Below are positions 1 through 37,677 of a stretch of 37,677 nucleotides of DNA, in pieces. This DNA comes from Candidatus Hydrogenedentota bacterium (GTDB lineage Bacteria; Hydrogenedentota; Hydrogenedentia; Hydrogenedentales; SLHB01), in contig JACRLJ010000057.1 of NCBI GenBank assembly GCA_016215105.1, positions 1-37,677 on the forward strand, given 5' to 3'. The number at the start of each line of letters is the position of its first letter. Positions within the stretch are counted from its first letter, which is position 1. The notes beneath the pieces were generated by a model. That model was given only the letters and a program-made list of their open reading frames with translations. It searched no databases and was not told the origin of the DNA. A program made the translations under genes and the position numbers.

Positions 1-1599
1 TTCATGGTCGAGACCTTGTTCTTGTGCACGCTGGACATCGCGCTGGGTGTCTTGGTGGCAGTGGTCCTGGCCGTGTTCACGGAATACGCCCAACGAACGG
101 TAATCATCCCTTCGTTGATGAAGTTCAAAGCGTATTGGGGTACCTCCGGCGCCGGTGGAAAGTCCATGGACCCGCGGGGTTGGAACATCAGTTACGGATT
201 GGTAGTGATCACGTCGCTGATCACCGCGGCAGTAACATTGGGCGCCGCGCTTGCCGCCAGCCTGCTTCCCGCGCGCGAGGCGTCGCGGATGCATGTGGTC
301 GAGTGTCTTCGCCGGCACTGGGAGATCCCTGCGAAGGCGCGCCGGTCCCGCTGGGCGCGAAGCCCATGGTTGCGGCCCATTCTAGACGACCCGGAACGAA
401 CCTGGTTGGCCGTGTCCACCTTGATGGTGGGGGTGGCCTTGATCGTCGTGCTGACCGCCGTAGGCGAATACAACCGCCTCGAGTCGAGCCACTGGCTGCG
501 CGCCGTGAGCTCGGACACGATTGACTTCCACATATGGCAGGGTGTCACCATGCCCTTCGAGCGGTATCCGCTGTTTGATCAGGCCTTCATCAACGAAGTG
601 AAGAAATGTCCGCACGTGAAAGACGTTTTCTACGCCTTCTCCTTTACGCGCGCATTCTATATCAAGGGCGGCAGGTTTACCCTGCGCTCACCGGCTATTA
701 CAGCGGACGAGGACTTCATGGAGCGGCATCGCTTGTGGGGAGTGGACGCTCTCAGCGGCGGCCTTCTCACGTTCTATCAGAATCTGGAGATGCTCGAAGG
801 AGAGGATCTTACGGCGGACGATATTGCCGCTGCCCGGCCTGTGTGCGTGCTGGACGAATACACTGCCAAATGTATGTACCCGGACGGGAATCCGGTGGGG
901 CAACCGTTCGCCGTCGATGGCCAGACCTTCACCGTGAAAGGGATCATCAAAGAGCCTAAGACCTACGGAGGCGAACAATGGAGCGGCGCCTACATTCCGC
1001 TGCCCTTTTCGCGCACGGTCATGAACAACGAAACCACGCAGGGGCTTTCGGCCCGAGTGTCCGACGCCTATCTCGCCCGGGACGAAATCGCCGAGCTCTA
1101 CGAAACCCGCTACGGAGTCGAACTCGAGCGCTCGAAGCAGTTCACCATGGTCGGCGAGGCCCAGGCCCAGAAGCGCCGCGAAGCGTGGTTCAACGCCGCC
1201 CTATTGGTCTCCCTGGCTGCGGGGGCCATGTTCGTCGGCGGCATCGGCATGATGAACATCATGCTGATCAGCATGACGGCGCGCACCCGCGAGATTGGCA
1301 CGCTCCGGGCGCTCGGAGCGACTCGGGCCGCCATCGTCGGCGAATTCCTCTTCGAGTCGGCGGTGCTGTCCGTCCTGGGGGGACTGATCGGAATCGCCGC
1401 CGGCATAGTCGCGACCACCTACGGCATGCCCATCCTCTACCAGATTTGGGGCCAAGACGAAGCCTGGCAAACCCAACTGAGTCTTCACTGGGCCGGCGTC
1501 GCGCTCGCCTTTGCGCTCCTCGTCGGCGTCGCCGCGACCCTCGGACCCGCCATCAAGGCCAGCTTCATCGCGCCGGTTGAAGCCCTGCGCGACGCGTAA
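1..1599 (+). CDS. FtsX/MacB-type ABC transporter permease, C-terminal part (5' end outside window)
   Basis: The frame is open at the window edge, so the true start lies upstream; 531 residues follow the first visible ATG. The protein looks like a tandem permease. The first part ends in a hydrophobic segment and an ASLLPAREASRMHVVECLR stretch, the usual end of an FtsX domain. A second unit then begins with a membrane segment near residues 135-155, followed by a periplasmic MacB-like domain of about 230 residues. It ends with the typical FtsX core (GGIGMMNIMLISMTARTREI, then TLRALGATRAAI) and closes PAIKASFIAPVEALRDA. Such permeases pair with an ABC ATPase and move lipoproteins, peptides or drugs, or transmit force across the envelope. 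The ATPase partner is not visible and may lie upstream. The family is secure; the substrate is unknown. Confidence 0.85.
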   Translation, partial: FMVETLFLCTLDIALGVLVAVVLAVFTEYAQRTVIIPSLMKFKAYWGTSGAGGKSMDPRGWNISYGLVVITSLITAAVTLGAALAASLLPAREASRMHVVECLRRHWEIPAKARRSRWARSPWLRPILDDPERTWLAVSTLMVGVALIVVLTAVGEYNRLESSHWLRAVSSDTIDFHIWQGVTMPFERYPLFDQAFINEVKKCPHVKDVFYAFSFTRAFYIKGGRFTLRSPAITADEDFMERHRLWGVDALSGGLLTFYQNLEMLEGEDLTADDIAAARPVCVLDEYTAKCMYPDGNPVGQPFAVDGQTFTVKGIIKEPKTYGGEQWSGAYIPLPFSRTVMNNETTQGLSARVSDAYLARDEIAELYETRYGVELERSKQFTMVGEAQAQKRREAWFNAALLVSLAAGAMFVGGIGMMNIMLISMTARTREIGTLRALGATRAAIVGEFLFESAVLSVLGGLIGIAAGIVATTYGMPILYQIWGQDEAWQTQLSLHWAGVALAFALLVGVAATLGPAIKASFIAPVEALRDA

Positions 1600-2185
1600 G
1601 CTTGGCCCGTCGCGGCGAACGACGAGAAAAGGCTGTTGAATGAGACTCTTGAACACGATCAGGGATTCAGGTCTTGCTTCCGCCACCGTTTCTGGGCAGG
1701 AGCCAGATCCTGTGTCGATAGGTTCATTGCAGCACAGGATAGGTCTCTTGTCCTCGTTCCCAAGTTGCACTTGGGAACGCACGTGCTCAAAAAGCTGCGC
1801 TTTGATTTGCCGTCGCCTTACCCGCTCCCGGCGCTACGTTACAACTCCGTGTGCGCCATTGGCTTAACCCCCGGCGCCCCTTGTTTCGAAAACCGCCCAA
1901 AACCCCTCTCAGCACAGCCCCAAGCCGAAACAGATGCCCTATAGTATAGAGGGGTCTTCCGGATCGCCCGGCAACACCCCCTCCGCGACCCGCCGCGCCC
2001 TTCGCGCGGTAAAGACGCTTTGGACTCCGTCTCGGCCACGCCCGGCGCCACATCAAGGAAACCGTCGAACAGTCCCATTTCCCGGATCGGCTTGACTACA
2101 CCAAGGCCGAGCGGCGAGAATCGCCCTGGCCGCTGGAGGGCGTCACTGTGGCCCTAGGCTTAGTTGAATGCACCTACTGTAGTAA
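1600..2185. other. Intergenic region with palindrome and possible coding relics
   Basis: No convincing gene was found. The stretch contains an 11-bp perfect hairpin (1755-1779) and a C-rich section around 1860-2010. Positions 2013-2189 are open without an ATG, and this frame ends in a TGA overlapping the ATG at 2186. It could be the tail of a decayed gene, but the translated sequence matches no family I recognise. Confidence 0.5.
1755..1779. repeat. Palindromic intergenic repeat (11-bp stem, TGC loop)
   Basis: CGTTCCCAAGT and ACTTGGGAACG form a perfect inverted repeat around a three-base loop TGC. Translated, such elements give spurious peptides of the type VPKLHLGT, which I recognise as common over-annotated ORFs in genomes rich in REP-like palindromes. 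One copy is seen here. It may be a REP-type element or a transcription attenuator; no T-run follows, so a terminator is unlikely. Confidence 0.7.
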
Positions 2186-2509
2186 ATGAGAATTGAAGCA
2201 CCTGAAATGAGCACGGAGACCAAGCGAAAAACGGGGACTGACTCGCTTTTCGGCAGTTTGAAAAACGTGTCTGTCCCTGCTTTTCGCGGCATTCGCGTCC
2301 AAGCACAAGACTCCGTCAGCACGACTCACCACACATACAACGCAGCGGAAAACGTAACCGTTATCAACGGGCGTCTCGCCAGAGTCGGTGGGCTCGGCGG
2401 AGCTGGTTTTGTGGACTCGGTCATGGGAGGAGCGGTCAAGCATGTCTATGATGAATACGTTGATCAGATGATGGGGCCTGACCCAGGATACAGTTGCTGG
2501 CCATGGTAA
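2186..2509 (+). CDS. Small protein of unknown function (107 aa)
   Basis: I do not recognise this protein. Its N-terminal half is polar (MSTETKRKTG and following). The middle is Thr/Val/Asn-rich, then comes a glycine-rich segment (GGLGGAGFVDSVMGGAV), and it ends YSCWPW. A second in-frame ATG at 2207 would give 100 residues and is an equally likely start; neither has a clear Shine-Dalgarno sequence. The next gene starts inside its last codons (ATG at 2503), which suggests translational coupling. Lying just upstream of an Rhs locus, it could be a small effector-like protein or the relic of an Rhs C-terminal tip, with the membrane gene after it as partner. That is inference from position only. 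Confidence 0.45.
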   Translation: MRIEAPEMSTETKRKTGTDSLFGSLKNVSVPAFRGIRVQAQDSVSTTHHTYNAAENVTVINGRLARVGGLGGAGFVDSVMGGAVKHVYDEYVDQMMGPDPGYSCWPW

Positions 2510-2889
2510 ATCGGTATGGTTTTGCGCTGCGGTTTCTCGAGCGACACGGACTGATGCTCGGGTATCAAGTGAAGAAGATGCCCGAGTTCAGATCGTTGCC
2601 TCGTCACGAGTACTTGAGGATGATCTCATGGTCAAGTGACCGATATCCGTCAGCTGCCTGGTGGCTGGAAGTGTGCGCCGCGCTAGCGTCACTCACGGTT
2701 TCTGTACCGCTGGCATTTATAGCAAGAGATGCGCTTGGCTGGGTTGTGATCAATGTGTTGACCGCACTGGCGATTGCCAGGAATCTGCGGATCTGGTATC
2801 TCAATTATCTTTACTTGACGACAGTGCTTCCGGGAACTCACGAGGGCGGCGAAGAAGGCAGCCACTCTCGTGAGGCGCCGATCGCGTGA
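2503..2889 (+). CDS. Small membrane protein of unknown function (128 aa)
   Basis: The reading frame is open from a TTG at 2494, but ATG 2503 is the better start and overlaps the end of the preceding small gene. The N-terminal ~50 residues are basic and soluble. Two hydrophobic segments follow, at about residues 50-75 (AAWWLEVCAALASLTVSVPL and on) and 80-100 (GWVVINVLTALAIA), and then a short polar tail. No family is recognised. Overlap with the gene before and a close second membrane gene after (2918) indicate a small operon of three. In Rhs and other polymorphic-toxin loci, two-pass membrane proteins of this size are often immunity proteins against membrane-acting toxins; that role is only a hypothesis here. 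Confidence 0.55.
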   Translation: MVNRYGFALRFLERHGLMLGYQVKKMPEFRSLPRHEYLRMISWSSDRYPSAAWWLEVCAALASLTVSVPLAFIARDALGWVVINVLTALAIARNLRIWYLNYLYLTTVLPGTHEGGEEGSHSREAPIA

Positions 2890-2917
2890 CCTCGCAACAT
2901 GTGATCGGACTTCGCGC

Positions 2918-3670
2918 ATGGTTGTAGAACTCCCGCAAACTACCGTTCTTCTCCTTCGGTTCTTTGCAGGCGCCGTTGCGGTGTTGTTCGGGGTATGCAC
3001 AATCGAAGGGCTCTGGAGTTGCGTTGATTTGAGCGCTCACGCATCCACGGAACCCCGGTTTTGGGTTAACTTGGCCAGTCTGCCTGTGGTCTTCCTATTG
3101 GGATGGGGCGGAATTGTGTTCGTGCTGTTCCACGCAAGGCGAAACGGGTGGTTTGCTGTGAGATTTGCGGTTTCTGAGACAGTGATTTCGCGCACGTTGC
3201 CGGACGGAACGTCCACCGAGGGCTCGTGGATGGATTTGGAGCGGGTGTCCCGCGCCGGACGTATTCTGCACTTCCGTGACGGCGCGAAGATAGCACTAGA
3301 GATATCAATGGCAGTTCCTTTGAGTGACTCGAAACTCAAGGCGATTCTGGCGTTTAGTGGCCGCGAGGAGGAGTTGACCCGTGTGCTCACGGCGCCGATA
3401 CGCAAGAACGTGATGACGACAAGGAAGGCCATCGTCCTCGCACTTAACGCAGTGCTACTGACAGTCTATATTTGCCGTCCCGCGCTTCCGAAGCTGGTGA
3501 CTATGTCGCGTAGCACGGAGGTGTTCGTTGCCGCCGCTTTGGGGTTGGCGCTGCTTGTTGGCATGTGCCTGGCCGCGTGGGTTCTATACGAAGGTCCCCT
3601 GGCAGATTACGAAGTAATGCCATTGGAGTCCAGCAGCAATCGGTCTCAGGACAACTGTGGCCAAACATAA
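2918..3670 (+). CDS. Membrane protein with a bacterial PH-like domain (250 aa)
   Basis: A GTG at 2870 would overlap the previous gene; ATG 2918 (MVVELPQTTVLLLR) gives a cleaner N-terminus with an immediate membrane segment, and I prefer it. There are about four hydrophobic segments, two near the N-terminus and two near the C-terminus. Between them lies a soluble region of about 110 residues whose strand pattern (RFAVSETVISRTLPDG, then SWMDLERVSRAGRILHFRDG) resembles YcxB-like/bacterial PH domains. Membrane helices flanking a PH-like fold are typical of small envelope proteins of unknown role. The gene follows the 128-aa membrane protein by 28 bases and stops three bases before the Rhs frame begins. 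The domain assignment is by pattern only; the function is unknown. Confidence 0.6.
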   Translation: MVVELPQTTVLLLRFFAGAVAVLFGVCTIEGLWSCVDLSAHASTEPRFWVNLASLPVVFLLGWGGIVFVLFHARRNGWFAVRFAVSETVISRTLPDGTSTEGSWMDLERVSRAGRILHFRDGAKIALEISMAVPLSDSKLKAILAFSGREEELTRVLTAPIRKNVMTTRKAIVLALNAVLLTVYICRPALPKLVTMSRSTEVFVAAALGLALLVGMCLAAWVLYEGPLADYEVMPLESSSNRSQDNCGQT

Positions 3671-3673
3671 CAG

Positions 3674-5014
3674 GTGGTGTATCCTACCTGGATGTGGCTG
3701 CGCCAGTTTGTCGGCGGGGTCATGACGGACTTCGGGACGTGGAGTAACACCAGTACGGCGGGATCGTGGTATGATTTGCGCATCGAGTGCGATGGGGCTA
3801 ACATCAATGTTTGGAAAGGCCCTAAAGGCGGGACAATGAGCCTGATCAAACAAGTTTCGACGTGTACCGTGACTACCTCGGACTCGCTGTGGTTCATTAC
3901 GGTGGACAGCCAGTGGAGTTTTGATAACATCCGGGTGCTATCCGATTCGCTGAGTTCGTCGGCGACGCTGGCGTATGACAATGCGAACGAGTTGACCTCG
4001 CGGACGGTGGACGGGTTGGCGACGGCGTATACGTATGACGATTCTGGCCGCATGACCGGGAAGACCATGGGGTCGTACACGGCCACCTACGGGTACAACT
4101 ACGGAGACAAGCTGACCTCGGTGACGAGCAATTTCCCGTGGGAGAGCGCGGTGACTTACGCCTACGGCGGGGACGGTAAACGCCGGTCGCGGACGGCGGG
4201 CGGGGTGACGGCGCAGTACAAGTGGGGCGCGGGCTTCGACCTCGTCAACGAAGAGACCAGCGCGGGCGCTTTGGCGCGGACCTACTATGGCCGCCTCGCC
4301 GACGTAGCCGGCACGGACCCGGCCACCGGCGCGTACCGCTACTACCACCACGACCACCTCGGCTCGACGCGCCGCGTGACCGACCAGTCCAAAGCCACCC
4401 TCGCCGCCTACGAATACACCCCCTACGGCGAAGACCTCTTCGCCTCTGGCCCCGCCGACGTGATGTACCGCTACGCGATGTTGGCAAGAGATAGCGCGAC
4501 GGGCCTCGATTTTGCGCCATTCCGCTACTACATGCCCGGCGCGGGCCGGTGGGCGTCGCGAGACCCGCTGGGGATGGTGGACGGGCCAAACGAATATGGT
4601 TACGGCATCGGCGCGCCGTCAATGTACTCCGATCCCACTGGAACGGTCGTGGAAACCATATGGGATATCGGGAACTTGTCGCTTGACGTAATCTGCGGGA
4701 ACTGGGGAGACGCGCTCTTTGATGGGGTTGCTGTGGCGATTCCTTTCCTTCCGGCTGGCGCAACTAAGCTGCCGAAATTCTTCAGGCCAAATTCGTTCCT
4801 GGGACGGATCTTCCACGAGAAAGGCGGTCTGGTCTATCCTGCGATTGCTTTCTACGACGAGGCAGGTGAGCAGTTGCTTCGAACAGACTGGGGGCCGGGG
4901 CACTGGGGTTTTGGTAAGGGCAGTACGCCTCACACTCACCTGAACCCGAACCTTCGACCTAATCAGGGACAAAAGACGTACATCGGGTCAATGTGGGACA
5001 AGCTATGTATCTAG
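3674..5014 (+). CDS. Rhs-repeat protein, 5'-truncated, with variable C-terminal toxin-like domain
   Basis: The frame opens at GTG 3674, three bases after the previous stop; ATG 3692 is another option. Neither gives a signal peptide or the long repeat shell of complete Rhs proteins, so this is a truncated or orphan copy. Residues ~1-95 resemble a fragment of a concanavalin/LamG-like domain (WYDLRIECDGANINVWKG, WSFDNIRVL). YD repeats follow (YTYDDSGRMTGKTMGSY), then the Rhs core: YHHDHLGSTRRVTD, YTPYGEDLF, FRYYMPGAGRWASRDPLG, and the closing SDPTG where the core ends. The last ~125 residues form a variable domain. It begins with a hydrophobic pre-toxin-like stretch (DALFDGVAVAIPFLPAGA) and ends with a His-rich section, HWGFGKGSTPHTHLNPN. 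I cannot assign that domain to a toxin family. A small candidate immunity gene follows 22 bases downstream. Confidence 0.85.
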   Translation: MVYPTWMWLRQFVGGVMTDFGTWSNTSTAGSWYDLRIECDGANINVWKGPKGGTMSLIKQVSTCTVTTSDSLWFITVDSQWSFDNIRVLSDSLSSSATLAYDNANELTSRTVDGLATAYTYDDSGRMTGKTMGSYTATYGYNYGDKLTSVTSNFPWESAVTYAYGGDGKRRSRTAGGVTAQYKWGAGFDLVNEETSAGALARTYYGRLADVAGTDPATGAYRYYHHDHLGSTRRVTDQSKATLAAYEYTPYGEDLFASGPADVMYRYAMLARDSATGLDFAPFRYYMPGAGRWASRDPLGMVDGPNEYGYGIGAPSMYSDPTGTVVETIWDIGNLSLDVICGNWGDALFDGVAVAIPFLPAGATKLPKFFRPNSFLGRIFHEKGGLVYPAIAFYDEAGEQLLRTDWGPGHWGFGKGSTPHTHLNPNLRPNQGQKTYIGSMWDKLCI

Positions 5015-5036
5015 AACCGAAAACTCCTTTGCGGCG

Positions 5037-5564
5037 ATGGCTCGCCATGCGACCGATGGCCTGACCGTGTACTATCCGTTTCACAACCTGACATCCTACG
5101 ACTTTTCGAGCATACCTGAATACTGGTTTTTCACGGTGGTGCAACCTGATCTCTCAAAAGGGGAGAAAGGGCAACTGGATGCTGCGCTAGTTATGGAAAC
5201 CGAGGACTACCGGCAGAATTATCGGATGTTACTGCGATTTACGGACGTTCGAGAGGTTATCATACGAGACTTGTCGCGGGGTGTTGACACTGATACCTTC
5301 GGTTTGCTGGATATTGAGTACCAACGAGATTGGGTTACTCCGGTGACCGGCGCTGAGATGGATGAAGTCTTCTTGCGGGCGGACGTGCGGTATCATTTTG
5401 GCGACCACCCGCTAGATCCCGAGTGTGCGATGTCCATGTTCGCGCGCGACGTAGAAGTACTGAGTATCGAGCTGATTACTGAGTGCATACCGGGACCGCT
5501 CCTGGCTCAGCCCAGGTATATTGAAATGCTTCGCCGGAACGGGCGGAGAGAGGAAGTCGGATGA
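5037..5564 (+). CDS. Candidate Rhs immunity protein, first paralogue (175 aa)
   Basis: It starts 22 bases after the Rhs stop codon, the usual place for the cognate immunity gene. The frame is open further upstream but lacks another ATG, so ATG 5037 is chosen. It is an acidic soluble protein with no signal or membrane segment. It is clearly paralogous to the gene at 6492-6986: both share a TDG(L/M)T start, a FTDVREV/FADVKEV block, HPLDPE/WPHDPE, and a nearly identical end (IPGPLLAQPRYIEMLRR versus VPGPILSQPKYVEMLRR). I recognise no named immunity family. The last codon overlaps an ATG (ATGA at 5561), which begins a 37-codon toxin-tail-like frame. Role as immunity is inferred from position, size and paralogy. 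Confidence 0.65.
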   Translation: MARHATDGLTVYYPFHNLTSYDFSSIPEYWFFTVVQPDLSKGEKGQLDAALVMETEDYRQNYRMLLRFTDVREVIIRDLSRGVDTDTFGLLDIEYQRDWVTPVTGAEMDEVFLRADVRYHFGDHPLDPECAMSMFARDVEVLSIELITECIPGPLLAQPRYIEMLRRNGRREEVG

Positions 5565-5674
5565 CGAAACAAATCAACTTTCACAATGATCCTCCCTATC
5601 ATGATTTCGCCCGCCCCCATATAGACCTTCAGACGTTACCGGGTGGGAAGAACGTCGGACGCTGGCCATGCTAA
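5561..5674 (+). pseudogene. 37-codon open frame, probable tail of a lost Rhs toxin
   Basis: The frame opens at an ATG overlapping the stop of the gene before (ATGA) and ends at TAA 5672-5674, 13 bases before the next candidate immunity gene. It encodes 37 residues, including HNDPPYHDFARPHIDLQTL and ending VGRWPC. The His/Pro-rich composition resembles the C-terminal end of nuclease-type toxin domains more than a free small protein. Read together with the gene after it, it looks like what remains of a toxin-immunity pair after the Rhs core and most of the toxin were lost. A genuine short coupled gene is possible. Confidence 0.4.
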
Positions 5675-5687
5675 TTGGAGGCAAATC

Positions 5688-6032
5688 GTGAGACTTCTGA
5701 ATGACGACACGAACTCACAGGTCTTCGATATATGCATCCTTCTTACACAAGAGGAGGCCGAAGCATTCGTCAGTTATTTGAGATTTGTCCTCGGTCTGGA
5801 CGAGGGAGAGGACATAGACACCTTTATCGAATCCGAATTCCGTGTCACCAACGATCCGGGTGCGAACAGCCACTGGCACATTTCAAGTTCCGACGATCGC
5901 GAAACGCGCGAAATAATGCCCATGCGTTACGAAATGTTGAGCGCCGAGCAGGATGGGTGGCATCCTCGGACGCTGCTCTTGATCAACGATGCCGCAGGCC
6001 GCCTGGATAATTTGGGACCGGAAACCCACTAA
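5688..6032 (+). CDS. Candidate orphan immunity protein (114 aa)
   Basis: The frame is open from 5643, but GTG 5688 has a good Shine-Dalgarno (GGAGG at 5677-5681, six-base spacing) and gives MRLLNDDTNSQVFDICILL, so it is chosen. The protein is small, acidic and soluble. Its pattern is a strand, a helix (TQEEAEAFVSYLRFVLG), acidic loops, then HWHISSSDD and a C-terminal GWHPRTLLLINDA. The next gene (6070) has the same order of elements: FVTRADALQFLDQLRDF, then RRIVLLKYD, then GWPAPFQKLILDD. They may be distant paralogues. No family is recognised. The preceding 37-codon frame would be the remnant of its toxin. Confidence 0.6.
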   Translation: MRLLNDDTNSQVFDICILLTQEEAEAFVSYLRFVLGLDEGEDIDTFIESEFRVTNDPGANSHWHISSSDDRETREIMPMRYEMLSAEQDGWHPRTLLLINDAAGRLDNLGPETH

Positions 6033-6069
6033 TCGACAGAGGCCAATGGCTTGATAGGATAACGGTACG

Positions 6070-6372
6070 ATGCGGATGGTAGACCTGCGCACAAAGAGGC
6101 AGATTACTGGGCTCAGTCTATTCGTGACCCGCGCCGACGCCTTGCAGTTTCTGGATCAGTTGCGGGACTTCAACGTTACACTGCCCGGACCGGAATCGCG
6201 CAGGACGCTTGTGGATTCAGGCGAGGACGAAGGCCAAGCGAACTACGCCACACGGAGAATCGTGCTCCTGAAATACGATTCTAAACGAGGTGGCGAGCAG
6301 GGCTGGCCGGCACCGTTCCAGAAGCTCATTCTGGATGACCCCGCAACTTTGCGTCAGGTGGATGTCGAATAG
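6070..6372 (+). CDS. Candidate orphan immunity protein (100 aa)
   Basis: ATG 6070 (MRMVDL) or ATG 6076 could be the start; the Shine-Dalgarno is weak. The protein is 100 residues, soluble, with a predicted helix at about 20-35 (RADALQFLDQLRDF), an acidic loop (SGEDEGQ), and a strand-rich end (RRIVLLKYD, LILDDPATLRQVD). Its layout resembles the 114-aa gene just upstream, suggesting a shared fold. It lies 37 bases after that gene, and its TAG stop is followed directly by ATG 6373, which opens an Rhs core fragment. No toxin remnant precedes it. It is probably an immunity gene kept after its toxin was deleted; that is inference. Confidence 0.55.
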   Translation: MRMVDLRTKRQITGLSLFVTRADALQFLDQLRDFNVTLPGPESRRTLVDSGEDEGQANYATRRIVLLKYDSKRGGEQGWPAPFQKLILDDPATLRQVDVE

Positions 6373-6501
6373 ATGGGGCGACAGTTGGAGTGTGAGATAG
6401 GCGCGGGCGCGTTGGCGCGGACCCACTACGGCCGCCTCGCCGACGTAGCCGGCACCGACCCGGCCTCCGGCGCGTGGACCGAGGAGGGAGTGTGGAGGTA
6501 G
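6373..6501 (+). pseudogene. Rhs core fragment
   Basis: Positions 6402-6475 match 4261-4334 of the Rhs gene with about five mismatches in 74 bases, and keep the same reading frame (AGALARTHYGRLADVAGTDP against AGALARTYYGRLADVAGTDP). Similarity stops abruptly at 6475, where the intact copy continues YRYYHHDHLGS. The frame here runs out at TAG 6499-6501. The fragment leads straight into a candidate immunity gene without the rest of the core or a toxin, as expected if a deletion removed everything between core and immunity gene. Confidence 0.8.
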
Positions 6502-6986
6502 ACACTGATGGAATGACGTGGTACGACTTTCATTTCTTGCGGGAGTACCACTTCTTCACCATGAGAAACGGGAGCGGTCCCGTGCAATCAGAGACTACCA
6601 ATGCCATTATCGTATTCGAGACTACGTCGTTTCGACCAAACGCTAGGATGTCACTATTCTTCGCTGACGTGAAAGAAGTTCTCGTAAGGCGCATGCCAGG
6701 ATATATCGACACCGAATCGTTCTTTCTGGTGGACATAGACGATGATCGAAAGTACGTTCCCCTGAGTAAACAGTGCATTACCGACGAAGAACGGGAACGA
6801 AGCGACATACGATTCCGCTTCGGTGAATGGCCCCACGATCCAGAATCGAACATGTTCTTTTACGCTTGGGACGTGGAGATTCTGTGTCTTGAATCAATTA
6901 CCGAGTACGTACCGGGACCGATTCTGTCCCAGCCCAAGTATGTGGAAATGTTACGCCGACACGAGCGGGTGGAAGAAGCAGGATGA
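6492..6986 (+). CDS. Candidate Rhs immunity protein, second paralogue (164 aa)
   Basis: Paralogue of the gene at 5037-5564. Three starts are possible: GTG 6474, GTG 6492 (purine-rich GAGGAGGGAG just before it) and ATG 6513 (GGAGGT 13 bases upstream). I chose 6492 because its N-terminus, VEVDTDGMTWY, aligns with HATDGLTVY of the paralogue. The protein is soluble and acidic. Conserved blocks are FADVKEVLVRR, a DxES/TF motif, the RFRFGEWPHDPE region, a W/RDVEIL block, and VPGPILSQPKYVEMLRR. It sits between two Rhs core fragments with no toxin. The divergence from the first paralogue is substantial, so this is an old duplication or an independently acquired cassette rather than a recent copy. Confidence 0.6.
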   Translation: MEVDTDGMTWYDFHFLREYHFFTMRNGSGPVQSETTNAIIVFETTSFRPNARMSLFFADVKEVLVRRMPGYIDTESFFLVDIDDDRKYVPLSKQCITDEERERSDIRFRFGEWPHDPESNMFFYAWDVEILCLESITEYVPGPILSQPKYVEMLRRHERVEEAG

Positions 6987-7085
6987 CGGGCATGACCATG
7001 GGGTCGTATGCGGCTACATACGGGTACAATTACGGGGACAAGCTGACCTCGGTGACGAGCAATTTCCCGTGGGAGAGCGCGGAAA
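6983..7085 (+). pseudogene. Second Rhs core fragment
   Basis: Positions 6983-7082 match 4052-4151 of the Rhs gene with about nine mismatches in 100 bases, in the same frame (MTGMTMGSYAATYGYNYGDK against MTGKTMGSYTATYGYNYGDK), through TSVTSNFPWESA. Its first ATG overlaps the stop of the candidate immunity gene before it (ATGA). Similarity ends at 7082, and the downstream sequence is non-coding intergenic repeat material. This piece comes from an earlier part of the core than the 6402-6475 piece. Confidence 0.8.
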
Positions 7086-7194
7086 CGAAGAACAGGGTCT
7101 GGGGTTTGGTGTCAGCAGCGCGGCCAAGCCGCGACCAAACGCATTGGCCGCAGAAGAGCATAGCGCGGCGTGGCCGAAAACAAACCGAAGACAG

Positions 7195-7234
7195 TGAACC
7201 ACGGAACACACGGAACACACTGAAAATACAGAGG
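7195..7234 (+). repeat. Short tandem repeat, ACGGAACAC units
   Basis: Two exact 9-bp units (7201-7209 and 7210-7218) sit inside GAACCACGGAACACACGGAA and a trailing ACTGAAAAT. Similar CACGGAACACACGGAA strings recur in intergenic DNA of several environmental bacteria; only one copy is present here. Confidence 0.5.
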
Positions 7235-7373
7235 AGGAAAGGGGCAAAGAAAGAAGAGAACTACCCACAGGTATTCGCAGATTGAGGAAAAGGAAATCAC
7301 GACAGGAATCAGTGAAGTCGAACGTGAGTAGTACAGCGAACATCGCGCGGCGCCGCCGTAACCAAAAGGCGCT

Positions 7374-7423
7374 CGCACGTTGGCCGTAGATTCTTCCCTT
7401 CGGTCAGAATGACACGTTGCGAG
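7374..7423 (+). repeat. Dispersed intergenic repeat, copy A
   Basis: Shares the core TTCTTCCCTTCGGTCAGAAT, preceded by ACGTTGGC and followed by a CACGTTGCG-like end, with copies at 10036-10090 and 20934-20983. All three are intergenic and lie in the same orientation. This copy lies downstream of tex. Confidence 0.7.
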
Positions 7424-7496
7424 GCCCGTATCGCAAATCACGTTGCTCGGCGCCTCTTGGGGCCTCGAACAAAATCGCGAGCCGGTCGGGGTCAAG

Positions 7497-7559
7497 GTAA
7501 CGCCGGCATCTTGCCGGCAACGCAGGGATCGAACTATGCCGGCTGGAAGCCGGCGTTAC
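7497..7559. repeat. Palindromic GCCGGC-rich intergenic element
   Basis: An outer perfect 11-bp inverted repeat (GTAACGCCGGC at 7497-7507 and GCCGGCGTTAC at 7549-7559) encloses two further GCCGGC motifs (7513-7518, 7538-7543). The DNA could fold as a long hairpin or cruciform. Translated, it gives the NAGILPA...AGWKPAL type of spurious peptide that I recognise as a mark of dispersed palindromes in environmental genomes. Confidence 0.7.
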
Positions 7560-7645
7560 ATCTGAAGAATGTGAGTTTTGCTATGCGCTTTTGGGGGTTT
7601 TCCTGATCCGCGGGCTCTGTCGCTCGCTTCTGGATTGCGTCGTTG

Positions 7646-9922
7646 CTACCGCCTGCAATTAAAGCGGGCTTCGAGGGCGCTTTTTAGGTCCACGGGTCCG
7701 GGGGCGTCCTTGGGCCTTTGGGGGCGGTTGGGTTTGGATTGCGGTCTGGGTTGCGGTTTCGGTTGAGGACTCTGTGCGGGCGTTTCGCCGGGCTGGCTCT
7801 TCATGGACAGCGAGATGCGTTTGCGGGGGAGATCGACTTCGAGGACGGTGACGGTCACGCGCTGGTGGACTTTGACCGCCTCGTTGGGGTCTTTGATGAA
7901 GCGGTCCGCTAGTTGGCTGATGTGGACCAGGCCGTCTTGGTGTACGCCAATGTCCACGAAGGCGCCGAACGCGGTGACGTTGGTCACGATGCCGGGGAGC
8001 TTCATGCCGGGGACGAGGTCGTCCATCTTATTGACCCCATCAGCAAAGGAAAAGGCCTCGAACTGCTCGCGCGGGTCGCGTCCGGGTTTGGCTAGTTCGG
8101 CCATGATGTCGCGGAGCGTCGGCAAGCCCACGGTGTCGGTCACGTAGCGGTCCAGTTGGATCTTCTGGCGCAGCGATTCGTCCTTCATCAGATCGCCGAT
8201 GGAACAGCCGAGGTCTTTCGCCATGGCGTCGACGATGCCGTAGCTTTCCGGGTGAACGGCGCTGGCGTCGAGCGGGTGTTTGCCCGTCGGGACGCGGAGG
8301 AATCCCGCGGCCTGCTCGAACGCCTTCGGGCCCAAGCGGGGCACTTTCTTCAATTGGGTGCGGGACTCGAAGGGGCCGTTGTCGTTGCGGAAGGCGACGA
8401 TGTTTCCGGCGAGTTGAGGGCCGAGTCCGGACACGTACGTGAGCAGTTGTTTGCTGGCGGTATTGACATCGACGCCGACGCCATTCACGCAACTCATCAC
8501 GACATCGTCGAGGCTTCGCTTGAGCGCAGCCTGGTCCACGTCGTGCTGATACTGGCCGACACCGATGGATTTGGGATCGATCTTGACCAACTCCGCGAGC
8601 GGGTCCATGAGGCGGCGTCCGATGCTGACCGAACCGCGCACGGTAACGTCGTGATTGGGAAACTCTTCGCGGGCCACGTCCGAGGCGGAGTAGATGGACG
8701 CGCCGGACTCGTTTACCATCACGACGGGTATCGCGGGCGGCAGTCCCAGCGCGCGCACGAAGGCCTCGGTTTCGCGGCTGGCCGTGCCGTTGCCGATAGC
8801 GATGGCCTCTATCTCGAAGCGCGCGCAGAGCGCCTTGACCTTGGCGGCCGCTTCGCGGGCCACGCCTTCTCCGGTGTGCGGATAGACAACATCATCGTGG
8901 ACGAGTTTGCCTTGGCGGTCGAGGCAGACCAATTTGCAGCCCGTCCGGAATCCCGGATCGAGCGCCAACACGTTCTTGCGGCCCAAGGGCGGCGATAGCA
9001 GAAGCTCGCGCAGGTTTTCCACGAACACGCGAATGGCCTCGACATCGGCGCGGCGTTTGAGTTCCGCCCGCACTTCCGTCTCCATGGACGGGCCGAGCAA
9101 ACGCTTGTACCCGTCCAGCGCCGCGGCTTTGACTTGCTGCGACGCCTCGTTCGCGCCCGTGACGAATGCTCCCGTGACGAGCGCCGTCGCGTCCTCTTCC
9201 GGCGGCGCCACGTGTACGGACAGAAACTCCTCGTTCTCGCCACGGAACATGGCGAGGATGCGGTGTGACGGCGCCTTGGAGACGGGCTCGCGCCAATCGA
9301 AGTAGTCCTTGAACTTCGCACCTTCGACTTCTTTGTTTTTGAGGACCTTGGCCTCACAGACGCCTTTCTCAAGGAACAACGCGCGAACGCGTTCACGCGC
9401 GCCGGGATCTTCGCTGACCATTTCCGCGATGATGTCGCGCGCGCCTTGCAGCGCCTCTTCGCCATTGGCCACGCCCTTTTCGGCATCCACATAGCGCGCG
9501 GCCTCGCTGGCGACGTCGATCGCGTCCTGCGCGAGCAGGGCGAGCGCGAGCGGCTCCAGGCCCTTTTCGCGGGCGATGGTCGCGCGGGTGCGGCGTTTCA
9601 GCCGGTACGGCAGATAGATGTCTTCGAGCGTGGTCATCGTCTCCGCGGCGCCAATCTTATTCTTGAGTTCGTCGGAGAGTAGATTGCGCTCTTCAAGGGA
9701 CTTGAGAATGGCTTCGCGGCGCTTGTCCAATTCCGCGAGTTGGTCAAGGCGATCCCGGATCTCGGTCAGCGCGACTTCGTCCAGCGATCCCGTCGCCTCC
9801 TTTCGGTAGCGCGCAACGAAGGGAATGGTTCCGCCGTCCGCAAACAGCGTCGCCGCGGCTTTGACTTGACCCGGGCCCACCTTCAATTGGCTCGCAATGC
9901 GTGCAATGTGATCGGGATTCAT
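7646..9922 (-). CDS. tex: Tex, S1-domain RNA-binding transcription accessory protein
   Basis: The frame is open from 10042, but ATG 9922 (MNPDHIARIASQLKVG) matches the usual Tex N-terminus and has GAGAGG just upstream, giving 758 residues, normal for Tex. Domains in order: Tex N-terminal helical region (1-310), a YqgF/RuvX-like RNase H fold (about 316-440, NVLALDPGFRTGCKLV), helix-hairpin-helix repeats (about 478-545, VNGVGVDVNTASKQLL and VSGLGPQLAGNIVAFR), and an S1 domain (637-708, GIVTNVTAFGAFVDIGVHQD). A Pro/Gln/Lys-rich tail (711-745) follows and is longer than in many homologues. Tex binds RNA and associates with transcription and RNA quality control. It is a single-gene unit, divergent from the AlgE-like gene. 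Confidence 0.95.
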   Translation of the reverse strand: MNPDHIARIASQLKVGPGQVKAAATLFADGGTIPFVARYRKEATGSLDEVALTEIRDRLDQLAELDKRREAILKSLEERNLLSDELKNKIGAAETMTTLEDIYLPYRLKRRTRATIAREKGLEPLALALLAQDAIDVASEAARYVDAEKGVANGEEALQGARDIIAEMVSEDPGARERVRALFLEKGVCEAKVLKNKEVEGAKFKDYFDWREPVSKAPSHRILAMFRGENEEFLSVHVAPPEEDATALVTGAFVTGANEASQQVKAAALDGYKRLLGPSMETEVRAELKRRADVEAIRVFVENLRELLLSPPLGRKNVLALDPGFRTGCKLVCLDRQGKLVHDDVVYPHTGEGVAREAAAKVKALCARFEIEAIAIGNGTASRETEAFVRALGLPPAIPVVMVNESGASIYSASDVAREEFPNHDVTVRGSVSIGRRLMDPLAELVKIDPKSIGVGQYQHDVDQAALKRSLDDVVMSCVNGVGVDVNTASKQLLTYVSGLGPQLAGNIVAFRNDNGPFESRTQLKKVPRLGPKAFEQAAGFLRVPTGKHPLDASAVHPESYGIVDAMAKDLGCSIGDLMKDESLRQKIQLDRYVTDTVGLPTLRDIMAELAKPGRDPREQFEAFSFADGVNKMDDLVPGMKLPGIVTNVTAFGAFVDIGVHQDGLVHISQLADRFIKDPNEAVKVHQRVTVTVLEVDLPRKRISLSMKSQPGETPAQSPQPKPQPRPQSKPNRPQRPKDAPGPVDLKSALEARFNCRR

Positions 9923-10035
9923 GCGCCTCTCTATCTTTTGCTGGTAGATCCAAGTTAACCCAGCAAATCCGCTGGGGGAGAATTCATTAGGCACCAACTC
10001 ATGCATGCCGAGCGCTGTGCCTGTCACGGCAGGCT

Positions 10036-10090
10036 GTCGCACGTTGGCAGTAGATTCTTCGCTACCGCTCAGAATGGCACGTTAGCAGTC
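10036..10090 (+). repeat. Dispersed intergenic repeat, copy B
   Basis: GCACGTTGGCAGTAGATTCT followed by a diverged middle and CAGAATGGCACGTTAGCAG. It is related to copies at 7374-7423 and 20934-20983. With copy A it brackets tex in direct orientation. Confidence 0.65.
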
Positions 10091-10465
10091 ATGTCTCCGA
10101 TATGAAAATGCAGGCTTCTTTTGGGAGCCTTCCTCATGCCACCCGCTATGCTGGCGTTTGCTGATTCCAGGGATGAACATCGCCTAGCATGGTGGTACCC
10201 ATTGGAGAGCCAGGATACGATGTAGTATAGACGAGATCGCCCGCGCAACGCATTTTGCCTTATTGAGCGCCAGCCGGACTTGGTTCGTTGAACGGTGGTA
10301 TACGCGACCCTATACTGAGCCGGTAATTGTTCCGGGGCGCTGATGTGGGCGGGCGGTCGCGCCGTATGCCGGTTACTGCGTCGCCCGCGTGCGCCATTGG
10401 CAAGGTTCTCATATTTTGGCTTCGCCTAAGGCGGCCCGGCCGCAACGGCAGAGTCATTGGTATGA

Positions 10466-10518
10466 CTTCTTTGTCCGCAACATCTACGCGAACAACGTGG
10501 AAGTTGCGGACAAAGAAG
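10466..10518. repeat. 16-bp perfect inverted repeat with 21-base loop
   Basis: CTTCTTTGTCCGCAAC (10466-10481) and GTTGCGGACAAAGAAG (10503-10518) are exact reverse complements. No T-run follows, so it is not an ordinary terminator. It could be an operator or RNA hairpin upstream of the AlgE-like gene, or part of a decayed gene, since the same stretch reads as an open frame. Confidence 0.75.
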
Positions 10519-10829
10519 CTAAAGAGGCAGCCGTGATATGATGGGGTATCAAATCGCCCGTGGCAGCGAGCCGCGGGGTGGTCGAGGCGTAGCGTTGAGA
10601 CAGGACCATGAGGGATACATGGTTCAGCGCGTCTGGGGTAGTGCTTGCAGGGAGAGATGTCGCATTTGGTAAGCGGGGACTCGCGGGGGCGGCTTTTCCA
10701 CGCGTCAGTGTATGGATATCTCGCAGGCGATGTGTAAGGATGGCGGGAGCATCAACAATGACCGATTCTCAGTGGGAACCAAAGTGTTTTCGGACCACGA
10801 TGAGGTCGGACGACTCAAAGGTGGTTGGC

Positions 10830-12395
10830 ATGAAACGTCGCACGATGGCAATTCGAGTACTGGTTCTGGCGTTGGCGGGTATCTTCTCGGCGGTATCGTA
10901 CGCGGAGTTGCAGAACGTGGAAGTGGGGGGGAGCATCCGGATTCGGGCTCGCTCATTCGAGAACTCGTTTGATACGTTGAGCGGGACGCCGCCGCGGGCA
11001 TTGCGCATACCGATGTTCTTCCTTCCGGAGCGTCCTATCGGTCCCTTTGGGACGAACACGCACTACGATTGGAGTACGCGTGGAAACGACAGGAACTTTC
11101 TTGAAGAGAGCGCGCGGCTGAATGTTCGCGCAGACTTCACTAACGACGTGTCGTCATTCGTTGAGCTTCGGACTTACGGCATGTGGGGCAGGGATTTTCG
11201 CAGCAACTACATTACCGGCCAGGATACGCGTTTCTACCAGGCTTCGACGGCATACCTCTATCAGGGATACATTCAGACCGACAATACGTTTGGGTATCCG
11301 CTGACGCTGCGGTTGGGCCGGCAAGAGCTTCACATGGGCAAAGGCTGGCTTATTGGAAGCAAGATCGGAATTCAGGATCGCTCGTACGATGCAATTCGGT
11401 TGACGTATTCCGAGGCGCCGCTAACGGTGGAAGCGTTTGCCGCGAAACTTCTGGAGAGGGGCACGCGGGAGCAGGACGGTGACACGGACCTATACGGCAT
11501 TTACGGGACCTACGCGGTCTGCAAAGAGTGCAACGCGTCACTGTATTGGTACTTGGTACGGGACGGCCGCAGGCAGAATGACACAAACTTCGCATGGTTC
11601 CCAGAACGCGTCGAGGATGCGTTTGGCGTAGACGATTATGATCCGACCAACATGAATACGGTTGGAACGCGGCTTTGGGGCGCGTACGCGGGTTGGGACT
11701 ATGACCTCGAACTGGCGTATCAGTTCGGTAACGCCGATTCAGTCGGGGTATTGTTCAAGACGGGCACGTATGGAGACGATCGGGCGAGCTACGGTCACGC
11801 CGCGGCCGATTTGGAGGTAGGGTATCGCTTTGACGTGAAGTACCAGCCACGTGTTTTCGTTGGCGGAGCGTACTATGGTGGTGAGGATAAGCGCGGGATC
11901 AGCTTCTGGCAGTGGCTGAGTCCGTTTGATCGTCCGGAGGCCAGCGTATCGTTCAACCGGCTATTCCCGGATTCCGCGTATAACGAGGTTATCGACAACC
12001 ATCGTACGCTGTCCAATTTCAACCAAATTCGGATGGGCGTATCGGCTAAACCGTGGGAGAAGGTCACAACGGCGCTCAGCGTATCCCACTTCGAGGCGAA
12101 CGCCCGATTCGATCGTCCCAGGACGTTCTCTGTCGGCCGATTCGCTGTGCCTGTCGCGCCATCACTTAGCTTCTGGACGAAGCAGTCATCTGGCGACCTC
12201 GGATATTTGACTGATTTCTCTGTCAAGTACGATTACAGTTCCGATCTCTATTTCCGTTTTGTCTGGCAGCACATGTTTACCGGGTCCGGACTCTCCGAAG
12301 GTAATTTCGTAATCGGTCAGGGACTGGAGTACAGCGGCGGGACCGGGCATGACGACGCTGACTACTTCTGCTTTGACACGGGAATTACGTTCTAG
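10830..12395 (+). CDS. AlgE-like (alginate export family) outer-membrane beta-barrel protein
   Basis: The frame is open from 10608, but ATG 10830 has a good Shine-Dalgarno (AGGTGG) and begins a classic signal peptide (MKRRTMAIRVLVLALAGIFS, cleavage after AVSYA). This gives 521 residues. The mature protein is strand-rich with alternating aromatic residues and ends in Phe (DTGITF), the mark of outer-membrane barrels. The block LRLGRQELHMGKGWLIG, then DRSYDAIRLTY, matches the alginate_exp family signature. Relatives are 18-strand channels for acidic polysaccharide or small solutes. No alginate synthesis genes are nearby, so the substrate is open; a porin role is equally possible. Two Cys lie close together (VCKECN), unusual for a barrel. 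Confidence 0.8.
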   Translation: MKRRTMAIRVLVLALAGIFSAVSYAELQNVEVGGSIRIRARSFENSFDTLSGTPPRALRIPMFFLPERPIGPFGTNTHYDWSTRGNDRNFLEESARLNVRADFTNDVSSFVELRTYGMWGRDFRSNYITGQDTRFYQASTAYLYQGYIQTDNTFGYPLTLRLGRQELHMGKGWLIGSKIGIQDRSYDAIRLTYSEAPLTVEAFAAKLLERGTREQDGDTDLYGIYGTYAVCKECNASLYWYLVRDGRRQNDTNFAWFPERVEDAFGVDDYDPTNMNTVGTRLWGAYAGWDYDLELAYQFGNADSVGVLFKTGTYGDDRASYGHAAADLEVGYRFDVKYQPRVFVGGAYYGGEDKRGISFWQWLSPFDRPEASVSFNRLFPDSAYNEVIDNHRTLSNFNQIRMGVSAKPWEKVTTALSVSHFEANARFDRPRTFSVGRFAVPVAPSLSFWTKQSSGDLGYLTDFSVKYDYSSDLYFRFVWQHMFTGSGLSEGNFVIGQGLEYSGGTGHDDADYFCFDTGITF

Positions 12396-12423
12396 CGATC
12401 TTGAGTTGGGAATCGAGTCTCGA

Positions 12424-12473
12424 AGCCATTCCGAGCAGCGTTTCGCGCGCGGCTCGGGATGGCTGTTCTATTT
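12424..12473 (+). terminator. Possible terminator after the AlgE-like gene
   Basis: AGCCATTCCGAGC (12424-12436) and GCTCGGGATGGCT (12452-12464) form a 13-bp stem with one G-T pair, followed by a weak T-rich GTTCTATTT. It lies 29 bases past the stop codon. The poor T-run lowers confidence. Confidence 0.45.
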
Positions 12474-12521
12474 GTGGACGAGGGTCTTGCGGTGGCGGCA
12501 AGGCAATTGCGCCGCCTGACG

Positions 12522-12530
12522 TGATATAGT
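12522..12530 (+). promoter_or_regulatory. Possible extended -10 promoter for the MATE gene
   Basis: TGATATAGT fits TGn plus a -10 hexamer (TATAGT at 12525-12530), 57 bases before the ATG. No good -35 is seen at the usual distance, as is common for extended -10 promoters. Sequence match only. Confidence 0.3.
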
Positions 12531-12587
12531 CCTGTGTCTATCGTACCTTTTCCCCCTGCGCGGCTAAACCCGCTTTGACATGAGCGC

Positions 12588-13973
12588 ATGAAACAATTCG
12601 ACAAGAGTCTGGTTTCCGGAAGTGTGGTCGGGTCTGTCTGGAAACTCGCGTGGCCCGGAGTCATTCTCAATCTGACGAACGGTGTTCCCGGCTTTGTGAG
12701 CCAAGCCCTGGTGGGACACTATTTCGGGGCCGACGCGAACGCGGCGATCGGAGCGGCCTGGACGATATTCCTGGTTATGCTTGTACTGATCTCCTCGTTG
12801 TTCAATGGTATGGCGGTGCTGATCGCGCGCTATACCGGTCAACAAGATCGGGAGGCCCTCAGCCGGGTCGCGTATCAGACCTTTCTCACGGCGACGCTAT
12901 TCTTGGTTCTTGTCGTCGGACCATTGGGTTATGTGTGCGCGCCCAGTTTCCTGTCATTCGTGAATGCTTCGGCGCAAGTTCACGACTACGCGTTGCCGTA
13001 CGTGCGCATACTGTTCACGTGCTCGGCCGGCATGTTCCTCATGTTCATGTTGAGCCAGGCGATGCAGGCGTCCGGGGACATGAAGACGCCCATGGCCTTG
13101 TCTATATTCAACTCCGCGCTCAACTTGATCCTGAGCGCGGCATTCATCACCGGCGCGGGCCCCTTTCCGAATTTGGGCGCGTCTGGCGCAGCAGTGGGGA
13201 GTTGTCTCGCTCCGTTCTTCACGCTTGCGATTGCGCTGGCGTTGGTGCTCCGGGGGAAGATGATTATCCAGGCGCCCAAACGCTTCACGCTTATCCCAGA
13301 CCTGGCCGTGATGAAATTGGTCGTGCGGATTGGCGTTCCCGCGGGACTTCAGAACGTAATCCTGAACATTGGCGGTGTGATCTTAATGCGCATTATAGGG
13401 TCGTTACCGGACGGGGCCGCCGCGCAGGCCGCGTACGCGCTCTGCTACTCTCAGCTCTTCAACACGGTCACGTTTGCGTCATATGGATTGCGGGGCGCAT
13501 CGTCGATCGTGATGGGGCAGAATATCGGCGCCGGAAAGACGGAGCGCGGCATGGCCGGCGTCCGCGTCTCGGCAGGTATGGGGATGGTATGGGCGGCGGC
13601 TATTGGGGTCTGCTTCTGGGTATTCTCGTATCCGCTCCTTGCGGTGTTTGGGGCCACGAGCGGGCCAGTACAGGAATATGGCGCGTCCTTCTTGCGGTTC
13701 TTGGCGTTCTCGGGCGTCTTCCTGGCTGGCGGTTTGGCGTACACGGGAGCGCTTCAGGGCGCGGGCGACACCAAGAGCCCCATGTATATCGCCTTCATCA
13801 CGCAGCTCGGCGTGCTTCTGGGAATCTGCGCCCTGTTTGACCACCTGCATCTGCTCTCGACCACCGTCATCTGGTTCGCCATTCTCAGCAGTCACGCGTC
13901 GCGTTTTCTGGCTACCTACGCGGTCTACCAGCGGGGCGCCTGGAAGAGGATTACGCTGGACATAAGGCACTAA
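12588..13973 (+). CDS. MATE family multidrug/metabolite efflux transporter
   Basis: 461 residues with about 12 hydrophobic segments in two similar halves, the normal size for MATE proteins. The N-terminal half has LAWPGVILNLTNGVPGFVSQ and VGHYFGADANAAIGAAWTI, close to the family pattern P-x(n)-D/G-ALGA. The second half repeats it (IGVPAGLQNVILNIGG) and includes YGLRGASSIVMGQNIGAGK, the conserved GQN-G-G motif. ALQGAGDTKSPM and MQASGDMKTPM are the two G-D-x-x-x-P loops. MATE proteins export cationic drugs or metabolites in exchange for Na+ or H+; the ion and substrate cannot be read here. It starts 192 bases after the AlgE-like gene and seems to be a separate unit. Confidence 0.93.
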   Translation: MKQFDKSLVSGSVVGSVWKLAWPGVILNLTNGVPGFVSQALVGHYFGADANAAIGAAWTIFLVMLVLISSLFNGMAVLIARYTGQQDREALSRVAYQTFLTATLFLVLVVGPLGYVCAPSFLSFVNASAQVHDYALPYVRILFTCSAGMFLMFMLSQAMQASGDMKTPMALSIFNSALNLILSAAFITGAGPFPNLGASGAAVGSCLAPFFTLAIALALVLRGKMIIQAPKRFTLIPDLAVMKLVVRIGVPAGLQNVILNIGGVILMRIIGSLPDGAAAQAAYALCYSQLFNTVTFASYGLRGASSIVMGQNIGAGKTERGMAGVRVSAGMGMVWAAAIGVCFWVFSYPLLAVFGATSGPVQEYGASFLRFLAFSGVFLAGGLAYTGALQGAGDTKSPMYIAFITQLGVLLGICALFDHLHLLSTTVIWFAILSSHASRFLATYAVYQRGAWKRITLDIRH

Positions 13974-14264
13974 GTTCCGGTGATGGTTGTGGAACAGGCT
14001 CTTCGGGAGAAGAAGACGAAGGGTTGGAACAAGCGGCAGACGCGAACGCACGCGACTATCGGCCACGCCAAAGTGCGAATTCTGCCTCTGGCGATCAGGT
14101 TGCTGTTCGAATTCTCCTCTCCATGCGGCAGTTGCAGCGTTTGAACTGCGCATTTTGTCTTCTTATGTCACCATCTGGCGTTCGGCTTCAATCTTATGTG
14201 TAGGCAGGACAACAGGTGGTCTGGTGTCCGAATCCGCGGTAGAATACGGTTGCGGAGAACGATC

Positions 14265-17200
14265 ATGATCTCTGATGCAACGCTGATAGAGGAGAGCCTC
14301 TCGGGAAACACAAAGGCCTTTGGCGCCCTTGTCGAACGGCATAAACAACTTGCTTGCGCGTTGGCATACAGCGCGACGGGCGACCCGATTGCGAGCGAGG
14401 ACATTGCGCAACAGGCGTTTATTGTGGCGTGGCGCAATCTCACAAAGTTGGAAAGCCCGGGAAAACTGCGACCATGGCTCAGCGCAATCATTCGAAACGT
14501 TGCGGGGGATTGGCTGCGACGCCGGTCGAAAGAAGTTCAGCGGAGTGCGGCGCTCGATCAGGCGTCATTGATGAGCACATGGGAGACGCCGCGGGATGCG
14601 GCTATCACGCGGGAGCGCCAAGAGCTTACCTGGGAGGCGGTGAACGCGTTGCCGGAGGTGTATCGCGTTACGCTGGTGCTGTACTACCGCGAAGGCATGT
14701 CGGTCCAGAAGGTCGCGGAGGCGTTGCTGTTGACGCCGGACGCTACAAAGCAGCGCCTTGCGCGGGGCCGGGCCATGCTGCGCGAACGGCTTGAGGGCGT
14801 GGTGGAAGACACGCTTCGCAGGACGGGGCCGCGAGCGGGATTTGCAGTGGCCGTGCTGCGCGCCCTCCCGGCGGCGCCAACGGCGGCGGCGGGCGTCCCG
14901 AAACCGCTCTACACCGCGTGGCTGACCGGCGCTGGTGTGACTGCGGCGGCGGTGGCCGCCGTGGTGGTTCTGTCCACTGTGTCGGCGGGGGGGGGCCATC
15001 GCAGCAGTGTAGGCGCTGAACCCTCACCGGACGTGGCAGTATCGCCACAGGCAGTGGCAAATGACGAACCCGCGCAACCCGCGGCGGCCAGCGCGGAACT
15101 TGTTCCGGAACCTACGCCTGCGACCGATAAGTTTCCAGCGGCGCCGCCAGCGGAAGTCACTTCGGCGCTACCGCCCGCGTACGTGGCGCCCACAGGCTAC
15201 CCCGGGACAGATCAAGAATCCGCGCCGAGCGACGTGATCTCCGGCGTTGTGTATGGTGCGAGCGGAAAGACCATCGCAGGGGCAACGGTTTGGATATGTC
15301 GGCTGGGGGACGGCGCACGCGATACGCGCGAGGTGAAGACGGGGTTGGATGGTAAGTACACTATGCGGGTACCGCGAGGATCGTGGCGCCTGCGGGCGCG
15401 GATGAATGACGAGAGTGGGGCCGCGACGGTGTTCCACAGCAAGGGTGTGCTCTACGCGAATGGACAAGGCGATGAAATACGCAGAGAGATTCGTATGCAT
15501 CGGCAAGGCACTTTACGCGGTCTTGTCATGGAAAGAGAAAGTGGCCGCCCGATTGCAGGGGCGCAGGTGTGGACGGATGACGACTACCTGTTGACGACAG
15601 ATAACGATGGACGGTTTACTGCAGAAGGGCTCACTCCCGGGCCGCACTGCCTCTACGCGATGGCGCCGGGACGCGAGCGCCGCTATGTCCAGTATTGCAC
15701 GGCGTTTGATTCGACCGGCGATCTAGAGATAAGTCTCGGCAAAGCAGAGAAAGTGCGTGGGCGTGTTGTTACTCCGGAAGGCCGGCCTGTAGCGTTTGCG
15801 TGGGTTTTCCGGCCGGCGTCGTTGTGGGGCGCGGGCAACGCGCGGTACGAAGTCTGCGACGAACAAGGCCGCTTCACGTTTGACGGTATCCCCGCAGGGA
15901 AAGAACGTCCCTTGAACGCGCGCGTGCCCGCGTACTACGGGATCTGCGGCGACCCGTATCCGGAGTGGAAGAAGGCGGGGGTCTATGAAAGCAAGAGCAT
16001 CGATGTCCGGGAGGGCGAACCGGCGCCCGTGGTTACGTTTGTGCTGCGTCCGGAGCCGGTGGACGAGCAGGTAAGCCGAGAGGACTGGAAAGATGTGGCG
16101 CCGACCGGCGCCGTGTGCGGAACGGCGCTCAGCGACTACGGCAAGCCGATGCGCAACTTCCGGGTGATGCTGCAACATCCGCACGCAGCGGGTATTGCAT
16201 CCGACCAGTGCAACGCCCTGGAAATTAACTCGCCGGAGAAAGGTTTCTCTTTCACTTCCGAGGATGGGACTTTTCGTCTGACGACGTACGATCTCGTGCC
16301 GGGCAAGTTCGTACGCCTGGTAACAACCGCGGATGGTTGCGGCGAATCGGCGCATGACGTTGTCGTTGTGAGGCCGGTCGGCGCGCACGGCGACCCGTCG
16401 CAGTTGATATTCCGCATCCCGAAGTCGCACGACCTGACCATTCGGGTGGTTGATACGATCGGAGCGCCGCTGGCGGCGGGTGTTCAATTGCTGGATCCGC
16501 TGGTCTTGCAACAGCACCGAGAGTGGTTCAACGGCAAGCTGACCGGCGTGCGCGCGAAGGAAGCGGACACCGACTCCGCAGGTGTTGTACGGTTCGAAGA
16601 CTTTGCGCTATCAGAAGGCGACATCACCGCGGAAAAGAGCGGCTATGCTTCCGCGCGCGTAACGTGGTCAGGGGAGCCGGAAGTAAGGATACAGATGCAA
16701 CAGGCGTGCGTCGTGGAAGGCATCCTCAACGACGAATCGCACCATCCGTTGGAAGAAGCAGTGGTGGCGCTGAAGCGAACGAATGCGCCGGTGTGGGACT
16801 ACCGTTCCGCGGAGGACGATACGTATCAGCGCGTGGTTGCTCCAAGCGACCATGGATGCGTTCAAATCGCCAATCTCGCGCCGGGCCGATACGAACTGAC
16901 AATTTACGGGCCGCACGAATTGATGCAATGGGGAATCGACGCAAAGGGCAAGCCCGTGAAGGGGTATCCGGCGGATTCGCGAATCTTCTATCAGCAGATC
17001 GACCTGGTGGCGGGACAGACCTACAAATTCAAGTGTCCGGATGACTCGGCGCATCTCAGTCCAGCGGCATGGTCTGCACGGGGAGACGGCGAAACCGGCG
17101 ACGACACGCCTTCGCCAATTGTCGGCGCTTGGATGGCCAGCAGGGTGTCTCAGTCGGGAACTGTCTCCTACACCATCATCAACTATGGGAAGGATGGCAA

Positions 17201-17537
17201 TTACGTTACGCGCTCGATGACGTCAGGGGCGCAACCCTTTGTGCAAACGGGGCATTTCAGAATCGCCGATGGGGTGTTGAGCCAATTGTCCGATCGCGCA
17301 GACGTGTCGAACTGTGAGTACACGGTTTCGCCGGATGGAACCGCGTTGACACTCCGGGAGGTCGGTTCGGAGCAAGCGGTGGCATACCAGCGGCGGCAGA
17401 GTCTGGAATCAGCGCTGGCATATGTTGAGTCACAAGTGGGACCACCGCCGCCGCTGCCCTACACGCCGCTCGAACCGAGGCCGATTCCCAACACGTCGCG
17501 AGGCACGGCGACATTCATTCCCGGGGAAGAAGACTAG
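14265..17537 (+). CDS. ECF sigma factor fused to a membrane anchor and carboxypeptidase-regulatory-like repeats
   Basis: ATG 14265 with GGAG (14254-14257, seven-base spacing) gives 1090 residues; upstream open codons are ignored. Residues 22-88 are sigma region 2 (AFGALVERHKQLACALAYSA, ASEDIAQQAFIVAWRNL, WLSAIIRNVAGDWLRRR). Residues 121-174 are sigma region 4 (ALPEVYRVTLVLYYREGMSV, VAEALLLTPDATKQRLARGR). A single membrane helix lies at 219-240. A Pro/Ala-rich linker (245-320) and several carboxypeptidase-D regulatory-like beta units follow, beginning near 324 (SGVVYGASGKTIAGATVWI), 415 (LRGLVMERESGRPIAGAQVW), 497 (VRGRVVTPEGRPVAFAWVF) and further on. A C-terminal beta domain (about 949-1044) starts with IVGAWMASR. 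The likely topology puts the sigma part in the cytoplasm and the repeats outside, suggesting a one-piece sensor and transcription switch. No anti-sigma gene is adjacent. Confidence 0.85.
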   Translation: MISDATLIEESLSGNTKAFGALVERHKQLACALAYSATGDPIASEDIAQQAFIVAWRNLTKLESPGKLRPWLSAIIRNVAGDWLRRRSKEVQRSAALDQASLMSTWETPRDAAITRERQELTWEAVNALPEVYRVTLVLYYREGMSVQKVAEALLLTPDATKQRLARGRAMLRERLEGVVEDTLRRTGPRAGFAVAVLRALPAAPTAAAGVPKPLYTAWLTGAGVTAAAVAAVVVLSTVSAGGGHRSSVGAEPSPDVAVSPQAVANDEPAQPAAASAELVPEPTPATDKFPAAPPAEVTSALPPAYVAPTGYPGTDQESAPSDVISGVVYGASGKTIAGATVWICRLGDGARDTREVKTGLDGKYTMRVPRGSWRLRARMNDESGAATVFHSKGVLYANGQGDEIRREIRMHRQGTLRGLVMERESGRPIAGAQVWTDDDYLLTTDNDGRFTAEGLTPGPHCLYAMAPGRERRYVQYCTAFDSTGDLEISLGKAEKVRGRVVTPEGRPVAFAWVFRPASLWGAGNARYEVCDEQGRFTFDGIPAGKERPLNARVPAYYGICGDPYPEWKKAGVYESKSIDVREGEPAPVVTFVLRPEPVDEQVSREDWKDVAPTGAVCGTALSDYGKPMRNFRVMLQHPHAAGIASDQCNALEINSPEKGFSFTSEDGTFRLTTYDLVPGKFVRLVTTADGCGESAHDVVVVRPVGAHGDPSQLIFRIPKSHDLTIRVVDTIGAPLAAGVQLLDPLVLQQHREWFNGKLTGVRAKEADTDSAGVVRFEDFALSEGDITAEKSGYASARVTWSGEPEVRIQMQQACVVEGILNDESHHPLEEAVVALKRTNAPVWDYRSAEDDTYQRVVAPSDHGCVQIANLAPGRYELTIYGPHELMQWGIDAKGKPVKGYPADSRIFYQQIDLVAGQTYKFKCPDDSAHLSPAAWSARGDGETGDDTPSPIVGAWMASRVSQSGTVSYTIINYGKDGNYVTRSMTSGAQPFVQTGHFRIADGVLSQLSDRADVSNCEYTVSPDGTALTLREVGSEQAVAYQRRQSLESALAYVESQVGPPPPLPYTPLEPRPIPNTSRGTATFIPGEED
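14987..14995 (+). repeat. Nine-G homopolymer inside the sigma-fusion gene
   Basis: Nine consecutive G bases encode Gly242-Gly244, immediately after the membrane helix. A one-base slip would leave the sigma and anchor parts intact but lose the whole extracytoplasmic part. The tract is a candidate phase-variation site, or a spot prone to sequencing error. Confidence 0.8.
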
Positions 17538-18076
17538 GTACAGCAGGAGATACATAAACGCCGCCGTACCGTGAAGTGGGGCGGGGCATCGGCCGTTCAA
17601 TGGCGCCTGAGAATTATCCTGCGCGAGCGTCCATCCGGCAGCATTGGCGTGTATCCAGGTCGTTGGATCGAATTCTGGAAAGATTCGCGCGCCGTTCATG
17701 ACCCTTTCTTCGGATTTGGGTGCTCCGTTTTGTACTCAAATGATGTGCCCCTCTTAAAGCCACTGGCTGATTCCATGGCTGGTTAGTCCCGATACAAGAA
17801 TATCCGGGAGCGATCGCCGGCGATCCACTGGAGACACCTTGGTTTGCACTTGGATGCAGGCGCCGCTAGACTAACTTACATATGAGGAAGAAGTATTCCG
17901 CGCGGCACGCGAATATTTCCGTGGCCGCTGCGGTTTCCTACTCTGAATCCCTATCTCGGTACTAGATACGTAAGGTTCCCCGGCAAGAACGTCCGGAATC
18001 CGATGCGGCGCGATCAGAAAGCGCTCGTTAGGTGTTCGGTGGCATTCCTGCCGCGCCATTAGAAAGGAGTCCCTGC
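17538..18076. other. Intergenic region upstream of pntA
   Basis: No convincing gene is present; short open frames here lack start signals and family resemblance. A possible promoter for the transhydrogenase operon lies at 17844-17872. Confidence 0.5.
17844..17872 (+). promoter_or_regulatory. Possible sigma70-type promoter for pntA1-pntA2-pntB
   Basis: TTGCAC (17844-17849) and TAGACT (17867-17872) are separated by 17 bases, about 205 bases before the GTG start. Match to consensus is moderate; the long leader is unexplained. Confidence 0.35.
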
Positions 18077-19222
18077 GTGAGAATCGGCATCCCAGCGGAG
18101 GCGCTAGCGGGCGAGACACGTGTTGCTCTGGCGCCGTCGGCCATCCCGGCGCTGATTAAGAAGAAGCACGAAGTCATTGTCGAGTCCGACGCCGGATTAG
18201 CGTCCGGATTTGCCGACGCCGACTATGAGAAGGCAGGCGCGGTTGTCGTTAAGACCCGGCAGGAGGTCTATAACGCGGCTGGCATCGTGTTTAAGGTACA
18301 GGCGCCTGCTGTGGACCCTACGACCGGCGTGTGTGAGGCCGAGATGCTTGTCGAGGGTACGGCGCTCATCGGTTTTCTGGCTCCGTTAGCTAACGTGGAG
18401 ATGGTGCGTGTGTTGGCGCGCCGGAAGATCACGAGTTTTTCGATGGAATTCATCCCGCGTATTACGCGCGCTCAGAGCATGGATGCGTTGAGTTCCATGG
18501 CTACGTTGGCGGGATACAAGGCAGTCCTCATCGCCGCGAAACACTTGCCGCGAATCTTCCCGTATCTGATCACAGCGGCTGGTTCCATTCCTCCGGCGAC
18601 GGTATTGGTCTTGGGCGCCGGAGTGGCGGGTCTACAGGCGATTGCCACGGCAAAACGGTTGGGCGCCCGTGTCGAAGCGTTCGATCCGCGTCCGGTCGTG
18701 AAGGAGCAGGTTGAGAGCTTGGGCGCGGTGTTCGTCGCCATGGAGACCGTGGAAGACGCGCAGACCGCGGGCGGCTACGCCAAGGAACAGAGCGAGGAGT
18801 TTCTGAAACGCGAGCAGGAGACTATCGCGGCGCGCTTGCCCAAATGCGATGTGGTGGTTACCACGGCGCAGGTGTTTGGGAAGAAAGCGCCCCTTCTGAT
18901 CACCGCGGACATGGTCAAACTCATGCCTCGTGGCTCGATCATTGTGGACCTGGCAGCGGAGCAGGGTGGCAACTGCGAACTTACGAAAGCCAATCAGATG
19001 ATCGAGGAAGGCGGTGTAACCGTGTATGGAGCGGTGAATCTGCCCGCGACATTGCCGGTCAACGCCAGCCAGATGTACTCCAAGAATGTTTCCACGCTTT
19101 TCGACCACTTATACAAAGATCCCGAGAAGGGGCTCGATTTTGAGGATGAGATCACGCGCAGCAGTTGCCTGACGCATGCGGGGGAGATCCGCAATGACCT
19201 GGCGCGCCAAGCGGCTGGCTGA
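18077..19222 (+). CDS. pntA: Proton-translocating NAD(P) transhydrogenase, alpha subunit part 1 (NAD(H)-binding)
   Basis: GTG 18077 with AAAGGAG (18063-18069) gives MRIGIPAEALAGETRVALAP, the typical N-terminus, and 381 residues, the size of the separate NAD-binding subunit (PntAA of Rhodospirillum rubrum). The alanine dehydrogenase/PNT N-terminal domain spans about 1-140 and includes the conserved loop IPRITRAQSMDALSS, where Arg128, Gln133 and Asp136 match the RQD loop of the family. The Rossmann motif is VLGAGVAG (Gly180, Gly182, Gly185), followed by the acidic EAFDPRP. This domain I binds NAD(H) and passes hydride to NADP+ on domain III of PntB. It begins a three-gene operon, followed 21 bases later by the short membrane subunit. 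Confidence 0.95.
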   Translation: MRIGIPAEALAGETRVALAPSAIPALIKKKHEVIVESDAGLASGFADADYEKAGAVVVKTRQEVYNAAGIVFKVQAPAVDPTTGVCEAEMLVEGTALIGFLAPLANVEMVRVLARRKITSFSMEFIPRITRAQSMDALSSMATLAGYKAVLIAAKHLPRIFPYLITAAGSIPPATVLVLGAGVAGLQAIATAKRLGARVEAFDPRPVVKEQVESLGAVFVAMETVEDAQTAGGYAKEQSEEFLKREQETIAARLPKCDVVVTTAQVFGKKAPLLITADMVKLMPRGSIIVDLAAEQGGNCELTKANQMIEEGGVTVYGAVNLPATLPVNASQMYSKNVSTLFDHLYKDPEKGLDFEDEITRSSCLTHAGEIRNDLARQAAG

Positions 19223-19243
19223 AGAAACGGAGGTTAGAAAGGT

Positions 19244-19540
19244 ATGAATCCAGACACGATATCGAACCTGTTTGTTTTCCTCCTGGCGACCTTTCTGGGC
19301 CTGGAGGTCATACGGCGAGTTTCGCCGTTGCTGCACACCCCGCTGATGTCTCTGACCAACGCGATTTCGGCGATTGCGGTGGTGGGTTCGTTGATTATCG
19401 CGGGAAGATCCGAAACGACACTGAGTGGCGTATTGGGTACGGTAGCGGTTGCAGCGTCCATGGTGAATATCGTGGGCGGTTACCTGATCACGTATCGTAT
19501 GGTGAAAATGTTCAAGAAACGCGAGCCGAAGAAACCATGA
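19244..19540 (+). CDS. NAD(P) transhydrogenase, alpha subunit part 2 (membrane)
   Basis: 98 residues with three membrane segments (about 8-25, 34-53 and 59-84), the size of PntAB in organisms with a split alpha subunit. Typical sequence elements are FLLATFLGLEVIRRVSP, LHTPLMSLTNAISAIAVVGS and ASMVNIVGGYLITYRMVKMF. It provides part of the proton-channel domain II together with PntB. The purine-rich AGAAAGG just before the ATG serves as ribosome-binding site. Its stop codon overlaps the pntB start (ATGA at 19537-19540), so the two membrane subunits are translationally coupled. Confidence 0.94.
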   Translation: MNPDTISNLFVFLLATFLGLEVIRRVSPLLHTPLMSLTNAISAIAVVGSLIIAGRSETTLSGVLGTVAVAASMVNIVGGYLITYRMVKMFKKREPKKP

Positions 19541-20907
19541 ACGAAAACGTCATCCATTTCGTCTACCTTGCGTCGGTGGCGTGCTTCATTCTGTCGCTGA
19601 AGTGGCTGAGCGCGGTGCCCACGGCGCGCCGCGGCGTGACCATTGGCGTGTTGGGTATGCTGTTGGCGGTTGGGGGAACGCTACTCGACCCGAGCATCGA
19701 GCACTACCGCTATCTCGCGGGAGCCGCCGTAGTTGGGGCAATCATAGGCGTGCCTATGGCCATGATGCCGATGACTGCCGTACCGCAACGAACGGCGCTT
19801 TCCCATGCGTTTGGGGCGTTGGCGGCGGCCTTGGTGGGTACGGCGGAGTTCTACCTGCGCACGCCGAATCTGGACCACTTCACCATGGTCGCCTTGACCC
19901 TGGAGGTCATACTCGGCGCATTGACGATCACGGCCAGTCTCATGGCCGCAGGCAAATTGCAGGAACTGCTTCCGACACGGCCTATAGTCTTTCGCAATCA
20001 GAATATTGTAAACCTCTCCGTCTTGGGGTTGGCGGTGGTGATCGGTGCCATCCTCATCGTCAACCCGGGACTGGCGTGGCTGTTCCCGATCATGCTTATG
20101 TTGTGCATTGTGTTTGGCGTTTTGCTGATCATGCCTATCGGCGGGGCCGACATGCCGACCGTGCTCGCGCTCCTCAACTCCTATGCGGGACTCTCTGCGT
20201 CGATGATGGGGTTCGTGCTCAACAACAAGCTCCTCATTGTCGCTGGGGCGTTGGATGGCTCGTCCGGATTGATACTCTCGATCATCATGTGCAGAGCGAT
20301 GAACCGGTCATTCGGGAATGTATTGTTTGGCGCCTTTGGCCAGGTCCAGACCTCCGCTGCAGCGACGGAACAGAAACCGTATCGGAGCGCTTCCGCCGAG
20401 GAGGCCGCGGATTTGTTGAGCAGCGCTTCTTCAGTGATCATCGTTCCCGGATATGGCATGGCGGTGGCCCAGGCCCAGCATAAGGTTCGGGAACTGTTTG
20501 ACGTGCTCACGAAGCAAGGCTGTTTGGTCCGCTTCGCCATTCATCCTGTGGCGGGGCGTATGCCCGGGCACATGAACGTCCTGCTGGCCGAGGCGGATAT
20601 TCCCTACGACAAGCTGTTGGAGATGGACGATGCGAATCCCGAGTTTCCGCAGACGGATGTTGCGTTGGTCATTGGCGCGAATGATGTGACGAATCCCGGG
20701 GCGCGTCACGAGAAAGGCAGCCCTATCTACGGCATGCCCATCTTGGACGTGGACAAGGCGCGCACGGTGATGGTGATCAAACGCAGTATGAACCCCGGAT
20801 TTGCGGGGATTGATAACGAGCTCTACTACATGGATAAAACGCTCATGTTGTTCGGGGACGCCAAGGGATTTGTCGGCGAAGTGGTGAAGGCGTTGGCGTC
20901 TGAATAG
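19537..20907 (+). CDS. pntB: NAD(P) transhydrogenase, beta subunit
   Basis: 456 residues, the normal PntB length. The N-terminal ~265 residues form about nine membrane helices (domain II). The soluble C-terminal ~180 residues form the NADP(H)-binding domain III, with VPGYGMAVAQAQHKV (glycine-rich nucleotide loop), FAIHPVAGRMPGHMNVLLAE, VIGANDVTNPGA and KRSMNPGFAGIDNELYY, all family signatures. With the two alpha parts it makes the complete proton-driven enzyme, which mainly uses the proton gradient to form NADPH from NADH. It starts inside the stop of the upstream gene and ends the operon; no clear terminator follows. Confidence 0.96.
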   Translation: MNENVIHFVYLASVACFILSLKWLSAVPTARRGVTIGVLGMLLAVGGTLLDPSIEHYRYLAGAAVVGAIIGVPMAMMPMTAVPQRTALSHAFGALAAALVGTAEFYLRTPNLDHFTMVALTLEVILGALTITASLMAAGKLQELLPTRPIVFRNQNIVNLSVLGLAVVIGAILIVNPGLAWLFPIMLMLCIVFGVLLIMPIGGADMPTVLALLNSYAGLSASMMGFVLNNKLLIVAGALDGSSGLILSIIMCRAMNRSFGNVLFGAFGQVQTSAAATEQKPYRSASAEEAADLLSSASSVIIVPGYGMAVAQAQHKVRELFDVLTKQGCLVRFAIHPVAGRMPGHMNVLLAEADIPYDKLLEMDDANPEFPQTDVALVIGANDVTNPGARHEKGSPIYGMPILDVDKARTVMVIKRSMNPGFAGIDNELYYMDKTLMLFGDAKGFVGEVVKALASE

Positions 20908-20933
20908 ATTGATGCGGCGGTGTTGGAGCGCTT

Positions 20934-20983
20934 GAGCGTTGGCCGCACATTCTTCCTTCCGGTCAGAATGGTACGTTGCGCGG
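20934..20983 (+). repeat. Dispersed intergenic repeat, copy C
   Basis: GCGTTGGCCGCACATTCTTC, a short diverged stretch, then GGTCAGAATGGTACGTTGCG. Same element as copies at 7374-7423 and 10036-10090, in the same orientation. Confidence 0.65.
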
Positions 20984-21140
20984 TTCCTTGTCCTTGATTC
21001 CAGGCGCTGACAGGTAGCAGCGGCTCCGCGGCACGGCCCCTCTTTTCGCCGCGAGAGCCCCGGTGCGTTAGGGTGTCGCGCGCGATTGAAGCATTAACGC
21101 CTCGAATTTCCACGTCGTTTTGGCTGGGTGAAAATCCGTT

Positions 21141-21169
21141 TTGCGCCGATAGTATGCGTGTGCTACACT
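21141..21169 (+). promoter_or_regulatory. Candidate promoter of sdhCAB
   Basis: TTGCGC (21141-21146), a 17-base spacer, then TACACT (21164-21169) preceded by TGC, an extended -10. It would give a leader of about 115 bases before sdhC. The pattern is good but unproven. Confidence 0.45.
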
Positions 21170-21289
21170 CGTTGGGTGTTGTCTCTTCGCCGAGTTGGCC
21201 GAGAGACCGCAGAACCATTGCCAGGGCTTGCCCGCCACGGCGCAACGCCGACCGGGTGTGCGAATCATCGCGCAGGATAGGGTAATTGA

Positions 21290-21976
21290 ATGAGTTTTGC
21301 ACGGGGTAGTCTTCTTTCGTCATCCATATTTCGCAAACAACTGGTTGCGCTAACCGGTCTGGTCATGGTGGGTTTCATACTCGGACACATGGCCGGCAAT
21401 CTACTCATCTTTCTTGGTCCGAACATCTTCAATGACTATGCGGATAAACTTGCGAGTCTTGGGGAGTTGCTCTGGATCATCCGGACTGGCTTGGTCATCT
21501 CGATCCTTATGCACATCTATTTCACCGCAAAGCTCACTCGTGAAAACAGTAAAGCGCGCCGGACGCGCTACGAAGTCTACACACCGAGCGCCGACAACAA
21601 ATTTGCCCGCATGACGATGATCTATTCGGGTATTTTGTTGTTCTGCTTCCTCATCCTTCACCTGACGGATTTCACTCTTGCGGAGAAGGAGGGGGCCGCG
21701 AGCGTTCTGGGCGCCCAGAAGCTGCGGCTCTTTGGCTTGGTTTGGAACTCGTTTCTGAACCCGTGGCGGGACTTAGTTTACATCCTGGCCGTGTGCTCGG
21801 TCGGCCTTCATCTCAGCCACGGCATTCAAAGCTTTATTCAAACGATCGGATTTAACCACCCACGGTACACGCCGTGGATTTTGAAGGCCAGCGTCATACT
21901 GGGAATTATCGTGGCGGTGGGTTTCAGTTCCATTCCAGTTTATGTGATGGTGCGCCAACACACGATAGGTTATTGA
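21290..21976 (+). CDS. sdhC: Succinate dehydrogenase/fumarate reductase cytochrome b558 subunit
   Basis: 228 residues with five membrane segments, the layout of the single-subunit di-heme cytochrome b558 type (as in Bacillus SdhC and Wolinella FrdC). Candidate heme ligands are His33, His75, His124 and His174 (or His177), one in each of the first four helices ([42 protein letters not shown]). It anchors SdhAB to the inner membrane and passes electrons to or from quinone. First gene of sdhCAB; its stop precedes the sdhA ATG by eight bases. Di-heme types usually work with menaquinone; direction of reaction cannot be read from sequence. Confidence 0.93.
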
Positions 21977-21984
21977 GGTACGTT

Positions 21985-23898
21985 ATGAGTTTAGACGCGA
22001 ATGTTCCAAGCGGGCCGATGAGTGAAAAATGGTCCCGTCACCAATTCGAAATGAAACTGGTCAACCCCGCGAACAAGCGGAAGTTCACGGTGATTGTAGT
22101 GGGAACGGGGCTGGCGGGCGCTTCGGCGTCAGCTTCACTATCCGAACTTGGCTACAAGGTGAAGACGTTCTGCTTTCAGGACAGCCCTCGCCGCGCGCAT
22201 AGCATCGCCGCGCAGGGCGGTATCAACGCCGCCAAGGGCTATCAGAATGATGGCGACAGTGTCCGCCGCCTGTTCTACGACACCATCAAAGGCGGTGACT
22301 TCCGTTCCCGCGAAGCCAACGTCTATCGCTTGGCGGAACTGAGCGTCAACATCATCGATCAATGCGTGGCGCAGGGCGTGCCGTTTGCGCGCGAGTACAG
22401 CGGTTTGCTGGATAACCGGTCGTTTGGCGGCGCGCAGGTGTCGCGAACGTTCTACGCTCGCGGCCAGACGGGCCAGCAGTTGCTTCTTGGCGCGTATAGC
22501 GCGCTTATGAAAGAGGTCACCAACAAGGGTGTTGAGTTGTATCCCCGCCGGGAGATGCTCGACCTGGTGGTCATCAATGGCAAGGCCCGCGGGATCATCT
22601 GCCGGAATTTGCTGACCGGCAAGCTGGAGCGGCACGTTGCCGACGCAGTCGTTCTTGCGACTGGCGGGTACGCAAACGTATTCTATCTTTCCACGAACGC
22701 CAAGGGGTGTAACGTCACCGCATCCTGGCGGGCGCACAAGCGCGGGGCTTATTTCGCGAATCCGTGCTATACGCAGATTCATCCCACGTGTATACCCGTT
22801 CATGGCGACTATCAGTCCAAGCTCACATTGATGAGCGAGAGTCTTCGCAATGACGGGCGCATCTGGGTGCCAAAAAAGAAGGGGGACGTTCGCCCGCCGA
22901 ACGAGATTCCGGAAGAGGAGCGCGATTACTACCTCGAGCGCAAGTACCCGGCGTTTGGCAACTTGGTGCCGCGCGATGTGGCTTCGCGAAACGCCAAGGA
23001 AGTCTGCGATAGCGGGCGAGGCGTTGGGTCGACGGGCATGGCGGTGTACTTGGATTTCCGTGACTCGATCAAGCGCGTAGGCAAGGCGGTGATTGAAGAA
23101 AAGTACGGCAATCTCTTCCAGATGTACGACAAGATTGTTGACCAGAATCCGTACGAGCGGCCGATGATGATCTTCCCCGCGGTGCATTACGCCATGGGAG
23201 GTCTGTGGGTAGATTACAACCTGATGAGTAACCTCCCGGGGCTTCACGTGCTCGGCGAAGCCAATTTCTCCGATCACGGCGCCAACCGGCTCGGCGCCAG
23301 CGCGCTGATGCAAGGCCTTGCCGACGGGTATTTTGTGATTCCGTACACGATCGGGCACTACTTGGCGAGCACGAAACTGGAAACGGTGGGCGCCGCTCAT
23401 CCCGAGTTTGCCGCCGCGGAGGCGCAGGCCGCGGAGATGACGAACAAATTGCTCAACATCAAGGGCAAGCGCACCGTGGATGATTTCCACCGTGAACTTG
23501 GATTGCTGCTGTGGAATAAGTGCGGCATGGCGCGAAACGACAAGGGATTGAAAGAGGCGCTCAGACAAATTCCGGCGATACGCGAGGAATTTTGGGAAAA
23601 CGTCACCGTTACCGGTGGCGCAGAAACACTCAATCAGAATCTGGAGCGGGCCGGGCGGGTGGCGGATTTCCTGGAATTTGCCGAGACTCTCGTCTATGAC
23701 GCGCTGAAGCGGACTGAATCGTGCGGCGGGCACTTCCGGGAAGAGAGCCAGACGCCGGAAGGCGAAGCCCTGCGAGACGATAAGAATTTCTGTCATGTGG
23801 CGGCGTGGGAATTCAAAGGCGCCGGCAAGAAGCCCACGTTGCACAAGGAGCCTCTGGAATTTGAGGAGGTTCACCTTGCTCAGAGGAGTTATAAATAA
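21985..23898 (+). CDS. sdhA: Succinate dehydrogenase/fumarate reductase flavoprotein subunit
   Basis: The frame is open upstream into sdhC, but ATG 21985 has GAGG six bases before it and follows the sdhC stop, giving 637 residues. The FAD Rossmann motif is [10 protein letters not shown] (Gly40, Gly42, Gly45). [17 protein letters not shown] holds the histidine (His72) that normally carries covalent FAD. Substrate-site elements include [31 protein letters not shown] and [20 protein letters not shown], and [20 protein letters not shown] closes the FAD domain. It oxidises succinate or reduces fumarate in the cytoplasm, with electrons passing to SdhB. The length and motifs match the b558-class enzymes. 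The TAA stop overlaps the sdhB start (TAATG). Confidence 0.96.
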
Positions 23899-24656
23899 TG
23901 GCCAAGACGATCAGTGTTACTCTCAAAGTCTGGCGGCAGAAAGACGCTCACGCTCCGGGACGGCTTGTCACCTACCAAATGAACAATATTGATATCGACA
24001 TGTCCTTTTTGGAGATGCTGGATATTGTCAATCAGGGGTTGGAATTGAAAGGCGAAGATCCGATTGCGTTCGACCACGATTGCCGGGAAGGAATTTGCGG
24101 GTCCTGCGGTTCGGTCGTCAATGGCCATGCCCACGGCCCCGAGGCGGAGACCACACTGTGCCAGCTTCATATGCGCCGGTTCAAGAATGGCGATGTGATT
24201 GTTATTGAACCCTGGCGCGCGGAGGCGTTTCCGGTCATCAAGGATCTGGTTGTTGACCGTTCGGCCTTTGATCGGATTATCGCTGCGGGCGGGTTCATTT
24301 CCGTGCGTACGGGCTCCGCGCCCGAGGCCCACTCCGTTCCCGTGCCGAAAGAAAACGCGGACTTGGCGATGGACGCGGCTCAGTGTATCGGCTGTGGCGC
24401 CTGCGTTGCGGCGTGCCCCAACGCTTCGGCAATGTTGTTTGTGAGCGCGAAGGTCAGCCAATTTGCTCTTCTGCCGCAAGGCCAGCCGGAACGGCGGAGC
24501 CGGGTGCTGAAGATGGTAACGCAGATGGACAACGAGGGTTTTGGCAATTGCTCGAACCACTATGAATGCGAAGCGGCGTGCCCCAAGGGCATTAGCGTCA
24601 GCAATATCGCGCGAATGAACCGCGATTACCTCTGTGCGGGACTGACTTCGGCGTAA
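23898..24656 (+). CDS. sdhB: Succinate dehydrogenase/fumarate reductase iron-sulfur subunit
   Basis: 252 residues starting at the ATG that overlaps the sdhA stop. The N-terminal ferredoxin-like domain carries the 2Fe-2S ligands Cys62, Cys67, Cys70 and Cys88 ([23 protein letters not shown]). The C-terminal domain carries the remaining clusters: Cys163, Cys166, Cys169 and Cys173 ([15 protein letters not shown]), and Cys218, Cys224 and Cys228 ([15 protein letters not shown]). It forms the electron wire between SdhA flavin and SdhC hemes. All ligands are present, so the enzyme should be functional. It is the last gene of the operon, followed 38 bases later by a strong hairpin terminator. Confidence 0.96.
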
Positions 24657-24693
24657 CATCGCGTCCGCGCATCCAGGCCACTAAAGTCTAACC

Positions 24694-24740
24694 AAGCCTC
24701 TTCAGTTGAGTGTCTGCTCAACTGAGGAGGTTTTCTCTTT
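24694..24740 (+). terminator. Rho-independent terminator of sdhCAB
   Basis: CCTCTTCAGTTGAG (24697-24710) and CTCAACTGAGGAGG (24717-24730) form a 14-bp stem with one mismatch and a six-base loop, followed directly by TTTTCTCTTT. It lies between convergent sdhB and the acyl-CoA dehydrogenase gene and may serve both, though the T-run favours the plus strand. Confidence 0.88.
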
Positions 24741-24764
24741 GCTATCGGCGCTCTTTGGGAGCGC

Positions 24765-26627
24765 TCAGACGCCTGCTTTCGTTTCGACGGACGCGTCTTC
24801 TGATGCATCCGATTCGGGCTTGCCGATGACGATACGCTCGAGTGTTTCCGGGGTGTCCTCGCGAGGTATCTCGGGCAACTCGCGGTAGATGTCCGTTATC
24901 ATCCACTGGTACCTGAGGTGTACCAAGTCCTGAAGATCGTTGTCCGCGCCACGCGACGCGAGTGTGGCCTCGGCGCTGGAAAGTACGGCGGCCATCGCGA
25001 ACAGGTCCGTGCCGATGTCCACGAATCGCTGAAGGATGAGCTGTTCGCATTCCAGCTTCTGCTTATATTTGGCCATCGTATGGAACATCGTTCGTGCGAG
25101 GCGCTGGCTTGCGCCGGCGATATACGTTAGGTGTTCGGAATTTGTGCCTGACAAATGGCGAGTGTCATAGCCGGCGCTGGACGGAATCCATTGCCGACAA
25201 TACCACGGCACATAGAACTTGATGGCCTGCCAAATCAGCGGCTTTTTCGCGGCCAAGGGTTTGCGCGGGTCGAGTAACGGCATGATGCGCCGCATATGGG
25301 AATCCATTGCTTCGCGAGCGATGAAAAGACGCATAATCTCGCTCGTGCCCTCGATAATACGCGAAATCCGGCAATCACGGTAGATGCGCTCGGCGGGGAT
25401 GGGCGCCTCGCCGCGCGCCGCGAGCGACACGGAAGTCTCGTAGCCGCGCCCACCGCGGATTTGCACAAAATCATCGGCGATACGGCAACTGGTCTCTGTG
25501 CAATAGTACTTGGCCAAAGCCGCCTCGAGGCGGATATCCGCGCCGCCGCGATCTACCATGGCGCAGGCCAGCCACGCCATGCTCTCCATGGCAAACGTAT
25601 CGGCGGCTATCGTGGCAAGCATGCTTCCCACCGCCTGATGCTCGCCAATGGGCAAGCCCCATTGAACCCGTTCGCGGCACCAGTCGCGCGACATGTGCAT
25701 GACGCCTTTACCCAGCGCGGAAGAAGTGGACGGTACGGTTAACCGGCCCGTGTTCAATGTCGTTAGCGCGATCTTGAGACCTTCGCCTTCCTTGCCGATG
25801 ACGTTTTCCCGCGGGACCTTGACGTTGTTGAACCGAAGCATTCCGTTCCGTATTCCGCGTATGCCCATAAACGAACACACCTGCGCGACTTCAAAACCGG
25901 GCATATCCGATTCGACAATGAACGCCGTAATTTGCTTGCGCTCCTTACCCCTGACAATCTTGGGCGGCGTTACCGCCATTACCACGAGGATTTCCGCCGC
26001 AGGTCCGTTGGTACACCACAGTTTCTCCCCATTGAGCAGGTAGTACGAGCCATCGTCCGATGGCGTGGCAGTAGTGGTCATCTGCGCGGGGTCAGAGCCG
26101 ACGCCGGGCTCGGTAAGCGCGAACGCGGATATCGCGCCACGGGCGAGCCGAGGAAGATAGGCCTCTTTCTGTTCTTTCGTTCCGAAGATCTTCAACGGTT
26201 GTGGAACGCCGATGCTCTGGTGGGCCGAGATCCATACCGCAGTCGAGGCGCAGTAGCTGCTTATAAAGGAACAGATGCGGTTGTAGTTGGTCTGTGACAT
26301 GCCGAGTCCGCCATACTCGACAGGGATCTTGATTCCGAAACATCCAAGTTCCGCCAATGCGAGTAATGCCTCGCGAGGCACCTCGCCGGTGCGGTCCACC
26401 TCTTCGGGATCGATAAACCTTTCCAGTACAACCCGGGTCTTTTCGATGAAGTCGTCACCGACTTGCTTGTCTTCCGCGGTTTGAACCGGGTAGGGATGAA
26501 TGAGGTCCCACCGGAAATTCCCCTGAAATAGTTCGGCGACAAAACTCGGGTAGCGCCATTCGGACTGACGGGAGTCTTCGGCCAGATCCATCGCTTTTTG
26601 TTTTGCCTGGTTTTCGGTGAGATCCAT
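24765..26627 (-). CDS. Acyl-CoA dehydrogenase, VLCAD-like with C-terminal extension
   Basis: ATG 26627 (MDLTENQAKQKAMDL) with GGAAAGGG upstream is preferred over the longer frame to 26708, because the -35 box of a good promoter lies at that point; it gives 620 residues. The ACAD fold is clear: ELGCFGIKIPVEYGGLGMSQ, FALTEPGVGSDPAQM, LNGEKLWCTNG, and GFEVAQVCSFMGIRGIRNGM. RIIEGTSEIMRLFIAREAMD carries the likely catalytic Glu in the place typical of VLCAD/ACAD9. The ~180-residue C-terminal extension beyond the core is also a VLCAD trait and may mediate membrane binding or dimer contacts. It performs the first step of fatty-acid beta-oxidation, passing electrons to ETF. No other beta-oxidation gene is adjacent. 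Confidence 0.92.
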   Translation of the reverse strand: MDLTENQAKQKAMDLAEDSRQSEWRYPSFVAELFQGNFRWDLIHPYPVQTAEDKQVGDDFIEKTRVVLERFIDPEEVDRTGEVPREALLALAELGCFGIKIPVEYGGLGMSQTNYNRICSFISSYCASTAVWISAHQSIGVPQPLKIFGTKEQKEAYLPRLARGAISAFALTEPGVGSDPAQMTTTATPSDDGSYYLLNGEKLWCTNGPAAEILVVMAVTPPKIVRGKERKQITAFIVESDMPGFEVAQVCSFMGIRGIRNGMLRFNNVKVPRENVIGKEGEGLKIALTTLNTGRLTVPSTSSALGKGVMHMSRDWCRERVQWGLPIGEHQAVGSMLATIAADTFAMESMAWLACAMVDRGGADIRLEAALAKYYCTETSCRIADDFVQIRGGRGYETSVSLAARGEAPIPAERIYRDCRISRIIEGTSEIMRLFIAREAMDSHMRRIMPLLDPRKPLAAKKPLIWQAIKFYVPWYCRQWIPSSAGYDTRHLSGTNSEHLTYIAGASQRLARTMFHTMAKYKQKLECEQLILQRFVDIGTDLFAMAAVLSSAEATLASRGADNDLQDLVHLRYQWMITDIYRELPEIPREDTPETLERIVIGKPESDASEDASVETKAGV

Positions 26628-26679
26628 GTGGCGGCCCTTTCCGGAGCGAGAGGTGTTCTGGTCCAGCGCCCTTGAACTG

Positions 26680-26708
26680 ATTGTAAACCAGAACTCGCTA
26701 GGTTTCAA
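26680..26708 (-). promoter_or_regulatory. Sigma70-type promoter of the acyl-CoA dehydrogenase gene
   Basis: On the minus strand, TTGAAA (26708-26703), a 17-base spacer and TACAAT (26685-26680) give an almost perfect -35/-10 pair. Transcription would start near 26673, about 45 bases before the chosen ATG. Confidence 0.65.
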
Positions 26709-26856
26709 TGAAAGCCTGGCAAATTATTGCAGGAATGCCTCGCACGGCCCGGATACCAATTCGAGTTCGCGCGCCCTGTAACGCGTCGCGGCATAGGAAT
26801 GAGCGTAGTCTGTGCGTGGCCCTGCGATGAGTTTGCCAGGGCTGGAGAGGACTTTC

Positions 26857-28374
26857 TCAGCGCGCGCGACGGTAGACCTCATACGGGCCAAAGGCGCGAA
26901 GAAGCTGGTAGCGTCCGGATTCGGTGAGGGGAGCGTACACTTCCTTGCCGAACTTGCCGACGACGAGATATTCCGCGGTGATCGTCGAGGTATCGTATTG
27001 CAGCGGGGCGTTGGGATCGTGCCAATTACGGCGGATGAAATCGACGTTTAACTGCGGTGGCGGAAAGTGGTACCGCCGCTGCAGGAGGAATAGCAGTTCA
27101 CTTTCATAGGTCTCGATCTCAGAATCCTGCGGCGTTTCGTTGTTTAGGAATGTGGCGACGGATTCTGCGGAGCGATCGCTAATGCTCTCGGAAAAGTGCG
27201 AATAATCTGCGACACCCTTCTTGCACATAAGTACAATAAGGATGATTGCCGTGATCACACCCAAGACGCCGGAATCGAAAGTCTTCGTGCGAATCATTGC
27301 CAGCAGCGCTTTGCCGGAGGCGGACGCGTTGAGTCCTTTGGTCAGGTCGAACAACATGAAGGCTACGAAGGGCGCGGCGAGGAAGACTATCGGGAACGCG
27401 TACCGCGGCCAACCGATGGACGCTGCGATGAACCAGAACATCCAACTTGCCGTCAACGCGAAAAGCATGAGGCGAACCGCGGCCGGGTGGTCAAACGGAG
27501 TGCCCTTAGCTTCTGACCGGACGAATTTTCCAAGCGCAAACAACAGGCCGGCCAAGGCAGGAAACATCGAATAGACAGAAAAGCGCAATGCCGCGCGGCG
27601 GATTGACGGCACGAACACCATGGCGGAAACATCCGTCAGGCCGAGAATGGGCGCGCTCTGCGTAATGTGACTTGTCAGAAGGGCATGTCGTCCGATATTG
27701 AGTAGACGCCACACGAGTAGCGAGGCGATTGAAACCACCACTATTACACCCACCCGGCGCCACTGACGCTTCAGCGAGAGCAGGGCTACAGGCGCGCCAA
27801 CGGACGCAAGCCAGAACGGCAGTATCTGATCCTTGGTTAGCAGCGCGACGGCCCAACTGACTACCGCCAAGGGCATGTAGAGATACGGACGGCGCGGGAA
27901 AAGTAGAAAGAAGAGATAACCGGCGAGAGTCCAGGCAATCAGATGAGTCTCGCCAATAACCTGCCGGCCCATGTGGAGAGGGTGGATGTACCATTCAGCT
28001 GGACACAAGAGCAGGATTGCGAGCGTCGCAAACGCTACTTTGCGACTGTAGAGCCGGCGGGTTAGCTCGAATATGAGCGCCAGAGCAACGGCGGTCAGAA
28101 TCACTCCGACAATACGGCCTTGCCAGATCCCGACACCAAACAGATGAAAGCTGAACGCGGTGGCCGCCACCACCGGGAAGTGAGCCGCAAGCGTTGGGGG
28201 GCAGGGCTGGCCGGACAGAAAAAGTCCATAGTGCCCCTGCTCGAGCCAATTCCGAGCGACACTGAGGGTCCATCCTTCATCCCACCACAGTGGAGGATTC
28301 CCTTCAATGTTGCGGGACCCCGCGAGGAAGAAAGCGCCTAACGCGGCTACCAAGAGCGCGCACTTGGCAAGCAT
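26857..28374 (-). CDS. GT39-like membrane glycosyltransferase (dolichyl-phosphate-mannose mannosyltransferase-like)
   Basis: Start ATG 28374 (MLAKCALLVAALGAFFLAGS) lies 11 bases after the pyruvyltransferase-family gene and gives 505 residues; an upstream ATG at 28437 would overlap that gene and add 21 polar residues. About ten to eleven membrane helices are followed by a soluble C-terminal region of ~110 residues. The first periplasmic loop has PPLWWDEGWTLSVARNW, whose Asp-Glu pair is the catalytic-type motif of GT39/ArnT-like enzymes. They transfer a sugar from a polyprenyl-phosphate donor to an acceptor on the outer face of the inner membrane. Last gene of the polysaccharide cluster. The donor sugar and acceptor cannot be predicted. 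Confidence 0.8.
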   Translation of the reverse strand: MLAKCALLVAALGAFFLAGSRNIEGNPPLWWDEGWTLSVARNWLEQGHYGLFLSGQPCPPTLAAHFPVVAATAFSFHLFGVGIWQGRIVGVILTAVALALIFELTRRLYSRKVAFATLAILLLCPAEWYIHPLHMGRQVIGETHLIAWTLAGYLFFLLFPRRPYLYMPLAVVSWAVALLTKDQILPFWLASVGAPVALLSLKRQWRRVGVIVVVSIASLLVWRLLNIGRHALLTSHITQSAPILGLTDVSAMVFVPSIRRAALRFSVYSMFPALAGLLFALGKFVRSEAKGTPFDHPAAVRLMLFALTASWMFWFIAASIGWPRYAFPIVFLAAPFVAFMLFDLTKGLNASASGKALLAMIRTKTFDSGVLGVITAIILIVLMCKKGVADYSHFSESISDRSAESVATFLNNETPQDSEIETYESELLFLLQRRYHFPPPQLNVDFIRRNWHDPNAPLQYDTSTITAEYLVVGKFGKEVYAPLTESGRYQLLRAFGPYEVYRRAR

Positions 28375-28385
28375 AGATAGAATTT

Positions 28386-29516
28386 TCAAATCAGTGTCTC
28401 GAGCAGCGCAGCGTCGTCCCACGCGCGTTGTTTCCATTGCTTCGCGTCATCCAACCTCATTGCTCGGTTCTTCGCAGCGGTTGTCTGCACTTCGACTATC
28501 TTCGCCATCAATGGCTCGTATTCAATTGTCTTCCAGTCAAACACACAATCCGCTTGTCCAGCCCTTTGCATGTGGTCAATCATCCGGGCTTCGTAAGCCA
28601 CTGCGACCATCGGGGTTGCCGTGGCCGTAGCGAAGATTGCGGAGCCCTGCCGGCCCGCCAGGAGAAAGCCGCAATGATGAATAATACCAATAACCTCCGT
28701 AGCGCTGTAACGCTGGGTCAGCACCTTCAGCCGCGAAGGATCGCGCAAATGGGCGCGCAGCGCCGCGGCTGTTTCGTCATCTTCGTCATGTGACGGATGC
28801 ATGGGAATGATAATGAGTTGGGCGTGATCGCTCAAGGCCGCCAGCACGCGGCCCATAACGTCGTTCGCGTTGTTCACACGGGCGCTGGAGTACGCATGGC
28901 TTCGTCTGACCCACTTGGGCGCTTCAGCGTGGAGATAGCGCGTCGTAATGGCGATTGCAGGCTGATCTGGGTCAAGCATTTCCTTTTTGAAGATTTCTCG
29001 GACGCGTTCGGGCGGGGCAGGCTCGAGGACATATCTCGGATCTGCTCCCGAAGTGACGCGGCTGGTAACGCCGAGTTCGCGGAGGATGTCAATTCCGATG
29101 GCGTCTCGGACCTCGATGACGCTGAGCCGATTGAGAATGCCTCGATATAGGATTTTCCCCCACCACGTGCGGAATGGAAACAGGGTAATGCCATAAGCCG
29201 CTACCGTGCAACGAAACAGCCGTGCGGCGATGAACAACGAAAAGCAGGTGAGCGCCTGAAAGGGCGCCTCGTAGAATGGTCCCCCTACAATAAGTAGCAG
29301 GTCGGCTTTCGAAAGCAGCGATACGATACGAAAGACTTGCGCGATGCGCGTGGCGCGAATCTCGGGCCTGTGACCGGAGATGAACTCGCCGTATCTCGCG
29401 AAGTAGTGAATTGAGGCGCCGGGGAATTTTTCCGTAAGAATGGTATGAATGGCGAGCAACTGGGCTTCGTCGGCGACTTTCTTGAACGATGTTCCCCATA
29501 CGCAGATACGCTTCAT
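28386..29516 (-). CDS. Polysaccharide pyruvyltransferase family protein (WcaK/CsaB-like)
   Basis: Start ATG 29516 (MKRICVWGTSFKKVADEAQLL) is preferred over the open frame to 29729, which would run into asnB; it gives 376 residues. The N-terminus has the family layout: a first strand and a loop with Asp before a helix (ADEAQLLAIHTIL). LLLIVGGPFYEAP is the family GG motif, and the C-terminal half includes IIIPMHPSHDEDDE and IIHHCGFLLAGRQGSAIFA (the R-x-H/GR-hAxx type region). Members add a ketal-pyruvate group from phosphoenolpyruvate to sugars, giving them negative charge; some relatives have other roles. It lies 121 bases after asnB and before the GT39-like gene. Confidence 0.75.
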   Translation of the reverse strand: MKRICVWGTSFKKVADEAQLLAIHTILTEKFPGASIHYFARYGEFISGHRPEIRATRIAQVFRIVSLLSKADLLLIVGGPFYEAPFQALTCFSLFIAARLFRCTVAAYGITLFPFRTWWGKILYRGILNRLSVIEVRDAIGIDILRELGVTSRVTSGADPRYVLEPAPPERVREIFKKEMLDPDQPAIAITTRYLHAEAPKWVRRSHAYSSARVNNANDVMGRVLAALSDHAQLIIIPMHPSHDEDDETAAALRAHLRDPSRLKVLTQRYSATEVIGIIHHCGFLLAGRQGSAIFATATATPMVAVAYEARMIDHMQRAGQADCVFDWKTIEYEPLMAKIVEVQTTAAKNRAMRLDDAKQWKQRAWDDAALLETLI

Positions 29517-29637
29517 AGGAAATTGGTTCCTTCTGTGGTCGTGTAGTCCTGCACACCAGTCACGGAAAGGTAGCAAGAGCAGAGTTTGTCTTCTGATCCG
29601 TGTCGCGGACGGCGCGACGGCTGGGGCGACGTAACGT

Positions 29638-31524
29638 TCATAGCGACGGCAGCCCAGTGGCGATCTCCACGTAACGGAGCCAATGTTCGAACATGAGAAT
29701 TGACCAAAGATGATGGCCGTAGTTCTCACGTCCTTCTACATGTTCGCGCAGCAGGGTTTGCGAAGTTGCCGTGTTGAGATACGCAGCGCACCGGGAGTCA
29801 GCGCTGAGCACGGTGTCCTCGAAATGAGATCGCAGCTCTCCGCGGAACCACGTATGAACGGGAATAGCGAAGCCGCGTTTTCGCTGTGTTAGTAACTTAG
29901 GCGGAAGCAAGGTCTTGACGGCGTGTTTGACCAATCGTTTCGATATCGCGCCTTTGTATTTGAGATGAAACGGGACTGTTGCGGAAAACTCAACGATCCG
30001 ATGGTCCAGTATAGGTACGCGAGCTTCAAGCCCGTTGGCCATGCTCATACGGTCTACCTTCGTCAGAATATCGTCCGGCAGGTACATCGTTAGGTCCTGG
30101 TACAACATCCGGTCGTCGTCAGAAATGTTGCCTGCCTCGTCGGCGCGTTCCTGGAACCGGTCGATGGCGCTCGCAGAAACGCGTTCAAGCAGGTCGGGTG
30201 AGTACAACGCGGCTCGCAACTCCGGCGCGAAACAGGTTTCGCGGCGGCGGAATCCTTGGTGCGGAGACTGGAACGAGTCTCCGCTGAATCGCCGGAGCTT
30301 GGCCATCTTCGGCGATTCCGGTCCCAGGCGCAGTGCGGTATCAACGAGACTCCGCAATGCGGCTGGAACCTTCCGGTATTGGTCTACAGCCTTGCTAACG
30401 TGAGCCCAGGTGTAGCCGGCGAACAATTCGTCGCCACCGTCGCCAGACAACGCCACCGTCACATGACGGCGGGCGAGCCGGGATACCAACCACGTTGGCA
30501 CGGCGGAGGCGTCGGCGAACGGTTCGCCAAAATGGCGAACCAGTTCGCTGGCCACGCTGACCATATCGGGTCTCAGGACTTCCTCGGTGTGGTCCGTCCC
30601 AAAGTGATCGGCGGCAATTCGGGCAAACTCGAGTTCGTTCGCTTCGGGATCGTCGAAACCGATGGTGAACGTCTTGATGGGTTCGGCGCAGAGGAAGCTT
30701 AGGAGCCCAACCACGGTGCTGCTATCAAGACCGCCGCTCAGGAAGGCGCCCAGCGGAACGTCGCTCACTCGCTGGAGGCGGATCGCATCGGTCATAAGTT
30801 CCAGATATCGATCCGCCGCACTATCCAGGGTCCACGCCGAGTCCGGGGCGTAGTTGACGCGCCAATAGCGTTCACGGGTTGCCTGTCCGTTTTCGAAGAC
30901 GAGTTTTTCTCCGGGAAGCAGTTTTTCGATGTTGGTGTAGATGGAATCGGGCGCAGGAACGTAAAGAAAAGTGAAGTACGCGTCTACTGCGGCCGGATTG
31001 ATAGCCCCCGGCGCGGCGCCGGACCTCAGGAGGGCGTCCAACTCGGATGCGAAAGTGATTGAACCATTTTGGATGGTGTAGAAGAGCGGTTTGATTCCCA
31101 AGCGGTCCCGCGCGAGGAGGAGGCGATCGCGATTGGCGTCGTATAGCGCGAATGCAAACATTCCGTTGAGTTTGTGCAGTGCGTCGTCACCGTAGGCCTC
31201 GTAGGCGCGGAGCAGGACTTCCGTATCGCTTTGCGTGCGAAACGCACAGCCTTTTTTCTCTAGTTCAGCGCGAAGTTCACGGTAGTTGTAGATTTCGCCA
31301 TTGAAGACAATCGCTATTTGCCGGGAATCGTTGAGCATGGGTTGGTGACCACCCGCGAGGTCGAGCACCTTAAGGCGGCGCATGGCCAGTCCCACGTGCC
31401 CCTGAAGCCAGACCCCAGCGTCGTCCGGTCCTCGGTGAGTGAGGGCACGGTTCATTCGCTCGAGCGCCGCAGGGTCAACTTGCGCGCCGGTATCCCCCTT
31501 AGCTATACCACAGATTCCACACAT
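29638..31524 (-). CDS. asnB: Asparagine synthase (glutamine-hydrolysing)-type amidotransferase
   Basis: 628 residues. MCGICGIAKG has the Cys2 nucleophile exposed after Met removal. The glutaminase (class II) domain spans ~1-200 with RGPDDAGVW and FNGEIYNYRELR. The synthetase domain has the PP-loop SGGLDSS (263-269) and SGDGGDELFAGYTW, with the C-terminal DRMSMANGLEARVPILDH motif. The enzyme can make asparagine from aspartate. In polysaccharide clusters such copies often amidate sugar carboxylates instead. Its place between a flippase (24 bases upstream) and a pyruvyltransferase-family gene favours the second role, but the sequence cannot decide. Confidence 0.92.
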   Translation of the reverse strand: MCGICGIAKGDTGAQVDPAALERMNRALTHRGPDDAGVWLQGHVGLAMRRLKVLDLAGGHQPMLNDSRQIAIVFNGEIYNYRELRAELEKKGCAFRTQSDTEVLLRAYEAYGDDALHKLNGMFAFALYDANRDRLLLARDRLGIKPLFYTIQNGSITFASELDALLRSGAAPGAINPAAVDAYFTFLYVPAPDSIYTNIEKLLPGEKLVFENGQATRERYWRVNYAPDSAWTLDSAADRYLELMTDAIRLQRVSDVPLGAFLSGGLDSSTVVGLLSFLCAEPIKTFTIGFDDPEANELEFARIAADHFGTDHTEEVLRPDMVSVASELVRHFGEPFADASAVPTWLVSRLARRHVTVALSGDGGDELFAGYTWAHVSKAVDQYRKVPAALRSLVDTALRLGPESPKMAKLRRFSGDSFQSPHQGFRRRETCFAPELRAALYSPDLLERVSASAIDRFQERADEAGNISDDDRMLYQDLTMYLPDDILTKVDRMSMANGLEARVPILDHRIVEFSATVPFHLKYKGAISKRLVKHAVKTLLPPKLLTQRKRGFAIPVHTWFRGELRSHFEDTVLSADSRCAAYLNTATSQTLLREHVEGRENYGHHLWSILMFEHWLRYVEIATGLPSL

Positions 31525-31548
31525 CGCGTCGCTCCCTTGTGTTTCACC

Positions 31549-33111
31549 TCAGCGGGGCTCTGGCGCATCCACGAATCGCCGCTCGATTCTATCAAGCAGC
31601 GGTCGAATTGTCTCGAAAGATATTAGGGCAGGCCGTTTGACGATCGCGGGCAGCGTTTCGATAATTTGATGAATCTCGGAAACGCTGAGCAGGCCCAATG
31701 AAAGGGTCCCTATCGCATATGCCGCGGACGCGGCAACGCAGCCCGTCGCGAGGGCCAGTATTGGTGGGATGGGGATAAGTCGCACCAAGGTCATGGCTGC
31801 GATAGCGAGGCCGAAGGTGATGGCAAGCCGGATAAGGCTCAATCCCTGAAGGGGGTGGACGCTGCGCGCACGGAGGAGCCAGACGTAAGCGAAGGCGACG
31901 CCGCCGTACGAAATAGACGCGGCTATAGCAGCGCCTTCCGCGCCCCAACGAGGGATGCAGAGCAAGTTGAGAACGATATTCACGAGCGTGGCAACTCCGA
32001 CCACGGAAACGAGAGGCAGTACCTTTCCCTTAGCTTGGATAACCGGCCACATGACGCGGGCAAGCGAGAAGCTGAACACACCGGGGATGAGGATGAGCAG
32101 GGCCGTATCCGCGCCAGCAAAAGGGGCTCCGAAGTACAGGCGCAGAATATCAGACGCAAAGACGGTCACGATAGCCAGCAGGAATGAAGTCCCTAATGCG
32201 GTATAGCGCAGAAGACGGCTAAGAATATCGGTGATGCGGTCGGTCCGGTTTTCGGCCCATAGCCGGGCGGTAGACTGGAGCATGATGCCTTCCACGGCAA
32301 GCGGAATGACCCAGACGAACTCGGAGAGTTGAACGGCAGTGGCGTAGAGTCCGGCGTCGGCGGTGTCGTGCGCGAGTATCCGCACGAGAATGATGTCGGC
32401 TCGGTAAAGCGCCATGCTGAGCACGGCGAAAAGCATTGAGGTCAGGCCAAAACTGAAGATTCCCGCAGTGGGCAAAGGATGAGTTTCGGTGGTGGCCGCG
32501 GTTCTGCCAGCGGCAAGGGATCGAATGGTGAAGGTCAACGTCAGAATTGCGACGCACAGGTCCCCGGTTAGTAAACCCGCGGCTACGCCAAAGACGCCGA
32601 GTCCGTAGGCGGCGAGGGCCACGCCAACCGCCGGGGATATCACGGAGCCTATGGCTGCGGGGATTCCTGCGAGTTCCTCGCGGTGAAGTCCGTAGAGAAT
32701 GCCTCGTGAAAAGTAGAACGCCTGTTCGAGCACAAGCGAGCCAATAAAGGTTGCCGTAAGTAGGGCGCGGCTGGCGCCTCCAGGGGCATGCCAGTAGACG
32801 ACGGCCGTGACGGATCCCCCGACCAGCAGGACTCCCAACGTATTCAGGCGCAGAATATATAGTGCGGTTTTTCGACGCCAGTGAACATCTTCGGGACCTT
32901 CGGCGATGGTCTTCGTCAGACTTTGCGATGTCCCAAGATTGGCGACGGGGGAGGCGAGGAACAGGATGGCCAGGTACGAGGCGTATAGACCGTAGCCTTC
33001 GGCGCCCAGTATACGCGTAAGCAGGGGAGAGGCGATGGCTGAGGCCAGGATCTTGACTACACTCCAGGTTCCCAGCGACACCACGCCCTTGGAGATCGTC
33101 TTAGCGTGCAT
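31549..33111 (-). CDS. Wzx-type polysaccharide flippase (MOP superfamily)
   Basis: 520 residues with 12-14 membrane helices. The N-terminus (ISKGVVSLGTWSVVKILASA, PLLTRILGAEGYGLYASYLA) is typical of polysaccharide-biosynthesis flippases, with the R-LG-x-EYG-like motif. The second half has FGLTSMLFAVLSMALYRADI and LPLVSVVGVATLVNIVLNLL. Its job would be to move an undecaprenyl-linked oligosaccharide from the inner to the outer face of the cytoplasmic membrane. The start overlaps the 3' end of the upstream glycosyltransferase gene by 11 bases, indicating coupling. No Wzy polymerase is seen in the window; the GT39-like protein is the only other multi-helix enzyme of the cluster. Confidence 0.88.
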   Translation of the reverse strand: MHAKTISKGVVSLGTWSVVKILASAIASPLLTRILGAEGYGLYASYLAILFLASPVANLGTSQSLTKTIAEGPEDVHWRRKTALYILRLNTLGVLLVGGSVTAVVYWHAPGGASRALLTATFIGSLVLEQAFYFSRGILYGLHREELAGIPAAIGSVISPAVGVALAAYGLGVFGVAAGLLTGDLCVAILTLTFTIRSLAAGRTAATTETHPLPTAGIFSFGLTSMLFAVLSMALYRADIILVRILAHDTADAGLYATAVQLSEFVWVIPLAVEGIMLQSTARLWAENRTDRITDILSRLLRYTALGTSFLLAIVTVFASDILRLYFGAPFAGADTALLILIPGVFSFSLARVMWPVIQAKGKVLPLVSVVGVATLVNIVLNLLCIPRWGAEGAAIAASISYGGVAFAYVWLLRARSVHPLQGLSLIRLAITFGLAIAAMTLVRLIPIPPILALATGCVAASAAYAIGTLSLGLLSVSEIHQIIETLPAIVKRPALISFETIRPLLDRIERRFVDAPEPR

Positions 33112-34219
33112 GATTCAGATGGCGCGCGTACTGTTCTTCATGGGCCTCGAGCGCCTTCGTGGTCTCGTACGTTCCGCGTACGTAGTCATGCGCGGCGCGT
33201 CCTTTTTCCAGTGGGTTGTTAGCAAGGCACGCGCGCAGCGCCGCAGCGAAATCGTCGTCGCGGACCTGCACCCCGAAGCGTGTCGCGAATTCGTCCGGGT
33301 TAACGACACTGAGAATACTGCATCCGTATGCTGCGGCTTCGAGGAAGGTCAACGGCAGACCTTCCCGCGCGGCGGTACTCACAAAGACCCACGTGTCGGA
33401 CAAGATTTGGTGGATGCGCTCGGGTTCCTTGAATCGGTTAATAAACCCAGGTAGCTCGAGGTTCTTTACGGCGCTGTAGCGTTGGCGGAGTTCTCGGTCG
33501 AAACCCGTCTCCGCCGATGCGCTGCCCTGGCCCACCGCAATGAATCGGTAGTCCGGAAACTTCTCCGCCAGCTCGAGAAATATCCAGGGCCGTTTGCGCT
33601 TGTCCCATCGTGCGATGAACGTGATTGTCGGCGTATCGCTCTTCCGGGGGAGGGACTCTGGGACGTCGATGAGGTTGGGCAGCAGCGTCGGGGCTTCGCG
33701 CAAGCTGTACATGCGTTGTATCTTGGATTTCAGGAAATGGGCTGGACAATAGACGCCATGCGCTCTACGTACGGCGCGTTTGACGAAGTAACTCGACTCG
33801 GTCAAGTAATTGAACGGCGTCAGCAATCGGCGCCGTGGCGTCGCATACCAAAACTCGACGAACCAATCCTTGAAATCTCGCGGATCGCGGCAAGTCACCA
33901 GGTGTATACGCTTTGGCTGCACTTGCTGGGCGAGAAACGTGAGAAACGTGGGATCTTGAGAGTGAAATATCTCCGCGTTTGATGTTCGCATCAGGCGAAT
34001 CGCCTCGGAAATATCGAGCGGGGAGAAGCTCAACACTTCGACGCCATTTATGTGTTCAATGGGCTGTTGATCCTGGCGCCTCGGCACGATCACGCTTACG
34101 GTGTAGCCCACGCGCGCGAGATTCTCGGCCAGTTTACGCGACATGCTTCCGAATCCGCCATAGATACCCCATCCAAAGTACTGGCTGGTGAGAATGCAGA
34201 TGCGGGGTCTATCACTCAT
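33101..34219 (-). CDS. Glycosyltransferase, GT4 family (second copy)
   Basis: ATG 34219 overlaps the stop of the upstream gene (ATGA) and gives 372 residues starting MSDRPRICILTSQYFGWGIY. The GT-B fold is clear. The N-terminal domain has a glycine-rich first loop (GGFGSMSRKLAENLARVGY). The C-terminal domain has ITFIARWDKRKRPWIFLE, LELPGFINRF, VFVSTAAREGLPLTFLEAAA with the E-x7-E donor motif, then YGCSILSVVNPDEFATRFG. It is cytoplasmic and uses a nucleotide sugar to extend the lipid-linked glycan. It is divergent from its upstream neighbour, so the two likely add different sugars. Confidence 0.88.
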   Translation of the reverse strand: MSDRPRICILTSQYFGWGIYGGFGSMSRKLAENLARVGYTVSVIVPRRQDQQPIEHINGVEVLSFSPLDISEAIRLMRTSNAEIFHSQDPTFLTFLAQQVQPKRIHLVTCRDPRDFKDWFVEFWYATPRRRLLTPFNYLTESSYFVKRAVRRAHGVYCPAHFLKSKIQRMYSLREAPTLLPNLIDVPESLPRKSDTPTITFIARWDKRKRPWIFLELAEKFPDYRFIAVGQGSASAETGFDRELRQRYSAVKNLELPGFINRFKEPERIHQILSDTWVFVSTAAREGLPLTFLEAAAYGCSILSVVNPDEFATRFGVQVRDDDFAAALRACLANNPLEKGRAAHDYVRGTYETTKALEAHEEQYARHLNHAR

Positions 34220-35379
34220 CGCGGTGACTCTATCTCGTGGCGGAACGAGGCCGTCCGCCGACACAGGCTAATGTATTCTTGAGCTATCGATTGCCAGGCA
34301 AAGCCCCGCGCGACGCGCAGGCTCTCCGCGCCCATCCGAATCCGAGTATCCCTGTCGAGCAGCATGGCGAAAAGGGCGTTGGTCAACGTGGGTACGTCTG
34401 CCCAGGGCACGACGTGACCATTGGATCCCTCTTGGACGAGTTCCTCGACGCCTCCGGTCGCGGTTACGATCACCGGCAGCCCGGAGGCCATCGCCTCAAG
34501 GAGCGCGATGGACATACCCTCACTTTCTGACGCCAGGACAAACACATCTGCTGCACGATAGATTTCCGGCATGCCTTCCCGTGGCACGAAGCCGCTGAAG
34601 GTGACTTCATCACCGATGTTCAGTTCGCGAGTAAGGTCGCGGAGCGATTGCTCGGCGTCGCCCGTGCCTACCAGCGTCAGGCGCGCCGGCGTCGATGTGC
34701 GTTTACGAAGTTCGGCGAACGCACGCAGCAGGTGATGATGTCCCTTGCGCTCGATAAGCCGGCCTACACTCACGAAGTTTACTTCAGGACCCGGGGGCGG
34801 CGTTTGAGGCGGATGGAAAATCGAGGTATCCACGCCATTGTGGACAATCTCGATGGGCTGTTTCGGCATGAAGGCGTGCGCCAATCGCTGGTGTTCCTTG
34901 CTGATGGCGGTGACAACTGCAGCGCTTCTCCATACGCGACGCAGGACTGGCGCGAGGACAGGGTACAAGTAGTTGTACCGTGTCTCGAATCCTGGAACAT
35001 CGGGTCCCTGGAGCGAGACCAGATAGGGAAGGCCGCGCGAGCGCCAGAGAGCGTAGCTGATGGCTCCCGCGGGCACAGTCGAGAAAGCGAAGCTCAAGTC
35101 ATACGGTGTAGCACGAAGCAGCCTGCGGCAATAGCGCCAGCCGCGCCACGCGTAGCGCAGCAACTCGATATTGCGGGCGTGATGAATATTGCGATTGTTC
35201 ACTGGGACCTTATGGATGACAATCCGGTCCGCAAACGATTCGGATTCGTACTTCGATCGGGTTCTGGATGAGGTCACCAAATCGACCCAAAGGTCCGGTA
35301 CGGTGGCGAACTCCTGTAGCAGATGGTAATTCACCACACCGGTTCCGCCGCCTAACGGCGGAAACTCGTTATCCAACAT
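34216..35379 (-). CDS. Glycosyltransferase, GT4 family (first copy)
   Basis: 387 residues from the ATG that overlaps the stop of the GT2 gene (TAATG). The N-terminus MLDNEFPPLGGGTGVVNYHL is the typical GT4 start with its glycine loop. The middle holds NGVDTSIFHPP. The C-terminal domain has FVSVGRLIERKGHHHLLRA, LTLVGTGDAEQSL, VTFSGFVPREGMPEIYRAAD and VLASESEGMSIALLEAMASG with the E-x7-E motif. It is expected to be a cytoplasmic retaining glycosyltransferase acting on the growing glycan. Codon overlap on both sides (1 base upstream, 4 bases downstream) shows tight coupling within the polysaccharide operon. Confidence 0.92.
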   Translation of the reverse strand: MLDNEFPPLGGGTGVVNYHLLQEFATVPDLWVDLVTSSRTRSKYESESFADRIVIHKVPVNNRNIHHARNIELLRYAWRGWRYCRRLLRATPYDLSFAFSTVPAGAISYALWRSRGLPYLVSLQGPDVPGFETRYNYLYPVLAPVLRRVWRSAAVVTAISKEHQRLAHAFMPKQPIEIVHNGVDTSIFHPPQTPPPGPEVNFVSVGRLIERKGHHHLLRAFAELRKRTSTPARLTLVGTGDAEQSLRDLTRELNIGDEVTFSGFVPREGMPEIYRAADVFVLASESEGMSIALLEAMASGLPVIVTATGGVEELVQEGSNGHVVPWADVPTLTNALFAMLLDRDTRIRMGAESLRVARGFAWQSIAQEYISLCRRTASFRHEIESPR

Positions 35380-36485
35380 TAAGACGCGGACGGAGACCCC
35401 CTCCGTATGATTCGCCGGGCCACGTAAATGGGACGGCGCTTGACCTCTTCGGAGATTCGGGCGATGTATTCGCCCATGACACCAATGGTAATCAATTGCA
35501 TACCCGCAAGGAATAGAGTCGCCACAATCAAGGTGGCAAACCCCGGCGGATTCAATGTATAGAAGATCTTCTTAACGACGTAGTACACCGCCATGGTCAA
35601 CGAAAGCAGCGATATGCCGAAGCCCGCAAGAACCGTGATGCGCAACGGCGTGTAGCTAAACGCCACCATTCCGTCCACGGCCAAGTAGACCAAGCGGCGA
35701 AACGTATATTTGGACGCGCCGGCGTGCCGCGCGCTGCGTTCGTATGCGAGGCCTACCTGCTTGAATCCCAGCCAGCTTCGTATGCCGCGCACGAAGCGGC
35801 TTCGCTCCGGCATCGCAATCAATAGGTCGACCACGCGCCGATCCATAATGCAGAAATCGCCTGCGTCAAGCGGCATATCGATGTGCGCCATCCACTGCAA
35901 CACGCGATAGAACGCCGCATATGCCCATCGCTTGAACCAAATCTCCTTGCGTTTCTCTCGAATGGCATAGACGACATCGAACCCGTCGCGCCACTTGGCG
36001 ATGAATTGGTGCAACACCTCCGGCGGGTCCTGCAGATCGCCATCCATGATGATGACTGCGTGTCCGCGGCTATGTTCGAGACCGGCGCTGATGGCGGCCT
36101 GGTGCCCGAAGTTGCGCGCCAGATCAACGACCACTACGTGGTTGTCCTCGGCCGCATAGCGTTCCAGGAGACTCGGACTGCGGTCGTGGCTGCCATCGTC
36201 GACATAGATGATTTCGTACTCGTCGCCTTGCGCAATCATCGCGGCGGTCAGCCGTTCGTGCAAGGTGGGCAGGTTCTCCTCTTCATTGTAAATGGGGATT
36301 ACGATGGAGAGTTCCGGAGTAGTTTGCTGAGATGTTGCGGTACGGCCACTTTGAGATTCGGTAGTTTCGATAAGGGAGACAAGGGCTTGGCAGAAGCGCA
36401 ATGCCGCCCCGGGATCTTTTACCGGAATGGACTCAAGAAAGGTTCGTCCGGAGCCCAACTGGCGTACGTCGTTCAAGTCGGTCAT
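35379..36485 (-). CDS. GT2 polyprenyl-phosphate glycosyltransferase (GtrB/ArnC/DPM1-like)
   Basis: 368 residues. An unusual N-terminal extension of ~55 polar residues precedes the GT2 domain, which begins ELSIVIPIYNEEENLPTL and continues YEIIYVDDGSHDRSPSLLE and VIIMDGDLQDPPEVLHQF, with the DxD-like DGDLQD metal site. RSWLGFKQVGLAYERSARHA and GASKYTFRRL complete the GT2 pattern. Two C-terminal membrane helices follow (about 280-340), as in GtrB. Such enzymes load a sugar onto undecaprenyl phosphate, a donor suited to GT39-type enzymes; the GT39-like gene at the far end of the cluster could use its product. First gene of the cluster, about 175 bases after a candidate promoter. Confidence 0.92.
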   Translation of the reverse strand: MTDLNDVRQLGSGRTFLESIPVKDPGAALRFCQALVSLIETTESQSGRTATSQQTTPELSIVIPIYNEEENLPTLHERLTAAMIAQGDEYEIIYVDDGSHDRSPSLLERYAAEDNHVVVVDLARNFGHQAAISAGLEHSRGHAVIIMDGDLQDPPEVLHQFIAKWRDGFDVVYAIREKRKEIWFKRWAYAAFYRVLQWMAHIDMPLDAGDFCIMDRRVVDLLIAMPERSRFVRGIRSWLGFKQVGLAYERSARHAGASKYTFRRLVYLAVDGMVAFSYTPLRITVLAGFGISLLSLTMAVYYVVKKIFYTLNPPGFATLIVATLFLAGMQLITIGVMGEYIARISEEVKRRPIYVARRIIRRGSPSAS

Positions 36486-36659
36486 TGCCTTTCACCCATT
36501 TCGTGGGGCAAGCCTCGTGAGCTCGCCTTGACACTACTCCCAGTACACGCGGGGCGGTCTGGTTGCGATAGCATAGTCGATGGTAGGACCTGTCTGTCAG
36601 CAACATTTGTGCGAATAATAAAGAAGCTGTTCACGTGGAAGCTGATTTCGTCTGTCGTG

Positions 36660-36688
36660 ATGATACCCGGAAACACACACTTCCTCAA
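36660..36688 (-). promoter_or_regulatory. Candidate promoter of the polysaccharide cluster
   Basis: On the minus strand TTGAGG (36688-36683), 17-base spacer, TATCAT (36665-36660). It lies in the 247-base gap between the HEAT-repeat gene and the GT2 gene, and would give a leader of about 170 bases. Confidence 0.4.
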
Positions 36689-36732
36689 GCACGAAGTCAC
36701 CAATTTGAAATGCGCCGAAGAGATAAGACGCG

Positions 36733-37677
36733 CTACTGCTTTCTCGGGGGCTCGTCCGTTGCGGCGGATGCGTTGGCTGGGGCGGGACGAGTGGCCGGCG
36801 GCTTCTGAGTACCTCGATACCATTCGATCCACGAATACGCGTCGCCGCCGGCGTCCAATCCCGTTAGCGTGCGCAGCGCCGTCAGCGCCTCACTCCGCAG
36901 CGGGCTCTGGGACCGGAGTACCTCAATCAAGTAGGGAATGGCGGCAGGGTCATTGGATTTTCCCAGCAGTATGGTCGCCCGTTTGCGGAGTTCCAGATTA
37001 GTTTCAGTGGACCCCAACGCGGCGCCAGACAACATAGTGGTGGTTTCCGGCCCGCCTGTCCTGCTGATTCCCTGGAGGGCGGCCCAGCGCACTTCTGGGA
37101 CGGGATGCTTGATGAGTCCTCTGAACGAGTCGAAGGCGGCGTCATCTCCGATGTCCAGCAGCGCGCGGGACGCCACAATCGCCATAGCTTGGTCGGGAGA
37201 CCACGCGAGCTTTGTCAACGACGGGATGGCGGTTCTGCTTCGCATGCGGCCCAGGCAGTGGGCGGCGACCTTCTTCCGTACCGGTATTTCTTCCGTCTTA
37301 TCGAGAATTTCCAGCATCTTTGCTTCCAGTGCGCGCGTCAGGTACGGCAATGCCGCGTCCACCGATTTGGGTGGAGTCTTGGGAACGGCTTCGGAGAGCG
37401 CTTGCATCACAAGGCCGAATACCGTCTCCGTGCCTATTGATTCGATTGCGTCCTGGGCGGCTTTGCGCACATCGGGATCGCGGTCGGACAGGGCGCGAAA
37501 CACGATGTCAATGTCATCTGTATCCTTCGACTTGGCAATACCTTGGATAGCCGAGCGCCGCGTAGCGGGATCGGCGGAATTGCTCATGGTGACGAGCAAA
37601 TGGTCATGCCGGGCGGGGGCGACCCGCGAGTTCGTCTGATTCTCTTCAGGAGGGTTGGACGGTGTACGCACATCTGG
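36733..37677 (-). CDS. HEAT-repeat protein (5' end outside window)
   Basis: The frame is open to the window edge; GTG 37671 is possible but the true start probably lies beyond. At least 312 residues. Helical repeats of ~30 residues are visible: DPATRRSAIQGIAKSKDTDD, DRDPDVRKAAQDAIESIG, PVRKKVAAHCLGRMRSRTAI, PVPEVRWAALQGISRTGGPE and LRKRATILLGKSNDPAAIPY, the PBS-lyase/HEAT pattern with conserved R and A-L-G positions. The C-terminus ends YSWIEWYRGTQ plus a Pro/Ala-rich tail. HEAT repeats form a protein-binding scaffold. The cellular role is unknown, and it need not belong to the polysaccharide cluster, being separated from it by 247 bases and a candidate promoter. Confidence 0.82.
   Translation of the reverse strand, partial: PDVRTPSNPPEENQTNSRVAPARHDHLLVTMSNSADPATRRSAIQGIAKSKDTDDIDIVFRALSDRDPDVRKAAQDAIESIGTETVFGLVMQALSEAVPKTPPKSVDAALPYLTRALEAKMLEILDKTEEIPVRKKVAAHCLGRMRSRTAIPSLTKLAWSPDQAMAIVASRALLDIGDDAAFDSFRGLIKHPVPEVRWAALQGISRTGGPETTTMLSGAALGSTETNLELRKRATILLGKSNDPAAIPYLIEVLRSQSPLRSEALTALRTLTGLDAGGDAYSWIEWYRGTQKPPATRPAPANASAATDEPPRKQ

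Follow-up and report, generated by a model that had tools for sequence, protein, structure and literature searches.

A predicted membrane-tethered ECF sigma factor of Hydrogenedentota with a CarbD ectodomain and a conserved motif behind sigma region 4

A short motif directly behind sigma-70 region 4 (sigma4) is shared by membrane-fused ECF sigma factors across phyla, and the tails that stand behind it are modular. This is the main new point to come from the analysis of one gene of a Candidatus Hydrogenedentota bacterium. The gene lies in a stretch of 37,677 nucleotides (contig JACRLJ010000057.1 of assembly GCA_016215105.1), referred to here as the window. Its product combines an ECF sigma factor, the motif, a predicted membrane-spanning segment and a long series of carboxypeptidase-regulatory-like (CarbD) repeats in a single chain, and is a candidate one-protein signalling system.

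Anatomy of the protein

The reading frame contains no internal stops, and its ATG is backed by a Shine-Dalgarno-like sequence (table 1). Sigma regions 2 and 4 are present and regions 1 and 3 are absent, which is the arrangement of ECF (group 4) sigma factors. The protein scores well over the cut-off of the ECF model TIGR02937 and reaches none of the named equivalogs. The best Foldseek matches of the sigma part are SigE, SigW, RpoE and AlgU. Three quarters of the protein length belong to the ectodomain, where Pfam places CarboxypepD_reg on four stretches (9e-30) and a hidden Markov model (HMM) built from this lineage recognizes at least five CarbD repeats between residues 325 and 879. Pfam and PDB sequence searches returned no match for the beta-rich domain within the last 140 residues. 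The domain order given in a preliminary description of the gene (sigma regions 2 and 4, one helix, CarbD repeats and a terminal beta domain) is borne out. Elsewhere in the window, a 446-aa reading frame (3674–5014, + strand) has a sub-threshold match to RHS repeats (0.0018).

Table 1. Coordinates of the gene and its predicted features in the window, with the related proteins of the same genome.
Feature	Residues	Position	Strand	Basis
Shine-Dalgarno-like GGAGAA		14254–14259	+	sequence; ATG 5 nt downstream
Whole ORF, membrane-tethered ECF sigma factor (predicted)	1–1090 (1090 aa)	14265–17537	+	ORF and Pfam
Sigma-70 region 2	22–89	14328–14531	+	PF04542, 2.2e-14
Sigma-70 region 4	123–172	14631–14780	+	PF08281 (Sigma70_r4_2), 6.2e-9; Foldseek to ECF sigmas
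Conserved post-sigma4 motif VEDTLRRTGPRAGFAVAVLRALP	180–202	14802–14870	+	54-sequence alignment; helix 193–200, pLDDT ~96
Single predicted membrane-spanning segment	~215–241	14907–14987	+	hydropathy and insertion energy
Pro/Ala-rich stalk, predicted extracytoplasmic, candidate site-1 cleavage zone	242–324 (83)	14988–15236	+	composition; counterparts in relatives
CarbD repeat 1	325–379	15237–15401	+	lineage-specific HMM
CarbD repeat 2	417–476	15513–15692	+	lineage-specific HMM; best PF13620 stretch
CarbD repeat 3	497–556	15753–15932	+	lineage-specific HMM
CarbD repeat 4	727–799	16443–16661	+	lineage-specific HMM
CarbD repeat 5	817–879	16713–16901	+	lineage-specific HMM; PF14686 at 852–883
Terminal beta-rich domain	~953–1055	17121–17429	+	kept in SJ408 orthologue; no database match
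Sigma-TM-CarbD set of the same genome: this gene, L050, L052, L055, L056 (two), L058, L060 (two), L062, L063, L064				
Further members of the set: L172, L173				added by reading the sequence

AlphaFold2 renders residues 213–242 as low-confidence coil and builds no membrane helix, so the case for the helix is built on its hydrophobicity and on conservation in the family. The Kyte–Doolittle mean is 2.01 at residues 223–241; when the C-terminal extension was shuffled, 0.75% of the shuffled sequences reached this value. The apparent insertion energy is −0.5 kcal/mol for residues 215–239, whereas the best-scoring segments of the sigma domain and the ectodomain have +4.4 and +3.2, respectively. For the corresponding segment of the CarbD fusions that were tested, the median is −0.3, compared with +3.5 for their sigma domains. 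The controls of this calculation behaved as they should. The segment scores as inserting, and the earlier concern that it might not do so finds no support. The positive-inside bias is weak (66 K/R inside versus 60 outside in 30 fusions). Given this bias and the modelled coil, we infer the topology, with good support from the sequence, as a single N-in/C-out helix with the CarbD repeats outside. Full-length AlphaFold2 modelling had too shallow an alignment (five rows, mean pLDDT 39.5).

The stalk that follows contains 19% Pro, against 7% across the remaining ectodomain. It has counterparts in 29 other CarbD-bearing fusions, and across all 30 the median stalk length is 74.5 residues, with 13% Pro compared with 6% in the ectodomains. 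The stalk studied here would be a natural target for a site-1 protease.

An orthologue with identical domain order is found in an independent genome, Ca. Hydrogenedentota SJ408 (48–51% identity). One contig carries the part matching residues 1–491 (50–51%), which spans the sigma4-TM-CarbD junction. A second contig ends with the C-terminal half (48% over residues 452–1084), terminal domain included. The preliminary description had named a sequencing error joining two genes as a possible refutation. The genome is indeed fragmented (171 contigs), but the junction recurs within one reading frame at 50% identity in SJ408, and the genome of the gene has no fewer than 13 other in-frame sigma-TM-CarbD fusions. 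An artefact of assembly or sequencing has a negligible probability; it is ruled out by the conserved orthologue, and the gene is a real single gene. Just upstream of the orthologue, SJ408 carries a second sigma-TM-CarbD gene of a different sigma lineage (L090, 1622–4825, + strand, 1067 aa).

A conserved motif behind sigma region 4

The 23 residues after sigma4 have the consensus V-E-x2-L-x2-T-x-P-x3-F-T-x2-V-L-A-A-L-P. In an alignment of 54 sequences their conservation equals that of the sigma4 helix-turn-helix. Near-invariant positions are P189 (54/54), F193 (53/54) and, each in 52/54, E181, L184 and V197; a variable Ala/Gly-rich stretch comes next. AlphaFold2, run on this alignment, models sigma2, sigma4 and, with a pLDDT of ~96, the helix of the motif, followed by disorder.

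When 84,980 species genomes were scanned, the best 80 matches fell on 77 loci. These are spread over Hydrogenedentota, Verrucomicrobiota, Planctomycetota and, in a few cases, Gammaproteobacteria (Alteromonas, Pinirhizobacter), groups across which the motif is conserved. The matching reading frames have membrane tails, mostly with 4–7 predicted helices, and CarbD repeats in a minority; what stands behind the motif may be a CarbD, an LRR-like or a polytopic tail. In 62 genomes of the phylum, 81 reading frames of at least 450 aa were listed, and in 61 of them the match extends at least as far as residue 198; among 58 shorter than 300 aa, it does so in 1. Short sigma factors mostly stop at sigma4, and the motif therefore accompanies the membrane tail. 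The motif also occurs in polytopic sigma fusions (L154; L156, 6016–7569; L108, 5971–7590) of Alteromonas alba, an Alteromonadaceae MAG and Pinirhizobacter soli, which may be open to laboratory tests. Another genome of the Hydrogenedentota (G016) has four sigma-TM proteins in two neighbouring pairs (L071 and L072), which keep the motif and carry ectodomains that read as LRR-like.

The helix behind sigma4 appears to be the best candidate for an element that keeps the tethered sigma factor off, or that is recognized during processing. A tentative extension, for which the chances are clearly below even, is that the motif acts as a minimal cis-acting anti-sigma lock, and that sigma factor, lock and membrane segment may form a modular cassette that has been joined to CarbD, LRR-like and polytopic ectodomains in several phyla.

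Fusions in the genome and the order

The 6.7 Mb genome has 47 matches to sigma-70 region 2, one of them RpoD-like. At least 14 of the 47 are sigma-TM-CarbD proteins (table 1). Of 60 genomes sampled across the order, at least 29 contain fused reading frames of at least 700 aa. The length and layout of the protein had been called uncommon, which does not apply to this lineage; relatives with the same order of domains, which the preliminary description had proposed to look for, are the SJ408 orthologue and the further fusions of the same genome. A quick tree of sigma domains requires the CarbD label to change 10 times, and well-supported branches force at least seven of these changes. Several sigma lineages have thus gained or lost an ectodomain of the CarbD type. 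Among the plasmid matches listed, similarity is confined to the sigma domain and covers at most 17% of the query. A search of openly available literature found no description of ECF-CarbD fusions or of Hydrogenedentota sigma factors; the main ECF classification may already group them.

Further sigma factors of this genome have other fusion partners: a kinase, a polytopic domain, an STN domain, DUF3738 or a tRNA-synthetase-like domain. One ECF sigma factor is joined directly to a Ser/Thr kinase and a FliG_C-like domain (L053, 566–2188, + strand). In a near relative (L006, 1474–3155, + strand), sigma factor (1474–2076) and kinase-like reading frame (2091–3155) are separate and adjacent. In a further ECF sigma factor, the partner is a class II tRNA synthetase core domain of PheS type (L057, 463–1809, + strand; PF01409, 6.8e-29). 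Another is followed by a membrane segment and an STN (secretin/TonB N-terminus) domain (L065, 514–2637, + strand), and is possibly closer to cell-surface signalling.

Comparison with known systems

ECF sigma factors with C-terminal extensions are already known, as the preliminary description states; tethered ones with extracytoplasmic extensions include IutY and groups ECF48, ECF52 and ECF53 (PMC8999054). IutY of P. putida (ECF243, a hybrid sigma/anti-sigma protein) resembles the CarbD protein, whose topology is predicted, in joining a cytosolic ECF sigma factor, one membrane segment and a periplasmic C-terminal domain in one chain. IutY is freed by Prc and then RseP: the large periplasmic part is removed ahead of site-2 cleavage, and RseP acts once ~50 periplasmic residues remain (PMC5411451). 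The two differ in that IutY has 374 aa, belongs to FecI/FecR-type cell-surface signalling and has an adjacent TonB-dependent receptor, whereas the CarbD protein has its repeats, the post-sigma4 motif and many paralogues. Its Pfam matches outside the sigma domain are to CarbD-type beta-sandwich families only; a FecR-like periplasmic domain is absent, and the adjacent genes are MatE and AlaDh/PNT in place of a TonB-dependent receptor.

Groups ECF48, ECF52 (SCO4117 of Streptomyces coelicolor) and ECF53 share with the CarbD protein an ECF sigma factor, a membrane segment and a proline-rich extracytoplasmic region; in the predicted topology, the CarbD protein likewise has a C-terminal domain behind its proline-rich stretch. 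ECF52 carries a proline-rich periplasmic stalk (PMC5826349) and an extracytoplasmic carbohydrate-binding domain, and release by proteolysis has been proposed for it (PMC5826349, PMC8999054) and for ECF48 and ECF53 (PMC8999054). These groups, described from Actinobacteria, have a zinc-finger domain between sigma4 and the membrane segment, whereas the CarbD protein has no zinc finger or recognizable anti-sigma domain and a different ectodomain. The CarbD protein therefore lies outside IutY/ECF243 and ECF52, whose defining features it lacks, and plausibly works most like them.

Among the best 80 matches, the closest sigma domains outside Hydrogenedentota belong to polytopic ECF fusions of Verrucomicrobiota and Planctomycetota (~540 aa, L093–L166). 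These share the motif but usually continue into 4–7 predicted membrane helices, against one helix and CarbD repeats here. The CadC/ToxR regulators have a comparable layout, with a DNA-directed output inside, one membrane segment and a sensor outside; their output is a DNA-binding activator, whereas that of the CarbD protein is a sigma factor that needs RNA polymerase.

Proposed mechanism and alternatives

No anti-sigma gene adjoins the sigma gene, and comparison with the SJ408 orthologue found no conserved gene neighbours, so that an operon partner is rejected. The linker between sigma4 and the helix has ~45 residues, which leaves little room for a classical anti-sigma domain. Pfam matches neither such a domain nor a zinc finger there, and residues 173–222 are free of Cys (Cys at 31, the next at 345). 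The genome encodes an S41 protease of the Ctp/Prc type and an RseP homologue that has the HExxH motif. As RseP and Prc are near-universal, finding them here lends weak support to proteolytic release.

The preliminary reasoning that a tethered sigma factor needs either proteolysis or local action at the membrane holds. We rate it slightly above an even chance that the protein is a one-protein transmembrane signalling system whose sigma factor would be freed by regulated intramembrane proteolysis, as for IutY. This reading draws on the domain order and membrane segment, a design kept in 30 fusions, the lack of an anti-sigma neighbour, the proteases, the motif and the IutY precedent. The proposed steps are as follows. 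(i) The N-terminal ECF sigma domain would be held at the inner membrane by the single N-in/C-out helix, with the post-sigma4 helix (180–202) packed onto it while tethered. (ii) The CarbD ectodomain and terminal beta domain, in the periplasm, may sense a ligand, a polymer or the state of the envelope. (iii) On a signal, a site-1 protease would gain access to the disordered Pro/Ala-rich stalk, and its cut would leave only a short stub in the periplasm. (iv) An RseP-type site-2 protease would then cut within or near the helix. (v) The freed sigma-plus-motif fragment would join RNA polymerase.

The sigma factor might instead act while anchored: a ligand or clustering of the ectodomain would lift inhibition across the membrane, and RNA polymerase would be recruited to promoters there, in the manner of CadC/ToxR. 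A single helix with a large ectodomain fits that layout too, we know of no usable sequence consensus for site-2 cleavage and hence of no cleavage signature, and the confidently folded helix behind sigma4 could be an allosteric lock released without cutting. We nevertheless consider anchored action unlikely. A sigma factor must bind core polymerase and initiate at many promoters, and the conserved disordered stalk suits shedding. IutY, the only characterized tethered ECF sigma factor, is freed by proteolysis (PMC5411451), and ToxR and CadC themselves undergo proteolysis (PMC7593790). It is somewhat less probable still that the sigma factor is restrained through the motif by a second protein encoded far away (an outer-membrane receptor, a soluble anti-sigma factor or a kinase), the ectodomain mainly anchoring or docking. 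In favour of this, the conserved motif resembles an interaction surface, a classical anti-sigma domain would not fit into so short a linker, and related sigma factors of the genome are fused to, or stand beside, Ser/Thr kinases (L053, L006). Against this, the neighbouring gene is not conserved, and very different tails stand behind the sigma-plus-motif module, so no single partner is implied.

Structural and adhesive proteins commonly carry CarbD repeats, and the ectodomain dominates the chain, which could suggest a membrane-anchored surface or adhesion protein with a vestigial sigma domain. This is very improbable: regions 2 and 4 exceed the Pfam cut-offs, the residues invariant in 54 relatives are retained, and the sigma part (1–204) is 66% identical to the SJ408 orthologue, against 48% for the ectodomain.

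Significance

Transmembrane control of ECF sigma factors normally requires a separate anti-sigma protein. A lineage with at least 14 single-chain versions in one genome, in which a short invariant motif would replace the anti-sigma domain, offers a simple place to study how a tethered sigma factor is held off and freed. The swapping of ectodomains gives a chance to see new sensors wired to transcription. If the motif is indeed a cis-acting lock, these proteins would form a family of single-protein 'sigma receptors' that work without separate anti-sigma factors.
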